A DNA stretch of 64,000 nt. Origin: Natronobeatus ordinarius (GTDB lineage: Archaea; Halobacteriota; Halobacteria; Halobacteriales; Natrialbaceae). The stretch covers positions 2,852,001 to 2,916,000 of the forward strand of contig NZ_CP101456.1 of assembly GCF_024362485.1 (NCBI RefSeq), read 5' to 3'. Positions 1 through 64,000 of this stretch are shown in pieces (positions within the stretch are counted from its first letter, which is position 1; each line of letters opens with the position of its first letter). Made by a program: the position numbers and the translations under genes. The notes below the pieces were generated by a model that had not been told where the DNA came from, made no database searches, and was given only the letters and a program-made list of their open reading frames with translations.

Positions 1-98
1 GCGATCTCACCCTGGCTTACCGCCGGTTGGCGCTCGGCGATCTCGACGAGGATTCGAAACCGCGTCGCGGCCCGTTTGTTGTCGAGGACGTCGACCAT
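1..98 (-). CDS. HTH (MarR-like winged-helix) regulator, N-terminal fragment
   Basis: The reverse strand from an ATG at 98 reads MVDVLDNKRAATRFRILVEI and continues AERQPAVSQGEIA without a stop to the window edge, so only the first 32 codons are present. The pattern (short N-terminus, helix, then a SQGEIA-type start of a helix-turn-helix) fits the haloarchaeal winged-helix regulators related to MarR. The rest lies outside the window, so the target and family cannot be settled. The upstream strand has only a weak TATA candidate (a CTTTTTGG stretch near 124-131). The gene is divergent from the VOC gene at 298. Confidence 0.6.
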   Translation of the reverse strand, partial: MVDVLDNKRAATRFRILVEIAERQPAVSQGEI

Positions 99-297
99 GC
101 GCCCTACTTGCGCCGAGGTGACCAAAAAGGTACGCGGTCGCCGTCCACACACGCGAACTCGAGGTGAACGGGGCTGGCACACGAGTCAACGAGGCCAACC
201 TGCGCGACAAACGGGCCCGGTGCACGCGGGATCGATACACGGCACCCGGCACCGAAGCACCGATGCGTTTTTCCTCCCGGCAGTTGCGACGTCTTCC

Positions 298-720
298 ATG
301 TCACCGCCCACCGTCCACCACGTCGGGATCACCGTCGAAGCCCTCGATCGAACGCTCCCCTTCTACCGGGACGTCCTCGGCCTCGAGGTACTCGACCGCT
401 TTTCGGTCTCCGGTGCGGCGTTCGCCGACGCTGTCGACGTCCCCGGGGCGACCGGGCGGTTCGCCCACCTCGAGGCCGGGAGCGTTCGCCTCGAGCTCGT
501 CGAGTACGACCCCGAAGCCGACTCGCGAACGCCGCCGGCGCTCAACCAGCCGGGTGCGACCCACGTCGGGCTCGCGGTCGAGGACCTCGACGCCCGGTTC
601 GAGGCGTTGCCCGAGGACGTCGAGGCGCTGTGTGAGCCCCGGACGACCGAGAGCGGGACGCGAATCTGCTTCCTCCGCGATCCGGAGGGGAATCTCGTCG
701 AGTTACTCGAGGTCGAGTGA
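298..720 (+). CDS. VOC-family protein, methylmalonyl-CoA epimerase/glyoxalase-like
   Basis: This 140-residue protein has the vicinal-oxygen-chelate fold: two beta-alpha-beta-beta-beta halves beginning VHHVGITV and ATHVGLAV, with likely metal ligands in HHVG near residue 6, THVG near residue 82 and the terminal LVELLE glutamate. The length matches methylmalonyl-CoA epimerase (about 135 residues), which converts (S)- to (R)-methylmalonyl-CoA, but glyoxalase I and dioxygenase-type members have the same layout and no mutase gene is adjacent here. ATG 298 is chosen because the VOC fold begins directly after it; a T-rich element near 267-272 is the right distance for a leaderless promoter. Family is clear, substrate is not. 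Confidence 0.8.
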
Positions 721-863
721 GGCCGCTGAGACAGCCACGACAGACGGAAGCGCCGATCGGAAAGCGGTCGCCGTCGGCGCTCGATTTTCTGTCCCCGTGT
801 CGGACACTCCTCGGCTCGGACGCAAAGCTTGGCTTTATCAGTGCGGAGGCCGAGGGTCGACGT

Positions 864-1262
864 ATGCAAGGAAATCTGCCGCCGGAAGCACAGGAAAAGA
901 TCGAAGAGCTACAGGGACTGCAGGAGACGGCCCAGACCGTCGCCGTCCAGAAGCAGGAAGCCGAGTCGACGCTGAACGAGTCCAAAACCGCCCTCGAGCA
1001 GCTCGAGGAGATGGACGAGGACACCCAGATGTACCGCCAGGTCGGCGAGCTCCTCGTCGAGACCACGTACGACGAAGCCGAGGAGGACCTCGAGGAGAAA
1101 GTCGACACCCTCGAGATCCGCCTCGAGACGCTCGAGAAACAGGAAGATCGCATCCAGCAGCAGTTCGAGCGCCTCCAGGAGGACCTAGAGCAGCTACTCG
1201 GTGGCGGCGCGATGGGTGGCGGTCCGATGGGGCCCGGCGGCCCGGGCGCCGGCGGCGCGTAA
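864..1262 (+). CDS. pfdB: prefoldin subunit beta
   Basis: 132 residues: an N-terminal helix starting [20 protein letters not shown], a short beta hairpin around [17 protein letters not shown], a C-terminal helix rich in [19 protein letters not shown], and a Gly/Met/Pro-rich tail. This is the two-helix coiled-coil plan of archaeal prefoldin beta, which with the alpha subunit forms the cytoplasmic jellyfish-shaped hexamer that holds unfolded proteins for the thermosome. A CTTTATCAG element at 833-841 lies about 27 bases before ATG 864, suggesting leaderless transcription. The stop TAA is immediately followed by the ATG of the next gene, so the two are an operon. Confidence 0.95.
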
Positions 1263-1511
1263 ATGTCGACCGAGGAACCGTCCGACGAGACGGTCGTCGA
1301 AACCGCCGCGGACGCCGCCGAGGACGTGATCTTCTCGCGGTACAAGCAGTCCGCGGTCCGTGACTTCGACGTCACCGTCAGGTTCGAGGAGGGGATGCTC
1401 GAGGTAGACGTCTACCTCAACGCTCCCGAAGACGACCGCGACCTCGAGCAGGTCGCCGACGACGCCGCGCTCGCCGCGCGACGGGCCGTCGACGACCTGT
1501 TCGGGGAGTGA
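1263..1511 (+). CDS. DUF3194 family protein
   Basis: 82 residues, very acidic, with a central KQSAVRDFDVTVRFEEGMLEVDVYL beta-rich segment followed by a helix rich in Ala/Arg. The start codon directly abuts the prefoldin beta stop. From memory, DUF3194 proteins are small archaeal proteins that sit next to prefoldin beta; no biochemical role is known to me. The conserved linkage suggests a role in protein folding or quality control, which is inference from position only. Confidence 0.8.
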   Translation: MSTEEPSDETVVETAADAAEDVIFSRYKQSAVRDFDVTVRFEEGMLEVDVYLNAPEDDRDLEQVADDAALAARRAVDDLFGE

Positions 1512-1568
1512 CGCGACGCCGCTGGCGCCCACCCGAAGCGACTTCTGCTGGCGTCCACCGAACGCGGC

Positions 1569-2225
1569 TCACCCCACGAGAGACGTTTCGGCGAGCGTCT
1601 CGAGCAGCTTCCGTTCGGCCTGTCTACGATGTTCGTCAGCCGTTCGACGATCGATACCCACCTCGGCGGCGAGTTCGGCCATCGTGATCTCGCGTGGAAT
1701 CTCGTAGTAGCCTCGCTCGAGGGCGAGCGTGAACACCTGTCGCTGTCGCCGGCTCAGCGTCGGCGTCGACCCCTGCAACCGGTCCGACGGGCGGTTCGAG
1801 ACGCCCTCGAGTTCTCGCTTCGCGCCGACGTCGACGTCGAACGACTCGAGCAGCGAGCGATACAGGCCGGTCAGCCGGTCGGCCTCGAGCGCGAGCACCC
1901 GGCAGTGGCGCATCCCGTCGGCGTACCGCAGCGGCGGAACCAGCAGGCAGCCGTGTTCCTCGAGATGAGAATCGACGGCGGGTGCGTCGCCCGCCCGCGC
2001 GCAGGTACTGGTCACCGCGACGACGTCGCCCCCGTCGACGACGGCGTCGTCGACCCCGACGACCGCGTCGAGGCGCTCGAGGATCGGGTCGACGTCGACG
2101 GGTGAACAGCGCAGCTCCAGGAGGTCGCTGTGGTCGTTACACCACAGCGAGATGCGGGCGTCGAATGCGTCGGTGAGCCGCGCCAGGTCACCCGCCCCGT
2201 GCAGGCGGAACGTGGCCTCGTGCAT
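1569..2225 (-). CDS. bacterio-opsin-activator-type HTH regulator, candidate hut operon regulator
   Basis: 218 residues. The N-terminal about 150 residues form an alpha/beta sensor-like domain; the C-terminus (about 160-215) has LSRRQRQVFTLALERGYYEIPREITMAELA followed by EVGIDRRTADEHRRQAERKLL, the typical HTH_10 signature of haloarchaeal Bat-like regulators. I chose ATG 2225 rather than the in-frame ATG at 2246 because the latter overlaps the TATA element (2246-2254), while 2225 lies 25 bases from its centre, the normal leaderless spacing. The gene is divergent from hutU and shares its short intergenic region, so control of histidine catabolism is the natural inference. No ligand can be read from the sequence. 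Confidence 0.85.
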   Translation of the reverse strand: MHEATFRLHGAGDLARLTDAFDARISLWCNDHSDLLELRCSPVDVDPILERLDAVVGVDDAVVDGGDVVAVTSTCARAGDAPAVDSHLEEHGCLLVPPLRYADGMRHCRVLALEADRLTGLYRSLLESFDVDVGAKRELEGVSNRPSDRLQGSTPTLSRRQRQVFTLALERGYYEIPREITMAELAAEVGIDRRTADEHRRQAERKLLETLAETSLVG

Positions 2226-2245
2226 GGGCGTGTCGACGGCGCCCA

Positions 2246-2254
2246 TATATAAAA
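2246..2254. promoter_or_regulatory. shared divergent TATA element between regulator and hutU
   Basis: The sequence TATATAAAA on the plus strand reads TTTTATATA on the minus strand, matching the archaeal TATA consensus in both directions. Read leftward, it predicts a transcript starting at about 2225, the regulator ATG. Read rightward, it predicts a start near 2277, giving hutU a leader of about 33 bases. The 84-base gap contains no other good TATA candidate. Confidence 0.6.
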
Positions 2255-2286
2255 CACCCAGCGTACGCTCACTCGAAACCCTTCGT

Positions 2287-2301
2287 CGTTCGTCACGAAC
2301 G
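2287..2301. promoter_or_regulatory. perfect 7-bp-arm palindrome in hutU leader, overlapping Shine-Dalgarno
   Basis: CGTTCGT-C-ACGAACG is a perfect inverted repeat with a one-base centre. Its last base is the first G of the GGAGG at 2301-2305, which sits four bases before the hutU ATG. It could be an operator for the divergent HTH regulator, or an RNA hairpin that limits ribosome access. Neither is proven. Confidence 0.4.
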
Positions 2302-2309
2302 GAGGGAGT

Positions 2310-4091
2310 ATGCAAACGCCACAGGAGGCCGAGAATCACGACGTCGGCGAGCCGAGCGAGCGGTGGCGCGAGTACCAGGGTGCGTCGACGGGAACCGACC
2401 TCGAGTGCGGGAACTGGCGGGCCGAGGCCGCCTTGCGGATGTTGAACAACAACCTCGATCCCGAGGTCGCCGAAACGCCCGAGGAGCTGGTCGTCTACGG
2501 GGGAACCGGCCGGGCGGCCCGGTCGTGGGACGCCTACGACGCCATCGTCGACGAGCTCCGGGAGCTCGATGCCGACGAAACCCTGCTCGTCCAGAGCGGC
2601 AAGCCCGTTGGGAAATTCGCTACCCACGAACGCGCCCCGCGCGTGCTGATCGCCAACTCGAACCTCGTGGGCAAGTGGGACGACTGGGAACACTTCCACG
2701 AACTCGAGGCGAAGGGGCTGATCATGTACGGCCAGATGACCGCGGGCTCGTGGGCCTACATCGGCACCCAGGGGATCATCCAGGGCACCTACGAGACGCT
2801 CGCGGAGTGCGCCCGCCAGCACTTCCCCAGTAGCGACGGACTCGAGGGCAAGGTCGTCGTCACGGCCGGCCTCGGTGGCATGGGCGGCGCCCAGCCGCTC
2901 GCGGTCACGATGAACGGCGGGGTCTGTATCGCCGCCGAGGTCGACGAGGAACGGATCGACCGCCGGCTCGAGACTGGCTACTGCCAGGAACGAGCCGACG
3001 ATCTCGAGGACGCCCTCGAGCGCGCCGAGAACGCGGCCGAGGCGGGTGAGGCCTACAGCGTCGGGGTTCACGTGAACGCCGTCGACCTGCTCGAGGGCTT
3101 GCTCGAGCGCGACTGGATCCCGGACGTCGTCACCGACCAGACGAGCGCCCACGACGAACTCGAGGGCTACTACCCGTCGGGGTACACGGTCGAGGAGGCC
3201 GACGCCCTCCGCGAGGAAGATCCCGAGGCGTACGTCGCAGAGAGTCTCGATACGATGGAACGCCACGTCGACGCCATCCTCGAGCTCGCCGAACGAGGAG
3301 CGATCGCCTTCGAGTACGGGAACAACATCCGCGGGCAGGTGGTCGAGCACCGGGGCCACGAGTCGGCCTTCGACTTCCCGGGGTTCGTCCCGGCGTACGT
3401 CCGGCCGCTGTTCTGCCAGGGGAAGGGGCCGTTCCGGTGGGTCGCCCTCTCCGGCGATCCGGCGGACATCCACCGGACCGACGAGGCCGTCACGGAGCTG
3501 TTCCCCGAGAAGGAGCACCTGCATCGGTGGATCGACCTCGCCAGCGAACAGGTCGCGTTCCAGGGGCTTCCCTCGAGGGTCTGCTGGCTGGGATACCAGG
3601 CAGGGGACGACCCCGACGGCCTCACCGAACGCGCTCGCTTCGCCCTGCGGATCAACGAACTCGTTCGTGAGGGCGAGATCAGCGCGCCAATCGTCGTCAC
3701 GCGCGACCACCTGGACGCCGGTTCCGTGGCGAGCCCACACCGGGAGACCGAAGCCATGCGCGACGGCAGCGACGCGGTCGCCGACTGGCCCATCCTCAAC
3801 GCCCTGCTGAACTGCGCCGCAGGCGCGGACATCGTGAGCGTCCACGACGGCGGCGGCGTCGGCATCGGGAACTCCCTGCACGCGAACAACCACGTCGTCC
3901 TCGACGGCTCCGATCTGGCCGCCGAGAAGGCCAGGCGGGTGTTCACCACCGATCCCGGAATGGGCGTGATCCGCCACGCCGACGCCGGTTACGAGGACGC
4001 TCTGCAGGAGGCCCGCGACTCCGACGTCCACGTTCCGATGGCTGGAGACCGGGACGACGCCGCTACGAGGGAGGGGGACGAACGCCCATGA
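2310..4091 (+). CDS. hutU: urocanate hydratase
   Basis: 593 residues; second step of histidine degradation, adding water to urocanate to give 4-imidazolone-5-propionate with NAD+ as a tightly bound cofactor. Visible family features are the N-terminal [16 protein letters not shown] block, [36 protein letters not shown], the NAD-binding [14 protein letters not shown] near residue 190, and the C-terminal [20 protein letters not shown]. It is some 30-40 residues longer than bacterial enzymes, with extra acidic residues at both ends. GGAGG lies four bases before the ATG. The stop overlaps the hutG start (ATGA), so the two are translationally coupled. Confidence 0.97.
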
Positions 4092-5014
4092 CGTCGTTTG
4101 CCCGCCCGCCGCGCTGGGAGAGCCCCGCGAGCGACCCGAACGACGAGACGTTCGGCGACGTGGTCGAGCCGACGACGCTCGAGGCAGCGGGCGCGTACGA
4201 CGCCGTCCTCGTCGGCGAGCGCTACGATGGCGCGGTCATCGGCCGCCGCGGCGCGAAGGAGGGCCCGGACGCCATCCGCGAGGCGCTCGCGGGCGTGAAG
4301 AGCCACCACTACGACGCCGGCCCCGTGAGCTCGATCGGCGACCTCGGGAATCTCCGGTTTCCGTTCTCCGACGTCCCCTCGGTCCAGGCGGAAGCCGAGG
4401 AGGTCACGAGCGCCGTCCACGAGACGGCCGCGTTGCCGGTCTTTCTCGGCGGCGACAACTCGCTGACCGTCCCCAACGTCGCGCCGCTGCTCGAGCGCGG
4501 CTCCGTCGGCGCGATCAGCTTCGACGCCCACCTCGACTGTCGCGAGCCCGTCGACGGTCCCTCGAGCGGGACGCCCTACCGTCAGCTGTTCGACCGCGGG
4601 CTCGACGCGCTGGCGGTCGTCGGGGCGCGTCACTTCGAGACGTCGACCGCCTACGCCGACTACCTCGAGCGAAAGCGCGGCGAGGTCGTGACCGCCGACG
4701 AGGTGCGTCGCGACCCGGCGTCGGCAGTGAGCCGGGCGCTCGAGGCCGTTTCGGGCGTCGACTTCCTCTACGTGAGCCTCGACGTCGACGTCCTCGACGC
4801 CGCGTTCGCGCCCGGAGTGAGCGCCCCGACGCCCGGCGGCCTGACGACGGCGGATCTCTATGCCGCCCTGTTCGAGGTCGCGGGCGCCGACCGGCTCTCG
4901 GGATTCGAGGTCGTCGAGTGTGCCCCGCCGCTGGACGAGAGCGGCCGGACGAGCGACGCGGCGGCCCGCGCGGTCGCGCACTTCCTCGCCGGATACGGGG
5001 GTGAGTGGCGGTGA
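4088..5014 (+). CDS. hutG: formimidoylglutamase (ureohydrolase/arginase superfamily)
   Basis: 308 residues; hydrolyses N-formimidoyl-L-glutamate to glutamate and formamide, the last step of the pathway. Arginase-superfamily motifs are present: FDAHLD near residue 142 and SLDVDVLD near residue 230 supply aspartates for the two-manganese site. The first motif, normally GGDHS or GGGHD, reads GGDNS at residues 121-125, so the usual histidine ligand is replaced by asparagine. The start overlaps hutU by four bases and the end overlaps hutI by ten, within the operon. Position and fold make HutG the best call; agmatinase is unlikely in this context. Confidence 0.9.
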
Positions 5015-6270
5015 GCGACGGGCGCGAGACGCTCGTGGTCCACGACGCCGCCGAACTGGTGGTCGGCCCGGCCGAGGGCGACGGGTCGGACGCCGTCCTC
5101 GAGACCGTCGAAGACGCCGCACTCGTCGCAGTCGGCGGCGAGGTCGTCGCCGTCGGCCCGTCGGACGAACTCACCCGCGAGTACCCACCCGAGAACGCCG
5201 GCGAAGCGATCGACGCGAGCGGGAAGGCGGTCGTCCCGGGCTTCGTCGACCCACACACCCACGCCGTCTTCGCGGGCGACCGCTCCGACGAGTTCGAGGC
5301 CAAGCTCCGGGGGAAGGCCTACCAGGAAATTCTCGCCGAGGGCGGTGGCATTCTCCGAACAGTGCGGGCCACGAGAGAGGCGAGCGACGACGAGCTGCTC
5401 GAGCAGCTGCTCGCCCACCTCGACGTCATGCTCGCCCGCGGCTCGACGACGGTCGAGGTCAAGTCGGGCTACGGCCTCGAGGCCGAGACCGAGCGCCGAA
5501 TGCTCGAGGCGATTTCCCGCGCGGACGAGGCCCACCCCGTCGACCTCGTGGCGACGTTCATGGGTGCTCACGCCGTACCCGAGGGTCGCGACGCCGAAGC
5601 CTACGTCGAGGAGGTGATCGACGAGCAGCTTCCCGCCGTCGCCGATCAGGGCGTCGCCGAGTTCTGCGACGTCTTCTGCGAGGAGGGTGTCTTCGACGTC
5701 GAGCAGTCCCGGCGGGTGCTCGAGGCCGGCGCCGACGCCGGACTGACGCCGAAAGTGCACGCGGAGGAACTCTCACACCTCGGTGGGACTCAGCTCGCCG
5801 CCGAGGTCGGTGCCGCGAGCGCGGACCACCTGCTCTACGCGACCGACGATGACGTCGAGGCCCTCGTGGATGCGGGAACCGTCCCCGTCTTGCTTCCCGG
5901 GACCGCCTTCGGCCTCGGGGCCGAGTACGCCGACGCGCGGGCGTTTCTCGAGGCGGGCGCTCCCGTCGCCGTCGCCACCGATTTCAACCCGAACTGCCAC
6001 TCCCGGAGCATGGAGTTCGTCCAGACGCTCGCCTGCGTCGAGATGGGGATGACGCCCGCGGAGGCGCTGCTCGCGGCGACGCGAAACGCCGCGCTGGCGA
6101 TCGGACGCGACGACGGGACGGGCACCCTGCGCGAGGGCGCGACGGCCGACGCGCTCGTGCTCGAGGCGCCCTCGTACGCCCACGTCGCCTACCGATTCGA
6201 CACCCCCGCGGTCGAAACGGTGATCAAAGCTGGAGCAGTCGTCGCCGACGACGGGGTGGTTCGATCGTGA
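5005..6270 (+). CDS. hutI: imidazolonepropionase
   Basis: 421 residues from a GTG at 5005 (an alternative in-frame GTG lies at 5011). It opens the imidazolone ring to N-formimidoyl-glutamate. Amidohydrolase-fold motifs are clear: [13 protein letters not shown] with the HxH metal pair at residues 84 and 86, [19 protein letters not shown], and [10 protein letters not shown] carrying the later metal and substrate residues. Length is close to the usual 405-420. It overlaps hutG upstream and ends in GTGA, sharing bases with the hutH start. Confidence 0.96.
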
Positions 6271-7886
6271 CGGTCGTACTCGACGGCGACTCGCTCACGC
6301 CCGAGGACGTCGCCGCCGTCGCTCGAGCCGACGTCCCCGTCTCGATCGCCGACGCGGCCCGCGAGCGGGTGCGAGCCTCGCGCGAGCGCGTGGAAGACGT
6401 CCTCGAGAGCGGCGAGCCGGTGTACGGGTTGAACACGGGCTTCGGGGAGCTGGTCGACGAGCGGATTCCGCCCGACCGAATCGAGCAGCTTCAGACGAAC
6501 CTGTTACGCAGCCACGCCGCGGGGACGGGTCGGGAGCTGACCCGCGAGGAGGTCCGCGCGATGATGGTCACGCGGATCAACGCCCTGGTGAAGGGGTACT
6601 CGGGAATCCGCGAGGTCGTCCTCGAGCACCTCGTGGCGATGCTGAACGAAGGCGTCCACCCGGTCGTGAAGTCACGGGGGAGCCTGGGCGCGAGCGGCGA
6701 CCTCGCGCCGCTGGCACACATGTCGCTCGTGCTCATCGGAGAAGGCGAGGCACTGGTCGATGGGGCCGACGACGCGAGCGCGTCGCGCCGACTTCCGGGC
6801 GACGAGGCGCTCGCGGAGATCGGCCTCGAGGCGCTCACCCTCGCGCCGAAGGAGGGGCTGGCGCTGATCAACGGTACGCAGCTGTCGGTCGGACTGGCGT
6901 CGCTCGTCGTGGTCGACGCCGAGGCGCTCGTCCGCGCGGCCGACGTCGCCGGCGCGCTGACGACGGAGGTCACGCTGGGGACGACCGCGAGTTCGGATCC
7001 GGCGATCCACGGCGTCCGTCCCCACGCCGGTCAGGGCACGAGCGCCCAGAACGTCCGCCGGCTCACGGCGGATAGCGAGATCGTCGAGGCCCATCGCAAC
7101 TGCGACCGCGTCCAGGACGCCTACTCGCTGCGGTGTCTCCCGCAGGTCCACGGCGCCGTCCGCGACGCCGTCTCCCACCTGCGCGAGGCGGTGGAGGTCG
7201 AACTCAACAGCGCGACGGACAACCCGCTGGTGTTCGACGCCGCGGGACTCGACGACCGCGCGTCGGGCACCGACCGCGCCGCGGTGCTCTCGGGCGGCAA
7301 CTTCCACGGCGAGCCGATCGCGCTCAGACTCGAGTACGTCCGGATCGCGCTGACGGAACTGGCGGCGATTTCCGAGCGTCGGATCGATCGGCTGGTGAAC
7401 CCGAACCTCCAGGAGTCACACCTGCCGCCGTTTCTGGCCCCCGACAGCGGGGTCCAGTCGGGCTACATGATCACCCAGTACACCGCCGCGGCCTGTCTCA
7501 ACGACCTCCGATCCATCGGGACGGCCGCGACCGACAACACGCCCGTCAGCGGCGGCCAGGAAGACCATGTCAGTATGAGCGGCGGCGCGGCGCTCAACGG
7601 TCGTCGCGCCCTCGAGCGCGCGCGGACGGTCGTCGCCTCGGAACTCGTCTGTGGCGCCCAGGCGGCCGAGTTCGTCGACGACGCGTTCGAGGAGGACGGG
7701 CTCTCCCTCGGTACCGGGACGGACGCGGCGTACGAGCTGATTCGCGAGGTCGTCCCGCCGCTCGAGGACGATCGACCCGTCCACCGGGACGTCGAGGCGG
7801 TCGTCGACCTGCTCGAGCGTGGCCTGCTCGACGACGCCATCACGGCGCGGTGTGGCGGGTTCGCCGAGGGGATGACAGACCGGTAA
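6267..7886 (+). CDS. hutH: histidine ammonia-lyase
   Basis: 539 residues from a GTG that overlaps the hutI stop. It removes ammonia from histidine to give trans-urocanate, the first pathway step. The MIO prosthetic group forms from Ala142-Ser143-Gly144 in the segment GSLGASGDLAPLAHMSL, at the same numbering as bacterial enzymes. Other family marks are YGLNTGFGEL near 53-62, LRSHAAGTG, and NPNLQESHLPPFL. The enzyme for step one is encoded last in the operon. It ends about 450 bases before the next gene. Confidence 0.97.
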   Translation: MTVVLDGDSLTPEDVAAVARADVPVSIADAARERVRASRERVEDVLESGEPVYGLNTGFGELVDERIPPDRIEQLQTNLLRSHAAGTGRELTREEVRAMMVTRINALVKGYSGIREVVLEHLVAMLNEGVHPVVKSRGSLGASGDLAPLAHMSLVLIGEGEALVDGADDASASRRLPGDEALAEIGLEALTLAPKEGLALINGTQLSVGLASLVVVDAEALVRAADVAGALTTEVTLGTTASSDPAIHGVRPHAGQGTSAQNVRRLTADSEIVEAHRNCDRVQDAYSLRCLPQVHGAVRDAVSHLREAVEVELNSATDNPLVFDAAGLDDRASGTDRAAVLSGGNFHGEPIALRLEYVRIALTELAAISERRIDRLVNPNLQESHLPPFLAPDSGVQSGYMITQYTAAACLNDLRSIGTAATDNTPVSGGQEDHVSMSGGAALNGRRALERARTVVASELVCGAQAAEFVDDAFEEDGLSLGTGTDAAYELIREVVPPLEDDRPVHRDVEAVVDLLERGLLDDAITARCGGFAEGMTDR

Positions 7887-8339
7887 CGACACTCGGCCGG
7901 TCGCCATCACTCGGCTGTGAGGTTGCGATACCGAGTTATCGTCGCGATTGCGACCGTGCAGGGAGTCGGCCGGAACTGATGAGAAACAGTGCGGATGAGT
8001 GGGACGTTCGCTACCAGCGTTCGATCCGACCCGAATACTCGAACCTGTAAGCGGGTAACGTTATGAGGGGCGACTTCGTACCGTGCGGTGCCTTCAGTTG
8101 GAGGCAGGCTGTCCGGTCGCGAGGGGAACGTTACCGCATCCACCACCACCTGCCGCCCCCTCGTATCCGGCTCTGGAACTCGAGTACCTGCGGAGCCACG
8201 TCGCTCGAAACTCGCCGCCGTAGTCGTTGACATCCGACCACCGTAGTCGGTCGAGCACCCACCGGGGCCACCTGCCGCGCCACGTCGGCGGCGACGTGAT
8301 CGTACGACGTCGATCGATACGACGCTATACCCTAATTCG
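7887..8339. other. intergenic region, no supported gene
   Basis: 453 bases between the converging hutH and Bat-like regulator genes. It contains a 108-codon minus-strand open frame (7907-8233) whose product would be basic and low in Asp/Glu, unlike the proteins around it, so I do not call it. The last 60 bases are A/T-richer and could carry termination signals. No tRNA, repeat or strong hairpin was seen. Confidence 0.5.
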
Positions 8340-10361
8340 TTAGTGTCGATCGTCGAAGAATTCGGTCAGCACCTCGCGCTGTGCGTTTCGGAGGTGCTGG
8401 TGCATGGTCGGTGGGGAGACGCCCATCGACTCGGCGATCTCCTCGCCGGTACTTCCCCGTGGCCAGTCGAAGTAGCCGCCGTAGTAGGCGAGTCGGAGTG
8501 CCGTCAACTGACGGTCGGTGAGTCGGTCGACGATTCGGTTTCGCCGTTCGGTGGCCGTCTGGACCGGACGGTCGACCTCTCGCTTGGCGACGAGCGTCAC
8601 GTTCTCGTACACCGTGGACAGGGCCTCGATGACCGCCCGGACGTCGGCGTCTCGAGGAACCTCGACGACCGACGATGCGATTCCGTCTTCGACCGTGATC
8701 TCCCGAACCGTCGCCCCGTGGTTCGTGAGCGTTCGAACGCCGGACTGGTGGAACCGAACCTCGAGGGTACAGCGCTCGTAATCGTCGTAGATGAGTCGAC
8801 ACTCGTCGACCGACTCGTGGTCGGTCGCCTCCGCCATCACCGTCTCGCCGTCGAGCCCTTCGACCGTCACGTACTGGTAGGTCGTCCCGTCGACGTCGCC
8901 GGCCCACTCGAGTGAGCACGTACAGTCGTACGTTTTGCTCAAGTGAAACGAGAGCGACTGTCCGTCCTCGACGCGGATCTCGAGTTCGACGACGGCGTCG
9001 GCGAAGAGCGACCGTCGGTTCAACACGGCGTTGATGCTGAAGCCGATCGTTTCGCCGAGGAGGCCGAACGCCGACTTCTCGCGCTCGCTGAACGCGTCGT
9101 CCCGTCTCGCGTAGGCGACGAGGGCGCCGTAGACGGTGTTGTCGTGGACGACCGGCACGACGATGGCAGAGTGAACGTCGTCCGCTCGCGCAGCCCGTCG
9201 AATGGCTTCGGGAAGCCGTGGCTCCTCGCCGACGCGGTTGCTCGACCGTATCTCGCCCGTTTCGATCGCTTCGAGCACCGGCTGTTCGGGATCGACGGAC
9301 CGATCGGCGACTCGATCGAGAATCGTCGTCGCTTCACCGGCGCGAGTCCTGACCGTGAGGCCGTTGGAGCCGTCGGATTCGCCGATCCACGCGCCGCAGT
9401 ACAGGCCCGACGCGACGAGCTGCTCACAGACTTCACGCTCGATATCCTCCCGGGTCGGCGCCTCGACGAGCGTCCGGATCACTCGACGGACGACCCGATT
9501 GATTCCGTTGAGCGTCTCGAGTTGATCTCGACGGCGACGGAGCTCGCGCTCCCGCCGGGCCCGTTCGGTGATGTCCCGGGCCAGCCAGACGACCGCTCGA
9601 CGGCCGTTGACGGGTTCTTCGATCGGAACGACCCGGGCGTCGAACCGTCTGGTTCCCTCCGTCGTCTCAGCTTCGTACTCGACCGACTGGCGCTGCCCTG
9701 ACTCGAGTGTTCGCTCGATACAGCCCTGTAACTCGGTGGCGAGCGCGTCGGGAAACACGTCCTCGAGGTTGGTGCCGACGAGCTCTTCGGCCGAGACGGT
9801 GTAGAGCTCTCCCGCTTCGGGACGCACTCTCGCTTCGAGGTAGACGCCGTCTTCGTCGAGGACGAACGCTTCATCCGGGATCGTGGTCGTGAGCACCTCC
9901 TCGAATCGATCGCTGGCGTCGGCCCCGCTCCCGTCCCCATCGATCGCCGCGAGCGTTCGCGCCGGGAGGTCGTCGCTCGTGGACGGCACGTACTCGGCCG
10001 CGCCAGCCCGGAGGGCGACCGTCGCGAGCCGCTCGCTGCCCTCGCGCGGCGCGAGAACGACCGGTAGCTCGGGGCAGGCGGCGTCGGCACGCTCGAGCAG
10101 TTCGCGGGCTCGATCGGGGCAGTTGACGTCGAAGATGAGACAGTGAGCATCGTCCAGTTCGTCCGGCCAGTCCGGCGCGTCGACGTCGACGGTCCGGACC
10201 TCGAGCCGGGAGTCCTCGCGAAGTTCGTCGACCGGACCGGCTGTCGGGTCGTCGGTGACGACGGAGACGGTCAGTCCGGCGCCACGGTCAGGACCCGCGT
10301 CGCGCGGCGCGACCGTGCCCTCATCACCCTCCTCGTGTCGTTCGTTGGGCGAACTGGGCAT
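8340..10361 (-). CDS. bacterio-opsin-activator-like regulator with receiver-like, PAS and GAF domains
   Basis: 673 residues. Order by eye: acidic tail (1-30), receiver-like domain (about 30-140) lacking a clear phosphoacceptor setting, PAS (about 148-268, ending in WLARDITERARRERELRRR), GAF (about 285-440), the Bat-associated domain (about 445-600), and a C-terminal HTH_10 (about 612-668: LTDRQLTALRLAYYGGYFDWPR, then GSTGEEIAESMGVSPPTMHQHL). This is a cytoplasmic one-component sensor-regulator; its ligand is unknown. A CTTTTACCG element about 30 bases before the ATG is a plausible TATA. It shares architecture with the larger regulator at 39620. Confidence 0.9.
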   Translation of the reverse strand: MPSSPNERHEEGDEGTVAPRDAGPDRGAGLTVSVVTDDPTAGPVDELREDSRLEVRTVDVDAPDWPDELDDAHCLIFDVNCPDRARELLERADAACPELPVVLAPREGSERLATVALRAGAAEYVPSTSDDLPARTLAAIDGDGSGADASDRFEEVLTTTIPDEAFVLDEDGVYLEARVRPEAGELYTVSAEELVGTNLEDVFPDALATELQGCIERTLESGQRQSVEYEAETTEGTRRFDARVVPIEEPVNGRRAVVWLARDITERARRERELRRRRDQLETLNGINRVVRRVIRTLVEAPTREDIEREVCEQLVASGLYCGAWIGESDGSNGLTVRTRAGEATTILDRVADRSVDPEQPVLEAIETGEIRSSNRVGEEPRLPEAIRRAARADDVHSAIVVPVVHDNTVYGALVAYARRDDAFSEREKSAFGLLGETIGFSINAVLNRRSLFADAVVELEIRVEDGQSLSFHLSKTYDCTCSLEWAGDVDGTTYQYVTVEGLDGETVMAEATDHESVDECRLIYDDYERCTLEVRFHQSGVRTLTNHGATVREITVEDGIASSVVEVPRDADVRAVIEALSTVYENVTLVAKREVDRPVQTATERRNRIVDRLTDRQLTALRLAYYGGYFDWPRGSTGEEIAESMGVSPPTMHQHLRNAQREVLTEFFDDRH

Positions 10362-10684
10362 TGTTTTTCAAATAATCTGACCGAATCGGTAAAAGAGTAG
10401 TGGTCCTGTTGCGGTGTTTACCGACGAATTTAATCAATTTGCGTCGATCAATGTCGTGATGGCTGACACTCGTTCTCACAGGAACCAGACGAGCGAGAGT
10501 CCTGTGATCGACGTCGCTGCGAGAATGCCAGCAATGGGTCGCCCCATCTCGTTGGACCTCGCGATCCAGGCGATTCCTACTTTGCCGACGGAGTTGACAA
10601 TGTTGGTGCGCGCATGCTACACGTATCTGGCAGCATACTCTCACCTCTCGTCGATCCCAGCTATAGGACTCGTTGAGACGAGTT
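10362..10684. other. A/T-rich intergenic region, possible gene remnant
   Basis: The stretch is clearly less G+C-rich than its neighbours. A minus-strand frame at about 10480-10620 reads HARTNIVNSVGKVGIAWIAR, then SNEMGRPIAGILAATSITGL and SLVWFL before a stop, which looks like a small membrane protein, but no ATG, GTG or TTG lies at its 5' end. A plus-strand frame of 98 codons (10414-10710) is also open but has no recognisable features. I call neither as a gene; the minus frame may be a decayed small membrane-protein gene. Confidence 0.3.
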
Positions 10685-10758
10685 ACACCCGGTCACAGCC
10701 GGACGGGTAGCCTCGACGACGAGGCTGAGGCTGGCCGTCGACGGTCGTGACCGGGTGT
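10685..10758. repeat. nested inverted repeat before the DUF2797 gene
   Basis: ACACCCGGTCAC (10685-10696) is exactly complementary in reverse to GTGACCGGGTGT (10747-10758). Nested inside is a second perfect hairpin, GCCTCG-ACGA-CGAGGC (10710-10725). The outer right arm ends three bases before the ATG at 10762. It could be a terminator for something upstream, an mRNA structure controlling the gene, or a two-part operator. Confidence 0.55.
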
Positions 10759-10761
10759 GCA

Positions 10762-11577
10762 ATGACGTTCAACGGTTACTATATCGTCACGCCTATCGTC
10801 GACCCCGGCGTACGATCGTGCGTGCAACTCGTCGGCTACGACTCGAGCGGACGCGACGCCGCGCTGTTGCTGAGCGACGGTAACCGGGTTCGACGCCAGC
10901 CGCTCGAGGCCGGCGACGACCTCTCGTACACCCTGGGACGGCGCCACTGTGCCGGCGCGATCGACGGCGACGTCCACCACGCCTGTGAGAACGAGGTCGC
11001 CCCCTACTGTGACCTGCACGCGAGCACCTGGATCTGTGCCCGCTGCACCGGCACCTGCCTGAAAGACGAGATGGACTGCTACGAGGAACACGCCGTCTAC
11101 CTCGCCGCGTTCGCCCCCGACACGTTCAAAGTCGGCGTCACCCGGAGCTGGCGACTCGAGACCCGCCTTCGCGAACAGGGCGCCGACCACGGCGCACACG
11201 TCCACACCGTCTCGAACGGCCGCATCGCCCGCGAACTCGAGGCCGAACTCGCCCGCGACCTCGTCGACCGCGTCCGGACGCGGGCGAAGCTCGACTCGCT
11301 CGCGGCCGACGTCGACGAGGGCGCCTGGGAGGCCCTGCTCGCCGAGCACGACGTGCTCGACCGTTTCACCTTCGACTACGGATTCGCCCTCGAGAGCCGC
11401 CCCGTCCCCGAGACGATCGCGTCGGGAACCGTCGTCGGCGTCAAGGGTCGACTCCTCGTCCTCGAGCGCGGCGGGACGAACTACGCCGTCGACCTGCGGG
11501 ATCTCGTCGGCTACGAACTCGAGGCGGGCGATGCCACCCGCAGTCTCCAGTCCTCACTGGGAACGTTCGGTCGGTGA
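10762..11577 (+). CDS. DUF2797 family protein with cysteine cluster and GIY-YIG-like segment
   Basis: 271 residues from ATG 10762 (an in-frame GTG at 10747 lies inside the inverted repeat). The middle carries many cysteines and histidines (HCAGAI, HHACENEV, YCDLH, WICARCTGTCL, DCYEEH), likely binding zinc, followed by AVYLAAFAPDTFKVGVTR and a RLREQGA stretch that resembles the core of GIY-YIG domains, although the classical catalytic set is not obvious. The C-terminus has a small beta domain (GTVVGVKGRLLVLERGG). The family is conserved but, to my knowledge, without established function; a nucleic-acid role is a guess from zinc and GIY-YIG likeness. Confidence 0.8.
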   Translation: MTFNGYYIVTPIVDPGVRSCVQLVGYDSSGRDAALLLSDGNRVRRQPLEAGDDLSYTLGRRHCAGAIDGDVHHACENEVAPYCDLHASTWICARCTGTCLKDEMDCYEEHAVYLAAFAPDTFKVGVTRSWRLETRLREQGADHGAHVHTVSNGRIARELEAELARDLVDRVRTRAKLDSLAADVDEGAWEALLAEHDVLDRFTFDYGFALESRPVPETIASGTVVGVKGRLLVLERGGTNYAVDLRDLVGYELEAGDATRSLQSSLGTFGR

Positions 11578-11648
11578 CCGCGGTCCAGTTCGGCGGATCG
11601 AAATCGGTGGCCGTCCGATTTGGGCGCCGAGTGAGGTGTTACAGCACT

Positions 11649-11718
11649 GCTTGAACGGTTCGAGGGCGACGGTAGCCGTGCTTGAATGGTTCGAGGGAAA
11701 CGGTAGCCGTGCTTGAAC
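11649..11718. repeat. 31-bp tandem repeat, two and a quarter copies
   Basis: Units starting GCTTGAAC and ending GGTAGCCGT begin at 11649 and 11680, with a partial third copy starting at 11711. The two full copies differ at only three positions. The repeat lies between the DUF2797 gene and the next gene and is not coding in any supported frame. Confidence 0.75.
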
Positions 11719-11796
11719 GCCCGCACCTCGCTTACAACCCTGGCTTGAAGGGTGAAGGGTCGGTGCGTTCATGAGTGGCCGTTCGAGACGGAGCGT

Positions 11797-12264
11797 ATGG
11801 AAGATCTAGGGGTGGACGTTTCCACGGAGATGGCCGAGCGCTTCCTCGCCGACCGCGGACACGGTGTCCTCTCGCTGGCCAACGAGGGCGTCGGCTACGG
11901 AATTCCCCTCTCTTACGGCTACGACGCCCTCACCGACCGCTGTATCATGCAGTTCGTCACCGGCCAGGAAGGGCGAAAGCGGGAGTTTCTCGAGACCAGC
12001 GAGACCGTCACGCTGGCGACCTACGAGTACGAGTCAGACGGGACCTGGCAAAGCGTCATCGCGACCGGGACCCTCCGACCGCTCTCGAACGACGAGGTTG
12101 CAGATCGGGCGGCGGCGATCTTCTTCAGCCAGGCAGCCAACGCAGACACGCACACTCGACTGGCGGCCGAGGGTGCCGAAACCGAGTGGTACGCCCTCGA
12201 GATCGAGACGCTCGTCGGCCGGGAGAGCGCCACCGGGGACGAGCCGCTGACGACGCTCGAGTGA
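11797..12264 (+). CDS. pyridoxamine 5'-phosphate oxidase-fold flavoprotein
   Basis: 155 residues from ATG 11797. The split-barrel FMN-binding pattern is visible: FLADRGHGVLSLANEGVGYGIPLSYGYD, then CIMQFVTGQEGRKREFLE, VTLATYEYESDGTWQSVIATGTL and a C-terminal WYALEIETLVGRES. This is the haloarchaeal pyridoxamine-oxidase-related group (like nitroimidazole-resistance proteins), which reduces or binds small flavin-dependent substrates; the true substrate is unknown. A clear paralog is encoded at 22552-22983. The gene converges on metE and is separated from it by a terminator-like hairpin. Confidence 0.8.
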   Translation: MEDLGVDVSTEMAERFLADRGHGVLSLANEGVGYGIPLSYGYDALTDRCIMQFVTGQEGRKREFLETSETVTLATYEYESDGTWQSVIATGTLRPLSNDEVADRAAAIFFSQAANADTHTRLAAEGAETEWYALEIETLVGRESATGDEPLTTLE

Positions 12265-12370
12265 GACGGTCTGTCGTGATTCGGCACCGGTCATCGAAGC
12301 TCCGCTCGAGCGATCACCGAAAACACGGTACAACGATCCGTACGAGCCAGTACGTTGCCAAGCCTGATTT

Positions 12371-12410
12371 GCAGGGTCGAATCCGTTGCCGAAGGACGGT
12401 TCGACCCTGC
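12371..12410. terminator. hairpin between convergent genes
   Basis: GCAGGGTCGAA (12371-12381) and TTCGACCCTGC (12400-12410) are perfect reverse complements, with CCGT/ACGG extending the stem inward past a bulge and a nine-base loop. It lies between the converging flavoprotein gene and the methionine synthase gene, so a bidirectional terminator or mRNA 3' stabiliser is likely. There is no T-run, so canonical archaeal termination is not proven. Confidence 0.45.
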
Positions 12411-12427
12411 AGTCGACGCTTAGGAGA

Positions 12428-13495
12428 TTAGTCGTCGGCCGGTGCTGCCCGGCTGGTTTCGACGTCGATCCGGCCGGCGTCGAGGTCTTCCTCGACGTTG
12501 CGGGCCGCTTCGACCATGTTCGCCATCTTGCCATAGGCGACCTCGCGGGGCAGGAGTTTGAGCCCGCAGTCGGGCGAGACGACGAGCTGTTCGGGCGGGA
12601 CGACCTCGAGGCCTTTCTTGATATTCTCCTCGATCTGCTCGACGGACTCGACCTCGGCGACGTGGGCGTCGGTGACGCCCAGCGCGAGGTCTTTCGTGAA
12701 CTCGGGGTCTTTGAACACGTCGAGCTGGTCGTAGTCGCCGTTGGCGAGCTCAAGGTCGAACTCGTCGACGGGGAACTCGAGGATCTCGGGGTAGATGCGC
12801 GAGTAGTCGCCGTAACAGACGTGCAGGCCGGTCCGGACGTCCTCGGGGATGTCGTCGACGATGCGCTCGAGACACTCGCCGACGATGGCGTGGTCGTCGG
12901 GCGTGGTCGCGAGGGCGGGTTCGTCGATCTGGATGTAGCGCGCGCCGGCCTCGACGAGCTTCTCGATCTCCTCGTTGACGAGGTCGGCGAGCGCGTAGGC
13001 GAGTTCCTCCTCGTTTTCGTAGGCCTCGTTGAACGACCAGTTGGCGAGGGTGTACGGACCCGTGATCGGAACCTTGACCGGTCGATCGCTGGCGGCGGCG
13101 GTGAACTCGTACTCGTCGACGAGCCAGGTCTCTCCGTACTCGACTTCGTCGACGACCGAGGGTTTGTCGAAGTAGTTGTGGCCCCACACCTTCACGGGAC
13201 CGTTGAACTCGTAGCCCTCGATCCGGTGGGCGAAGAACTCGACCATCTCAGTGCGGCGCATCTCGCCGTCGACGACGACGTCGAGGCCGGCGCGTTCGTG
13301 CTCGTCGGTGATCAGGCGGGAGGCGTCGTCTTTCGCTTCCCCCCAGTCACCCTCGTCGAACTCGTGGTCGGGGTCCTGGTAGCGCTCCTTCGCGCGGTTC
13401 AGCCACTTCGGTTTCGGGTAGCTCCCGACGACGGTCGTCAGGATGAAGTGCTCTGCGTCGTGCTCTGCGGGTCGGAACTGGTCTTTCGTGCTCAT
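12428..13495 (-). CDS. metE: methionine synthase, MetE-like catalytic half
   Basis: 355 residues; transfers a methyl group to homocysteine. In archaea the short MetE homologues are known to use methylcobalamin rather than a polyglutamated folate as donor. Zinc/homocysteine-site residues are visible as GLHVCYGDYSR (His and Cys) and VVSPDCGLKLLP (Cys), and TTVVGSYPKPKWL marks the N-terminal barrel strand. It is about half the length of bacterial MetE, matching the C-terminal catalytic half. ATG 13495 shares an ATGA overlap with the upstream partner gene, so the two are co-translated. Confidence 0.9.
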   Translation of the reverse strand: MSTKDQFRPAEHDAEHFILTTVVGSYPKPKWLNRAKERYQDPDHEFDEGDWGEAKDDASRLITDEHERAGLDVVVDGEMRRTEMVEFFAHRIEGYEFNGPVKVWGHNYFDKPSVVDEVEYGETWLVDEYEFTAAASDRPVKVPITGPYTLANWSFNEAYENEEELAYALADLVNEEIEKLVEAGARYIQIDEPALATTPDDHAIVGECLERIVDDIPEDVRTGLHVCYGDYSRIYPEILEFPVDEFDLELANGDYDQLDVFKDPEFTKDLALGVTDAHVAEVESVEQIEENIKKGLEVVPPEQLVVSPDCGLKLLPREVAYGKMANMVEAARNVEEDLDAGRIDVETSRAAPADD

Positions 13496-14490
13496 GCTGG
13501 GGTCACCTCCGCGAGAGTCGCGGCGTCGGCGAGGACGGCGAGTTTCTCCTCGAACTTGCGGTACGGCAGGTAGAACGTCTCGGTGTTCGTCGTCAGGTAG
13601 ACGGTGTCGAAGTCCGTGACGGGCAGGCGCTCGAAGACCCACTCCGCGCGGTCGCGTACCGCCTCGGGGTCTTCGACGAGTGTATTCTGCCCGTCCACGA
13701 GTCCGAGCGCGACGTCGTCGGTCGCGCCGTACTCCTGGAGGTTGTAGAGGTTGTCCTCCTGTTCGGTCACGAAGTCGAAGCCGACGGCGTCGATCTCCGC
13801 GTCGAGCAGGTGGGCGTAGACCTTCTCCTCGAGTGCGCCCCAGTAGGTGTGGACGACGACGTCGGCGTCGGTGGCGGCGGCGACCGTATCGACCGCCTCG
13901 CTGGCGCGCTCGTCGAGGCCGTCACCGGGGGCGTCGGTGACGAGCGAGGGCTCGAGCAAGAACAGCGTCTCGTGGTCGGGGAACGCTTCGACCTCGCCGG
14001 CGAGGAAGTCGGCGACCGCGGCGAGGAACGTTTCTTCGTCGCCGTAGTGTTCGTCCGTCGCGAGGTCGGCGAGCGAGTACGGCCCGGGGAGGACGGCCTG
14101 CAAGTCGTCGGTCGACTCGGCTGCCGACTCGAGTTCGCGGGCGACGTCGCCCGAGAAGCCGAGGTCGTCCTGGACGACGGGCTCGCGATAGAAGTTGTTG
14201 TTGTCGTAGTACCGGACGATGCCACGGGTTTCGACGCTGTCGTGGACGGCCAGTGGGTGCGCGAGCATGTCGTCCCATCGGAGCTGCCCCTCGGAAACGA
14301 GGTCGAGGTCGGCGTCGTGCTGGCGGCCGATCACCTCCCCGCGGGCCTGCTCGTACACCGCAGTGATCTCCTCGTCCTCGTCGCCGCTGACGAGGTCGTG
14401 TTTCTGGTGTCCCTTCAGGTCCGAGAGGTCGTCTTTCGCCCAGTCCGGAAGCGGGAACAGCCCCGGCGTGGTCGAGACGTATTCGGTCAT
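13492..14490 (-). CDS. MetE-like partner protein (non-catalytic half)
   Basis: 332 residues with the same TIM-barrel plan as the downstream gene: STTPGLFPLPDWAK near the start, VLPGPYSLADLA, VVVHTYWGALEEK, and TTNTETFYLPYRKFEEKL near the end. The zinc ligands are missing: the HVC motif is replaced by HTY, and the SPDCGLK cysteine by TTNTETF. It probably serves as the N-terminal-like partner that binds donor or substrate, but this is inference. It is the first gene of the pair; TAAATATTA about 33 bases upstream is the likely TATA. Confidence 0.8.
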   Translation of the reverse strand: MTEYVSTTPGLFPLPDWAKDDLSDLKGHQKHDLVSGDEDEEITAVYEQARGEVIGRQHDADLDLVSEGQLRWDDMLAHPLAVHDSVETRGIVRYYDNNNFYREPVVQDDLGFSGDVARELESAAESTDDLQAVLPGPYSLADLATDEHYGDEETFLAAVADFLAGEVEAFPDHETLFLLEPSLVTDAPGDGLDERASEAVDTVAAATDADVVVHTYWGALEEKVYAHLLDAEIDAVGFDFVTEQEDNLYNLQEYGATDDVALGLVDGQNTLVEDPEAVRDRAEWVFERLPVTDFDTVYLTTNTETFYLPYRKFEEKLAVLADAATLAEVTPA

Positions 14491-14738
14491 GCGTGGATCG
14501 GGCTAGGCTATGCTGACGCTTAATATTTACCATCCACTTAGATACGTGAGAGTAATTTGTGAACGGGACACACGGTCGCCGGCGGGTGTCGACGAGGACC
14601 GCTTCAGCCCCGACTCACCGAAATATACCCGCGTTTCAAACGCTGTTCGGCCGTTTTTCGTCGGATCAGCCGAACCTGAAGGCTGTCCCCGCAAAGGTTT
14701 AACTCCGCGCGAGACTTCGTCCCGTACGAGAGGACACT

Positions 14739-15341
14739 ATGGGATCTGACGACGCCGACGACCGCCGAGTGGACGAACCGGACGACCTCGAGATCGAGAC
14801 GACAGCGGAACTCGAGATCGGGGTGGCCGACGACGCCGAACGGTCGTCGGATCGAGTAACCGACGCCGCGATCGAAGAGGTCGACGGCCGGATCGTCGAC
14901 CTGCTCGCGTGGATCCTCGACACAGAGACCCGGGCGAAGATCTACGTCTACCTGCTCGCGAACCCCAGCAGCACCTCCGAGGAGGTTGCGAAAGGGACCG
15001 GCCTCTATCCGAGTACGGTCCGTGAGGCGCTGGCGGAACTCCACGAGGAGGAGAAAGTGAGTCGCGAAAAGCGCGCCAGCGAGGGTGCCGGCAACAACCC
15101 CTACGAGTACACGGCCATCCAGCCGAGCGAACTCGTCGGCGGCGTCGTCGACCAGGTGCAACACGAACTCAACACCATCTTCACGCTAGATCGCGTTCTC
15201 GACCGCGAACCGGGCCGTGACGAGTTCGAAACGGACGTCGAACCCGTGACGATCACGGTCGACGACGGCAGCGTCGACGTGGTCGACGAAACCGACGAGA
15301 CTGACGACGCAGACGAGTCGGCCGACGCAAACGGGGAGTGA
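14739..15341 (+). CDS. winged-helix transcriptional regulator (TrmB/ArsR-like HTH)
   Basis: 200 residues with acidic N- and C-terminal tails rich in Asp/Glu. The central part (about 60-140) contains ILDTETRAKIYVYLLANPSS, TSEEVAKGTGLYPSTVREAL and AELHEEEKVSREKR, a winged HTH, followed by YEYTAIQPSELVGGVVDQVQ, a probable dimerisation helix. There is no sensor domain. A GTTTAAC element lies about 45 bases upstream. It runs alone and converges on the M24-like gene. Target genes cannot be inferred. Confidence 0.85.
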   Translation: MGSDDADDRRVDEPDDLEIETTAELEIGVADDAERSSDRVTDAAIEEVDGRIVDLLAWILDTETRAKIYVYLLANPSSTSEEVAKGTGLYPSTVREALAELHEEEKVSREKRASEGAGNNPYEYTAIQPSELVGGVVDQVQHELNTIFTLDRVLDREPGRDEFETDVEPVTITVDDGSVDVVDETDETDDADESADANGE

Positions 15342-15356
15342 CCCCGCTCGAGCCGG

Positions 15357-16460
15357 TCACTCGAGTCCGAGGACGGTCGGCCGCTCGAGTTCGAGGTCCC
15401 GGTCACCCACGGCCTGGACGGAACGAGTCGGCCACTCGCCGGTCGTCGTCAGCACCTCGACCCCCTCGTCCGTGACGAGGGCGGTGTCTTCACTTTTCGC
15501 GCCCTGTACAGTTGGATTCCAGGCGTAGGCCATCGGCGTCACGACGGGCGCGTCGTGGTCGGGCGTCGCGATCCACTCCCGGCCGGCGAAGCCCGCCGCC
15601 CCGCCCTGGTGGTGGTGTTCCCACTCACCTGCGTAGCCCACCTCGTCGTAGGCGTCCTGGATCGCGGCGAAGACGTCGCCAGCGGTTCCCCCACGCTCGG
15701 CGGCCTCCCGGGTCGCTGCCAGCGCCGTCGTCTCGACGCGTGCCGCGGCGGCGTGGCGTTCCTCGAGCCAGGACGGCGAGTCGAACGCGACCGCGCGGGT
15801 ACAGCTCGCGTGGAGTCCGCCGCGCTGGGCCGTCACCGAGACGAGAGCGTACTCGCCGAGTTCGGCGGTCGTCGGCGTGTAGTGGCGATACGCCCGCGCA
15901 CGTTCGCCGCCGCCGACGAGGACCACCGGCGCCTCGATCTCCCGCGCCGAGAGCGCGATTCCCAGCGCTGCGGCGACCTCGTGCTCGGTGTCCCCCGGCT
16001 GCAGCTCGCGACACACCGCCTCGACGGACGCGGCCGTCTCCCGGGCGAGTCGGCGATACCGATCGACGTCCGTCTCGGTCAGCGGCGTCCGTAGCGGCGT
16101 CGGATCGATCCGGTCGAAGCCCGGCACCGGAAAATCGGCCGCCGCCGACCCGTCGACCCGCTCGGCCAGGGCCTCGGCCAGCGACGTCTCGTGCCACGGG
16201 TAGGACTCGACGTCGACGGCCACGTCGGCGTCCTCGAGGTCCGACATCTCCTCGGCTTCGATACGGTCGGCCTCGATCTCGTCGGTCAGGATGCGAACGC
16301 GATCCCCGTCGTAGCCGACGGCGGCGACGCCGATCGGGCGCTCGCGATCGACGACGTTCGACCCGCCCGTCAGCCACGCGAACGCGTTCGGCCGGGCGAA
16401 CCAGACGGACGAGCGGTCCTCGCGCTCGAGGGCGGTCGTGAGTCGCTCGAGTTTCTCCAT
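15357..16460 (-). CDS. M24 (Xaa-Pro dipeptidase-fold) protein lacking metal ligands
   Basis: 367 residues from ATG 16460. An N-terminal creatinase-like domain (1-125, with FARPNAFAWLTGGSN) is followed by the pita-bread domain (about 130-340). Family landmarks are recognisable, but the metal ligands are mostly gone: the DxG...SDxTR motif reads ALVSVTAQRGGLHASCTRAV, with both aspartates replaced (position 219 is Ser), and the EPG glutamate appears as WNP (Asn315). His284 and Glu324 remain. A normal two-metal aminopeptidase is therefore unlikely; a creatinase-like metal-free hydrolase or a binding protein is possible, as creatinase itself needs no metal. Confidence 0.8.
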   Translation of the reverse strand: MEKLERLTTALEREDRSSVWFARPNAFAWLTGGSNVVDRERPIGVAAVGYDGDRVRILTDEIEADRIEAEEMSDLEDADVAVDVESYPWHETSLAEALAERVDGSAAADFPVPGFDRIDPTPLRTPLTETDVDRYRRLARETAASVEAVCRELQPGDTEHEVAAALGIALSAREIEAPVVLVGGGERARAYRHYTPTTAELGEYALVSVTAQRGGLHASCTRAVAFDSPSWLEERHAAAARVETTALAATREAAERGGTAGDVFAAIQDAYDEVGYAGEWEHHHQGGAAGFAGREWIATPDHDAPVVTPMAYAWNPTVQGAKSEDTALVTDEGVEVLTTTGEWPTRSVQAVGDRDLELERPTVLGLE

Positions 16461-16617
16461 GCTCGAGGGTGGCGGGGGCCGTGCTTGAATCCGGCGGATA
16501 TGGGCCCGGATCGCGACGCCGGGGTCGAACGCGTTCGCGTGGTAGCCACTCGATTCCCTCCGGCTGAGAACGACTCGGATCACCTAAGTACGATGCATCC
16601 CTAGCCACGGCAAACCC

Positions 16618-17496
16618 GTGTCGCTCGAACATCACACGTCCGACTCGTCCGCTCGTTCGCCGATCGACCGGTTCGGATTCTCGCACCTGCTCGGGGCGAC
16701 AGTCGTCCTGACCGCGGCGACGATCCTCCTCGGCGTCGCCGCGAAGGCGACCGGTGCTGGGCTCGCCTGTGACGCCAACTGGCCGCTGTGTGACGGCGGG
16801 CTGTTGAACCTGTTCCCGGCGAACTTCCCGAGTTTCTTCGAGTGGATCCACCGCGTCGTCGCGATGGTCGCCGGCTTTTTCATCATCGGAACGGCGATCA
16901 CCGCCTGGCGCAGCGCCTCGATCGGCCGCTGGGTCACCTACGCGATCACTGCGGGAATGATCCTGACGCCGATCCAGGTCTACCTCGGCCGCGAGACCGT
17001 CCTCGTCTACGACCTGACGATCCTCAACTTCCACTTCTGGACCGCCGTCGTCATCTTCGTCCTGTTCGTCGGATCGGCGGTCGCCGTCTGGGCGCCGGGG
17101 CTCACGACGACCCACGTCGCGGGCGCGCTCGGACTCGGCGCGGCGATGATCCCGATCCACGTGACGCTTAGCCCCCTCTTCATCGGGACCTACACGCCCG
17201 TGATCCAGACGCTCCAGTACGCCGCCACGCTCGTGCTCCTCTCGGCGGCTATTCTCGCCGTGATGATCGCCCCTCGCCGGGTGGACGGCTCCGCCGTCAC
17301 GGGACTCGTTGCCGTCACCGCAGTGCTCGCGTTCCTCACGGTCCTCTTCGGCCGTCACGCGGTCATGACCTACCTGCCTGCGCTCGACCTCGTCTACCTC
17401 CTCACGGCCGCCCTCCTGTTCGTCGTGATGATCGTCGGCGCAGTCACCGTTCGACGGCGCTCGGGGACGACTCGAGGAAAGCGCGCCCTCTCGTAA
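16618..17496 (+). CDS. ctaA: heme A synthase, COX15/CtaA family
   Basis: 292 residues from GTG 16618, with about eight hydrophobic segments. It oxidises the C8 methyl of heme O in the membrane to make heme A for cytochrome oxidase. Typical features are the first helix followed by KATGAGLACDANWPLCDGGL (the family cysteine loop), FEWIHRVVAMVAG and NFHFWTAVVI with heme-ligand histidines, IPIHVTL, and a second cysteine-free loop in the later half. The gene is divergent from the M24-like gene. No ctaB is in the window. Confidence 0.9.
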   Translation: MSLEHHTSDSSARSPIDRFGFSHLLGATVVLTAATILLGVAAKATGAGLACDANWPLCDGGLLNLFPANFPSFFEWIHRVVAMVAGFFIIGTAITAWRSASIGRWVTYAITAGMILTPIQVYLGRETVLVYDLTILNFHFWTAVVIFVLFVGSAVAVWAPGLTTTHVAGALGLGAAMIPIHVTLSPLFIGTYTPVIQTLQYAATLVLLSAAILAVMIAPRRVDGSAVTGLVAVTAVLAFLTVLFGRHAVMTYLPALDLVYLLTAALLFVVMIVGAVTVRRRSGTTRGKRALS

Positions 17497-17586
17497 TCGG
17501 CGTCGCTCGAGACACACTGCGATTGGACCGGTGATTGTTCTGCGCGTGCGTCGCTCGAGTCGCTCGTCGAGGAAATCAGCCCGTAG

Positions 17587-18057
17587 TCATGGTGTGAGCC
17601 GGCGCGAGTGGCGGTGCCGGCGACGGTGTGATCGCGTCAACTCGAGGACGACGACGTACCCGACCCCCGCCAGAGCGAGGGCGATCAGGACGTTCCCGAG
17701 CAGGAGGAGCTGGACGACGGTCACGGCGTAATCGAGGGCGGCGACGTCGAACAGTACCAGGGGGTCGGTTCCGAGGAGGACGGCCCCGAGTTTGACGCTC
17801 CCGGCGTAGACGAGCGGTTTGACGAGCGGGTTGAGGACGACGACCGAGGCGAACATGGCGGTCCTGCATAGCCAGGGGAACCAGTAGGCGAGCAGGAAGA
17901 ACAGGCCGATTCCGAGTCCGCCCGTCGGCATCGCGGTGACGAAGATTCCGATGGCGAAGCTCGCGGCGACCTCGTGAGCGCTGTGGCTGCCGTCGAACGC
18001 TGCGGTGAGCTCACGCCGGACTCGCGATCGATACACCGACAGACGTTCACGGAGCAT
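17587..18057 (-). CDS. DUF2062 family membrane protein
   Basis: 156 residues. A basic N-terminus (MLRERLSVYRSRVRRELTAA) leads to HEVAASFAIGIFVTAMPTGG and LGIGLFFLLAYWF, VVVLNPLVKPLVYAGSVKLG, and a final hydrophobic helix VVQLLLLGNVLIALALAGVG, with a basic His/Arg-rich C-terminal tail. This is the DUF2062 pattern (a three- or four-helix integral membrane protein). No function is known to me. It converges on ctaA. Confidence 0.8.
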   Translation of the reverse strand: MLRERLSVYRSRVRRELTAAFDGSHSAHEVAASFAIGIFVTAMPTGGLGIGLFFLLAYWFPWLCRTAMFASVVVLNPLVKPLVYAGSVKLGAVLLGTDPLVLFDVAALDYAVTVVQLLLLGNVLIALALAGVGYVVVLELTRSHRRRHRHSRRLTP

Positions 18058-18246
18058 GGTCGCTCTTTCCCCGCTGAATTTCCCCCGATCGGCAAAAAGG
18101 TATCGTCACGTGTCACCGGTCGACTCGGTGTGTCACTCACGGCGCGAACTCGAGATCGGCGAGCCGAGCTTTCGAAGGCCATCACGACCCTGAGGCCGGA
18201 CGGCAGTGACCGCTTCCGGGCCACGGACCGGTAGCCGTTCACGTTC

Positions 18247-18741
18247 TCACGCGTCGTTCCCGAGTTCGTACACCGTCTCCTCGTACGGCTCGCCGTCGAT
18301 CACGGTCTCGCCGGTGTCGACGGGCTCGAATCCCACACTCCGATAGAACGCGTCGCCGGGTTCGTTCGCCGAGAGCACCATCGCCCTGACGCGCTCGGCC
18401 GCCCGGTCGGTCGCCTCGTCGATCGTTCGCTCGAGCAGTCCCGACCCAACGCCTTCGTGGCGATACGCGGGGTGAACGTAGACGCGCAAGATCGTCGCCT
18501 CGCCGCCGCTGACGACTGCGTGGGAGAATCCGACGACCTCGTCGTCGTCCTCGGCGACGAGCAGGGCCGACCCCGGCGTCTCGAGTTCGCGTTCGATCGC
18601 CTCCCGGCCGTACCACTCCTCGACGGCTTCGGCAGCGGCCGTCTCCCGGCTCAGAATGTCCGGGTAGTCCCGTTCCCAGGACGCCCGGGCGATTCGCTGG
18701 ATCGCTTCGACGTCGTCGCGGCCGGCATCACGATACTCCAT
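18247..18741 (-). CDS. GNAT family N-acetyltransferase
   Basis: 164 residues from ATG 18741. The GNAT core is clear: MEYRDAGRDDVEAIQRIARA at the start, LLVAEDDDEVVGFSHAVV (motif C/D strand), ILRVYVHPAYRHEGVGSGLL with the acetyl-CoA-binding R/Q-x-x-G-x-G/A loop, and the NEPGDAFYRSVGFEPV motif B. Acceptor is unknown. It is divergent from the methyltransferase gene at 18850, sharing a 108-base promoter region. Confidence 0.88.
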   Translation of the reverse strand: MEYRDAGRDDVEAIQRIARASWERDYPDILSRETAAAEAVEEWYGREAIERELETPGSALLVAEDDDEVVGFSHAVVSGGEATILRVYVHPAYRHEGVGSGLLERTIDEATDRAAERVRAMVLSANEPGDAFYRSVGFEPVDTGETVIDGEPYEETVYELGNDA

Positions 18742-18849
18742 ACCATGATACTGGCCCTCGTCCACAATCGTTCTTTCCCACGGGTCGGGCGCCCATCTCG
18801 GATCGATCCAAACCGGACAGGTCTTTGCACGCCCGTCCCAATAGCGCGT

Positions 18850-19404
18850 ATGGGCTTTCACACGTTCCCCATCGACCGGGCCGACGCGCTTGAGGATCCG
18901 TCTCGCTACCGCTTCTGTTCGCGCGAGGAACTGATCGCGGCGCTCGAACTCGACGACGGGGCGGCCGTCGCCGACCTCGGGTCGGGGACGGGCTTCTACG
19001 CGGACGACGTGGCCCCGTTCGTGGAAACGCTGTACGCGGTCGACGTCCAGCCCGAAATGCACGACCTGTACCGGGAGAAAGAACTCCCGGACGCGGTCGA
19101 AACGGTGACGGCCGACGTCTCTGCGCTCCCGTTCGACGACGACCACCTCGACGGGGCGTACTCGGTGATGACCCACCACGAGTACGCGAGCGAGGCGGCG
19201 TTCGCGGAACTCGCCCGCGTGCTCCGATCCGGCGGCCGGCTCGTTACCGTCGATTGGTCGGCCGACGGCCCCGGCGACGACGGCCCCTCGGTGGACGAAC
19301 GGTTCGGCCTCGAGGCCGTGACCGACCAGCTCGAAGAGGCCGGTTTTTCGATCGAGTTGGCTCACAACCGTCCCGAGACACTGTTCGTGGTCGCTCGACG
19401 GTAG
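18850..19404 (+). CDS. class I SAM-dependent methyltransferase
   Basis: 184 residues. Motif I is VADLGSGTGFYADDVAP near residue 40, motif II includes YAVDVQPEMH, and the post-motif stretch is LPFDDDHLDGAYSVMTHHEY, then ARVLRSGGRLVTVDWSADG. This is the UbiE/MenG-like methyltransferase_11 type; substrate unknown. The start follows a short leader with no strong Shine-Dalgarno. A hairpin beyond the stop separates it from the converging gene at 19474. Confidence 0.85.
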   Translation: MGFHTFPIDRADALEDPSRYRFCSREELIAALELDDGAAVADLGSGTGFYADDVAPFVETLYAVDVQPEMHDLYREKELPDAVETVTADVSALPFDDDHLDGAYSVMTHHEYASEAAFAELARVLRSGGRLVTVDWSADGPGDDGPSVDERFGLEAVTDQLEEAGFSIELAHNRPETLFVVARR

Positions 19405-19432
19405 TCGAAGCGGGCGACCACGGCAGCCTCGC

Positions 19433-19450
19433 CGCGAGCGTTTGCTCGCG
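19433..19450. terminator. short hairpin between convergent genes
   Basis: CGCGAGC-GTTT-GCTCGCG forms a perfect 7-bp stem with a four-base loop, midway between the methyltransferase stop (19404) and the end of the converging gene (19474). Likely a transcript 3' structure; no T-run follows. Confidence 0.4.
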
Positions 19451-19473
19451 AACCAGGAACCAGGTGTCGGCTG

Positions 19474-19947
19474 TCACCCGAAGTCGGGAAGGTCCTCGGG
19501 TGGCTCGTACGCCGCTTCCCAGTCGATGTACTCGTCTTTGAGCACCTCACAGACGAGCTGGCCGAACTCGGTGAGCTCGGCGTTGATCGCCGAGACGGTG
19601 CCCCAGGAGTCGAGGTCGGGGTGATAGGATCGCTCGCGCCAGTCCTCCGGGATTCCTGGCGCGTGGTAGCCGACGCGGTCGGCGAAGTCGTCCCAGAAGA
19701 AATCGAAGTCGGCGAACAGCTCGAGGTCGCAGACGATCGCGTACTCCGCCGCTTCGAGGTCGGTGTCGGCAACCCAGACGTCGAACGCTTCCTTCCAGGC
19801 GCCCTCCTCGAGGAACGCCTGGAGTTCTTCGCGGCGGTAATCGATCTCCTCCGTAACGTCGCCGCCCCCGATCGTTGCGTCCTCGTACTCGTTCGGGTCG
19901 ACGGACGACAGTTCCGGCGGTTCGGGTGGTTCGACCTCGAGTGTCAT
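19474..19947 (-). CDS. conserved acidic hypothetical protein
   Basis: 157 residues, strongly acidic, no membrane segments or signal peptide. It begins MTLEVEPPEPPELSSVDPNE, has a Trp/Phe-rich middle (WKEAFDVWVADTD, LELFADFDFFWDDFADRVGY) and ends WEAAYEPPEDLPDFG. The absence of cysteines beyond one or two, and the regular helices, suggest a compact cytoplasmic haloarchaeal protein. I do not recognise the family and give no function. Codon use and acidity match its neighbours, so it is probably a real gene. Confidence 0.75.
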   Translation of the reverse strand: MTLEVEPPEPPELSSVDPNEYEDATIGGGDVTEEIDYRREELQAFLEEGAWKEAFDVWVADTDLEAAEYAIVCDLELFADFDFFWDDFADRVGYHAPGIPEDWRERSYHPDLDSWGTVSAINAELTEFGQLVCEVLKDEYIDWEAAYEPPEDLPDFG

Positions 19948-20006
19948 GGTCGACCTAGGACCGGTTCGCGGATAAGAATTCGCACCCGGGCAGGCGTGAG
20001 GGACGA

Positions 20007-20064
20007 TTCGCGTCAGTTTCGGTTCAGCGTGTCAGTTCGCGTCAGTTTCGGTTCGACGCGTCAG
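20007..20064. repeat. 29-bp tandem duplication covering the 3' end of the GNAT gene
   Basis: TTCGCGTCAGTTTCGGTTC occurs at 20007 and again at 20036, within two near-identical 29-base units. The right copy contains the stop codon (20042-20044) and last codons of the acetyltransferase; the left copy lies beyond the stop. Confidence 0.75.
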
Positions 20065-20614
20065 TTCGCCGCCACTCACCCCGGAGGAGCCCGTACTGGC
20101 ACAGGTCGCGATACTCGCCGTCGACGAACCTGTACCGGCGGAGGCGTCCTTCCTCGGTGAAGCCGAGCGACTCGAGCAGACCCCGGGAGGCGTCGTTGTG
20201 ATCGTAGACGCTCGCGCCGACGGCGGGCGTGTCGTAGACGCGGAAGACGTACTCGAGGACCAGCGAGACGGCTTCGTTGCCGTAGCCTTCCCTGTGGACG
20301 TCGGGAACGAGCCAGTAGACGAGTTCGGGACGCCGCCAGTCGGCGCCCGTGATCGCGACCGCGCCGATCGGCCGGACCTCGTCGCCGTCGGGGGTTCCCG
20401 GATTCGCGTCCTCGGGCTCGAGGCAGACGAGGAACTGGCGCTGGTCGTCGTCCTCGAAGCGGCGTTCGACCTCCTCGAGCGTCCGGTGGATGCCGTTGCC
20501 GAGCGGATACCGAATCTCGGGGTTCGCGAACGCTCGCTGGAGGAACGGAACGTCCTCGCGCTCGACCGTCCGAAGCGCGATCCGATCGCCGCGATCGATA
20601 CGTGCACCTGGCAT
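20042..20614 (-). CDS. GNAT acetyltransferase, RimJ/RimL-like
   Basis: 190 residues. Features are the N-terminal IALRTVEREDVPFLQRAFAN, the strand IGAVAITGADWRRPELVYWL, and VPDVHREGYGNEAVSLVLEY forming the acetyl-CoA site, then VYDHNDASRGLLESLGFTEE. This is the ribosomal-protein/aminoglycoside-type RimJ/L subgroup that acetylates N-termini or other amines; acceptor not evident. The coding end sits inside a 29-bp tandem duplication, so its C-terminal residues (DASNRN) may be of recent origin. Confidence 0.87.
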   Translation of the reverse strand: MPGARIDRGDRIALRTVEREDVPFLQRAFANPEIRYPLGNGIHRTLEEVERRFEDDDQRQFLVCLEPEDANPGTPDGDEVRPIGAVAITGADWRRPELVYWLVPDVHREGYGNEAVSLVLEYVFRVYDTPAVGASVYDHNDASRGLLESLGFTEEGRLRRYRFVDGEYRDLCQYGLLRGEWRRTDASNRN

Positions 20615-20750
20615 GCCAACTCCTTCCTGACATCGAACATGAATCTTTCGCGTCGCGGCAGGTCCGGAACGCGGTGCATTCGTCTCCGGCGATCGAACCC
20701 GACGAGCGGAACCCGAACGCTCAACCGGCAGCGACCCCTCCCCTCGAGCG

Positions 20751-21539
20751 ATGACGACCTACGAGGCGGCGATCCTCGACGTCGACGGAACGATCGTTCG
20801 GGGCGAGCGGTTGCTCGAGGGCGCGACCCAGGGGCTTCGCTCGCTCGAGGACGCCGGGCTCTCGCGCCTGCTCTTCTCGAACAATCCGACTCGCGGCGCG
20901 GCCCACTACCGGGAACGCGTCGGGAACCACGGCATCGAGATCGGTCCCGAGAACGTGCTCACGTCGGCCACCGTCACGGCCGAGTACCTCGCGTCGACTC
21001 ACGACGGCGACGCCGTCTACCTCGTCGGCGAGGATCGACTCGCCGCGATCGTACGGGAGGCTGGCCTCGAGGTGACGACCGACCCGACGGCGGCGGATCT
21101 CGTCGTCGGTTCGATCGACCGCGCGTTCACCTACGACAACCTCGGGGCGGCGCTCGAGGCGCTCGAGCGCGATGTCCCCTTCTACGGCACCGACCCGGAC
21201 GTGACGATTCCGACCGACGACGGGACGATGCCCGGATCGGGCGCGGTGCTCGCCGCGATGGCAGCCGTTGCGGGGCGAGAGCCGGACGCCATCCTCGGCA
21301 AACCCTCGTCGATCGCCGCCGAGGCCGCGATGGCCCGACTCGAGGTCGACCCAGCCGATACCCTCGTCGTCGGCGACCGCCTCGACACCGACGTGGCACT
21401 CGGCCAGCGAGCAGGAATGACGACCGCGCTCGTCCTGACGGGGGTCACGACGCGAGCGGACCTCGAGCGGTCGGAGATCGAGCCAGCGTACGTACTCGAG
21501 TCGCTCGGAGAGGTTGACTCGATTCTCGACGGGGAGTAG
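20751..21539 (+). CDS. HAD-IIA family phosphatase (NagD/PNPase-like)
   Basis: 262 residues. Motif I AILDVDGTIVRGE (Asp10 nucleophile, Asp12 acid/base), motif II in LLFSNNPTRG, the C2 cap between about 75 and 185, the lysine in AILGKPSS, and motif IV VVGDRLDTDVALGQRAGM define the HAD-IIA group. Members dephosphorylate nucleotides or sugar phosphates (NagD, 4-nitrophenylphosphatase, glycerol-1-phosphatase). Length matches the usual 255-270. The specific substrate is not readable. Confidence 0.9.
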   Translation: MTTYEAAILDVDGTIVRGERLLEGATQGLRSLEDAGLSRLLFSNNPTRGAAHYRERVGNHGIEIGPENVLTSATVTAEYLASTHDGDAVYLVGEDRLAAIVREAGLEVTTDPTAADLVVGSIDRAFTYDNLGAALEALERDVPFYGTDPDVTIPTDDGTMPGSGAVLAAMAAVAGREPDAILGKPSSIAAEAAMARLEVDPADTLVVGDRLDTDVALGQRAGMTTALVLTGVTTRADLERSEIEPAYVLESLGEVDSILDGE

Positions 21540-21667
21540 GACGCGTTCGTTGCCCCATCCGGAAAGCGGACGGCGGACCCGTTCACCGACGACAGTCGGC
21601 GAATCCAACGGATCCAGACGGTGTTCCGGGGACGTACTTATCTGAGCGACCGGTGAAGGAACAGTCG

Positions 21668-21955
21668 ATGAGGTCCGACGAGAACACGGTCCGCAAGGCG
21701 TACGATTCCTCGAGCGGTCGACCGTTGAGCGACGTCGTCCTCGAAGCGATCGCCGAGGTGAAAGGCGAGGAGATCACGAAAAAGACGTGCATTCTGTACG
21801 ACGACGTCGATCCGACCGGGCTCGATCTCCTGTTTGCGGATTCAGGAAGCGGCAATACGGTCGTGACGTTCGGCTGTGTGGACTGTGAGGTGACGCTCGT
21901 CGCAGGCGACGATATCGAGGTCCGCGCTACCCTGCTCTCGGATGAGGAGCGGTGA
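21668..21955 (+). CDS. HalOD1 output-domain protein
   Basis: 95 residues from ATG 21668; an in-frame GTG at 21653 is an alternative. It consists only of a HalOD1 domain: LSDVVLEAIAEVKGEEITKK, then LYDDVDPTGLDLLFADSGSG and NTVVTFGCVDCEVTL. In haloarchaea this domain is found alone or at the end of response regulators and is believed to be an output module of unknown mechanism. There are two close cysteines (CVDC). A similar single-domain protein is encoded at 39199-39507. Confidence 0.8.
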   Translation: MRSDENTVRKAYDSSSGRPLSDVVLEAIAEVKGEEITKKTCILYDDVDPTGLDLLFADSGSGNTVVTFGCVDCEVTLVAGDDIEVRATLLSDEER

Positions 21956-22069
21956 TCCGGGACGGCCCTACCCCGACCGTCGAGCGGGCCCGACCCGAAC
22001 TCCCAACCCGACCCGACGTCGGCGACCGAGGGAAACCTATTCAACCGTCGGCTGAACAGTCACAGGTAG

Positions 22070-22555
22070 ATGAACAAGCGGGGGCACGTTCTCAACGCGG
22101 TGTTACTCAGCGTCGGACTGGGGCTCCTCCTCGAGCCGTCGCTGGACCTGAAGACGCTCGAGACGATCGTGGCGATCACCATTCCGGTGACGCTGGGGGC
22201 GCTCTTTCCCGACGTCGACACGGACTTCGGCCGCCACCGGAAGACGCTCCACAACCTGCCGGTGCTCGTGGCGTTTCTCGCGTTTCCGTACTACTTCGAG
22301 AACCTCCAGTACGTCTGGATCGGCGTCCTCACACACTTCGTGCTCGACGTGGCGGGAAGTCGGCGCGGCATCGCGCTGTTCTATCCGCTCTCGCCGACCG
22401 AGTACAACCTGCCGTTCGGGGTCCCCGTCAGCAGTAGCAAAGCGGACCTCGTTACCGTGCTCGTCACTGCTGGCGAGATCCTCATTGCGGCGGCGATCAT
22501 CTACGAAGTGCCACAGTGGGGCTTCGAGATGAGTCGGCAGGCGATCGGTATCTAG
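22070..22555 (+). CDS. YdjM-like (DUF457) membrane metal-dependent hydrolase
   Basis: 161 residues with four or five hydrophobic helices. The family pattern is present: MNKRGHVLNAVLLSVGLG, LGALFPDVDTDFGRHRKTLHNLP (the PDxD ... HR..H motif), WIGVLTHFVLDVAGSRRG, then LPFGVPVSSSKADL. The His/Asp set would coordinate metal at the membrane face. The family includes E. coli YdjM; biochemical role is unclear. Its stop overlaps the stop of the converging gene by three bases. Confidence 0.8.
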   Translation: MNKRGHVLNAVLLSVGLGLLLEPSLDLKTLETIVAITIPVTLGALFPDVDTDFGRHRKTLHNLPVLVAFLAFPYYFENLQYVWIGVLTHFVLDVAGSRRGIALFYPLSPTEYNLPFGVPVSSSKADLVTVLVTAGEILIAAAIIYEVPQWGFEMSRQAIGI

Positions 22556-22983
22556 CCAAGGTAGCGCCCCGACACATCGTCGGCACGGAGCTCGTACCAC
22601 TGCAACTCGAGGTCGGTTTCCTCGACGTCGACGTCGCCAGCGACGGTGTAGAACCACGACTCGAGTTCTTCGTCGACGTCGTCCTCGGCGAGCCCCTCGA
22701 GCGGTCCGGTCACCACGACGCTTCGCCACTCGTGGGGACTCGAGTGTTCGTAGACAGTGAGACACACCTCGTCGGTCCTCTCGATGAACGATCGTTTCTT
22801 GCTCTCGGCGGCGAAGCCGAGATCGAAGAGCACTCGATCGCTTCCAGAATCGTAGGCGAACGCGACGGGGACGCCGTAGGCTCGACGCTCCGCTGCGAGA
22901 CAAAGCACGCCGGTCCCGCGGTCGTTGAGGAACTCGACGGCGTCGTCTTCGGACATCGGCTTTCCGTACCAGTGGTCTGTCAT
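22552..22983 (-). CDS. pyridoxamine 5'-phosphate oxidase-fold flavoprotein (paralog)
   Basis: 143 residues: MSEDDAVEFLNDRGTGVLCLAA, YGVPVAFAYDSGSDRVLFDL, SKKRSFIERTDEVCLTVYEH, EWRSVVVTGPLEGL and the ending LQWYELRADDVSGRYLG. The split-barrel plan and the WYEL/WYAL ending link it to the protein at 11797-12264. Probably an FMN-dependent oxidoreductase or binding protein; substrate unknown. Convergent and slightly overlapping with the YdjM-like gene. Confidence 0.78.
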   Translation of the reverse strand: MTDHWYGKPMSEDDAVEFLNDRGTGVLCLAAERRAYGVPVAFAYDSGSDRVLFDLGFAAESKKRSFIERTDEVCLTVYEHSSPHEWRSVVVTGPLEGLAEDDVDEELESWFYTVAGDVDVEETDLELQWYELRADDVSGRYLG

Positions 22984-23192
22984 CTACGTCACCGTTCGCC
23001 AGTGTCTACGTCCCGTGGTAAATAGTCGAGCCGAACGATCGGTGGCCGAGATCGTCGACTCTGCTGAACGATCACGGACTCGAGACAGACCCGCCGCTGG
23101 AGTCGTCGTCCCGTTCACCGCCGAGCGACGCCGCCGCTCGCCGCCGTCAACGGCCCAACCATTATCCCGCCGGTCGTGGTACGACGTCTCTC

Positions 23193-24554
23193 ATGGCCGA
23201 TACGCAGCCGAACGTCCTCCTGATACACTGTCACGACCTCGGCCGGTACCTGGGGTGTTACGGCGTCGACGTCGAGACGCCGCGAATCGACGAACTCGCC
23301 GACGACGGTGCGCTGTTCGAGAATCACTTCGTCACCGCCCCGCAGTGTTCGCCCTCCCGCGGAAGCCTGATGACGGGCCGGTATCCGCACGTCAACGGGT
23401 TGATGGGACTGGCCCACGGTAGCTGGGAGCTGCACGAGGACGAGCGCATCCTGCCACAGTACCTGCACGACGCCGGCTACGAGACCCACCTGTTCGGCCT
23501 CCAGCACATCAGTCAGGACACCGATCGGCTGGGCTACGATCACGTCCACTCCGAGGGGAACCTCTACCCCGGCGTCTCGCCGGCCGTCCACCAGGCGAAT
23601 CGGGCGCGAAACGTCGCCGACGTCGTCTCGACGTTCCTCGAGAAACGGGCCTTCGACGCGCCCTTTTTCGCCTCGATCGGCTTCTTCGAACTCCACCGCG
23701 TCGAGGAGGAACACGGCCGATTCGGGTTCGACGCCGACTACTACGCGACGGACGATCCCGACGAGATCCGCCCGCTTCCCTACCTTCCGGACCGACGCGG
23801 GATCAGGCTCGACCTGGCGGAGATGCGGGGGATGGTGTACGCCGTCGACGAGGCGATGGGAACGATTCTCGACTGCCTCGCGGACACCGGCCTCGAGGAG
23901 GAGACGCTCGTGGCCTTCACGACCGAACACGGCATCGCCTTCCCCCGGGCGAAAGGGTGCCCCTACGACGCGGGTATCGAAGCCGCGCTCGTGATGCGCT
24001 GTCCCGGCCTCGCCGACGGTGGCGACCGGTACGACGAACTGCTCAGCAACGTCGACGTGCTCCCGACGCTCCTCGAGTGCGTCGGCGCCGACGTTCCGGA
24101 CGGCATCGACGGGCGGAGTTTCTACCCGTTGCTGGCAGACGAGGAGTACGAGGAACGCGAGCAACTCTTCGCCGAGATGAGCTGGCACGACATGTACAAC
24201 CCGTTCCGGGCGATCCGTACACACCGGTACAAGTACGTCAGGAACTTCTGGCACCTGCCGAAGGTGTACCTCTCGTCGGACATCTTCGCCAGCGAGGCCG
24301 GCCGCGAGGTGCGCGAGGAGTATGGCATCCCGCCTCGCCCGTACGAGGAACTGTACGACCTCCAGGACGATCCACAGGAGGACGTGAACGTGGTCAAAGA
24401 ACCACGGTACCAGGACGTCCGTGTCGACCTCTCGCGGCGGCTCCACGAGTGGATGAACGCGACCGACGACCCGTTGCTCGACGGCCCGCTGCCGCCCGGC
24501 GACGACGACGAGATCAGCGCCTGGCCACACGAAGAGTCATCGACCCACGACTGA
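23193..24554 (+). CDS. sulfatase (arylsulfatase A / heparan N-sulfatase-like)
   Basis: 453 residues. The sulfatase signature CSPSRGSLMTGRYPH has Cys52, the residue that maturation oxidises to formylglycine. Metal-site motifs are altered: the usual N-terminal DD pair reads CHD (only Asp16 kept), and the later DHG reads EHG in TTEHGIAF. The C-terminal subdomain (AIRTHRYKYVRNFW, ELYDLQDDPQEDVN) is standard. No signal peptide is visible, so it is probably cytoplasmic or exported by another route. It may act on sulfated saccharides. ATTATC about 25 bases upstream suggests leaderless transcription. Confidence 0.85.
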   Translation: MADTQPNVLLIHCHDLGRYLGCYGVDVETPRIDELADDGALFENHFVTAPQCSPSRGSLMTGRYPHVNGLMGLAHGSWELHEDERILPQYLHDAGYETHLFGLQHISQDTDRLGYDHVHSEGNLYPGVSPAVHQANRARNVADVVSTFLEKRAFDAPFFASIGFFELHRVEEEHGRFGFDADYYATDDPDEIRPLPYLPDRRGIRLDLAEMRGMVYAVDEAMGTILDCLADTGLEEETLVAFTTEHGIAFPRAKGCPYDAGIEAALVMRCPGLADGGDRYDELLSNVDVLPTLLECVGADVPDGIDGRSFYPLLADEEYEEREQLFAEMSWHDMYNPFRAIRTHRYKYVRNFWHLPKVYLSSDIFASEAGREVREEYGIPPRPYEELYDLQDDPQEDVNVVKEPRYQDVRVDLSRRLHEWMNATDDPLLDGPLPPGDDDEISAWPHEESSTHD

Positions 24555-24583
24555 CGTCCGGTGACGAGCCAGCGGCGGCCCGC

Positions 24584-25471
24584 TCACGCGTCGTGTGGAC
24601 GCCCCCTGACGAGCGTCACCGCGAGCGGCGAGCGCCTCGCGACGGTCTCCGCGACGGTCCCGAGCACCAGCCGCGCCGCGAGCGAGCGCCCGTGACTTCC
24701 CATGAGTATCTGGTCTGCGTCCGCCTCGAGGGCGTACTCGACGATCTCCGTCGTCGGCTCCCCGTAGCTGCTGACCGTCTCGATCGACGCACCGTGGTCG
24801 GCCGCGATCGTCTCGGCCGACGCGAGGACCTGCCCGGCGCGCTCGTCGAAGTCGTCGCGAATCGCCTCGAGGTAGGTCCCGTCGACCTCGTCGTGGCTCG
24901 ACTCGAACGGGAGGTCGACGACGTGCAGGGCGGTTACCTCGGCGTCGGGGAACTCGGCGAGGACGTACTCGAGTGCGGCTTCGGCCTGCTCGGAGCCGTC
25001 GGTGGGGACGACGACGTGGCCCGGGAGGTCGCGCTCGCGGAGGGTCGCGGGCGGTTCGGAGACGACCGTCGTCGTGACCGGCGCGCGACTGACGACGGCC
25101 TCGCTGACGTGGCCGAGAAACGGCCGGGTGATCGGCGACTCGCCGTGACTGCCCATCACCACGTGGTCGGCCTCGCGCTCGACGAGGCACTCGAGGATCT
25201 CCGTGTGGGGTGAGCCGGTCCGGATCGTCGTGCGTGCTTCGACGCCGACCGCCTCGGCGCGCGACTTCGCCGTCGACAAGACGCGCTCGGCGGTGGCTCG
25301 CGCTCGCTGTTCCGGCGTCTCGGCGTCGCCGACGCCGGCGTAGTGGTCCCGACCGGTATCGACGACGTACAGGAGCGTGATCGCCGCGTCGGGAACCGAC
25401 GCGAGGCTGTACTCGAGGCCAGCGGTGGCCTGCTCCGATCCGTCGAGGGGAACGAGAACGTGGGTTGGCAT
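24584..25471 (-). CDS. tandem universal stress protein (two UspA domains)
   Basis: 295 residues from ATG 25471. Domain one (1-145) starts MPTHVLVPLDGSEQATAGLE and ends with VMGSHGESPITRPFLGHVSE; domain two (about 150-290) starts HVVVPTDGSEQAEAALEYVL and ends LMGSHGRSLAARLVLGTVAE. Both carry the G-x2-G-x9-G(S/T) ATP-binding signature. It is one of four Usp-encoding genes in the window; the specific stress is unknown. Convergent with the sulfatase gene. Confidence 0.9.
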   Translation of the reverse strand: MPTHVLVPLDGSEQATAGLEYSLASVPDAAITLLYVVDTGRDHYAGVGDAETPEQRARATAERVLSTAKSRAEAVGVEARTTIRTGSPHTEILECLVEREADHVVMGSHGESPITRPFLGHVSEAVVSRAPVTTTVVSEPPATLRERDLPGHVVVPTDGSEQAEAALEYVLAEFPDAEVTALHVVDLPFESSHDEVDGTYLEAIRDDFDERAGQVLASAETIAADHGASIETVSSYGEPTTEIVEYALEADADQILMGSHGRSLAARLVLGTVAETVARRSPLAVTLVRGRPHDA

Positions 25472-25650
25472 GGTGGGTGAATCTGGGTTCACGATCGGCT
25501 GTCGGCGGTCGCGTCGTGATTCGTGGCCCGCACGGATAAACACCGAGCCGAGTTGCCACACCACATAATAGCGCGGCTCGCTCGCGGTCACGGCACTGCC
25601 CGCCGTCTCGGCCGTAAGGGATACGGTGGCTGGTTTCGAACCCCTCGAAG

Positions 25651-28371
25651 ATGGACCGTACAGACAGCCGTCTCGCCGGCTTCTCCGCCCGTGGCCGGGC
25701 AGATCGGAACCGTTCGGTCGAGCAGGCCGGCGGGCCGATCGACGTCGTCTGCGCCGACGCCGAGCGGCAGGCTGCGGTTCAGGTGGCGACCGAACTCGAG
25801 CGACGGGACGACCGGCTGACGGCCGCTGTCGAAACCGACGGTCGAGCCGTCCTCGAGCGCCTCGAGTCGGCGACCGTCGACTGCGTCGTCTGTGGTCGCG
25901 AGTTGGCCGACGAAAGGGGGGCCGCGTTGCTCGAGTCGGTTCGCAAGCACGACCGATACCTCCCGTTCGTCTTCGTGATCGACGGCGCCGACGAGGCGTT
26001 CGTCCGGGAGACGCTCTCGTTCGCCGGGACGGATCACTTTCGACCCCGTGACGGCTACGCGGTGCTCGGCAACCGCGTCCGAAACGCCGTCGTTCGGTAC
26101 CGGGCTCGAGCGGACGTGGACGAACTCAGGCGGGGACGAGCCCTGCAGGATCGGCTCACGCGCCGACTCTTCCGGACGGCGATCGACGCGGAACTCACGA
26201 CGGTCGGCCGAGACGACGCGCAGATCGCCGACGCCGTTCACGGCGCGTTCGATGGCTACGAACCGCTCGTTCGGATCGAACTCGCTCGCTACGACGACCG
26301 AGAGCTGACGCCGCTCGAGTCGGCCGACGGCACCGCCCCCCTCCTCGAACGACTCCACGACGATCCCGAGGACTCCGTGCTCGCCGAGGCGGTTCGAACC
26401 GGCCGCCCACAGGTCGTCTGTGCGGGCGAAGCGCCGGTGCGGAGTGCCCACCGTCACCTCGACGACGGCGAGTGTCTCACGATACTGGCCGTGGAAGTGA
26501 GCCGCGAGCAGTACCTGCTGCTCGCTGTGGTCACGGAGTCGTGTGGGATCGACGAGCACGACCTCCTGGCGGGTATCGCCACCGAAGTCGCTCACGCCAT
26601 CCACACGACGGATCTGCAGTCGGACCTCCTCCGCTTTCGGAACGCCGTCGAACACGCCGGTCACGTCGTCCTCATCACCGACGAGACTGGGACGATCGAG
26701 TACGTCAATCCGGCGTTCGAGCGGGTCACCGGCTACGACCGCGAGGCGGCCGTCGGTCGCACGCCCGCGATGCTCAGCTCCGGCGAGCACGACGAGGCGT
26801 TCTACGCCGACCTCTGGGGGACGATTCGCGCCGGCAACGTCTGGCGCGGAGAGGTGATCAACGAGCGTGCGGATGGCAGCCGGTACGTCATCGACCAGAC
26901 GATCGCCCCCATCGAGAACGCCCGGGGAGCGACGGTCGGGTTCGTCGCGGTCAACCAGAACGTGACCGACCAGAAAGCACGCGAGCGCGACCTGGCGTTT
27001 CTCAAGCGAGCCGTCGACCAGGTCGGCGTTGGGGTCGCCACGTACGAGCCCGACGGCCGGGCGACGTACGTCAACCGCCGACTCGCAGCCCTCGTCGGAA
27101 CGGACTGCCAGGACCTCGAGGGGAGACACGTCGCCGAGATCAACGCCGAGGTCGCCCGCGATCAGTTAGCAGCCCGCTGGGAGGCGTTCGAGGAGGGCGA
27201 GACGCGGCTCATCGAGACGTCGTACGAACGACTCGACACGGGCGAGGCGGTTCCGGTCGAGGTCGTCAGTTCACGGATCACCATCGACGACGAGCCGTAC
27301 CAGGTCGCGACCGTCAGGGACGTCACCGAGCGGAGACGATACGAACGCGAACTCAAGCGCGTTCGTAGCGCGGTCGAACACGCCGGCCACGGGGTCGTCA
27401 TCACCGACGAGACGGGGACGATCGAGTACGTGAACGAGGCGTTCGAGGCGATGAGCGGTTACTCGGCGGCCGAGGCCGTCGGGGAGACGCCCGCGATCCT
27501 CAACGCCGGCGTCCACGACGAGGCGTTCTTCGAGGCGCTCTGGGAGACGATTCTCGCGGGCGAGGTCTGGCACGGCGAGGTCGTCAACGAGCGACCCGAC
27601 GGGAGCCACTACGTCATCGACCAGACGATCGCCCCGCTGCTCGAGGACGGGAAGCCGGTGGGATTCGTCGCGATCAACAACGACATCACCGACCTCAAGA
27701 CGTACGAACGCGAACTCGAGGAACAGAACGAGCGCCTCGCCCAGTACGGGCGGATGGTCGCACACGACCTCCGGAATCCGCTGACGTTGCTCGACGCCCA
27801 CGTCGAGGCGACCGAGACCGTCCTCGAGGTCGATCCGGAGACGCCCGTAGGCGAGCTCGAGGCCGACCTCCGGCGGGAGTTTCGCGACGTCGACGAGCTC
27901 ACCGACTACATGCGGCGGCTGATCGAGAACCTGCTGTCGATGGCCGAACACGGCCAGCTGGTGCTCGACGCCGAAGAGACCGCACTCGAGCCGGTCGCCC
28001 GGACGGCCTGGCAGGAGACTGGAACTGAACCAAGTCGCCTCGTCGTCGACGACGGCACGATCGACGCCGACCCCGAGCGGCTGCGGGAGCTGCTGGCGAA
28101 CCTGTTTCGAAACGCGGTCGAACACGCCGGCCCGGCCGTCACGGTCCGAGTCGGTCCGCTCGGTTTCGGCGACGGCTTCTTCGTCGCGGACGACGGCCCC
28201 GGAATCCCCGCCGACGAGCGCGAGTGGGTCCTCGAGCGCGGTTACACGACCGCCGACGACGGCACTGGGTTTGGCCTCGCGATCGTCGCCCAGATCGCCG
28301 AGGGCCACGAGTGGACGCTCGCCGTCACCGAGAGCGAGGACGGCGGCGTCAGGTTCGAGTTCCGGGCCTAG
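25651..28371 (+). CDS. PAS/PAC sensor histidine kinase
   Basis: 906 residues, no transmembrane segment, so a cytoplasmic kinase. N-terminal receiver-like domain (about 30-150) with an altered phosphoacceptor region (DCVVCGREL), then a GAF-like domain (about 165-325), three PAS domains (about 330-450, 455-570 and 575-690), HisKA with MVAHDLRNPL (phospho-His705), and an HATPase domain with FRNAVEHAGPAV, ADDGPGIPADE and TGFGLAIVAQI. PAS one and three are close repeats of each other, suggesting internal duplication. There is no cognate response regulator next door. Confidence 0.92.
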   Translation: MDRTDSRLAGFSARGRADRNRSVEQAGGPIDVVCADAERQAAVQVATELERRDDRLTAAVETDGRAVLERLESATVDCVVCGRELADERGAALLESVRKHDRYLPFVFVIDGADEAFVRETLSFAGTDHFRPRDGYAVLGNRVRNAVVRYRARADVDELRRGRALQDRLTRRLFRTAIDAELTTVGRDDAQIADAVHGAFDGYEPLVRIELARYDDRELTPLESADGTAPLLERLHDDPEDSVLAEAVRTGRPQVVCAGEAPVRSAHRHLDDGECLTILAVEVSREQYLLLAVVTESCGIDEHDLLAGIATEVAHAIHTTDLQSDLLRFRNAVEHAGHVVLITDETGTIEYVNPAFERVTGYDREAAVGRTPAMLSSGEHDEAFYADLWGTIRAGNVWRGEVINERADGSRYVIDQTIAPIENARGATVGFVAVNQNVTDQKARERDLAFLKRAVDQVGVGVATYEPDGRATYVNRRLAALVGTDCQDLEGRHVAEINAEVARDQLAARWEAFEEGETRLIETSYERLDTGEAVPVEVVSSRITIDDEPYQVATVRDVTERRRYERELKRVRSAVEHAGHGVVITDETGTIEYVNEAFEAMSGYSAAEAVGETPAILNAGVHDEAFFEALWETILAGEVWHGEVVNERPDGSHYVIDQTIAPLLEDGKPVGFVAINNDITDLKTYERELEEQNERLAQYGRMVAHDLRNPLTLLDAHVEATETVLEVDPETPVGELEADLRREFRDVDELTDYMRRLIENLLSMAEHGQLVLDAEETALEPVARTAWQETGTEPSRLVVDDGTIDADPERLRELLANLFRNAVEHAGPAVTVRVGPLGFGDGFFVADDGPGIPADEREWVLERGYTTADDGTGFGLAIVAQIAEGHEWTLAVTESEDGGVRFEFRA

Positions 28372-28407
28372 TGTTTTTTGGTCGAACTGCGTGAACGGTC
28401 AACACGG

Positions 28408-29409
28408 ATGGCTATCGAGTTCGACCGAACCGTCGAGGAGGCGCCGTTTCACAACCCGCTCGAGGGGTTCGAAGCCGACGCTGTCGAGATCGAACACCGG
28501 ACAGATCCACTGACGGGCCGGCAGACGCGGATCGTCCCGGACGTCTTCCCGATGCCGGAGGACGAACCACCGCTCGACGACTTCGTCGGCGACGGCGAGG
28601 GCTGTTTCTTCTGTCCCGAGAACGTCACCGAGGCGACGCCGACCTACCCCAACTTCGTCGGCGTCGATCGCGGCTCGGTCGGCGAAGCGGTCTCGTTCCC
28701 CAACCTGTTCCCGTACGCGAGGGGTTCGAACGTCGTCGTCCTTACCGAGGACCACTTCCGTTCGATCGACGAGTTCACCGTGGACCACTTCGCCGACGGC
28801 CTCGCCTGCGCGCTCGAGTACGTCCACGCCGTCAGAGACCACGAGGAAGCGGCGTACGCCTCGATCAACATGAACATCCTCCCCTCGTCGGGAAGTAGCG
28901 TCGTTCACCCGCACCTCCAGACGATCGTCGACGATCACGGCACCGAGCAGCTGCGCCGCATCCGTCGCCACGAGCGAGCCTACCACGACGAGCACGGCCG
29001 CCGGTACTGGGAGGCTTACCTCGAGGAGGAACGCGACGGACCGCGGTACGTCGGCTCGACCGGCGAGGTGGAGTGGCTCGCGCCGTTCGCCCCGAAACAC
29101 CAGTGGCACGTCGCGGGCGTCACCGACGTGACGGGGCTCCCGGCGCCCGACGACGACGTCGTGGCCGACCTCGCCGCCGGAATCGTGAACGTCCTCTCGT
29201 ACTACGCCGAGCTCGGGCTGAACAGCCACAACCTCGCGCTTCGCCTGCTCGAGGACCCCGCGTCGACGGCCGTCGTCGACGTCGTGGCCCGACCGGTCTT
29301 CGGCGAGCACTACGTGAACGACGCGTTCTTCTTCACGATCCTCCACGACGAACCGATCGTCGACGTCGCCCCCGAAACGTACGCCGCGGAGGCGGCAGAC
29401 TACTTCTAG
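28408..29409 (+). CDS. galactose-1-phosphate uridylyltransferase-like protein
   Basis: 333 residues from ATG 28408. GalT landmarks: CFFCPENVTEATP (zinc-type Cys pair), SFPNLFPYARGSNVVVLT, NMNILPSSGSSVVHPHLQTI with the HPHxQ active-site histidine triad, and APKHQWHVAG near residue 230. The family transfers UMP between hexose-1-phosphates and UDP-sugars via a histidine-UMP intermediate; members also include nucleotidyl transferases for other sugars. The sugar used here is not evident. The gene follows the kinase by 36 bases. Confidence 0.8.
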   Translation: MAIEFDRTVEEAPFHNPLEGFEADAVEIEHRTDPLTGRQTRIVPDVFPMPEDEPPLDDFVGDGEGCFFCPENVTEATPTYPNFVGVDRGSVGEAVSFPNLFPYARGSNVVVLTEDHFRSIDEFTVDHFADGLACALEYVHAVRDHEEAAYASINMNILPSSGSSVVHPHLQTIVDDHGTEQLRRIRRHERAYHDEHGRRYWEAYLEEERDGPRYVGSTGEVEWLAPFAPKHQWHVAGVTDVTGLPAPDDDVVADLAAGIVNVLSYYAELGLNSHNLALRLLEDPASTAVVDVVARPVFGEHYVNDAFFFTILHDEPIVDVAPETYAAEAADYF

Positions 29410-29604
29410 TCGAGTTCGATCCCGATACCTCTCCGTCCGCGTTCGACGACGAACAGACTGATCTTCTCGACACTACCGACCAGCTGCACCGTTCGGCCAG
29501 TTGTCGCAGTTCAATTTTTCAAACTGTTTGGTTTTCTACCGGGAAAATTCACAGATCCTGCAACCACCGGTGTGTTTTTCTACGTGCAAACCAGATTTTG
29601 AGCA

Positions 29605-29922
29605 ATGACGACGGTCGACGAGGTCATGACGTTACTCCACGAACGCCGGCGCCGATACATGCTCTATTATCTCTCCGAGCAGAACGGTCCGGTTCCCGTG
29701 ACCGAACTGGTCGACGCGGTGGCGGAGATGGAGGCCGAGGAGACGCCGATCCCGAACGGAACGTTCGATCGCGTCGAGATTGCACTCACGCACAACCACC
29801 TGCCGGAAGCGCAGACCGCGGAGTTCGTCGAATACGATTCCACCGAAAAAGTCGTGCGGCTGACCGACGAACCGCCCGCGTTCAACGCGATCCTCACGGT
29901 CGCGAAAGTACTCGAGGACTGA
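29605..29922 (+). CDS. DUF7344-like winged-helix protein
   Basis: 105 residues: MTTVDEVMTLLHERRRRYML, YYLSEQNGPVPVTELVDAVA, then FDRVEIALTHNHLPEAQTAE, followed by FVEYDSTEKVVRL. This is a compact winged helix in a family common in haloarchaea (I recall it as DUF7344), probably DNA-binding. The upstream 115 bases are A/T-rich, with several T-runs that may be promoter elements. Its stop codon directly touches the left arm of the large inverted repeat at 29922. Function unknown; target genes not evident. Confidence 0.8.
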   Translation: MTTVDEVMTLLHERRRRYMLYYLSEQNGPVPVTELVDAVAEMEAEETPIPNGTFDRVEIALTHNHLPEAQTAEFVEYDSTEKVVRLTDEPPAFNAILTVAKVLED

Positions 29923-30001
29923 TAATGACGGTTGTAACTGTTTACCGGTGATCGCCCCACCGGGACGGCGACCACCGGTAAGAGACTACAACCATCGTTA
30001 T
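29922..30001. repeat. 80-bp imperfect inverted repeat (35-base arms, 10-base loop)
   Basis: Left arm 29922-29956 and right arm 29967-30001 are reverse complements at about four-fifths of positions; ATAAtGAtGGTTGTA and TTACCGGT are shared blocks. It fills the gap between the DUF7344-like gene and the converging Gfo/Idh/MocA gene. It may be a strong bidirectional terminator or a small MITE-like element. No target-site duplication is evident. Confidence 0.65.
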
Positions 30002-30036
30002 GATCGACTCGCTCGGTGGCTGTCGCGACGCCGTCG

Positions 30037-31182
30037 TCACTCGAGGTCGACCCACTCGCCGCGCTCGTCGCTGTCCTCGATCGCCGTGAGAACGCGCTGG
30101 GCCGCGAGCCCGTCCTCGAAACTCGGCTCGAAGGCCTCGCCGTCGTCTCGAGACGCCTCGCCCGCGACGGCGGTCAGGAACTCGTAGTTCTCGTGGACGA
30201 ACGTGTGCTCCCAGCCGAGGACGTGTCCCGGGGGCCACCAGTGGTCGACGTACGGATCGTCCTCGTCGGTGACGAGAATCGTCTCGTAGCCGCGGTTCCC
30301 GTCGCGGAGGAGTTCGAGTTCGTTCAGTCGCTCGAGTGAAAACCGCAGGCTGCCGTCGGAACCGTGGATCTCGATCGTGTGGTCGTTCTTGTGGCCGCTC
30401 GCGAACCGCGAGGCTTCGAGCGTGCCCATCGCGCCGTTTTCGAAGGCGACCTGCGCGCTGTAGGCGTCGTCGACGGTGACGGGTCGGGTTTCGACGTCGT
30501 CGTCCCGGTCCTCGACTGGACGTTCGTCCACGAACGTCCGCAGGTGGCCGCTGACGCGCTCGATCTCGCCGGCGAGTTCGTCGTCGCCGACGAGAAAGCG
30601 CAAGAGATCGACCGTGTGCGAACCGAGATCTCCGAGCGCACCCGAACCGGCCAGCCCCTCGTCCAGTCGCCACGCCCACGGGGCGTCGGGATCGACCAGC
30701 CAGTCCTGTAAGTAGCGGCCGCGGACGTGGTGGATCTCGCCCAGTGTGCCGTCCTCGAGCAGCTGCTTTGCGTACTGGATCGCCGGCACGAACCGATAGT
30801 TGAACGCACAGCCGGCCGGGACGTCGGCCGTCCGTGCGGCGTCGGCCATCGCCTCGGCACCCTCGAGCGTCGGCGCGAGGGGTTTCTCACAGAAGACGGG
30901 CGTGCCGGCCTCGAGGGCGGCGATCGACGGCTCGGCGTGGAGGTGGTTCGGCCCGAGGTTGTAGAAGACGTCGACCTCGTCGACGACGTCGCGCCAGTCG
31001 GTCGCGGTCGACTCGAACCCGAGCCGATCGGCGGCGTCCGCGAGCGCCTCCTCGTCCCGGCCGACGAGCACGCGCCGGTTCACCGCCGGGGCGTCCGGGA
31101 AGAACATCGGCAGCCGCGCGAGCGCGTTCGCGTGTGCCTCACCCATGAACCGGTAGCCGAGTACGCCGACGTCGAGGGTCAT
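30037..31182 (-). CDS. Gfo/Idh/MocA family NAD(P)-dependent sugar dehydrogenase
   Basis: 381 residues from ATG 31182. N-terminal Rossmann fold with VGVLGYRFMGEAHANAL, then the cofactor/active-site loop PVFCEKPLAPTLEGA (the EKP lysine), and the C-terminal beta-sheet domain with GDLGSHTVDLLRFLVGD, holding the substrate histidine. Family members oxidise or reduce sugars, inositols and sugar acids. A TIM-barrel sugar isomerase gene follows about 650 bases away on the same strand, suggesting a sugar or polyol catabolic pair. Exact substrate unknown. Confidence 0.9.
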   Translation of the reverse strand: MTLDVGVLGYRFMGEAHANALARLPMFFPDAPAVNRRVLVGRDEEALADAADRLGFESTATDWRDVVDEVDVFYNLGPNHLHAEPSIAALEAGTPVFCEKPLAPTLEGAEAMADAARTADVPAGCAFNYRFVPAIQYAKQLLEDGTLGEIHHVRGRYLQDWLVDPDAPWAWRLDEGLAGSGALGDLGSHTVDLLRFLVGDDELAGEIERVSGHLRTFVDERPVEDRDDDVETRPVTVDDAYSAQVAFENGAMGTLEASRFASGHKNDHTIEIHGSDGSLRFSLERLNELELLRDGNRGYETILVTDEDDPYVDHWWPPGHVLGWEHTFVHENYEFLTAVAGEASRDDGEAFEPSFEDGLAAQRVLTAIEDSDERGEWVDLE

Positions 31183-31333
31183 GTGCCGCCGTTCACCGAG
31201 CGGACAGTTATGGTTTTGCGCTGGACCGATCCGGGCGCTCGCCGTCAGACGGCGGCGATCCACCCGACGGCGGGTTCCCGTCCCGTGGGAACACGTGGTG
31301 GTGTCTATTATTGTGACGGCGGTAGGTTCGCGT

Positions 31334-31765
31334 ATGCACTACGTCGTCGCAACCGACGGATCGGCGGAGAGTGACGAGGCGGTCCGGTACGCCACCCGCC
31401 AGGCGCTCGACAGCGACGCCCTCCTCGAGATCGTCCACGTGCTCACGCCGCGGACGGAACTGGTCGAGGGAGAGATCGTCATGCCGGGCGGCGAGGCGGC
31501 AGTCGAGCACGGCCAGCGGACGCTCGAGCGCGCCCGCTCCCTGGCGGCGGACGTCGCGACCGACCGCCAGGAGGAACTGCGCGTCGAGACGGAACTGCTC
31601 GCGGGACGACCCGCCGAGGCGATCGCTGATCACGCGGAGTCGACGGCTGCTGACGCGATCTACGTCGGCCACCGTGGCCTCTCGAGCGAGCGCGAACAGG
31701 TCGTCGGCAGCGTCGCCAAGAGCGTCGTCGACAGGGCGACGGTCCCCGTGACGATCATTCGGTGA
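31334..31765 (+). CDS. universal stress protein
   Basis: 143 residues from ATG 31334: MHYVVATDGSAESDEAVRYA, helix-strand UspA fold, ending with YVGHRGLSSEREQVVGSVAK and TVPVTIIR. The GHRG...GS loop resembles the ATP-binding class. CTATTATTG about 26 bases before the ATG is the likely TATA, with leaderless transcription. It lies between the two sugar-metabolism genes but on the opposite strand, so it is probably regulated separately. Confidence 0.88.
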   Translation: MHYVVATDGSAESDEAVRYATRQALDSDALLEIVHVLTPRTELVEGEIVMPGGEAAVEHGQRTLERARSLAADVATDRQEELRVETELLAGRPAEAIADHAESTAADAIYVGHRGLSSEREQVVGSVAKSVVDRATVPVTIIR

Positions 31766-31837
31766 TCGACTGCGCGAGGAGCCGGCAATCGGGGCTCGGC
31801 GGTCGCGTCGTCTCACAACGACACAGAACAGACCGTC

Positions 31838-32806
31838 TCACTCCGCCCAGTAGGCCTCGCCGGGCTGTTCCGCAAAGACGACGCGAGAGAGCAACTCGAT
31901 CGCCTTCTCGAGCCCCTCCCGCGAGCTCGTCAGCGAATCCTCGTGCTCGATGCTCAGGACGTCGTCGTAGCCGACCAGCCGGAGCGTCGAGACGAGATCT
32001 TTCCAGTGGCGTTCGCCGTGGCCGTAGCCAACCGAGCGAAAGAGCCACGAACGGTTGGGTTCGTCGTCGTAAGGGGTCGTATCGAGGACGCCCTTCTCGC
32101 GGGCTTGCTCCTCGTAGATGCGGGTGTCCTTGGCGTGGACGTGGTGGATGGCGTCGCGCTCGCCGAGGTAGCGGACCGCGTCGGTGATCGAGATGCCCTG
32201 CCAGTAGAGGTGTGAGGGGTCGAAATTCGCTCCGATCCGTTCGTTCGTCTCCTCGCGCAGACGAACCAGCCCGTGGGGCTCGTAGACGAGCATGTTCGGG
32301 TGCATCTCGATGGCGACGTCGACCCCGTGGTCGTCGGCGTGGGCGGCGAGATCCCCCCAGTACTCGAGGCCGACCTCCCACTGGTAGGCGAGCGCCTCGG
32401 CGTGTTCGGGCGGCCACGGAGCGGTGATCCAGTTCGGGACCGCGTCGTCGGGGCCGCCCGCGGGGAGACCGGAGAAGCAGGTGACGACGTTCACCTCGAG
32501 CTGGCTCGCGAGCCGGATCGCCTCCCGGAGTTCGGTGTCGGCCGTCGACGCCACGTCCTCGTCGGGGTGGAGCGGATTATTGTGGGTCGCCAGCGCGCTG
32601 ATGCGCATGTCGTACTCGGAGAGCAGGTCGTGGAGTTCCGCCTGGGCATCCTCGTCGTCGAGGTACGCCTCGCGAGGCAAGTGGTCGTCGCCCGGGTGAC
32701 CACCGACGCCAGGTTCGATCGCGTCGACGCCGCGGTCGGCGAGGTAGGCGAGCGCGCCCTCGAGCGATTCGTCCGCCAGCGGTGGGGTGTGTACGCCGAT
32801 GTCCAT
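31838..32806 (-). CDS. sugar phosphate isomerase/epimerase (AP-endonuclease-2-type TIM barrel)
   Basis: 322 residues from ATG 32806: MDIGVHTPPLADESLEGALAYL, then VDAIEPGVGGHPGDDHL, VVTCFSGLPAGGPDDAVPNW, VAIEMHPNMLVYEPHGLVRL, and IGANFDPSHLYWQGISITDA with the metal-binding Glu/Asp/His set, and HVHAKDTRI. The family interconverts keto- and aldo-sugars or dehydrates inosose (IolE). With the neighbouring Gfo/Idh/MocA gene it fits an oxidised-sugar or inositol pathway. The promoter region (CGTTTTATTTTCC, about 30 bases upstream) is shared with the divergent zinc-finger gene. Confidence 0.87.
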   Translation of the reverse strand: MDIGVHTPPLADESLEGALAYLADRGVDAIEPGVGGHPGDDHLPREAYLDDEDAQAELHDLLSEYDMRISALATHNNPLHPDEDVASTADTELREAIRLASQLEVNVVTCFSGLPAGGPDDAVPNWITAPWPPEHAEALAYQWEVGLEYWGDLAAHADDHGVDVAIEMHPNMLVYEPHGLVRLREETNERIGANFDPSHLYWQGISITDAVRYLGERDAIHHVHAKDTRIYEEQAREKGVLDTTPYDDEPNRSWLFRSVGYGHGERHWKDLVSTLRLVGYDDVLSIEHEDSLTSSREGLEKAIELLSRVVFAEQPGEAYWAE

Positions 32807-32885
32807 GCGGGTGAGACGACCACGGCACGGAAAATAAAACGCGTGCCGGCCCGGACCTTTTGCCCCCGGCAGTCGTTCGTGTGGT

Positions 32886-33047
32886 ATGGCATCACGACCA
32901 CCTGCTCGCTGCCCGCTCTGCAAGGAGGACGTTCGTCCCGACCAGCGGCTCGTCGATCATCTGGCCGAGGAGCACACGAAGCGCGAACTGGCCCGAGAAG
33001 TCGTCTCCGAACACGAGGCAAAACGGGTCGGCGACGTCTCCGAGTGA
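32886..33047 (+). CDS. small C2H2 zinc-finger-like protein (53 residues)
   Basis: A 53-residue protein, MASRPPARCPLCKEDVRPDQ, then RLVDHLAEEHTKRELAREVV and SEHEAKRVGDVSE, with a C-x2-C-x12-H-x4-H zinc-finger spacing (CPLC ... HLAEEH). It is likely a real gene: the ATG lies about 27 bases after a CCTTTTGCC element in a divergent, leaderless-type promoter region, and codon use is like its neighbours. Haloarchaea carry many such small zinc-finger proteins of unknown role, some acting in regulation. It is too short to judge by homology here. Confidence 0.7.
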   Translation: MASRPPARCPLCKEDVRPDQRLVDHLAEEHTKRELAREVVSEHEAKRVGDVSE

Positions 33048-33315
33048 GACAGGCCGCTGGACGTCAGCTCCGGCGTCACCGTGGCCCTGTGGCGGCTGCG
33101 TCGGGACAGCGGTACAGCCATCCGTCAGCGTCGACGCTCGAGCGAGCGACGGAGCGACCGGAGTCGTCGTTCGACCGCCAGCAGTGTGTGATTGACACGC
33201 ATGAGAATGCAGGGCAGGCGCTTTTGGGCGTTCGAGGACTCGTTTCACGCAGTTGGGTTTTCACAATGACGGCACTCGATACGATCGGTCCTCGCTCCGG
33301 AGGTGCACCGATTCG

Positions 33316-34590
33316 ATGATTCCCGGTGACGACGTCGACGACGAGACGTTCCACCCGATGGGTGAGGCGTGGCAGGACGAACTCGAGGAACGCCTCGAGG
33401 AGACCGAGTACGACACCGAACTCGGCATGGAGATGGCACGGGATGCCCAGCGACTCGTCCAGGGAGAACTCACGGAGGAGGAGTTCTACGATCAGTACCA
33501 CGACGCCGTCGTCGAGGAGTTCGGCCAGGACGATCGCCCGATGGCCGAGGAGATCGAAGCCGCCCGGGAGGAAGGACGGCTGAGCGACGCCCTCTCGACG
33601 TTCGACCTCGACGACGAGGAGTCTCGACGCGAGATGATGAAGAAGATGGGCGCTGGCGCCGCCTTCCTCGGACTCGGCGCGATGGCGACGAAAGAGAACG
33701 CCGACGGCGATCCCCGATCGGCCGTCGGTGACCCGTCGGATGGCGTCGCCGCGGCCCAGGAGGACGACGAGGACAACGTCCAGTGGGGGATGGCGATCGA
33801 CCTCGCCTACTGTGATGGGTGTCTCAGCTGCGTCGTCGCGTGTCAACAAGAACACAACCTCGACGAGGGGGCCAACTGGATGTACATCCTCGCCTACGAG
33901 GACGAGGACCGCGGTGGGGAGCCGGACCTGATGGTTCGTCCCTGTCAGCACTGTTCGGACGCGCCGTGTGAGAAGGTGTGTCCGACGACGGCCCGACACA
34001 CTCGCTCGAAAGACGGCCTCGTACTCACCGACTACGACATCTGCATCGGCTGTCGGTACTGCCAGGTGGCCTGTCCGTACGGCGTCAATTACTTCCAGTG
34101 GGGCGAACCGGACGTCCCGCAGGGAGAGATCGATCCCGATCACATCTACGATGAGCGCGGACAGTGGGTCGACAGCCGCCCGCCCCGCGGCGTTATGGGC
34201 AAGTGTACGTTCTGTCCCTCTCGTCAGGACGGGATGAAAGGTGAGGACCTGGTCGGGACCACCGCCTGCGAGGTTGCCTGTCCCCCGCAGATCATCAAGT
34301 TCGGCGATATGAACGACCCCGACAGCGATCCCCGACAGCTCATTGACGAGGTCGAGGGACCGGCCGACGACGAACCCGAACGGACCTCCGTCTACCGGCT
34401 GCTCGAGGACGCCGGGACCAACCCGAACATCGCCTACGTCGGGAACGAACCGGGACCCAACGCCGAGCAGATCCCTCAGGAGGAAGCCCGGGAACGCGGC
34501 GTCGAGACCATCGTCACCTACGAGGAGATGGGGCTGGCCGACAATCGGACGGAAGAGGTACTCGAGGATCGGACGTGGTCGATTCCCTGA
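33316..34590 (+). CDS. four-cluster 4Fe-4S electron-transfer subunit (DmsB/NrfC-like) with internal Tat-like motif
   Basis: 424 residues from ATG 33316. After an acidic about 100-residue N-terminal domain comes SRREMMKKMGAGAAFLGLGA (residues 103-122), a Tat-type twin-arginine plus hydrophobic helix. Then four ferredoxin-type cysteine sets: CDGCLSCVVAC, CQHCSDAPCEKVCP, CIGCRYCQVACP, and CTFCPSR with CEVACPP, the arrangement of the electron-transfer subunit of molybdopterin oxidoreductases. No catalytic or membrane-anchor subunit is adjacent, so its partner is elsewhere or it works alone. The Tat motif deep inside suggests export of a folded domain or an anchored N-terminus. Confidence 0.88.
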   Translation: MIPGDDVDDETFHPMGEAWQDELEERLEETEYDTELGMEMARDAQRLVQGELTEEEFYDQYHDAVVEEFGQDDRPMAEEIEAAREEGRLSDALSTFDLDDEESRREMMKKMGAGAAFLGLGAMATKENADGDPRSAVGDPSDGVAAAQEDDEDNVQWGMAIDLAYCDGCLSCVVACQQEHNLDEGANWMYILAYEDEDRGGEPDLMVRPCQHCSDAPCEKVCPTTARHTRSKDGLVLTDYDICIGCRYCQVACPYGVNYFQWGEPDVPQGEIDPDHIYDERGQWVDSRPPRGVMGKCTFCPSRQDGMKGEDLVGTTACEVACPPQIIKFGDMNDPDSDPRQLIDEVEGPADDEPERTSVYRLLEDAGTNPNIAYVGNEPGPNAEQIPQEEARERGVETIVTYEEMGLADNRTEEVLEDRTWSIP

Positions 34591-34680
34591 ACGGAGATCC
34601 GACGTCCGGCGTTCGAACACCGGGCCGACGACTCGTCGGCGAGGGGTAACGTTTTCTTCCTCGAGCCGAACCCACGTCTC

Positions 34681-35478
34681 ATGTATCTCCCCCACGAGAC
34701 GTGGCCGGAACTCGGCGAGTACGTGGCCGAGGAGTCGCTCGCGGTCGTCCCGCTCGGCTCGACCGAACAACACGGACCCCACCTCCCGGAGGGGACCGAC
34801 TACCTGATCGCTCGCGCGCTGGCTCGAGCGGCGACCGACCGGACGGGCCACCTCTGTACGCCGCCCGTCACGATCGGCGTCAGTCCCCACCACCGCCAGT
34901 TTCACGGGACGATGTGGGTCGACGCGCCGGTGTTCCGGGACTACGTCGAGAACCTCTCGCGGAATCTCACCTACCACGGTGTCGACCGCATTGTCTACGT
35001 CAACGCCCACGGCGGCAACGTCGTCCACCTCCGTGAGGTCGGCCGTCGCCTGCGCGACGACGGCACCGCCTTCGCCTGCGAGTGGATGTGGGACGAGTCC
35101 ATCCCGGAGCTGATCGAGGACGTCTTCGCACAGCCGGGCCCCCACGGCGGACCGAAGGAGACGGCCATGATCATGCACATCGCACGGGAGCTGGTGCGCG
35201 AGGAGTACCTCGAGGCCGCCCGCGACGCCGGCCGGCCGACGTTCGAGGCCGAGGAGATGGCCGTCAACGGCGCCCGGGTCACCTACGACGCGATCGAGAA
35301 CAGCGAGAACGGCGTCTTCGGCGACCAGACCGACGCGACGCCCGCCGTCGGCGAACGCCTCTTCGACGCCGCAACCGACCAGCTGGTCGCCCTGCTCGAG
35401 TGGCTCGACGACCAGCCGTTCGACGACCTGCTCCCCGCCCCGCACGTCGATCCACAGCCGGGCAGCGGTCGTCGCTGA
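34681..35478 (+). CDS. creatininase-family amidohydrolase (ArfB-like)
   Basis: 265 residues. The family signature is VVPLGSTEQHGPHLPEGTDYL (Glu/His metal ligands near residues 29-33), then TIGVSPHHRQFHGTMWVDAP, NAHGGNVVHLREV and ETAMIMHIARELV. Creatininases are metal-dependent cyclic-amide hydrolases; archaeal members include ArfB, which deformylates a riboflavin/F420 precursor. Haloarchaea make F420, so ArfB is plausible but not proven. GTTTTCTT about 28 bases upstream fits a leaderless promoter. Confidence 0.82.
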   Translation: MYLPHETWPELGEYVAEESLAVVPLGSTEQHGPHLPEGTDYLIARALARAATDRTGHLCTPPVTIGVSPHHRQFHGTMWVDAPVFRDYVENLSRNLTYHGVDRIVYVNAHGGNVVHLREVGRRLRDDGTAFACEWMWDESIPELIEDVFAQPGPHGGPKETAMIMHIARELVREEYLEAARDAGRPTFEAEEMAVNGARVTYDAIENSENGVFGDQTDATPAVGERLFDAATDQLVALLEWLDDQPFDDLLPAPHVDPQPGSGRR

Positions 35479-35497
35479 GCTGCTCGTCCACCAACAG

Positions 35498-35504
35498 ATA
35501 TATA
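35498..35504 (+). promoter_or_regulatory. TATA element for the membrane protein gene at 35534
   Basis: ATATATA within CAGATATATACCG lies about 33 bases before the GTG at 35534, predicting a start near 35528 and a leader of about six bases. It is the strongest TATA in this region. Confidence 0.55.
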
Positions 35505-35533
35505 CCGCACCGTGTGCTGCACCCAGCCAAGCA

Positions 35534-35995
35534 GTGAACGACGTCAGTCAACTCCCCGATCGCGCCGGTCGGCCCCTGCTCGCGGGTTCGCTCACCTTCT
35601 TCGCCACAGCGGGTGTGGCAAATACGACGCTCGCCGCATCAGCCCAGAGTCTCGCCGCCGTCGCGTTCGTGACCGTCGGCGTCTACGGGCTGGCGAGATA
35701 CGCACGCACCGTCAGCCGTCGCACGCTCGCCACGCTGTCGATCGGCCTCTGGATCGCCTTCCTCGCCGTCACGCCCGCCCACGTCGTCGGCGTCGCGGCC
35801 GTCGGCTCCGCGCTCCCAGTCTCGACGGTCGCCGTCGCCGCGACGCTCACCGCCCTCACGTGGGCGACGCTCCTCGGCGCGTTCGGGACGACGACGTTCC
35901 TCGGCTTCCGGGAGTACGGCGCACAGGCGGGCGCTGACGCGCCCGAAGAGCGCATCCTCGAGGGCGACTACGACATTCCGTCCCGGACCCGGTAG
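35534..35995 (+). CDS. small integral membrane protein
   Basis: 153 residues from GTG 35534, about four to five hydrophobic helices (GSLTFFATAGVANTTLAASA, SLAAVAFVTVGVYGLARYA, LSIGLWIAFLAVTPAHVVGV, TVAVAATLTALTWATLLGAF) and an acidic cytoplasmic C-terminus ending YDIPSRTR. I do not recognise the family. The last 28 bases overlap the end of the converging methyltransferase gene. Promoter signals are good. Confidence 0.7.
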   Translation: MNDVSQLPDRAGRPLLAGSLTFFATAGVANTTLAASAQSLAAVAFVTVGVYGLARYARTVSRRTLATLSIGLWIAFLAVTPAHVVGVAAVGSALPVSTVAVAATLTALTWATLLGAFGTTTFLGFREYGAQAGADAPEERILEGDYDIPSRTR

Positions 35996-36648
35996 CTCAC
36001 GGCGATTCCCTCTCCCAGTGGGAGCGCGACGGTCTCGAAGTCGGGATCGGCTCGCACCGTCTCGAGGTAGTCAGCGATGCCGCGGGTGTCCTCGTTAACG
36101 TCGTCGGGGTCGGCGCCCTCGACGAGCTCGAGTAACTGTTCGAACTGAATCGGGCCCGCAGTCATGGCGTTGTCGGCGACGATCACGCCGCCGACGGGAA
36201 CCTTCGGCCTGATCGCCTCGAACGCCTCCACGTAGCGGTGTTTCTGGTGGTCGATCAGGACGACCTCGAACGGGCCGTCGTAGCGGTCGATCGTCTCGAG
36301 GGCGTCCCCGAGTTCGTACCGCGCCAGCTCGTCGTAGCCGCCGCGGGTCAGGTACTCGCGGGCGAGCTCGAGTTCGTCGGCGTCGACTTCGGTGAGGACG
36401 AGCTCGCCGTCGTCGGGCAGCGCCTCGGCGAACCAGTAGGCGGAGTAGCCGTAGCCCGAGCCGAACTCGAAGATCCGTCGCGCATCGGTCGTCCGGGCGA
36501 GCAGCCGCAAGAACGCGCCGACCTCGGGACCGACCGTCGGAAAGCCCTCCTCGTCGGCGTAGGCGTCCATCTCGGCCAGGACCGCGTCGGAATCGGGCGC
36601 GACCGCACGGACGAACCGGGAGACCTCCGGTGACAGGATCGTGACCAT
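35968..36648 (-). CDS. SAM-dependent O-methyltransferase (caffeoyl-CoA/catechol type)
   Basis: 226 residues from ATG 36648 (an upstream in-frame ATG at 36675 adds nine residues). Motifs: RRIFEFGSGYGYSAYWFAEA near residue 55, VLTEVDADELELAR, YDGPFEVVLIDHQKHRYVEA and VPVGGVIVADNAMTAGP. This is the O-methyltransferase_3 family, which methylates catechols and related hydroxy groups using a divalent metal. Substrate unknown. It overlaps the converging membrane protein gene by 28 bases. Confidence 0.85.
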   Translation of the reverse strand: MVTILSPEVSRFVRAVAPDSDAVLAEMDAYADEEGFPTVGPEVGAFLRLLARTTDARRIFEFGSGYGYSAYWFAEALPDDGELVLTEVDADELELAREYLTRGGYDELARYELGDALETIDRYDGPFEVVLIDHQKHRYVEAFEAIRPKVPVGGVIVADNAMTAGPIQFEQLLELVEGADPDDVNEDTRGIADYLETVRADPDFETVALPLGEGIAVSYRVRDGMS

Positions 36649-36826
36649 GCTCGAGTCCTCGAGCGCACGCCTCATAGTCGTCCGGATTGCGGCGGTCTCG
36701 TAGAGCAGCGTGGATTCGCACACGGTTCCCCGTGGTAGATCACAGCTGTGTTGAAATCGCCGTGACCGATACAGAGGCTGTCTGCAGCACGTACAGTTAT
36801 CGAAACAGGACCCGAAGTACGAAGCT

Positions 36827-37624
36827 ATGGCCGTCATCCAATGTAATGGAGCCGACCTCTATTACGAAGACTTCGGAGAGGGGCAACCGATTGTGTTTCT
36901 CCACGGCGTATTACATGGGCTCCGGTTCTTCGAACCGCAGCTGGCCGGGCTCTCGGACGAGTATCGGGCAATCGCGTTTGATTGTCGAGGACACGGCCGG
37001 TCAGAGAAGACAGAGCTCGGCCACACGGTCCCCCAATATGCTCGGGATCTCCACGCGTTCCTCGAGCAGCGTGGCCTTGGGGACGTAGTTCTGGTCGGCT
37101 GGTCGATGGGCGCGTTTGTCTCGTGGGATTACGTGGACCAGTTCGGTACTGACCGAATTCGCGGATTGGTTGATGTTGATATTGAGGCGACCCGGTTCAA
37201 ATGGAACGATTACGACTACGGGCTCGCTCGACTGGAGGACGTACAGAGCCTGCTTGAACTGGCTCAGACAGACCAGCAAGGTCTCATCGATCAGGCCACG
37301 GAGCAGGTTTTCGCCGACCCAACTGCCGAGATGAGAGCCTTACAGTACGACGAAATCTCCCGGACGCCACCACCGATTCAAAGCGCAATCCTGTTCGATA
37401 CGCACACACGAGACTACCGGTCTGTCCTCCCTAAAATCGACGTTCCGATGCTGGTCTGTGCTGGTGCCGCCGAAACAAGAGGCTCCGTTGACGCCGTTCG
37501 GCACGTCGCCGAACTCGTTCCCGAGGCGAGGGTGGAACTGTTCAATGAGAGCGGCCACGCTCCGCCGTTCGAAGAACCTGAGCGGTTCAATCAGGTCGTG
37601 AGCCAGTTCGTTGATTCGCTGTGA
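36827..37624 (+). CDS. alpha/beta hydrolase
   Basis: 265 residues. Oxyanion-hole FLHGVLHG, nucleophile elbow VLVGWSMGAFVSW (Ser93), and ESGHAPPFEEPERF (His244) give a Ser-Asp-His triad; the fold spans the full protein. It resembles haloperoxidase, esterase and lactonase-type hydrolases, so substrate is open. Codon use and base composition differ: many codons end in A or T and a typical stretch (37141-37200) is only about half G+C, far below neighbouring genes, so it may be acquired from outside. CAGTTATCG about 30 bases upstream is a possible TATA. Confidence 0.85.
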   Translation: MAVIQCNGADLYYEDFGEGQPIVFLHGVLHGLRFFEPQLAGLSDEYRAIAFDCRGHGRSEKTELGHTVPQYARDLHAFLEQRGLGDVVLVGWSMGAFVSWDYVDQFGTDRIRGLVDVDIEATRFKWNDYDYGLARLEDVQSLLELAQTDQQGLIDQATEQVFADPTAEMRALQYDEISRTPPPIQSAILFDTHTRDYRSVLPKIDVPMLVCAGAAETRGSVDAVRHVAELVPEARVELFNESGHAPPFEEPERFNQVVSQFVDSL

Positions 37625-37645
37625 CCGATACGCGCTTTGTATTCA

Positions 37646-37680
37646 TCAGTGCCAATATCTCAACTACTGGTGAGCACTGA
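37646..37680 (+). terminator. hairpin after the alpha/beta hydrolase gene
   Basis: TCAGTGC (37646-37652) and GCACTGA (37674-37680) are perfect reverse complements around a 21-base loop, starting 22 bases after the hydrolase stop. Plausible 3' processing or termination structure. Confidence 0.35.
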
Positions 37681-37787
37681 ATCAAGACGATGAGTTGCGT
37701 TACTAATTTCGATCACTTCGCGCGGGGTGACTGTGCCCCCTCGAGGCGACCACCTTTTTTATCGATCACTCCGTTGAGACGATTCGT

Positions 37788-38228
37788 ATGGGACCTCTCG
37801 CAGAACGCGTCGACAACCTGGTGTACGAGCCCGTACAGGTGCACGAACACGGCGTCGACCTCACCGTGAGCGCGGTGTACGAGGTCGCCGGCCCCGGACG
37901 CATCGACTTCGGGGGCGACGAACTCGAGGACGCCGACCTCGAGCCCATCTCGACGACCCACCGCGAGTCGGACGACGAGTACGGCTGGTGGGAGCTCGCG
38001 GGCGGCCAGTACGTCCTCCAGTACAACGAGTTCGTCGTCGACGGCGAGGAGCCGCTGGCGCTCCAGCCGCGAAACGAGTTGCTCGCCCGCGGCGGCTCAC
38101 ACCCCTCGCTGCTGGTGATGGGCCACCTGCCGCTGGTGCCGCTGTCGGTCGCCGGCGGCGGGCTCGAGCTCAAGGAGAACGCCCGCATCTCGACGCTGGT
38201 GCCGGCAGCGCCCGCGGTGGACGGCTGA
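37788..38228 (+). CDS. dCTP deaminase/dUTPase-fold protein
   Basis: 146 residues: HEHGVDLTVSAVYEVAGPGR, YGWWELAGGQYVLQYNEFVV, LALQPRNELLARGGSHPSLL and VPLSVAGGGLELKENARIS. The order fits the dUTPase/dCTP-deaminase fold, where the PRNELLARG strand replaces the usual RSSLARLG motif and ELKENARIS the usual ELxN motif. Catalytic residues of true dUTPase cannot be confirmed by eye, so it may be a divergent nucleotide pyrophosphatase or a structural relative. Convergent genes are absent; it precedes a CinA-like gene by 58 bases on the same strand. Confidence 0.7.
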   Translation: MGPLAERVDNLVYEPVQVHEHGVDLTVSAVYEVAGPGRIDFGGDELEDADLEPISTTHRESDDEYGWWELAGGQYVLQYNEFVVDGEEPLALQPRNELLARGGSHPSLLVMGHLPLVPLSVAGGGLELKENARISTLVPAAPAVDG

Positions 38229-38286
38229 TCGGCCACTTCCGAAAGCGTTGAAGACGGTTGGGGACGTATCGGGCCCCGAATCGAAC

Positions 38287-38997
38287 ATGACGACCGCGGG
38301 AATTCTCAACGTCGGTAACGAGCTGCTCGCCGGGGAGATCGCCAACGGGAACGGGATGTGGCTGGCCGAACGGCTGACCGCGAGCGGCGTCGCCGTCCGC
38401 GAAATCCGGGTCGTCTCCGACGACGGGCCGGCCATCGAACGCGCCGTGTCGGGGTTCGCCGACCGGTTCGACCACGTCGTCGTCACTGGCGGGCTGGGCT
38501 CGACTCCCGACGACGTCACGCTCGAGGCGGTCGCGAACGCGCTCGAGCGGCCGCTCGAGGTCGACCCGGCGGCTCGGGCGGACATCGAGCGGACCGTCCG
38601 CGAGATCGAACGCCGGCTCCCGGAGTTCGACTACGACGTCGACCGGTCGGCGCGGTATCCGGTGGGCTCACGGCCGATCCCGAACGAGGAAGGCATCGTT
38701 CCCGGCTGTGTCGTCGAGAACGTCTACGTGTTCCCGGGGGTTCCCGAGGAGATGAAGGTAGTTTTCGAGCGCGTCGAAGACGAGTTCGTCGGCGACGTCC
38801 GGTCGCGAAGCGTCTACTCGAGCGTTCCCGAGAGCAACCTCAATCCCCTGCTGGTCGAGCTCCAGGAGCGATTCGACGTCGGCGTCGGCTGCTATCCCGG
38901 CGAGAAACGAAAGCGGATCACCGTGACCGCGACCGACCCGGAGCGACTCGAGGCGGCCCACGAGTGGCTGTCGAGCCGTCCCGAAGTCGAGGACTGA
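38287..38997 (+). CDS. CinA N-terminal/MoaB-fold molybdopterin-binding-domain protein
   Basis: 236 residues from ATG 38287. The molybdopterin-cofactor-binding fold shows GNELLAGEIANGNGMWLAER and VVVTGGLGSTPDDVTLEAVA (the TGGxGxTPDD motif), then PGCVVENVYVFPGVPEEMKV. It lacks the C-terminal nicotinamide-amidase domain of full CinA. In archaea this stand-alone form is common, with roles proposed in ADP-ribose hydrolysis or molybdopterin handling; neither is shown here. It is probably co-transcribed with the dUTPase-like gene. Confidence 0.85.
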   Translation: MTTAGILNVGNELLAGEIANGNGMWLAERLTASGVAVREIRVVSDDGPAIERAVSGFADRFDHVVVTGGLGSTPDDVTLEAVANALERPLEVDPAARADIERTVREIERRLPEFDYDVDRSARYPVGSRPIPNEEGIVPGCVVENVYVFPGVPEEMKVVFERVEDEFVGDVRSRSVYSSVPESNLNPLLVELQERFDVGVGCYPGEKRKRITVTATDPERLEAAHEWLSSRPEVED

Positions 38998-39048
38998 GCG
39001 TCGTTCCGTCGGCTCAGGCGCTGTCTCTCACACGAGTGGAGCCGGGTT

Positions 39049-39162
39049 TCAACCGCTCACGCGATACTCACACCCACTCGCGCGGACCTTGTTGTCGATT
39101 GCCCGTGCGAGCGCGTAGGCACACATACGAGCGTCCGCTGGCCCAACGTGGTCTGCTGTCAC
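39049..39162 (-). CDS. possible small protein or gene remnant
   Basis: A minus-strand frame reads MTADHVGPADARMCAYALAR, then AIDNKVRASGCEYRVSG, from a GTG at 39162 (an ATG at 39126 gives 25 residues). The composition is protein-like and the frame extends upstream as GTLRHTPV before the start, reaching into the end of the HalOD1 gene, so it may be the tail of a decayed gene rather than an intact one. No family recognised, no promoter evident. I list it because it is the only plausible coding content in the 200-base gap. Confidence 0.25.
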   Translation of the reverse strand: MTADHVGPADARMCAYALARAIDNKVRASGCEYRVSG

Positions 39163-39198
39163 GACAGGTGTGTGCCGGAGAGTACCGCCAGAACAGCC

Positions 39199-39507
39199 TC
39201 AGGCTCGGTCAGCCGATTCGACGGTGATTGCGCCGTCGGCGGTCACCGTCACCAGACAGTTATTGTACTCGAACGTCACTGACCCCCCCGATCGAAGCCC
39301 GTCCGCGTGGGGTTCGAAGAGTCGCTCGAGGGCGTCGGCGTTGATCGCGTAGTGAAGCGGCTCGAGTTCGGTAACGTCGATCCCGGAAAACGTCGCGACG
39401 GCGGTTGCGACGGCGACGCTCAGGGGTTCGTCGTCGAGTCGATCGTACTGTACAGTATACTGCGTTTCCATCGGTGTCCGTGACGATTGCGAAGTCATCT
39501 CACTCAT
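39199..39507 (-). CDS. HalOD1 output-domain protein
   Basis: 102 residues from ATG 39507 (ATG 39498 and 39471 are in-frame alternatives). It contains PLSVAVATAVATFSGIDVTE, INADALERLFEPHADGLRSG and GSVTFEYNNCLVTVTADGAI, the HalOD1 pattern of a helix, strand and two-beta-strand tail. It stands alone like the protein at 21668-21955. It probably receives no phosphoryl group itself; interaction with a partner is guesswork. It is upstream of the large Bat-like regulator on the same strand? No: that gene also runs leftward but ends at 39620, so each has its own promoter or is read through. Confidence 0.8.
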   Translation of the reverse strand: MSEMTSQSSRTPMETQYTVQYDRLDDEPLSVAVATAVATFSGIDVTELEPLHYAINADALERLFEPHADGLRSGGSVTFEYNNCLVTVTADGAITVESADRA

Positions 39508-39619
39508 TTGGTACTACGTCCCCCAGCATCCCAAGGGGAGCTATCCGTACGTTCAGCGTGATGGGTAAAGAGGTTATTCATTAATCCTGTAATCGGACAC
39601 TCAGAGGGGGGTTAAACAG

Positions 39620-42600
39620 TTAACCGCCACTGCGCTGGTCTCGGGCAAACAGGCTCGAGAAGAGCTTCTGCTGGACCGTCCGAACGTGGTTGTGGAACGC
39701 GGGCGGAGAGATCTCGAGTGACGCCGCGAGTTCTTCGCCAGTGCTCTGGCGGGGCCACTCGAAGAACCCGCCGTGGTAGGCGACCTGCACGACCTCGCGC
39801 TGACGGTCGGTGAGATCGTCTAAGAGGGGCTGGTGGCCCGGACGAGGGCGGCTGCTTTCCGTGCTGGCGGCCGCCTCGCGCCGGGCGAGCAACGAGACGG
39901 TGTGACCACGGCGGTTGAGTCCGGCGAGCACCTGACGGACGTCGACCGATTGTGGGACGTCGACCGTCGCACGAACGCCGGATTCGTCGGCCGTGAGTCC
40001 CCGGAGGTCACAGTTCTGGTCTTCGACGGCGGTTCCGAGAAACGGTTCCGTGAGCCGAATGCGAAGCATCGTCCGTTCCTCGGTCCGTCCGATGACGGTC
40101 GCCTCGTCGACGCCGTCGAACGCTTCCACCTCGTCTCCCTCGACGGTGGCGTCGAGGGCCACGAAGACGACCGCAGCCTCGTCGTCACCCGGGACGACCC
40201 CCTCGAGGTCGACCGTCGTCTCGAACTGGGTCGCCAGTGTCTCGAACACCGTCTCGTCTCCGAGCGCGAGGTCGATTTCGGTGACGGCGTCGCTCAACAG
40301 CGCGTTCTTTCTGCTGACGGCGTCGATCGTGTACGCGATCGCCTCACCGAGTTCCTCGAGCGTCGACTGGATCGTCTCGTCGAAGGCGTTTCGGCGGTCG
40401 GCGTAGACCGAGAGCACGCCGTAGAGGAAGTCGTCGTAGACGAGCGGGATCGAGAGAACCGACTGGAAGTTCCGGGACAGCGCCTCGGGTCGCCAGTCAC
40501 CGTCGCGTAACGACGTGGCGGCGTTCTCCACGCTGACCGTCGATCGCGTCCGCACCGCCCGTCCTGCCGGTTCGGCGGCGTCGGCGTCGACGGTCGTCAC
40601 GGTGACGGCGTCGAGGTAGCCACGTTCCACGCCGGCCGACTCGCGGCGGACGACGTGCGTGCCACCGGGATCGGGTTCACCGATCCAGGCGAAGACGCAC
40701 TCATCGAGTTCGATCAGTCGCTCACAGACGCCCCGTTCGATCTCCGTTCGGCTCTCCGCCCGCAGGAGGTGTTCCTCGACGTCCTCTCTGAGCCGACCGG
40801 TGCGGTTCAGTCGCTCGAGGCGCGCGTTCTGTCGCTTGAGTTCGCGTTCGCGCTCGTGGAGCCGTCGGGTTCGACCGATCCGATCCAGCGCTGCCTCCGC
40901 GGTCGCACAGAGCAACTGCGCGAGGTCGAGGTCGCCTTCGTCGAGTTCACCGGGCTCCGTCGAGAGCGCCACGAAGACGCCGTGTTCGCCGAGCGGAACG
41001 AAGAGTCCGTTTCGGACGTCGCCGTGGTCGCCGTCGAGGAGGGGACGTTCACCGACGTCGCTAACCAGTCGCGGGGAGCCGTCGACGAACGCATCCCACG
41101 TGACGCTCTCGTTCGGCTGGATACGAGGCGGCATCCCGACGGTCGAGACGAGCGTCGTCGAGTACGCCGCCGGATCGAGTCCGTTCTCCCGTTCGTCGAA
41201 CCGGTAGACGACGGCGTTCTCGAGGCCGAGTGCGTCGGCTGCGACGTCGACGACGTACTCACAGGCAGCCTGCTTCGACTCGACGGCGAGCAGCCGGCCG
41301 GTCGTCTCCTGTAACGCACTCAGCGCCCGCCCGTACTGGGTGCGTTCGGTCACGTCGACGCCGACGCCGATCACCCGCTCGAGCTGTCCGTCGCGGACGA
41401 TCGGCCGGTACCACGTCTCGAAGATCCGGTCGCCGACGGTCCGGTAGCTGTGGACTGGTTCGCCGTCGAGCGCCCGCCTCGCGTCAGCACAGATCGCGGG
41501 CTGGTCGGCGAACAGGTCGAAGAGCGATTCGCCGACGGCCTCGTCCGGCTGAAGGTCGAGGGGCTCGAGCCCCCGCCCCTCAGAGAGCGTGAACGTCCCC
41601 TCCGCGTCGAGCGCGTACAGGATGACGGGAACGTTCTCGACCAGCGTCTCGAGCTGTTCGGTCCGGTCGACGACCTCTCGTTCGCGTTCGACCCGGTCGG
41701 ACACGTCCCTGAAGTACACCGAGAGGCCCGATTGCGACGGATACAGGCGGACGTCGATCCAGATCTCGTACGGTTCGTAATAGGTCTCTAGCGTCCCCGG
41801 CTCCTGGCTCCTCATCGCGTCGACGGCCGCCCGCTCGAGATCTGTTCCGGCGGCTTCGGGGAACACCTCGAGGAATCGTTGCCCGAGCAACTGCTCGGGT
41901 TCGATCCCGAAAATCGACGCCGCTCGATCGTTGACGTACGTAAAGCGCCACTCCGCGTCGAGGGCGAAGAACGCGTCGGTAACCCGCTCGAGGGATTCAC
42001 CCAGCTCACGCTCGATTCGACGGTGTTTGGTGACGTCGCGAATCGAGACGACCACGCCCTCGACGATCGGATCCTCGAGCCGGTTCGTGAACGCGGCCTC
42101 GTGGACGTGCCAGCTGCCGTCGGCGTGTTGGATTCGGTACTCACACGTCTCCGTCGCGTCCGGCCCGTCCCCGTACACTGATTCGAACGCGTCGACGCAC
42201 GCGTCGTAGTCGTCGGGATGGACGAACTCGCTCCCCTGTCCGTCCAGTAACTCGCTCACGTCGTAGCCGGTGAGCCGCTCGACCGAGGGGCTGACGTACG
42301 TCACCTTCCGGTTCTCGTCGACGACCACGAGGATCGCCGACGAGCGTTCGGCCAGCAACCGGTACCACGCCTCCTGTCGATCTAACGCGTGACGGCTGCC
42401 CGACCACTCGGCTGCTCGTCGAAGTCGGTGGCGAAGCAGCGACCCGTCCTCGAGCGTCGCCCGCGTCACCACGTCGGCGACGCCGTCCTCGAGCACCCGA
42501 TCGACGTCGACCGCCGCTTCTGGCTCGGCCACGAGGACGACCGGCATCCGGTCGTCGATGGACTCGATCGTCCGCCGATCGTCGGTGAGCACGCAGTCGA

Positions 42601-42760
42601 CCTCGCCGGTCGGGACGGTCCCGTCGTCGGCCGCCCGTTCACTGTCGACGGTGACTCCTTCGCCCTCGATAGTGACGGCCGCCTCCTCGAGCCACGGCGG
42701 CCCCAGGGCGAGGACGCGGAGCGACTGCGAGAAGTCGCCAGTGTCGAGTCCGCGATGCAT
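39620..42760 (-). CDS. large multi-PAS/GAF bacterio-opsin-activator-type regulator
   Basis: 1046 residues. Order by eye: receiver-like domain (about 10-115), PAS1 (about 125-245), PAS2 (about 250-365), PAS3 (about 370-480), GAF1 (about 490-640), GAF2 (about 655-820), Bat-associated domain (about 825-970), and HTH_10 (about 980-1040, LTDRQREVVQVAYHGGFFEW, then STGEELAASLEISPPAFHNH). It is soluble and probably senses redox, light or small molecules; the signal is unknown. It shares its layout with the 673-residue regulator at 8340. The HalOD1 gene lies just downstream in the same direction. Confidence 0.92.
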   Translation of the reverse strand: MHRGLDTGDFSQSLRVLALGPPWLEEAAVTIEGEGVTVDSERAADDGTVPTGEVDCVLTDDRRTIESIDDRMPVVLVAEPEAAVDVDRVLEDGVADVVTRATLEDGSLLRHRLRRAAEWSGSRHALDRQEAWYRLLAERSSAILVVVDENRKVTYVSPSVERLTGYDVSELLDGQGSEFVHPDDYDACVDAFESVYGDGPDATETCEYRIQHADGSWHVHEAAFTNRLEDPIVEGVVVSIRDVTKHRRIERELGESLERVTDAFFALDAEWRFTYVNDRAASIFGIEPEQLLGQRFLEVFPEAAGTDLERAAVDAMRSQEPGTLETYYEPYEIWIDVRLYPSQSGLSVYFRDVSDRVEREREVVDRTEQLETLVENVPVILYALDAEGTFTLSEGRGLEPLDLQPDEAVGESLFDLFADQPAICADARRALDGEPVHSYRTVGDRIFETWYRPIVRDGQLERVIGVGVDVTERTQYGRALSALQETTGRLLAVESKQAACEYVVDVAADALGLENAVVYRFDERENGLDPAAYSTTLVSTVGMPPRIQPNESVTWDAFVDGSPRLVSDVGERPLLDGDHGDVRNGLFVPLGEHGVFVALSTEPGELDEGDLDLAQLLCATAEAALDRIGRTRRLHERERELKRQNARLERLNRTGRLREDVEEHLLRAESRTEIERGVCERLIELDECVFAWIGEPDPGGTHVVRRESAGVERGYLDAVTVTTVDADAAEPAGRAVRTRSTVSVENAATSLRDGDWRPEALSRNFQSVLSIPLVYDDFLYGVLSVYADRRNAFDETIQSTLEELGEAIAYTIDAVSRKNALLSDAVTEIDLALGDETVFETLATQFETTVDLEGVVPGDDEAAVVFVALDATVEGDEVEAFDGVDEATVIGRTEERTMLRIRLTEPFLGTAVEDQNCDLRGLTADESGVRATVDVPQSVDVRQVLAGLNRRGHTVSLLARREAAASTESSRPRPGHQPLLDDLTDRQREVVQVAYHGGFFEWPRQSTGEELAASLEISPPAFHNHVRTVQQKLFSSLFARDQRSGG

Positions 42761-42959
42761 ACCCCGGTTCAGGGAGCGAGCGACAAAAAGACCTCGCCGG
42801 CTGCGACCGAGTCAGACCGTGCCGATCTTCGACCGCGTCTCCATCGGGGGGACGACCGAGCCATCGACGGTATAGTCGAACGCGGTTTCGACGGGGGAGG
42901 ACACACCGGGTGTTGGACAGCAACCAATATTTCGCCCTCAGGTAGAACACATAACAAAG

Positions 42960-42966
42960 TATAAGC
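42960..42966 (+). promoter_or_regulatory. TATA element of the aminotransferase gene
   Basis: TATAAGC in AAAGTATAAGCC lies 27 bases before the ATG at 42990, the usual distance for leaderless transcription. The preceding 30 bases are A/T-rich. Confidence 0.6.
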
Positions 42967-42989
42967 CGAAATAGCGAACAGACGCTTGT

Positions 42990-44354
42990 ATGTGTGCTGA
43001 TCCACCGATTCACGAACTCCACTTTTCCACCGAGCCGGATGTCGACACCGTTCCGGGACCCGCTTCCGAACGGCTGCTCGCCCGCCAACGGGAGATCGAC
43101 AGTAGCGCCGTTGCCTACCCGAGACGGGTTCCGATCGCACTCGAGGAGGCTCGCGGTGCGACGGTTCGAGACGTCGACGGAAACACGTTCCTCGACTTCT
43201 TCGGCGGCATCGGCGTCCTCAACGTCGGTCACTCGAACCCGTACGTCCTCGAGGGCGTTCACGAACAACTCGACCGATACACCCACACGATCGACTTCCC
43301 GACGCAGGCGCGCGTCGATCTGATCGAGAAGCTACGCGAGATCGCCCCTGGCGGGCTGGCCGGGGCGAGCAACGTCGTTTTCGGCGGTCCGAGCGGCAGC
43401 GACGCGATCGAGGGCTCGATCAAGCTCGCAAAGCACAACACCGGCCGACACGGCCTGCTCGCCTTCGAGGGAGCGTACCACGGGACGACCGCGGGCGCAC
43501 TGAGCCTCACGGCCGGCAAGACGTACAAGGAGGGGTACGCCCCGCTGCTCCCGGACGTCGTACACGCACCCTATCCGTCCGACGGCGACGGGGGCGTCGA
43601 CTGCGACCGGGCGCTCGACGCCGCCCAGCGGAAGTTCGAGAACCCGTACGGCGGCCACGAGTCGCCCGCTGGCATCTGGGTCGAGCCGATCCAGGGTGAA
43701 GGTGGCGTCGTCGTCCCGCCAGCGGAGTTCCTGCAGGGACTCCGTGAGATCGCCGACGACAACGACGCGCTGTTGATCGTCGACGAGATCCAGACCGGCC
43801 TCGGTCGCACGGGCGAGTGGTTCGCCAGCGACCACTTCGACGTGACGCCGGACGCGATCACGATGGCGAAAGCCCTCGGCGGCAGTGGTCTCCCGATCGG
43901 CGCGATGCTCTACCACGAGAAGTTCGACACCTGGGGACCGGGTGGCCACGTCGGCACCTTCCGGGGCAACGTCCCGGCGATGGTCGGTGGCCTCCGGGCG
44001 ATCGAGTACATCGAGGAACACGACCTGCTCGCCCACGCCCGAACGCTCGGTTCTGCCATCCGCGACCGGTTCCACGAGATCGCCGCCGACGTCCCCGAGA
44101 TCGTGGACGTCAGAGGCAAGGGGCTGTTCGTGGGCGTCGAGTTCGCCGACGAGGATGGCCCGTCGAAAGAGTTCGTCCTGGCGATCCAGCAGCGCTGTTA
44201 CGAAAACGGTGTCCTCGTCTGGAGTGCCGGAAGACACGGGAACGTCCTTCGGCTGATCCCGCCACTCGTGCTCACGGCCGAACAGGCCGACGTCGGTATG
44301 GACGTCATCTGTGAGGCGATTCGAACCACCGCCCGGGACCGCCGCACCGATTGA
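42990..44354 (+). CDS. class III PLP-dependent aminotransferase (GABA/beta-alanine/ornithine type)
   Basis: 454 residues. Fold type I features: [94 protein letters not shown] and [17 protein letters not shown], whose lysine (near residue 293) binds PLP. It transfers the omega-amino group of an amino acid to a keto acid; GABA, beta-alanine and diaminobutyrate are possible. It converges on the first Lrp gene, and Lrp regulators of this subgroup often control amino-acid genes. Leaderless start at 42990. Confidence 0.9.
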
Positions 44355-44469
44355 GACGAACTGCTGTTTGAGGTCAGGTACACATGCGACCAGCCGGCGG
44401 GTACCGGTAACTCGGTCCGGCAACCCGTCTGACCACGGCCATCGGTCAGCCGGCTCGAACGGCCCGGCG

Positions 44470-44994
44470 TCACTCCCCCGCGTTCTGCTCGGATAGCCCG
44501 TGTGCGCCCAGCAGGGATTCCCGGCTGTAATCTCTGAGCGTGCCGATGCCGGTATCCGCCTTGAGCGTCGTGATGACGAACTTCGAGCTGGTTCGGCGCA
44601 CCTCCTCGATCGACTCGTAGTCCTCGACGAGCCGTTCGACCATATCGCGCGAGGTGAGCCGTGAGATGACGACGAAATCCGTCTCCCCCATCGTGAAGTA
44701 GACCTGGTTTACCCCCTCGATCTCGGCCAGCTTCTGCCCGATCCGCTCGTGATAGCCCTCCCCGAACTCGGCCCAGACTTCCGAGATGACGGTGATTCCG
44801 AAGCCGACCTTCTCGAGGTCGAGTTCGTAGAGGTCGTTCGTGATGACGCCCTCCTCTTTCAGGTTCTGTAAGCGGTAGTGGACCGTGGATTTCGGAATCC
44901 CCGTCACCTCGTGGATCGTTTCCGTGCTGAGCGATTCTTCCTCCGCGATCGCGAACAGGATCTCGACGTCTCGCTCGTCCAGTGTGGCGTTCAT
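44470..44994 (-). CDS. Lrp/AsnC family regulator, copy 1
   Basis: 174 residues from ATG 44994. N-terminal HTH: LDERDVEILFAIAEEESLST, ETIHEVTGIPKSTVHYRLQN, LKEEGVITNDLYELDLEKVG; then the RAM/AsnC ligand domain with GINPF-type strands ending TGIGTLRDYSRESLLGAHGL. The effector is probably an amino acid. It is nearly identical in plan to the gene at 45238-45762, differing at a minority of residues, so the two arose by tandem duplication. CTAGTAAAGG about 30 bases upstream is a TATA candidate. Confidence 0.92.
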   Translation of the reverse strand: MNATLDERDVEILFAIAEEESLSTETIHEVTGIPKSTVHYRLQNLKEEGVITNDLYELDLEKVGFGITVISEVWAEFGEGYHERIGQKLAEIEGVNQVYFTMGETDFVVISRLTSRDMVERLVEDYESIEEVRRTSSKFVITTLKADTGIGTLRDYSRESLLGAHGLSEQNAGE

Positions 44995-45237
44995 CTGCGT
45001 GAGTGTTCGTGAGCCAGCCTTTACTAGTGTTTCGTGGGTGTCCCGTGATCGGTCGGTGCAGATTCTCGAGAGGAGCGGCCACGGCACCGTGGATTGTAAA
45101 GCGGAGGTCGAACCGGCGTGAGACGCACTGATGTCTCGAGCCCGGGTGCGTTCCACCGACCTGCACACGGACCTACCGTCACGGCGGGCTATCTGAGTGA
45201 GCGTCCCTGTACTGCGAGGGACGCCGAGGGTGAGACG

Positions 45238-45762
45238 TCACCGCTCGGCTTCGTCCCCGTCCAGCCCGTGTTCAGCGAGGAGCGACTCCCGGCTGTAGTC
45301 TCTAAGCGTGCCGATGCCGGTGTCCGATTTGAGCGTCGTGATGACGAACTTCGAACTGGTCCGATGCACCTCCTCGATCGACTCGTAGTCCTCGACGAGC
45401 CGCTCGACCATCTCCCGCGAGGTGAGCCGGGCGATGACGACGAAATCCGTCTCCCCCATCGTGAAGTAGACCTGATTGGCGCCTTCGATCTCGGCGAGCT
45501 TCCGCCCGATCCGCTCGTGATAACCCTCGCCGAACTCGGCCCAGATCTCCGAGATGACGGTGATACCGAGGCCGACCTTCCCGAGGTCGAGTTCATAGAG
45601 GTCGTTCGTGATAATACCCTCTTCTTTCAGGCTCTGTAGGCGGTAGTGAACCGTCGATTTCGGAATCTCCGTCTCCTCGTGGATCTCCTCGGTGCTGAGC
45701 GTTTTCCCCTCCGCGATCGCGAACAGGATCTCGACGTCTCGCTCATCTAATACCTGACTCAT
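45238..45762 (-). CDS. Lrp/AsnC family regulator, copy 2
   Basis: 174 residues, starting MSQVLDERDVEILFAIAEGK, with the same HTH (TEIPKSTVHYRLQS) and the same RAM domain (YFTMGETDFVVIARLTSREM) as the copy at 44470. Same length and same C-terminal YSRESLL motif. It lies 243 bases upstream of the first copy on the same strand. The HyuB wreck starts 73 bases away in the opposite direction, so this regulator may once have controlled it. Confidence 0.92.
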   Translation of the reverse strand: MSQVLDERDVEILFAIAEGKTLSTEEIHEETEIPKSTVHYRLQSLKEEGIITNDLYELDLGKVGLGITVISEIWAEFGEGYHERIGRKLAEIEGANQVYFTMGETDFVVIARLTSREMVERLVEDYESIEEVHRTSSKFVITTLKSDTGIGTLRDYSRESLLAEHGLDGDEAER

Positions 45763-45783
45763 CTGGGGATCGTTCGGAGCCTA

Positions 45784-45793
45784 TCTTATATTA
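45784..45793 (-). promoter_or_regulatory. TATA element of Lrp copy 2
   Basis: On the minus strand the region reads GATAATATAAGATAGG; its TATAAG centre lies about 25 bases before the ATG at 45762, fitting leaderless transcription. Confidence 0.5.
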
Positions 45794-45834
45794 TCTTTGT
45801 ATACATTCCACTGGGCGCCGATCGACTTGCGACG

Positions 45835-46931
45835 TTGTCCAGTCTCTCACCCCCTGTTCTACAGGAGCCGTTTCACGTCACTCCAGGTCGATTACGACCG
45901 TCTGCGGCCAGCCTCGACAACAGGACCGAAGCCATCGCGTACTACGCGGCTCGGATCGCGAATTCGGGACCAACGGCGGGCGCCATCGCGGGTGCCTACG
46001 AGAAGGTCATGAACGCCATCTTCGAACTCTGGTCCGAAGTCCTCCCCGAGCGGGCGATGGCCTGTGCGTTCAACCTCGAGTATCTGCTCGCCGGCGGTCG
46101 AGACCACCGACCCGGCCGAAACGGTCAGGAGTTCATGTGGTACGACTGGATGGCCGGTGGCTGGGGTGGTCGCGACGGCAAAGACGGCTCGAACGCGACC
46201 GCACCCGTCTTCGGTGCCGGGCTCGCCGTCCAGTCGCTGGAGGGCCAGGAACGAGACACGCCGTTGCTCACGAGCGAGCACTCGATCGTCACTGACTCCG
46301 GCGGCCCCGGCGAGTTCCGCGGCGGCTGTGGCGTCCGCAAAGGTGGCCGACTGCTCGAGTGTGAAAACAGCGTCATCTCCTACTGCTCCGACCGAGCGCG
46401 GTCGATCACGTGGGGGATCAACGGCGGCCTTCCAGGCGTCCCCCACGGCGTGACCCTCACCAGGGGGGACGAGCCGACGGAGATGGGGACGGTGTTCTCG
46501 AACGTCCCGATCGACGAAGGCGACGAGTTCGTGCGACCCTCCTCGGGCGGTGGTGGCTTCGGCGACCCACTGGATCGCGATCCCGAGGCGGTCCTCGAGG
46601 ACGTCGAAGACGAGTACGTCTCCGTCGAACGGGCGCGGAAAGATTACGGCGTCGTGATCGAACCGGTCGACCCCGACCTGTGTGAGTACGCGATCGACCG
46701 AGAGGCGACAGCACAGGAGCGAGCACACATTCGCGAGCACCGCACCGAGTGGCTCCGCGCAGTCGCTCGAGGTCGATCGCCGAGCGCTACCGGGCGGGCG
46801 AACTCGACGAACTCGACCTCGTCCGGCGATACGGCGTCATCCTCGACTGGTCGACCGGCGAACTACTCGAGCGAACGACCGAACAGTTCCGAGCGCTGCT
46901 GGAGCGACGCTCCCAGAGCGAGTGGAACTGA
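45835..46931 (+). pseudogene. hydantoinase B / oxoprolinase-family gene, truncated and frameshifted
   Basis: The frame from 45835 contains the C-terminal part of an N-methylhydantoinase B-type protein: EKVMNAIFELWSEVLPERAM, EYLLAGGRDHRPGRNGQEFM, WYDWMAGGWGGRDGKDGSNA and SGGGGFGDPLDRDPEAVLED. Around 46758-46777 the reading frame shifts: the last 50 or so codons (SIAERYRAGELDELDLVRRY, then GVILDWSTGELLERT) continue in another frame to a stop at 46931. The N-terminal half (normally about 250 residues) and the partner hyuA gene are missing. It is therefore probably inactive. A sequencing error could explain only the frameshift, not the missing half. Confidence 0.75.
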
Positions 46932-47064
46932 CGCGGGAGTTCCACGAACCGCACCACCGACGGCTCGAGTCCGATCGATTTCGGTTCGGGTTGCCGCCAG
47001 CCGATTCTCAGGTGACATCCTCCCCGGCGTTTACGCTCGCGGTACTCCCGCCCGAAGAGAACAG

Positions 47065-47529
47065 TTACTCGAGCGGCTCGAAGACGTGGATCGGCCACGC
47101 CTCCTCGTACTCGCGGGCGACCTCGAGTTCGGCCGGCCCCGGCTCCTGGATCGTGAGTCGGACCGGATCGTCGATCGCGACCGCCTCGTAGGGGGCGTCG
47201 ACCCGGCCCGTCAGCCGCGCACCGGAGTCGAGTTCGACGACGGCGACGGTGTAGGGCGCCTCGTCGGCGAACGCCGAGGGTGGGTTCCTGACCTCGGTGT
47301 AGGAGACGACGGTTCCTTCCCGGGGTTGCTCTTCGAGTTCGAGCGCACGACTTCCACAGGCGTAGCAGGCCGGCCGTGGGGGTACGAGGCGCGTCTCACA
47401 ATCCGTACAGCGGGCGGCGAGGAACTGGCCGTCGGCCATCGCCGCGAAGAAGCCGGGAAGCGTGTACGGGTTCTCGGGGGTCACGTCGGCGGGCGACTCG
47501 AGGGCGTAGTCGGCGTACTCGTCGCTCAT
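47065..47529 (-). CDS. OB-fold Zn-ribbon (DUF35) acyl-CoA thiolase partner
   Basis: 154 residues. A zinc ribbon (ARCTDCETRLVPPRPACYAC, then GS) precedes an OB-fold with EGTVVSYTEVRNPPSAFADE, PYTVAVVELDSGARLTGRV. Proteins of this family bind a thiolase-like partner and supply substrate, as in archaeal HMG-CoA synthesis, where the OB-fold protein bridges acetoacetyl-CoA thiolase and HMG-CoA synthase. Its start overlaps the thiolase stop by four bases (ATGA), confirming the pair. Confidence 0.9.
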   Translation of the reverse strand: MSDEYADYALESPADVTPENPYTLPGFFAAMADGQFLAARCTDCETRLVPPRPACYACGSRALELEEQPREGTVVSYTEVRNPPSAFADEAPYTVAVVELDSGARLTGRVDAPYEAVAIDDPVRLTIQEPGPAELEVAREYEEAWPIHVFEPLE

Positions 47530-48701
47530 GCCGATCCCTCCGCGGTGAGCAGGTGGGCGACGGTAACGGCGTCGGCGACGCCGCCCTCGTTCAGGAGCAG
47601 CCCCGTCTCGGCGTCGGCCACCTGTCGATCGCCGGCCTGCCCGGTGAGCTGTTCGTAGGCCTCGATCGCCTGCATGAGTCCGGTCGCCCCGATCGGGTGC
47701 CCGCGCGCTTTCAGCCCGCCGCTCGTGCTGAGGTGGACGTCGGTCCACCCCTCGGAGCGCTCGTCGGGCTCGAGGGCGCTCTCGTAGCCCCGACCTCGCG
47801 GGGCGAAGCCGACGGCTTCGGCGAGCAGGGCCTCACAGACGGTGAACGCATCGTGGACCTCCGCGACGTCGACGTCCTCGGGGTCGACGCCGGCTTGCTC
47901 GTACGCCGTCGTCGCGGCGACGTTCGCTCCCTCGACGAACGTCAGGTCGCGCTCGGCGACGGCGATGTTGTTCGCCGCCGCGCCGACGCCGGAAACGCGG
48001 ACCCGCTCGTCTCGGGCGACGAGTTCGTCGGCCAGTTCCGCAGTCGTCACGAGCACGGCGGCCGCGCCGTCGCTCACGGGCGCACAGTCGAACAGCTTCA
48101 GCGGCGGGGCGATGTAGTCCGACTCGAGGACGGTCTCTGCGTCTACTTCCCGCCCGAAGTGCGCACGCGGATTCTGTGCCGCGTTGCGGTGGTTCTTCAC
48201 CGCGATCTTCGCCAGCGCTTCCTCGGTCGCGTCGGTCTCGTGGAGGTAGCGCTGGGCGAGCAGGGCGTACTGGCTCGGGGCCGTGATCCCTGAACGCTGC
48301 TCGAGCGCGCGGTCGAACGCCGAGGAGAGCGCGTCGGTCGCCAGCGCGGTCCCGCCGGCGGTCATCTTCTCGACGCCGCAGGCGAGGACGGCGTCGTAGG
48401 TGCCGGCGCGAACGTCCTGGACCGCGTGTTTTAGCGCGAGCGCGCCGGCGGCCGCACAGCCCTCGACCCGTTCGGCCGGGACGTTTCGCAGACCCGCCCA
48501 CTCGGCGAGCAGCGTGCCGTACATGATCTGTCCCTCGTACCGTTCTGACTGGTTGCCGACGTACACCGCCTCGACGAGCTCGGCGGGATCCGGCAGGCCA
48601 TCGAACGCTTCCGTCAACGCGGCCGAAAACAGATCCCGACCGGTGAGTTCGGTCGCCCCGATCGGCGACGCGCCGACCGTGACGATGCGTGGCTCTGACA
48701 T
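47526..48701 (-). CDS. thiolase-fold acetyl-CoA acetyltransferase (SCP-x-like)
   Basis: 391 residues. The active cysteine is in RVEGCAAAGALAL (Cys82), the catalytic His/Glu region in EVHDAFTVCEALLAEAVGF, and the C-terminal KARGHPIGATGLMQAIEAY gives the GHPxGATG motif. This is the archaeal thiolase class that works with the OB-fold partner encoded immediately downstream. Physiological substrate (acetyl-CoA condensation, or breakdown of a 3-ketoacyl-CoA) is not settled. Translational coupling to the partner gene by ATGA overlap. Confidence 0.92.
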   Translation of the reverse strand: MSEPRIVTVGASPIGATELTGRDLFSAALTEAFDGLPDPAELVEAVYVGNQSERYEGQIMYGTLLAEWAGLRNVPAERVEGCAAAGALALKHAVQDVRAGTYDAVLACGVEKMTAGGTALATDALSSAFDRALEQRSGITAPSQYALLAQRYLHETDATEEALAKIAVKNHRNAAQNPRAHFGREVDAETVLESDYIAPPLKLFDCAPVSDGAAAVLVTTAELADELVARDERVRVSGVGAAANNIAVAERDLTFVEGANVAATTAYEQAGVDPEDVDVAEVHDAFTVCEALLAEAVGFAPRGRGYESALEPDERSEGWTDVHLSTSGGLKARGHPIGATGLMQAIEAYEQLTGQAGDRQVADAETGLLLNEGGVADAVTVAHLLTAEGSA

Positions 48702-48746
48702 ACCATGACTGGCTGTGCCAGACCAGATAAGCGTTTTGCGACTCGA

Positions 48747-49919
48747 TCAGTATCCCGTACTGAGTACTCGATTCAACACCAGTGCGAGAAACGAGGCCGA
48801 AAAGAGGACCGTCAGCGTTCCGAAGGCGGCGGCCCAGCCGAACAGGTCGGCAGTGAGGCCGACGCCGACCGAGCCGCTCGCGCCGAGGACGGTGTACACC
48901 GTTCGGACGAGGCCGAATCCGGTTCCTCGCTCTTCGACGGGGAGTGCGTCCATGAACCGTGGATCGATCGCCGAGAAGAAACTCGAACTGACGCCGATGA
49001 AGACGACGCCGACGGCCATCGTGAGGAGCCCCGGATTCAGGAGGAGCAGCGGCAGTCCGACGGCCCCGGCGAGCATCGAACCGGCGATCGCGGCGTCTCT
49101 CCCGTAGGCGTCGGAGGCGCGACCGAGAACGATCTGGCTGCCAGCTCTCACCAGGAAGAAGACGGAGAACGCGACGCCGGCTGCGGTCGCCGTGTAGTCG
49201 TGAAACGCGATCAGGAACGCGGGGAAAAACGAGAGCAATCCCTGGACGACGTACGTGCCAGCCGTCGCGATGAGGAGGGGAAACGCGATTTTCGGCCGGG
49301 AGACGAGCCCGACGAGTGCGCCGAGTTCCAGGCTCGCTCTTAACGGCTCGTCCGGCCGTCGGGGATCGGTCGGACGGACCCGCCAGAGAAACAGCGCGAA
49401 GACCGGGATGCCGACGATCGCGGTCGCCGCGATCGCGGGACGCCAGCCGTACCGCACGCCGATCCAGGCCGCGGCGACCGGCGCGATCAGGCCCGCCAGC
49501 GGCCCACCGATCGAGTGAACGCCGACGGCGGTCCCGAGCTCGTCGAACGTCCTCGACAGCAACGTCGTCGCGACCGCGTAGTGGAGCCCCGCGACGCCAC
49601 CGAGGACGATTGCTGCCAGAACGAACACGCCGTAGGCCGGCGACAGCGCGAGCAGGAGGCTCATCACCGTCGTGCCGCCGACGGCGACCAGGATGATCAG
49701 CTTCTCGCCGTGGCGATCGGCGAGGAGCCCGCTCGGAAACTGCGCGAGACCGTACGCGAGCCACATCCCCGTCAGGGCGATACCCATCAGCGTGTTCGAA
49801 ATCTCGAACTCCTCGGTGATGAACGGGACGACCGGACTGATCGCCAGCCGAGCGAAGTACGTGACGAAAAACGCGAGCATACAGAGGAGCAGAACCACGT
49901 GCCGGTACTGCCAGTTCAT
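48747..49919 (-). CDS. major facilitator superfamily transporter
   Basis: 390 residues, twelve predicted helices. The first-half signature LADRHGEKLIILVAVGGTTV (MFS motif A-like, in the loop between helices 2 and 3) and GWRPAIAATAIVGIPVFALF are visible; the second half has VLGRASDAYGRDAAIAGSML. Substrate cannot be inferred; the family exports or imports small molecules by proton exchange. The gene is next to the thiolase gene but ends 45 bases from it, so it may be transcribed together in the same direction. Confidence 0.88.
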   Translation of the reverse strand: MNWQYRHVVLLLCMLAFFVTYFARLAISPVVPFITEEFEISNTLMGIALTGMWLAYGLAQFPSGLLADRHGEKLIILVAVGGTTVMSLLLALSPAYGVFVLAAIVLGGVAGLHYAVATTLLSRTFDELGTAVGVHSIGGPLAGLIAPVAAAWIGVRYGWRPAIAATAIVGIPVFALFLWRVRPTDPRRPDEPLRASLELGALVGLVSRPKIAFPLLIATAGTYVVQGLLSFFPAFLIAFHDYTATAAGVAFSVFFLVRAGSQIVLGRASDAYGRDAAIAGSMLAGAVGLPLLLLNPGLLTMAVGVVFIGVSSSFFSAIDPRFMDALPVEERGTGFGLVRTVYTVLGASGSVGVGLTADLFGWAAAFGTLTVLFSASFLALVLNRVLSTGY

Positions 49920-50080
49920 CTGAGACGTGTCTACGTGACCGACTCGAGCGAGCGCCTATGAGCCTGGCGTTTCCGGTGAGCCGCGCTCGTTCACCGGAGG
50001 GCGGGGGATCGAGGCGACGAATCCCGGCGGCAGCGTCGGGCAAGACAAACGTTTTCCCGTTCCGGTTAGCACACGGTGGT

Positions 50081-51487
50081 ATGAGCCTTCAGGAGCAGTC
50101 TGCCGACGCCACGACGGCGGGGACGCAGTCGCCCGACGTGGTCGTCGTCGGCGCGGGAACCGCCGGCTGTTACGCCGCCGCGACGGTCGCTCGAGAGGGA
50201 TACGACGTGGTCGTCCTCGAGCGAAAGACGGAGGAGGAAGCGGGACACATCGCCTGCGGCGACGCCCTGAAGGGGGCCGACGCCTTCCCGGACGTAATTC
50301 CCAAGTCACAACTCGAGCCGGCCTTCACGAACACCGACGTCGACCACGGCCGGTTCGAGATCCCACAGGAAGAGACGGTGCTCGAGATTCCGGTCCCCGG
50401 CGAACTCGCGGTCATCGACCGCTGGGAGTACGGCCGACGGATCATCGAGGGTGCGGGTAACGCCGGCGCCGACTTTCACTACGACACCGTCGTGCAGGAC
50501 GTGCGCCAGGCCGACGACGGTCGGGTCACGGGCGTGACGGCGATTCGGAAGGGCGAACCGGTCACGTACGAGGCCGACGTCGTCGTCGACGGGGCGGGCT
50601 CGCTCTCGCTCTTGCAGGATAAGGTCGACTTCGCCGACTCGACGTTCGACACGAACGTCAACTACACCCACTTCTGTTCGGCCTACCGCGAGATCATCCA
50701 CGTCGAGGAGCCGGTCGAGTGGTCGGACGCGCTCGTGTTCAAGCCGACCGAGCGAGCGGCGGGCTACCTCTGGTACTTCCCGCGCACGGAGACGGAGATC
50801 AACGCCGGCCTGGGCTTCCAGATGACCGAAGAGCCGATGAAGCTCGTCGAGGATCTGAAACGCGACCTGCGCGAGCGCCCCGAGTTCGCGGGCGCGCGCG
50901 TCGAGGACAAACTCGGCGCCGCCTTGCCGACGCGCCGACCCTACGATTCGGCCGTCCACCCGGGCTTCGTCGCGGTCGGCGACGCCGCCGGACACGTCAA
51001 CCCCACTACCGGCGGCGGCATCGCGGGCGCCGCCTACGCCGGCAGCTACGCCGGCGAGCAGGTGATCGAGGCCCTCGAGACCGGCGATCCGAGCGAGGAA
51101 ACCTTCTGGCGGTACAACGAGCGCGTGATGAACCACTACGGGGCTCGCTACGCCGCCCTCGACGTCTACAACATCCTCTCGACGGCGGTCGACGTCGACG
51201 ACCTGATGGGGCTGCTCGCGGCGATGCCCGGCGACAAACTCGCCGAGGCGCTCTACTCGGGTAGTACCGACATCGGCCTCAAGCTCAAACTCGAGGCGCT
51301 GCTGAAGAGCCGCGGCCACTGGGGGACGATCTGGAACCTCTACCAGACGAAACGACGAGCCGACGAGATCCTCGCCCACTACGAGGCCTACCCCTCGAGC
51401 CCCACCGATCTGCCCGCCTGGCAAGCCGAGCGTGACCGGCTGATGGAGGCCGTCTACGAGACGACGGGCGCGGATCCGAAGTACTGA
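50081..51487 (+). CDS. geranylgeranyl reductase family FAD protein
   Basis: 468 residues from ATG 50081. FAD-binding VVVVGAGTAGCYAAATVARE, then LERKTEEEAGHIACGDALKG (the family cysteine motif), WEYGRRIIEGAGNAGADFHY, VVVDGAGSLSLLQDK, and PGFVAVGDAAGHVNPTTGGG. These are the geranylgeranyl-diphosphate/geranylgeranyl-glycerophospholipid reductases that saturate the isoprenoid chains of archaeal membrane lipids. Other members act on menaquinone, so lipid saturation is likely rather than certain. ATG 50081 fits a TATA-like GTTTTCCC about 28 bases upstream. Confidence 0.92.
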   Translation: MSLQEQSADATTAGTQSPDVVVVGAGTAGCYAAATVAREGYDVVVLERKTEEEAGHIACGDALKGADAFPDVIPKSQLEPAFTNTDVDHGRFEIPQEETVLEIPVPGELAVIDRWEYGRRIIEGAGNAGADFHYDTVVQDVRQADDGRVTGVTAIRKGEPVTYEADVVVDGAGSLSLLQDKVDFADSTFDTNVNYTHFCSAYREIIHVEEPVEWSDALVFKPTERAAGYLWYFPRTETEINAGLGFQMTEEPMKLVEDLKRDLRERPEFAGARVEDKLGAALPTRRPYDSAVHPGFVAVGDAAGHVNPTTGGGIAGAAYAGSYAGEQVIEALETGDPSEETFWRYNERVMNHYGARYAALDVYNILSTAVDVDDLMGLLAAMPGDKLAEALYSGSTDIGLKLKLEALLKSRGHWGTIWNLYQTKRRADEILAHYEAYPSSPTDLPAWQAERDRLMEAVYETTGADPKY

Positions 51488-51586
51488 GACGCGCGAACCG
51501 ACCGCGACTCGCGCCGCAGAACCCGGGCTGGACGCTTCGTTTCGCAGCCGCAGGGCCGAACGACCCGTGGCTCGACCGCGAGTCGA

Positions 51587-52258
51587 TCACGCCGAGGCCA
51601 GAATCACCGTCACGGATTCGTCCGCCTCGAGGGTGGCATCCTCGAGCGCCTGGTGGCTGTTGAAGCTGACTCGTCCGACCTCGAGATCGTACTCGAGCAG
51701 GCCGGCGTCCTCGAGCGCTGGCAGATGGACGTGGTGGAGAGTCACGAGCACGTCCTCGACCTCCTGGTCGGGAACGTCTACGGGATCGACGTCGTACTCG
51801 CGGGCGGCGACAGTTCGCGCGAGCGTTCGACGGTCGATCGACGGCCCTTCCGCGGTGAGGATCGCGTACACGTCTCGCCGACGGCCGTTCGCGAGGGCGC
51901 GAAGCACGTCGTCCGGCGGGTCGGCCTCGAGGAGTCGGCCGATCGTGGCGTGACCGACGGTGGGGTGATCGGCCATCGTGACGCCGTCGTCGCGTCGTTC
52001 GACGAGTCGAGCCGCCTCCAGTTCCGGGAGGACGCGGTGACGAAGCGTAGCCAGTGCGCGTCGTCGGTCCTCGCGGGTCACGTCGCCGAGTTCGATGTCT
52101 CGTTCTCGTGCCGCGAGGTACGTCGCGAGTTCCCGCTCGTCGACTGGTGAGCTCTGAGCGCCGACGATGTCGATCACAAGCCGCCGTTGTTCGCTGGCGA
52201 GTGCCGTAAAGATCGTATTGGAGATTTCCTCACGGGTTTCGAGGTTGTGGACGGTCAT
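51587..52258 (-). CDS. protein with two DUF7344-like winged-helix domains
   Basis: 223 residues. Two homologous halves: IFTALASEQRRLVIDIVGAQ with LRHRVLPELEAARLVERRDD, and DVLRALANGRRRDVYAILTA with LHHVHLPALEDAGLLEYDLE. Each is a winged helix like that at 29605-29922, so the protein is a fused dimer that probably binds DNA through two helices. Ends in a small beta-tail. No ligand domain. Role unknown. No operon partner. Confidence 0.8.
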   Translation of the reverse strand: MTVHNLETREEISNTIFTALASEQRRLVIDIVGAQSSPVDERELATYLAARERDIELGDVTREDRRRALATLRHRVLPELEAARLVERRDDGVTMADHPTVGHATIGRLLEADPPDDVLRALANGRRRDVYAILTAEGPSIDRRTLARTVAAREYDVDPVDVPDQEVEDVLVTLHHVHLPALEDAGLLEYDLEVGRVSFNSHQALEDATLEADESVTVILASA

Positions 52259-52431
52259 CTATCCAGTGCTTACTCGAGAGGGTGCAAAAGCACACTCCCA
52301 AATCCGTTTGGGGCGAAAATCCTGACCGTCAGCCCCTGACGACGGACCGTGACGGTCGCGGATGGCCCCGATTCGACACACATCCCGTCGTCTGCTGGCG
52401 GTAATATCGTCTTACCGCAACAGATCCGCGT

Positions 52432-53442
52432 TCACGACCGCTCGACGCCTTTCGCCGTCTCGACGAACGCCCGGACGTTCTCGGGCGGCGTCGTCTTGTG
52501 AACCCCGTGGCCGAGGTTCAGGATGTGCCCCGTCGGGCCGGCCGCCTCGATAACCTCTCGCGTCCGCGCGCGGACGGTCTCCTCGTCGCCGAGCAGCACG
52601 GCCGGATCGAGGTTCCCCTGTACGGGGACGTTACCGAGTTCCGCCCGGGCGGCCGCCATGTCGACGGTCCAGTCGAGCGCGACCACGTCCGCGCCGCTGT
52701 CGGCGAGCAGCTCGAGTCGGCCGCCCATGTTCCGAGCGAAGATCAGCGTCGGGACGTCGACCGATTCGAGAATCCGCCGGTGCAGCGGAAGCAGGAACTC
52801 CCGGTAGTCTTCGGGACCGAGCAAGGCGGCGTAGGTGTCGAACAGCTTGACGACGTCCGCGCCGTGGGCGACCTGGTACTCGAGGAACTCGGCGACGACG
52901 TCGGCGAACTGCTCGAGCAGCGCCCGGAACGCCTCCGGGTGGGCCGCGCGCAGCTCTCGCAGGGCCATGAAACTCCGCGAGGGCTCGCCCTGGACGGTGT
53001 AGGCGGCGAGGGTGAACGGCCCGCCAGCGAAGCCCAGAACCGCTGCCCGGCCGTCGAGACGCTCCTGCAGGCGCTCGAGTAGCTCACCAACGTAGGGGAG
53101 TTCCTCGTCGACGGGTGTTCGGTCACGCTCGACGTCGTCGGGTCCCTCGACGGGGTTCTCGACGACGGGACCGACGCCGGGCTCGATGTGGTAGGAAAAG
53201 CCAAGCGGCTCGATGGCGGTGAGGATGTCCGAGTACATGACGACCCCGTCGGGTTCGAACCGCTCCCACGGCTGGAGGGTGATCCGTTCGGCGATGTCGG
53301 GCGTCGTGATCGCCTCGTAGAAACTGTGCTCGGCGCGGATTTCCCGGTACTCGGGCAGGTAGCGGCCGGCCTGACGCATCAGCCAGACTGGCGGCCGCTC
53401 CGTGCGTTCGCCCCGGGCGGCGCGCAGGAAGAGGTCTCTCAT
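52432..53442 (-). CDS. hemE: uroporphyrinogen decarboxylase
   Basis: 336 residues from ATG 53442. It removes four carboxyl groups of uroporphyrinogen III to give coproporphyrinogen III. The signature PPVWLMRQAGRYLPEYREIR contains the substrate-binding arginines, followed by ITLQPWERFEPDGVVMYSDI, GFAGGPFTLAAYTVQGEPSR, KLFDTYAALLGPEDYREFLL, VPVQGNLDPAVLLGDEETVR and the final ILNLGHGVHKTTPPENVRAF. Length equals the usual 340. Stands alone here; haloarchaea make heme through siroheme-dependent routes as well, so its exact contribution is open. Confidence 0.93.
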   Translation of the reverse strand: MRDLFLRAARGERTERPPVWLMRQAGRYLPEYREIRAEHSFYEAITTPDIAERITLQPWERFEPDGVVMYSDILTAIEPLGFSYHIEPGVGPVVENPVEGPDDVERDRTPVDEELPYVGELLERLQERLDGRAAVLGFAGGPFTLAAYTVQGEPSRSFMALRELRAAHPEAFRALLEQFADVVAEFLEYQVAHGADVVKLFDTYAALLGPEDYREFLLPLHRRILESVDVPTLIFARNMGGRLELLADSGADVVALDWTVDMAAARAELGNVPVQGNLDPAVLLGDEETVRARTREVIEAAGPTGHILNLGHGVHKTTPPENVRAFVETAKGVERS

Positions 53443-53613
53443 ACCTCGGTTCCCCGCTCTCGACTCCAATAAGTCGGTCGTTTCGATTCGGAACAGCTGA
53501 CAGAACGCGTGTCGTCTCGGCCGGCCTCGAGTTCAGAAGCTGAACCGTCGGACAAGGTTTTCCTTCGACGGGCCCGTAGCACGGTTTAGCTCCGTCCAGT
53601 TCCCGAACGATTT

Positions 53614-53627
53614 CGTGAACGTTCACG
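53614..53627. promoter_or_regulatory. palindromic operator candidate (14-16 bp) beside the RND promoter
   Basis: CGTGAACGTTCACG is a perfect palindrome, extendable by one base each side to TCGTGAACGTTCACGA. It ends three bases before the TATA element GATATATGA at 53631-53639, overlapping where the BRE should lie. This is the expected place for a repressor or activator site for the transporter gene. Confidence 0.5.
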
Positions 53628-53630
53628 AGA

Positions 53631-53639
53631 GATATATGA
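53631..53639 (+). promoter_or_regulatory. TATA element of the RND transporter gene
   Basis: GATATATGA lies about 50 bases before the GTG start, giving a predicted leader of about 24 bases. It is the only good TATA in the 240-base gap upstream of the gene. Confidence 0.55.
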
Positions 53640-53684
53640 GATTCGCTACTCGTTTCACCAGTCGGTGCGTCGGCGGAGGGTCGC

Positions 53685-56600
53685 GTGGGCGTCGCTGATC
53701 GAGCGATCGCGGCGATCACCCGACGAAGTCGCGCCGTGATCGTCGTCATGCTCGTCCTCTCGCTCGCGCTCGGGAGCGGCGTGACCGCCCTCGACCAGAC
53801 GCCCGGACTCGACCAGTTCGAGACCGAAAGCGAGGAAGCCGACGCTCTCGACTACGTCGACGACAACTTCGGCACCGCGGACAACGAGACGACCGCACAG
53901 ATCGTCGTTCGCGACGAGAACGCGCTGTCTCGAGACAGCTTGCTCGCGACGCTCGAGCTACAGCGGGACTTCCGTGAGAACGAGACGGTGAACGAGACGC
54001 TCGCCGACGAGGACGCCTTCTCCGATCTCTCCTCGATCGTCGCCTCGACCGCGATCCAGCAGGAGCTGGCGGACGACCTCGAGGAACGCGGCGACGAACT
54101 CGAGGAGACGGCCGAGGAACTCGAAGAGCGGGGTGAGGAACTCGAGGAAGACAGACAGGAGCTCGAACAACGAGGCGAGGAGCTCGAAGAACGGGGCGAG
54201 GAACTCGAAGAACGAGGCGAGGAACTCGAGGAAGACAGACAGGAGCTCGAACAACGGAGCCAGCAACTCGAGGAGGATCAGGCGCTCCTCGAGCAGCGGA
54301 GCCAGGAACTCGAGGAAGACCAGCAGGAACTCGATGAGACGGCCGAGACGCTGACCGAACTCCTCCAGGAGACCCAGACCCTCCAGGAGGAGTACGAGGA
54401 ACTGAACGCGACGTACGAGCAGGGACTGATCGAGGAAGAAGAGTACGAGGCGGAAGCCGCCGAGCTCGAGGCCGAGTTCGACGTGATCGAGGCCCAGGCC
54501 GAGGGAGCGCTCGACGACGAGGGGGCTGAAACCTTCCTCGAATTGATGGACGAGCTACGAGCCGCCGTCTCGACGCTCGCCGCCCTCGAACGAGGCGAAC
54601 CAGTCGAGGAAGATCCCGAAGCACTCGAGGCGATCTACGGCGAGATCGAGGAGACGATCCTCGCAGACGAGATTCAGGGACTCGAAGCACGCGGCGAACA
54701 GCTCGAGGAAGACCAACAGGAGCTCGAAGCACGCGGCGAGCAACTCGAGGAGGACGCAGACGAACTCGAAGCACGCGGCGAACAACTCGAGGAGGACGCA
54801 GCAGAGCTCGATGAAGACGCCGAACAACTCGATGAAGACGCCGAACAACTCGAAGAACGGGGCGAACAACTCGAGGAGGACGCAGACGAACTCGAAGAGC
54901 GACGAGAGCAACTCGGAGACGAATTCGACGAACTCGAGGAGGGTATCGAAACGACGCTCGAAGAAGAGATCGAGAAACTCGAGGAAGCGGACGAGGACGA
55001 ACTCGAGGACGCCATCGACGCGGTGCTTGGCGAGGACGCCGAAAACGGCGCGTTCGCCTTCGTTCCGTCGGACTTCGATCCGGGAGAGACGAGCACCGAC
55101 GCGAGAACGATCTTCGTTACCCAGGAGATGCCGGTCGCGGACGCCGTGGAGGGTGAAGCGCCGGAAGAGATCGTCGAGAGTCAGCTCACGATGTCTGACC
55201 TCGTCGACGAGCGATTCGGCGACGACGGGTTCGTCTTCGGCGTCGGGATCATCACCGACGAGATCGATCGATCGCTCTTCGACAGCTTCGCGATCGTCCT
55301 CCCGCTCGCGTTGCTGTTCGTCGCGGTCGTCTTGACGATCGCCTACCGCGACCTCCTCGACATTCTCCTCGGGCTGTTCGGGATCGTCCTCGTACTCCTC
55401 TGGACGTTCGGCTTCATGGGCTGGTCCGGGATCGACTTCAATCAGATCATGATCGCCGTGCCGGTGTTACTCGTGGGACTGAGCATCGACTACGCGATCC
55501 ACGTCTTCATGCGCCACCGCGAGCAACGCGGCGAATCCGACGACGGAACGCGTGGGACGCGCCCGGCGATGGCGATCGTCCTCGGCGGACTCGGCGTCGC
55601 GTTCCTCTGGGTCACCGCGACGGCCGTCATCGGCTTCCTCTCGAACCTCGTCAGCCCGGTCGCCCCGATCCGGGAGTTCGGCGTCGCGAGCGCCTTCGGG
55701 ATCGCCTCGGCGTTCGCGATCTTCGCCGTGCTGGTCCCGGCGATGAAGGTGGCGCTCGACGACGTCCTCGAGCGTCGCGGGATCGATCGGCGAAAACGCG
55801 CGTTCGGCACCGGCGGGGGCCGGGTGAGTGGCGTCCTCTTGGGTGGACAGCGGGTCGCACGTCGCGCACCCTGGACGGTCGTCATCGTGGTCTTCTTCCT
55901 GACCACCGGTGGCGTCGCCGGGGCGACCCAGCTCGACACCTCCTTCGAACAGGAGGACTTCATCGCCGACGACCCGCCCGAGTGGATGGACTCGCTCCCC
56001 GAGCCGTTCGCACCCGGCGAGTACGCCGCCAAGGAGAACCTCGAGTTCGTCGACGAACGGTTCCTCCGGGGTGACACCCAGTCACAGGTACTCGTCCAGG
56101 GCGACGTGACGGCTGACGACACCCTCGAGCGGATCGACGAGGCCGAGTCGCTCGCCGCCGATGGGGACGCAACGGTGATTCTCGCCGACGGCAGCGCCGA
56201 CGTCGACAGCCCCCTGTCGGTCATGGAGTCGGTCGCCGCCGAGAACGAGTCGTTCAACGAGACGTTCACTGACGCGGATACGACCGGCGACGACGTTCCC
56301 GACACCGACCTCGAGTCGGTGTACGATGCGCTGTACGAAGCAGACGAGGACGCGGCGGCGGACGTCGTCTATCGGGCGGACGACGAGTACGAGGCCCTCT
56401 TGCTGACGGTCTCGGTCCGCGGTGGCGCGAGCAGCGACCTCGTCGACGCGGAGACTCGCGACGTCGCCGCCGTCCTCGACGGGAACGGTCTCGAGGCCAC
56501 GGCCACGGGACAGGTGATCGTCTTCGGCATCATCGAGGACGAACTGTTCCAGACCGTCCTCGAGAGCCTGCTCGTGACGCTCGTAGCCGTCTTCGCCTTC

Positions 56601-57137
56601 CTCATGCTCGCCTACCGCCGGTACCACGGGAGCGCGATCCTCGGCGCGATCACGCTCTTGCCGATCGTCCTCTCGGTGACGTGGATCCTCGGGACGATGT
56701 ACCTGCTCGAGATCCCGTTCAACGTGATGACCGGCACGATCACCAGCCTCACGGTCGGGCTCGGGGTGGCGTACAACATCCACATGGCCGAACGGTACGT
56801 CCTCGAGCGTCGCCGCGGGCGGGACCTCTGGGAGGCGCTCTCCCGGAGCGTCACGGGAACCGGCGGGGCGTTGTTCGGCAGCGCCGCGACGACCGTCGGC
56901 GGCTTCGGCGTCCTCACGTTCGCCATCCTGCCGCCGCTCCAGCAGTTCGGCCTGATCACCGGACTGACGATCACCTACGCCTTCCTCGGGAGCGTCTTCG
57001 TCCTGCCGACGTTCCTCGTGCTGTGGACGCGCTACGTCGGCCCCCAGGGCGGTTTTTCGGCCGACCTCGCGACAGCCGACGACGCGACGGGACCGGCGTA
57101 CGCGAACGGCTCCGGCCAGTCCGAAGAGCGCAGCTAG
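53685..57137 (+). CDS. RND superfamily (MMPL-type) transporter with long extracytoplasmic coiled coil
   Basis: 1150 residues from GTG 53685. TM1 is near residue 20 (VIVVMLVLSLALGSGVTAL), followed by a short porter-type strand region and a coiled coil from about 130 to 430 dominated by ELEE, EERGEELEE and EDRQELEQ heptads. A first MMPL-type membrane block (about 530-710) contains GLSIDYAIHVFMRHREQRGE and a second (about 730-1130) ends in helices such as VLESLLVTLVAVFAFLMLAY. RND pumps are proton-driven exporters of lipids, drugs or other hydrophobic compounds; substrate unknown. The coil is unusual in size. Operator-like palindrome upstream. Confidence 0.92.
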   Translation: MGVADRAIAAITRRSRAVIVVMLVLSLALGSGVTALDQTPGLDQFETESEEADALDYVDDNFGTADNETTAQIVVRDENALSRDSLLATLELQRDFRENETVNETLADEDAFSDLSSIVASTAIQQELADDLEERGDELEETAEELEERGEELEEDRQELEQRGEELEERGEELEERGEELEEDRQELEQRSQQLEEDQALLEQRSQELEEDQQELDETAETLTELLQETQTLQEEYEELNATYEQGLIEEEEYEAEAAELEAEFDVIEAQAEGALDDEGAETFLELMDELRAAVSTLAALERGEPVEEDPEALEAIYGEIEETILADEIQGLEARGEQLEEDQQELEARGEQLEEDADELEARGEQLEEDAAELDEDAEQLDEDAEQLEERGEQLEEDADELEERREQLGDEFDELEEGIETTLEEEIEKLEEADEDELEDAIDAVLGEDAENGAFAFVPSDFDPGETSTDARTIFVTQEMPVADAVEGEAPEEIVESQLTMSDLVDERFGDDGFVFGVGIITDEIDRSLFDSFAIVLPLALLFVAVVLTIAYRDLLDILLGLFGIVLVLLWTFGFMGWSGIDFNQIMIAVPVLLVGLSIDYAIHVFMRHREQRGESDDGTRGTRPAMAIVLGGLGVAFLWVTATAVIGFLSNLVSPVAPIREFGVASAFGIASAFAIFAVLVPAMKVALDDVLERRGIDRRKRAFGTGGGRVSGVLLGGQRVARRAPWTVVIVVFFLTTGGVAGATQLDTSFEQEDFIADDPPEWMDSLPEPFAPGEYAAKENLEFVDERFLRGDTQSQVLVQGDVTADDTLERIDEAESLAADGDATVILADGSADVDSPLSVMESVAAENESFNETFTDADTTGDDVPDTDLESVYDALYEADEDAAADVVYRADDEYEALLLTVSVRGGASSDLVDAETRDVAAVLDGNGLEATATGQVIVFGIIEDELFQTVLESLLVTLVAVFAFLMLAYRRYHGSAILGAITLLPIVLSVTWILGTMYLLEIPFNVMTGTITSLTVGLGVAYNIHMAERYVLERRRGRDLWEALSRSVTGTGGALFGSAATTVGGFGVLTFAILPPLQQFGLITGLTITYAFLGSVFVLPTFLVLWTRYVGPQGGFSADLATADDATGPAYANGSGQSEERS

Positions 57138-57218
57138 CACGAGTTCGATCGGATCGTCGCCCGACCATCACGAATGATTATGGAAGAAGTTATCGTCGTG
57201 CTGGGAGAGTATCGACCT

Positions 57219-57644
57219 ATGGGTGAGGAGGTACTCGTCCCATACGACGGATCGGATCCGGCGACGGACGCGCTGACGTACGCACTGGAGCAGTTTCCGG
57301 AGGCGACGGTGACCGTCCTCCACGTCGTGACGCTCCCGGAGAGCTACTGGTCGGCGTTCGGCGGTCGAGAGGATCGAATTCCCGGCTACGAGGAGGCCGT
57401 CGATCGCGGGGAAGAACTGCTCGAGGAAGCGAGCCAGACGGCCGACGCGGCGAGCCGAGAGGTAAACACGGACCTCGAGACGGGCGAACCACACCGCGTG
57501 ATCGTCGACCAGGCAGCCGAGGGCGGGTTCGACGCCGTCGTCATCGGCAGCCACGGCCGAACGGGCGTCGCTCGCGTCATGCTCGGCAGCGTCGCAGAGA
57601 AAGTCGTCCGGCGGGCACCGGTTCCGGTCGTCGTCGTTCGGTGA
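57219..57644 (+). CDS. universal stress protein
   Basis: 141 residues from ATG 57219 (an ATG at 57174 adds 15 residues without UspA features). Core MGEEVLVPYDGSDPATDALT, then VTVLHVVTLPESYWSAFGG, ending VVIGSHGRTGVARVMLGSVA with the ATP-binding G-x2-G-x9-G(S) loop and PVPVVVVR. Probably an ATP-binding stress protein. It follows the RND gene by about 80 bases in the same direction but with its own likely promoter. Confidence 0.9.
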   Translation: MGEEVLVPYDGSDPATDALTYALEQFPEATVTVLHVVTLPESYWSAFGGREDRIPGYEEAVDRGEELLEEASQTADAASREVNTDLETGEPHRVIVDQAAEGGFDAVVIGSHGRTGVARVMLGSVAEKVVRRAPVPVVVVR

Positions 57645-57673
57645 GCCGTCGAGCCGGGTGAAACCGGGCCGAC

Positions 57674-58237
57674 CTATGCGTCCGTCCACTTGATCGAACA
57701 GCCTCGAGAGGGGACCCACTCGAGGTCGACGTCCTCGTCTGCGAGCACGGCGTCGATGGCCTCCCGAATGGGGAACTCGGTGGGTTCATCGTCCGGGTTC
57801 GGCGCGTCGTCGAGGCGCCCCTGGTAGACCAGGCGGAACTCCTCGTCGGCACGCTCGAACAGGAACGGATCCGGCGTACACTCCGCACCGTAGGCGGCGG
57901 CGACCGCCTGGGACTCATCACGGAGGTAGGCGTCGAAGGCGATCTCTCCCTCCTCGACGTACTCGACCATCTTCTCGAAGGCGTCTTCGGGGTACTCCTC
58001 GGCGTCGTTGGGATTGATCCCGACGACCGAGACGTCGTCGTACTCGGCGGCGAGTTCGTTCAGCAGGTCGAACTTCGCCTTCGCGTACGGGCAGTGGTTG
58101 CACGTGAACACCACGAGCAGCGCCTCGTCGTCGGCGAACGACTCGAGCGTGTACGGCTCCTCGTCGGTTCCGGGCAACTCGAAGTCGGGTGCGGCGTCGC
58201 CAGCCTCGAGTTCGGACTCGGACTCTTGCAGGACCAT
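57674..58237 (-). CDS. thioredoxin-fold redoxin (AhpC/TSA or TlpA-like)
   Basis: 187 residues from ATG 58237. After an acidic start, DAAPDFELPGTDEEPYTLES and LLVVFTCNHCPYAKAKFDLL give the redoxin fold with a CxxC active site (CNHC) in the peroxiredoxin-like position, then VVGINPNDAEEYPEDAFEKM, and VAAAYGAECTPDPFLFERAD. This is the redoxin family in which a thiol reduces peroxides or disulfides. The C-terminal SRGCSIKWTDA carries a further cysteine. Convergent with the Usp gene. Confidence 0.86.
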   Translation of the reverse strand: MVLQESESELEAGDAAPDFELPGTDEEPYTLESFADDEALLVVFTCNHCPYAKAKFDLLNELAAEYDDVSVVGINPNDAEEYPEDAFEKMVEYVEEGEIAFDAYLRDESQAVAAAYGAECTPDPFLFERADEEFRLVYQGRLDDAPNPDDEPTEFPIREAIDAVLADEDVDLEWVPSRGCSIKWTDA

Positions 58238-58354
58238 GTGCTCTCGATTCGGCAGGCGTCGGGTAAATACCTCCGGTCGCGGAACGTGCCGACCCGTTCG
58301 ACTGTCGAGACAGTGCGTGGAACTATTATGTACCCGCCGCGACATCGAGAGCAC

Positions 58355-59035
58355 ATGAAGACGCTCGAGGTCACGGACGAGCAGTACGCGTTCATCCAGC
58401 AGCTCCGCGAAGAAATTTCGGCACAGGTCGTCGGCAGGTACGGCTACGTCCGCGAACGGGACGCCGTCCAGTTTCTGATCGACAACCTCGACGGGGACCT
58501 CGAACTCGACGTCGACGGGACAGGAGACGCCTCCGCGACCGACGACGTCGCCGCCTCCGTCGCGGCCGAACTCGACGACCGGGAGGCCATCGCGTTCGAC
58601 GAAGGCGCAGCCGGCGTCGACGACGGGATCGGCGATGGTGCCGGAGACGACCTCGAGACTGAAGACGATGAGGATGTGACAGACGAAGACGAAGACGGGG
58701 CTGGAGACGGTGAGGACGCCACAGACGAGGCCGAGGACGAAGCTGGGGAGGCCGACGTAGACGACGGCGAAGACGAAGCTGGGGAGGACGACGCAGACGA
58801 AGCTGGGGAAGACGACGCAGACGAAGCTGGGGAAGACGACGCAGACGACGGCGACGGGTCGGCCTCGGACGACGACATGCTCAACCGGATGATGAACCTG
58901 CTCGATACGCACGACGACAAGTGGGAGGAGTCACCGTCGGCAGACTACCGATACCGCGTCACGCTCCCCGACGGAACGACCGAGGACGTCCAGACGAAAG
59001 ACGACGTGCGCGCGCTCCTGTTCCAGCACTACTGA
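58355..59035 (+). CDS. acidic haloarchaeal protein with repetitive low-complexity linker
   Basis: 226 residues from ATG 58355. N-terminal helix region MKTLEVTDEQYAFIQQLREE, then VGRYGYVRERDAVQFLIDNL, which resembles small haloarchaeal DNA- or protein-binding modules; then a very acidic linker with EAGEDDAD repeats (about residues 141-165) and a short C-terminal domain, SADYRYRVTLPDGTTEDVQT, KDDVRALLFQHY. CTATTATG about 28 bases upstream makes the start leaderless. No function is known to me. Convergence with the redoxin gene is divergent, sharing the promoter region. Confidence 0.7.
   Translation: MKTLEVTDEQYAFIQQLREEISAQVVGRYGYVRERDAVQFLIDNLDGDLELDVDGTGDASATDDVAASVAAELDDREAIAFDEGAAGVDDGIGDGAGDDLETEDDEDVTDEDEDGAGDGEDATDEAEDEAGEADVDDGEDEAGEDDADEAGEDDADEAGEDDADDGDGSASDDDMLNRMMNLLDTHDDKWEESPSADYRYRVTLPDGTTEDVQTKDDVRALLFQHY
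58775..58846. repeat. 24-bp in-frame tandem repeat, three copies
   Basis: Units at 58775, 58799 and 58823 each encode EAGEDDAD and differ by one base. They extend an acidic linker, probably by recent slippage. Confidence 0.75.
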
Positions 59036-59170
59036 TACCGACGGTCGTCGATCCGCTCGCCCCGTCCACGCGACCGAAGTTGTGGGACTCGGTCTTCGAA
59101 GACGACCGCTCGGCTCGCCAACATTGCACGTGAGGAAACCCTTTTACTCGCGCTCGCGCTGGGAAGCGAT

Positions 59171-59656
59171 ATGAGCCAACGCGAGGTGCTCGAGCTGCTT
59201 CGTGAGAACGCGCGGTACGACGTCGCGGACATCGCGCGAATGACCGGCCTCGACGCGGACGAGGTCGAAGCGACGATCGAGGAGCTCGAGTCGGCGGGCG
59301 TGATCCGGGGCTACCGGGCGGTCGTCGACTGGGACAAACTCGAACGCGAGCGCGTCCGCGCCGAGGTCGAGCTCAACGTCACGCTCGATCGGGAGACGAG
59401 CTACGGCGACATCGCGTCGCGCCTTGCGAAGTTCCCGGAGGTGAAGGCGTTGCGGCTCGTGAGCGGCGACTACGATTTCGACATGGAGGTCGAGGGCGAC
59501 TCGATCAGGGAGGTGTCGCAGTTTATCAGCGAGAAGGTCGCGCCAGTACCCGAGATCACCCAGACGGTCACCCACTACGTGATGACCTCCTACAAGGAGA
59601 GCGGAATCGAATTCGGTGACGGCGACGACGACGACCGGCTCTCGATCTCGCCATGA
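59171..59656 (+). CDS. Lrp/AsnC family regulator (operon with aminotransferase)
   Basis: 161 residues: N-terminal HTH MSQREVLELLRENARYDVAD, IARMTGLDADEVEATIEELE, SAGVIRGYRAVVDWDKLERE, then a RAM domain with VKALRLVSGDYDFDMEVEGD. It differs from the two tandem Lrp genes near 45 kb. The stop overlaps the aminotransferase start (ATGA), so the pair is co-expressed and the regulator probably responds to the amino acid that the enzyme handles. CCCTTTTACTC about 28 bases upstream is the probable promoter. Confidence 0.92.
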   Translation: MSQREVLELLRENARYDVADIARMTGLDADEVEATIEELESAGVIRGYRAVVDWDKLERERVRAEVELNVTLDRETSYGDIASRLAKFPEVKALRLVSGDYDFDMEVEGDSIREVSQFISEKVAPVPEITQTVTHYVMTSYKESGIEFGDGDDDDRLSISP

Positions 59657-60813
59657 CGATCGAGCCCGCCAGGCGCGTCCAGGCGGTGCCACCGTCGGGC
59701 ATCCGCAAGTTCTTCGAGATCGCCGAGGAGCGCGACGACGTCATCTCGCTGGGCGTCGGCGAACCCGACTTCTCGACGCCGTGGGCCGCCCGCGACGCCG
59801 CCATCGCCTCGCTCGAGCGCGGGCGAACCTCGTACACGGCAAACCGAGGGATGCGCGAACTGCGCGAGGCGATCGCCGCCTACAGCCGCGAGCGGTTCGA
59901 CCTCGCGTACGACCCCGACGAGGAGATCATCGTCACGGCGGGCGCGAGCGAGGCGGTCGACCTCGCGTTCCGGGCGTTCGTGAACCCCGGCGACACGGTG
60001 GCGATCGCCCAGCCGGCGTATATCTCCTACGAGCCGGGCGTGCTCTTCGCCGGCGGCGAGGTCCTGCCCGTGGTCACCCGCGAGGAAGACGAGTTCCGGC
60101 TGACGGTCGACGCGCTCGAGACCGCCGGGGCGGCCGACGCCGACGTGCTCGTCATGTGTTACCCGAACAACCCGACGGGGGCCGTGATGACGCGTGCCGA
60201 GCTCGAGCCGATCGCCGAGTTCGCCGTTTCTCACGACCTCACCGTCTTTACCGACGAAATCTACGCCGAACTCACCTACGAGGGCGAGCACACGTCGATC
60301 GCGACGTTCGACGGGATGCGCGAGCGGACGGTCGTCTTCAACGGCTTCTCGAAGGCGTACGCGATGACCGGGTTGCGGCTGGGCTACGCGCTCGCGCCCG
60401 CTACCGCGATCGGCGCGATGAATCGCATCCACCAGTACGGGATGCTCAGCGCACCGACGACCGCCCAGTACGCCGCCCTCGAGGCACTCACCGCCTGTGA
60501 CGACGACGTCGAGGAGATGGTGGCCCAGTACGACCGCCGTCGACGGTTCGTCCGCTCGAGATTTGAAGAGATCGGCATGCCCTGCTTCGAGGCTAGGGGC
60601 GCGTTCTACCTCTTCCCCGAGGTGCCGCCGAACTGGGCGGGGACGGCCGACGAGTTCGCCGAATCGCTGCTCCGCGAGCAGGGCGTCGCGGTCGTCCCCG
60701 GCGACGTCTTCGGCGAGGGCGGCGAGGGCCACCTCCGCGTCTCCTACGCGACCGGGCTCGAAGAGCTCCGCGAGGCGCTCCGGCGAATCGAGGCGTTCGT
60801 CGGCGAGCTGTGA
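59653..60813 (+). CDS. class I/II PLP-dependent aminotransferase
   Basis: 386 residues. Features: PSGIRKFFEIAEERDDVISL, GVGEPDFSTPWAARDAAIAS, YTANRGMRELREAIAAY, VTAGASEAVDLAFRAFVNPG, MCYPNNPTGAVMTRAELEPI, FTDEIYAELTYEGEHTSIAT and FNGFSKAYAMTGLRLGYALA, with the PLP lysine near residue 233. Probably an aspartate/aromatic-type aminotransferase. Overlaps the Lrp-like gene upstream. Substrate preference is not readable. Confidence 0.93.
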   Translation: MTIEPARRVQAVPPSGIRKFFEIAEERDDVISLGVGEPDFSTPWAARDAAIASLERGRTSYTANRGMRELREAIAAYSRERFDLAYDPDEEIIVTAGASEAVDLAFRAFVNPGDTVAIAQPAYISYEPGVLFAGGEVLPVVTREEDEFRLTVDALETAGAADADVLVMCYPNNPTGAVMTRAELEPIAEFAVSHDLTVFTDEIYAELTYEGEHTSIATFDGMRERTVVFNGFSKAYAMTGLRLGYALAPATAIGAMNRIHQYGMLSAPTTAQYAALEALTACDDDVEEMVAQYDRRRRFVRSRFEEIGMPCFEARGAFYLFPEVPPNWAGTADEFAESLLREQGVAVVPGDVFGEGGEGHLRVSYATGLEELREALRRIEAFVGEL

Positions 60814-60982
60814 CACTCGAATAGCAGGCCGACTCGAGGCGCGTTCGGAGACCGTCGAGACGCTCGAACGACTGTTCCCGCTCGAGACGGTCTACCTGCG
60901 CGATGGGTTTTAGCGGACGTTGAAACTCCAGGTCTGCTTGAAATTCGCTGACACCGTCTCCCCGACAGAAACGTCTAGTACA

Positions 60983-60990
60983 TTTATAAG
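60983..60990 (+). promoter_or_regulatory. TATA element of the AI-2E-type transporter gene
   Basis: TTTATAAG lies about 35 bases before the ATG at 61021, predicting a start near 61012 and a short leader. Confidence 0.5.
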
Positions 60991-61020
60991 TAACCAGTTT
61001 CAACAGAATGGTCAATTACA

Positions 61021-62118
61021 ATGAATGAAAGGCGCGTACTCGTCGTCCTGTTTGGCCTCACCGTCGCCGCAGCGATCACCTTCGTCGCGTACCACTTCAT
61101 CGCAGCACTCACTGTTTCGGTGTTCGTCTACTACTCTACGCGGCGGTTCCACAAGAGCCTCAGACGGTTCAAGCTCCCCGTGCGGACGCGGGCGGTACTC
61201 ACGTTGTCGGCGCTCTCGATACCGCTTTTCGTCCTGCTCAGTTACACGGCCGTCCTCGTCGTCCTCGAGCTGCACGAGTTCAACGAACAGTACGCTGTCA
61301 TCGAACTGGCCGCCCAGAACATCGGCTGGATCGACGACGGCGGCGAACTCCCCGAGTTAACTTTCGACGGACTCGCCGGCGCGTACTCCGCCGGAGAGTT
61401 CGACCCTCTCATCGGCTTCCTCGAGGATCACGCGTCGGCCGTCACGAGTATCACCACGTCGTTCGCGCTCAACCTCTTGGTCGTCGCCGTCGTCACCTAC
61501 TACCTCCTGATCGACGGCGTACGGCTTCGCAACTGGCTCTTGCAGTTCGACGACGACGCGATCGTCCGTGAGTACTTAGAGACCGTCGACGCCGAACTCG
61601 AGGCCGTCCTCTTTGGCAACTTGCTGAACGTGATCATCATCTCGCTGGTCGCGATCGTCGCCTTCACGGGATACAACTTCGCAGTCCCGTCCAGTGCGGA
61701 GGTTCCGTACCCGGTGCTCGCCGGTGCGCTCACAGGTGTTGCGAGCCTGATCCCGGTCGTCGGAATGAAGATCATCTACGTGCCGCTGGCGGGAGCCGCC
61801 GCGTTCCCGATCGTCCTGTCGGGCGAGACGACGCTGCTCGTCTACATCGGCGCCTTCCTCGTGGTGGCGATCGTGATCGTCGATACGATCCCGGACCTGG
61901 TGCTCCGGCCGTACCTCAGCGGCGAGCGAACCCACGTCGGGCTGTTGATGCTCGCGTACATCCTCGGCCCGGTGGTCTTCGGCTTTTACGGGCTCTTTCT
62001 GGCGCCGATCTTGCTCGTGCTGGGGCTCACCTTCGCGGACACGGCACTCCCGCGGCTGCTGGGTGCCGAACCCGACGAAGGCACGCCCAGCGACCAGCTT
62101 CGGCTCACTGATTTCTGA
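61021..62118 (+). CDS. AI-2E family transporter (PerM-like)
   Basis: 365 residues with seven or eight hydrophobic helices: LVVLFGLTVAAAITFVAYHF, LTVSVFVYYSTRRFHKSLRR, VLTLSALSIPLFVLLSYTAV, ITTSFALNLLVVAVVTYYLL, then LFGNLLNVIIISLVAIVAFT, VLAGALTGVASLIPVVGMKI and a final LLMLAYILGPVVFGFYGLFL. The family is named after AI-2 export in E. coli but most members are of unknown substrate, including Na+/H+ antiporters in haloalkaliphiles. Promoter is A/T-rich with a good TATA. Confidence 0.88.
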   Translation: MNERRVLVVLFGLTVAAAITFVAYHFIAALTVSVFVYYSTRRFHKSLRRFKLPVRTRAVLTLSALSIPLFVLLSYTAVLVVLELHEFNEQYAVIELAAQNIGWIDDGGELPELTFDGLAGAYSAGEFDPLIGFLEDHASAVTSITTSFALNLLVVAVVTYYLLIDGVRLRNWLLQFDDDAIVREYLETVDAELEAVLFGNLLNVIIISLVAIVAFTGYNFAVPSSAEVPYPVLAGALTGVASLIPVVGMKIIYVPLAGAAAFPIVLSGETTLLVYIGAFLVVAIVIVDTIPDLVLRPYLSGERTHVGLLMLAYILGPVVFGFYGLFLAPILLVLGLTFADTALPRLLGAEPDEGTPSDQLRLTDF

Positions 62119-62186
62119 CGAACGCCCGCGTTCGTCGGTGCCCGGTTATCCTAACCGTTGAAACGAGTACTATACCCCGACCTGCC

Positions 62187-63335
62187 TCAAACGACGTTTT
62201 GCTCGACGTGGCGTTCGTCCGCCACAAACCGATCGCTCGAGAGTCCGTCGATATCGACGAGTGACGCCTCCCCGTCGAGGGCGAGTTCGGCGACGAGCCG
62301 GCCGGTAGCGGGGGCGTGCTGGAAGCCGTGGCCGGAGAAGCCGGCGGCCGTGATCAGGCCCGGGGCCGTCTCCTCGACGATCGGGTGATTGTCCGGCGTC
62401 ACGGCGTAGAGGCCCGCCCAGCCGCGTTTGATCCCGGACTCGGGGCCGAAGTAGGTCGTCCAGTCGGCGGCGGCCTCGAGTGCCGACGCGGCCCAGTCGA
62501 AATCGAACGACGTCGAGTAGGCGTCGGGATCGTGGTCGGGGTCGACGTCGGCGAAGTGGCCACCGACGAGGGCGTCGCCGTCGCGTTCCGGCCGGAAGTA
62601 CGAGCCACGCGCCATGTCGATCGCCAGCGGGTCTGACTCCGGCACCGACGTCTCGGGTTCGACGACGGCGAGCTGGCGGCGCCTGGGCGCGATGGGCAGG
62701 GAGACGTCGGCCATCGCCGCCACCTGCCGTGCCCACGGGCCGGCCGCGTTGACGACGACGTCGGCCTCGAGTCGCCCGGTCTCGGTCTCGACACCCGTCA
62801 CCTGACCGCCGTCCTGACGGACGTCCGTCACGGCCGTCTTCGTCAGCACCGTCGCACCCGCCTCGGTGGCTGCCTGTGCGTACCCCTGTACGGCGAGGTG
62901 CGGGTCGGCGAAGCCGTCGGTCGGCGAGTAGGTCGCGCCGACGAACGCCTCCGGTCGGATCCCCGAACAGTACTCGAGCGCTTCCTCGGGCTCGAGGAAC
63001 GTACTCGGGACCCCGCGGTCGGTCTGCATCGCGACGTTCTCGCGGAAGGTGTCGGCCATCGCTTCGGTCCGGGCGAGAAAGAGGTAGCCCGTCCGCCGGT
63101 ACTCGATATCGATGCCAAAGCGGTCCTCGAACGTCTCCCAGACGCGCATGCTCTCGAGCGAGAGGTCAACGTTGACCGGCGTCGAGAACTGCGCGCGGAT
63201 GCCGCCGACCGAGCGTTCGGTGCTCCCGCTGCCGATCGACCCCTTCTCACAGACGGTGACCGTCGCTCCTTCGTCAGCGAGAGCGTACGCACTCGCCAGC
63301 CCGACGATCCCGCCACCAACGATGACTGCGTGCAT
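62187..63335 (-). CDS. FAD-dependent oxidoreductase (DAO family, sarcosine/glycine oxidase-like)
   Basis: 382 residues from ATG 63335. FAD-binding AVIVGGGIVGLASAYALADE, VTVCEKGSIGSGSTERSVGG (the S/T-rich flavin loop), RLEADVVVNAAGPWARQVAA, and GLYAVTPDNHPIVEETAPGL with ITAAGFSGHGFQHAPATGRL. This is the D-amino-acid oxidase superfamily: it oxidises the C-N bond of amino acids, sarcosine or glycerol-type substrates. Substrate unknown. It converges on the AI-2E-type transporter gene. Confidence 0.9.
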   Translation of the reverse strand: MHAVIVGGGIVGLASAYALADEGATVTVCEKGSIGSGSTERSVGGIRAQFSTPVNVDLSLESMRVWETFEDRFGIDIEYRRTGYLFLARTEAMADTFRENVAMQTDRGVPSTFLEPEEALEYCSGIRPEAFVGATYSPTDGFADPHLAVQGYAQAATEAGATVLTKTAVTDVRQDGGQVTGVETETGRLEADVVVNAAGPWARQVAAMADVSLPIAPRRRQLAVVEPETSVPESDPLAIDMARGSYFRPERDGDALVGGHFADVDPDHDPDAYSTSFDFDWAASALEAAADWTTYFGPESGIKRGWAGLYAVTPDNHPIVEETAPGLITAAGFSGHGFQHAPATGRLVAELALDGEASLVDIDGLSSDRFVADERHVEQNVV

Positions 63336-63445
63336 GAGTCTCACATTCGAAACGCGCTCGGTTAAGCGTTCTCGCGACGATGGTCGACCGGCGGTCGTTT
63401 CGTCGGGGCTGAACTTTTCACACCGGCGTGCGTGAGTACGCTCGA

Positions 63446-63886
63446 ATGTACGACGTCATCCTGATTCCGACTGACGGCAGCGAGTACGCCGAGTCAGCCG
63501 CCGAGACGGGAATCGAGCTCGCAGGCGTCCACGACGCGGCCGTCCACGTCGTCTGCGTGGTCGAAACCGGCCCGTTCGGCGGCCTCAGACTGCCAGGCGA
63601 TGCGGCGAGCGCGGAGGAGGCGATCCGCGATCGGGCGAACGAGTTCGTCGCCCGAATCGCCGACCGGGCGAACGCGGAGGGACTCGAGGTGACGACGGCC
63701 ACGCCGTCGGGGCCCCCGGGAAGCGAACTGCTCGAGTACGCAGAAGCCGTCGACGCCGACCTCATCGTCATGGGCACGCGAGGACGTGGCGGCTTCCACC
63801 GGGCAGCGCTCGGCAGCGTTGCCGACCACGTGATCCGGTTCGGGGACGTGCAGGTGCTGGTGAGCAAGGTGAAAGCGCCGGAGTGA
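63446..63886 (+). CDS. universal stress protein
   Basis: 146 residues from ATG 63446: MYDVILIPTDGSEYAESAAE, HVVCVVETGPFGGLRLPGDA, ending LIVMGTRGRGGFHRAALGSV with the ATP-binding G-x2-G-x9-G(S) loop. The 4-GTRGRGG- variant is normal. The gene is divergent from the FAD oxidoreductase gene, about 110 bases away. Its stress is unknown. Confidence 0.9.
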   Translation: MYDVILIPTDGSEYAESAAETGIELAGVHDAAVHVVCVVETGPFGGLRLPGDAASAEEAIRDRANEFVARIADRANAEGLEVTTATPSGPPGSELLEYAEAVDADLIVMGTRGRGGFHRAALGSVADHVIRFGDVQVLVSKVKAPE

Positions 63887-63922
63887 CTGGAAGCGAGAGA
63901 GAACGTGACGGGGTGACGTCGA

Positions 63923-64000
63923 TCACGCCGCCTCGTGGACCATCCGGTTGATGGCTTTCGTGCGTTTTCCGACGGCCCAGCCGATCAACGCGAGTCCGGC
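63923..64000 (-). CDS. 3' end of a membrane protein gene (partial)
   Basis: The reverse strand entering at the window edge reads AGLALIGWAVGKRTKAINRM, then VHEAA and a stop at 63923-63925. It looks like a final hydrophobic helix followed by a basic cytoplasmic end. Only 25 codons are in the window, so family and start are unknown. It converges on the universal stress protein gene. Confidence 0.45.
   Translation of the reverse strand, partial: AGLALIGWAVGKRTKAINRMVHEAA

Follow-up and report, generated by a model that had tools for sequence, protein, structure and literature searches.

A predicted antiparallel coiled-coil hairpin with arms of matched length in a haloarchaeal MMPL/RND pump

Results

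The pump gene and its neighbourhood

We analysed a window of 64,000 nucleotides of contig NZ_CP101456.1 from the haloarchaeon Natronobeatus ordinarius, and all coordinates are given in the numbering of that window. At the locus of interest lies a transporter gene whose first extracytoplasmic loop, before TM2, carries a long insert. The pump gene, its parts and the adjoining gene are as follows.

52432-53469, minus strand: hemE (uroporphyrinogen decarboxylase), adjoining the pump gene
53685-57137, plus strand: MMPL/RND (HAE3-like) transporter gene, 1150 aa, GTG start
53685-54050, plus strand: TM1 and first porter elements (AlphaFold2 secondary structure; homologous in relatives)
54051-54329, plus strand: predicted hairpin N-arm, residues 123-215, 93 aa
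54330-54680, plus strand: tip module, residues 216-332, 117 aa
54681-54950, plus strand: predicted hairpin C-arm, residues 333-422, 90 aa
54951-55040, plus strand: base segment joining the hairpin back to the porter domain, a helix, P-S-L-D-E-Q-I-like in relatives
55041-57134, plus strand: remaining pump, with porter strands, TM2-TM12 and the second porter domain

From its Pfam, NCBIfam and fold matches, we assign the protein to a haloarchaeal, HAE3-like group of MMPL/RND pumps. Pfam MMPL matches it in two stretches (E 3e-36), which bears out an earlier note on this DNA that had called it an RND pump, and it has the two MMPL domains, 12 TM helices and two porter loops of the superfamily. The best NCBIfam match is TIGR00921 (HAE3; E 1.5e-60), but the score lies under the curated cut-off of 351.9, at 205.1 bits for the whole protein and 207.0 bits for residues 453-1150 alone; two coil-less relatives are likewise under the cut-off, at 234 and 250 bits. 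The AlphaFold2 model of the pump has fold matches to MmpL5, MmpL3, NPC1, PTCH1 and AcrB, with NPC1, MmpL and AcrB each at about 40 in Z, and its top Foldseek match is the trimeric MmpL5/MmpS5 complex (8zkp).

In MmpL3, Asp-Tyr pairs in TM4 and TM10 act as a proton relay. The TM4 pair is present in the window pump (D602-Y603), and its Asp is kept in all 86 family proteins compared. The corresponding TM10 segment (window residues 1025-1033) reads Ala-Tyr in 82 of the 86, the relay Asp being retained only in the more distant paralogs L093-L096.

A Pfam scan of the four neighbouring genes returned URO-D (hemE), Usp, DUF7344 and an FAD oxidoreductase, hemE and the universal stress protein gene being nearest to the pump gene; no MmpS-like partner was found among these four. 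Among the best 80 of 169 loci, hemH-hemG-hemE stand beside the family pump at two, L011 (327-3660) and the coil-less L017, and they do so in two of the four plasmid records examined. In Natribaculum breve and Haloterrigena the three genes adjoin the pump on different sides, and the hem-linked loci listed for the family are the window, L011, L017, L097 and L098. The genome of the window has one ferrochelatase match, about 1 Mb from the pump gene. A role in heme export is suggestive, but we rejected it because the loci are too few and hem genes stand beside pumps with and without the coil.

Three other scans were carried out. PADLOC matches fell in or across the coil with low scores, and were set aside. 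A promoter and terminator scan, whose promoter models are of sigma-70 type rather than archaeal, gave nothing above shuffled sequence. Clustering of neighbours by comparison of open reading frames returned mostly overlapping-frame noise, and was dropped.

Relatives of the pump

Relatives were sampled as the best 80 of 169 found in genome contigs, and the nearest named one in that sample is from Natribaculum breve, with 77% identity over the core. A relative of the core occurs in all 41 genomes of the close sample (the window's own included) and in 126 of the 147 genomes of the phylum sample, where core matches were counted; insert lengths were measured in other locus sets, loci from the close sample among them. 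Among the phylum-sample matches listed, the strong ones whose frames exceed 1000 aa belong either to the window's own order or to genome G049, and the weaker, more distant ones have frames of about 360 to 1153 aa. G049, which belongs to family f26, a family absent from the close sample, has two relatives among the matches listed, with 47-48% identity and frames of 1240 and 1117 aa. Members without a coil (L055, L017, L018 and L082) lie in the same clade as members with one.

Composition of the insert

The insert comprises 330 aa (residues 123-452; 54051-55040). In the AlphaFold2 model, the stretch before it consists of a helix (15-35), a strand (68-76), a helix (83-98) and a strand (112-114), the last of which ends the first porter half; on its other side, the chain rejoins the porter domain with a strand from residue 473. 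From what is known of the RND family, we take the coil to lie on the outer side of the membrane.

The earlier note had described heptad repeats past the first porter strand, with a 21-base period in the DNA, and both are confirmed. The lag-7 residue identity of the insert is 0.35, whereas 2000 shuffles averaged 0.17 and never exceeded 0.23; thus the heptads are not a product of chance. At the DNA level, periods of 21, 42 and 84 bases are found at 54078-54334 and at 54680-54937. In the heptad consensus, d is Leu, a is mostly one of Gly, Ala, Ser, Gln and Arg, g is mostly Arg or Asp, and most of the other positions hold Glu. Large hydrophobic residues (VILMFWYC) make up 16% of the arms, and the wider set AVILMFWYCP makes up 32% of the whole insert, which has a net charge of -127 and no cysteine.

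The same note had also claimed a coil of about 300 ELEE-type residues. A long heptad coil is indeed present, but it is not continuous: arms of 93 and 90 aa flank a tip module that lacks ELEE-type heptads across its 117 aa. Over 14 sequences, identity is about 40-43% in the arms and 43% in the tip, against 66% in the core.

The tip carries two copies of a motif resembling LNASYxxGEIxxxxYxxR, one per turn, as in L032 and L056; its sequence looks as though an internal duplication had given rise to it. In eight inserts, of 474-822 aa (L062, L064, L068, L069, L078, L020, L106 and L107), there are tandem tip modules. An AlphaFold2 model of the N-terminal 667 residues of one of these, L078, reached a pLDDT of 71.8 and a pTM of 0.39 and is read here for its helix pattern only; in this low-confidence model, the modules appear to be connected through helices of about 60 residues that contain no turn.

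A predicted fold-back hairpin

AlphaFold2 models the window pump, from 50 sequences, with a mean pLDDT of 85.5 and a pTM of 0.69. Two outgoing helices (115-161 and 174-245) lead to a tip of three to four helices (including 251-275, 278-302 and 313-325) with two turns of G-E-I type, from which two returning helices (327-374 and 383-418) run back. The pLDDT falls below 50 at residues 159-175 and 370-385, probably because most relatives have no residues there.

The window pump thus shares with the cluster I MmpL proteins an antiparallel coiled-coil hairpin, here a predicted one, inserted in a porter domain. A search of the PDB with the insert sequence gave four matches at E up to 0.1, all named sc-apCC, which we take to be designed single-chain antiparallel coiled coils. 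These lend the antiparallel arrangement slight support at the level of sequence, since the heptads in common could by themselves produce such matches.

Matched arm lengths

Two features of the insert were compared across relatives, namely the lengths of its arms and the charges that face each other along them. For the lengths, we placed three anchors (tip start, tip end and base) on each of 86 distinct family inserts. These derive from 99 open reading frames with a core match, of which 4 lack the N part; the remaining 95 were reduced to 86 by the removal of 9 duplicates or frames cut at a locus end. Arm lengths were obtained for 77 of the 86, the other nine being seven inserts too short for a coil, together with L013 and L020.

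Across these 77 inserts, whose arms range from 3 to 202 residues, N-arm and C-arm lengths are correlated with r 0.9997 and a slope of 1.01 (11 measurements have anchors set by eye, and five, with tandem tips, a fixed N anchor). The difference N minus C equals 3 in 50 of the 77; in 67 it falls within the range of 2 to 4, and no value lies below -4 or above 5. Of the ten pairs outside 2 to 4, L086, at -4, departs furthest. Over 72 inserts the mean mismatch of the arms is 0.6 residues, compared with 48 residues expected from a random split.

Some of the measured sequences had also gone into the building of the anchor profiles. With profile-only anchors, available for 61 inserts, r is 0.996 and the slope 0.99, 56 of the 61 lie within 1 of a difference of 3, and the N-arm length equals 3 modulo 7 in every case. 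On the tree of the pump core, along which N-arm length changed at least 23 times, 76 phylogenetic contrasts give a slope of 1.004 and r 0.999.

Twenty-five further inserts were measured, some from genera already in the first set. Ten had anchors above 10 bits at both tip ends, and N minus C is 2 or 3 in nine of these, L130 (at -1) being the exception. The other 15 comprise seven short inserts and eight whose anchors are weak or missing or whose tips are tandem; L124, for example, has a weak N anchor that conflicts with the C-arm (10 versus 28).

Pairwise alignment allows the same comparison without anchors. In seven of eight hand-chosen pairs of relatives, the gaps in the two arms are equal: 7 and 7 residues between two Halomarina species, 14 and 14 between two Halorussus, 70 and 70 between the window and Natribaculum breve, and 28/28, 21/21, 7/7 and 14/14 in the others. 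In the eighth pair, the window and L015, the gaps are 14 and 15 and the tip is badly gapped. Finally, five proteins have arms of 182-202 residues joined by no more than a short turn, and this turn falls in the middle of the insert. Length matching is general across the measurable inserts.

Facing charges

In an antiparallel coil, position g of one helix faces position g' of the other. When the heptads are read from the tip outward, one arm of the window insert has the g letters DRDRDRRRDRTR and the other has RDRDRDDDRDRE, so that all 11 charged g-g' pairs are opposite (p 0.0002); a shift of the arms by one heptad turns the charge score repulsive. In L050, all 13 charged pairs are opposite (p 0.0001).

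We extended this comparison to 43 proteins, comprising 34 of the 77 measured inserts (those with an N-arm of at least 38 residues and a tip, excluding tandem tips) and nine of the 25 further ones. In the 23 with an N-arm of at least 45, there are 115 opposite and 10 same-charge g-g' pairs. By contrast, the 19 proteins with an N-arm of 38, of which 15 have the short-tip type, show no charge pattern (9 opposite versus 24 same). The automatic anchor failed for the 43rd protein, L105, whose letters, re-read by eye, give 11 opposite pairs out of 11. Combining the 11 mixed-charge proteins with at least four pairs yields p 1e-10, a value to which related sequences contribute non-independently. In the five proteins with arms of 182-202 residues, the most negative charge score among offsets of -3 to 3 occurs at the same offset in all five. 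L091, a paralog in the same genome as the window pump, has arms of matching length, but its charges do not match significantly (-4 over 8 pairs, p 0.72). Because neither L091 nor the set with N-arms of 38 has the pattern, we regard charge matching, as read from the g letters, as a property of most longer arms rather than of all arms.

The 338-aa insert of L013 has heptads but no recognisable turn, and scoring of its fold centre is ambiguous among centres eight heptads apart. Its g letters repeat the eight-heptad unit RRDRDRDD, which is its own reverse complement in charge.

Estimated reach of the hairpin

The earlier note had put the reach of the coil at roughly 40 nm if it were continuous. 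At 0.148 nm per residue, the outgoing run (115-245) computes to about 19.4 nm and the arm alone to 13.9 nm, and we estimate that the coil of the fold-back hairpin, as indicated by AlphaFold2 and by the matching of lengths and charges, reaches about 18-19 nm; the figure of 40 nm is thus not upheld. The same note had named a prediction of folded-back helical bundles of ordinary size as one outcome that would count against it; the insert is indeed predicted to fold back, but its size is not ordinary.

In MmpL5, a tube of 13 nm is accompanied by a distance of 18 nm from the TM domain to the tip (PMC12501195). By analogy, this suggests that the base below the hairpin would add about 5 nm, which together with the 18-19 nm of the coil would place the tip some 23-24 nm from the membrane if the stalk stands upright. 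An upright stalk is not certain, since the MmpL4 domain makes an angle of about 60 degrees with the trimer axis (PMC12803245). In Haloferax volcanii, the membrane and the S-layer are 20.4 +/- 2.7 nm apart (PMC7838353), and the S-layer pores measure about 13 A (PMC8640222). At that distance, the hairpin with its porter base could just reach the S-layer, which the earlier note had thought the coil long enough to cross.

A fixed crossing role, however, is not supported. Insert length ranges from 33 to 822 aa across the relatives, and the seven family members in the genome of the window have inserts of 33, 34, 45, 199, 201, 330 and 469 aa, the first three with no coil. The distance to the S-layer or across the envelope therefore does not by itself set the length, and we rejected the reading of the coil as an S-layer ruler.

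Discussion

A proposed stalk with paired arms

Taken together, the AlphaFold2 model, the matched arm lengths and the matched charges point to a fold-back antiparallel hairpin. In the mechanism that we propose, helix 1 would lead away from the membrane, a small four-helix tip would reverse the chain, and helix 2 would return. The arms would be zipped by Leu at d against the small or polar residues at a, and opposite g-g' charges would add to the zipping in longer arms. Outside the membrane, the hairpin would form a rigid stalk, with an arm of about 14 nm and a tip of about 5 nm, and would work like the cluster I MmpL domain, as a platform for the assembly of protomers or the docking of a partner near the S-layer side; the porter core would carry out substrate extrusion. 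Selection would hold the arms equal because an insertion or deletion in one arm would unzip or shift the hairpin, and a change in length would survive only if both arms changed by equal numbers of heptads. The MmpL5 and MmpL10 domains are needed for efflux or drive oligomer formation (PMC12501195, PMC12183618), and by analogy the archaeal hairpin may keep protomers assembled or provide a docking site for a partner. We consider this explanation as a whole, stalk mechanism included, to be probable.

Alternative explanations

The best-placed alternative is a substrate conduit: the three hairpins of a trimer would form a six-helix tube of the kind proposed for MmpL5 and MmpL10. The top Foldseek match of the model is, after all, the trimeric complex 8zkp; the MmpL5 domain is a 196-aa antiparallel insert, modelled as a 13 nm tube, whose deletion abolishes efflux (PMC12501195); and in MmpL10 about 71 residues of the loop precede the insert (480 versus 409; PMC12183618), close to the roughly 80 between TM1 and the coil here. 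Against this, the arms offer only one Leu per heptad and a small or polar a position, and large hydrophobic residues make up 16% of them. A helical barrel usually requires a wider hydrophobic face. Residues of the set AVILMFWYCP make up 32% of the insert, whereas 128 of the 255 residues of the MmpL10 domain are called hydrophobic by that paper's own residue set (PMC12183618), which may differ from ours. Because of the low hydrophobic content and the net charge of -127, we judge a hydrophobic tube to be the less likely arrangement, with perhaps an outside chance of being correct.

Alternatively, the hairpin might serve chiefly as a stalk exposed at the surface, where viruses or neighbours, for instance, would drive its diversification, and not as a part of the transport machinery. 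Length and tip type do vary strongly among relatives and among members of the same genome, and the conservation of the tip (43%) is no higher than that of the arms (40-43%); the matched arms, for their part, are silent on such a role. We hold this to be improbable.

A more ambitious version of our own explanation would combine several claims: that a stem-like pairing code, keeping length equal and charge complementary while repeats expand, lets haloarchaea retune the reach of one pump between about 0 and 30 nm, and that the three acidic hairpins of a trimer form an ion-bridged conduit to the pores of the S-layer, a one-gene archaeal answer to the tripartite pump. As a joint claim we think it unlikely to hold.

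The coil could also be acidic filler grown by slippage, with 21-base repeats that expand and contract neutrally in GC-rich haloarchaeal DNA. The tandem repeats of 21, 42 and 84 bases in both arms, the faster evolution of the arms relative to the core (about 40-43% versus 66% identity) and the coil-less members of the same clade would all fit. However, neutral growth predicts neither equal arms, given an observed mismatch of 0.6 against 48 residues for a random split, nor complementary charges, and as an account of the coil it is very unlikely. Slippage is instead the likely source of new heptads, which selection on pairing then filters.

Last, a single continuous rod of about 40 nm, crossing the S-layer in place of a membrane-fusion partner as the earlier note had suggested, would suit the roughly 300 residues of high helix content, but the insert starts from the porter domain and returns to it, the matched arms, the charge register and AlphaFold2 all indicate fold-back, and lengths of 33-822 aa in the family (33-469 aa in one genome) misfit a fixed span, so that, unless the coil is domain-swapped between protomers, we reject the rod as almost certainly wrong.

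Comparison with known systems

A literature search that was thin on subscription journals gave, among the papers listed, none on an archaeal hairpin of this kind or on paired growth of its arms. Some likenesses lie outside the MmpL proteins. The haloarchaeal RND permease HVO_A0467 of Haloferax volcanii, which is induced by iron starvation, also has two MMPL domains, but it is 827 aa long and has as operon partner HVO_A0466, a predicted Ig-fold fibre, whereas the window pump has 1150 aa and lies beside hemE and a universal stress protein gene; the same paper mentions BLAST matches that arise from 'extensive coiled-coil regions' and should be ignored (PMC11349517). TIGR00921 describes largely archaeal RND exporters and is the best NCBIfam match, yet, as noted, the score stays below its cut-off. 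The arms of SMC proteins likewise form an antiparallel coiled coil of constrained length with a hinge at the tip, but SMC proteins are unrelated and act on chromosomes, and their natural lengths reportedly change by steps of about 100 aa rather than by single heptads (PMC5344682, PMC5526789).

Among known kinds, the nearest is the coiled-coil domain of the mycobacterial cluster I proteins MmpL4, MmpL5 and MmpL10, which also have a 12-TM MMPL/RND core with a coiled-coil domain in an extracytoplasmic loop (PMC12501195, PMC12803245, PMC12183618). The MmpL5 domain is antiparallel, as predicted for the window hairpin, and the spacing of the coil from TM1 here, about 80 residues, is close to that of MmpL10 from the first TM helix of its half. 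There are also differences. The cluster I domain lies in the second (C-half) porter domain and the window insert in the first; the inserts of MmpL5 and MmpL10 measure 196 and 255 aa, compared with 33 to 822 aa in the archaeal family; the MmpL10 domain is half hydrophobic, whereas the window insert is very acidic and appears less hydrophobic; MmpL4 and MmpL5 have a disulfide at the tip, whereas the window insert has no cysteine; and cluster I proteins have an MmpS partner, whereas none of the four neighbours of the window gene is MmpS-like.

The archaeal insert would appear, from its sequence, to be a variant of the known MmpL-type coiled-coil domain, with a hairpin in the first half of the pump and paired growth of its arms. 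Since the two arms change together in length and, where they are long, also in charge, much as the strands of an RNA stem do, the hairpin structure can be read from sequence alone. Moreover, the family forms a natural series in which one membrane pump carries arms from 3 up to 202 residues long, and a single genome can contain several of these lengths, so that the role of coiled-coil extensions, debated for the drug-exporting MmpL pumps, becomes testable in harmless laboratory archaea.
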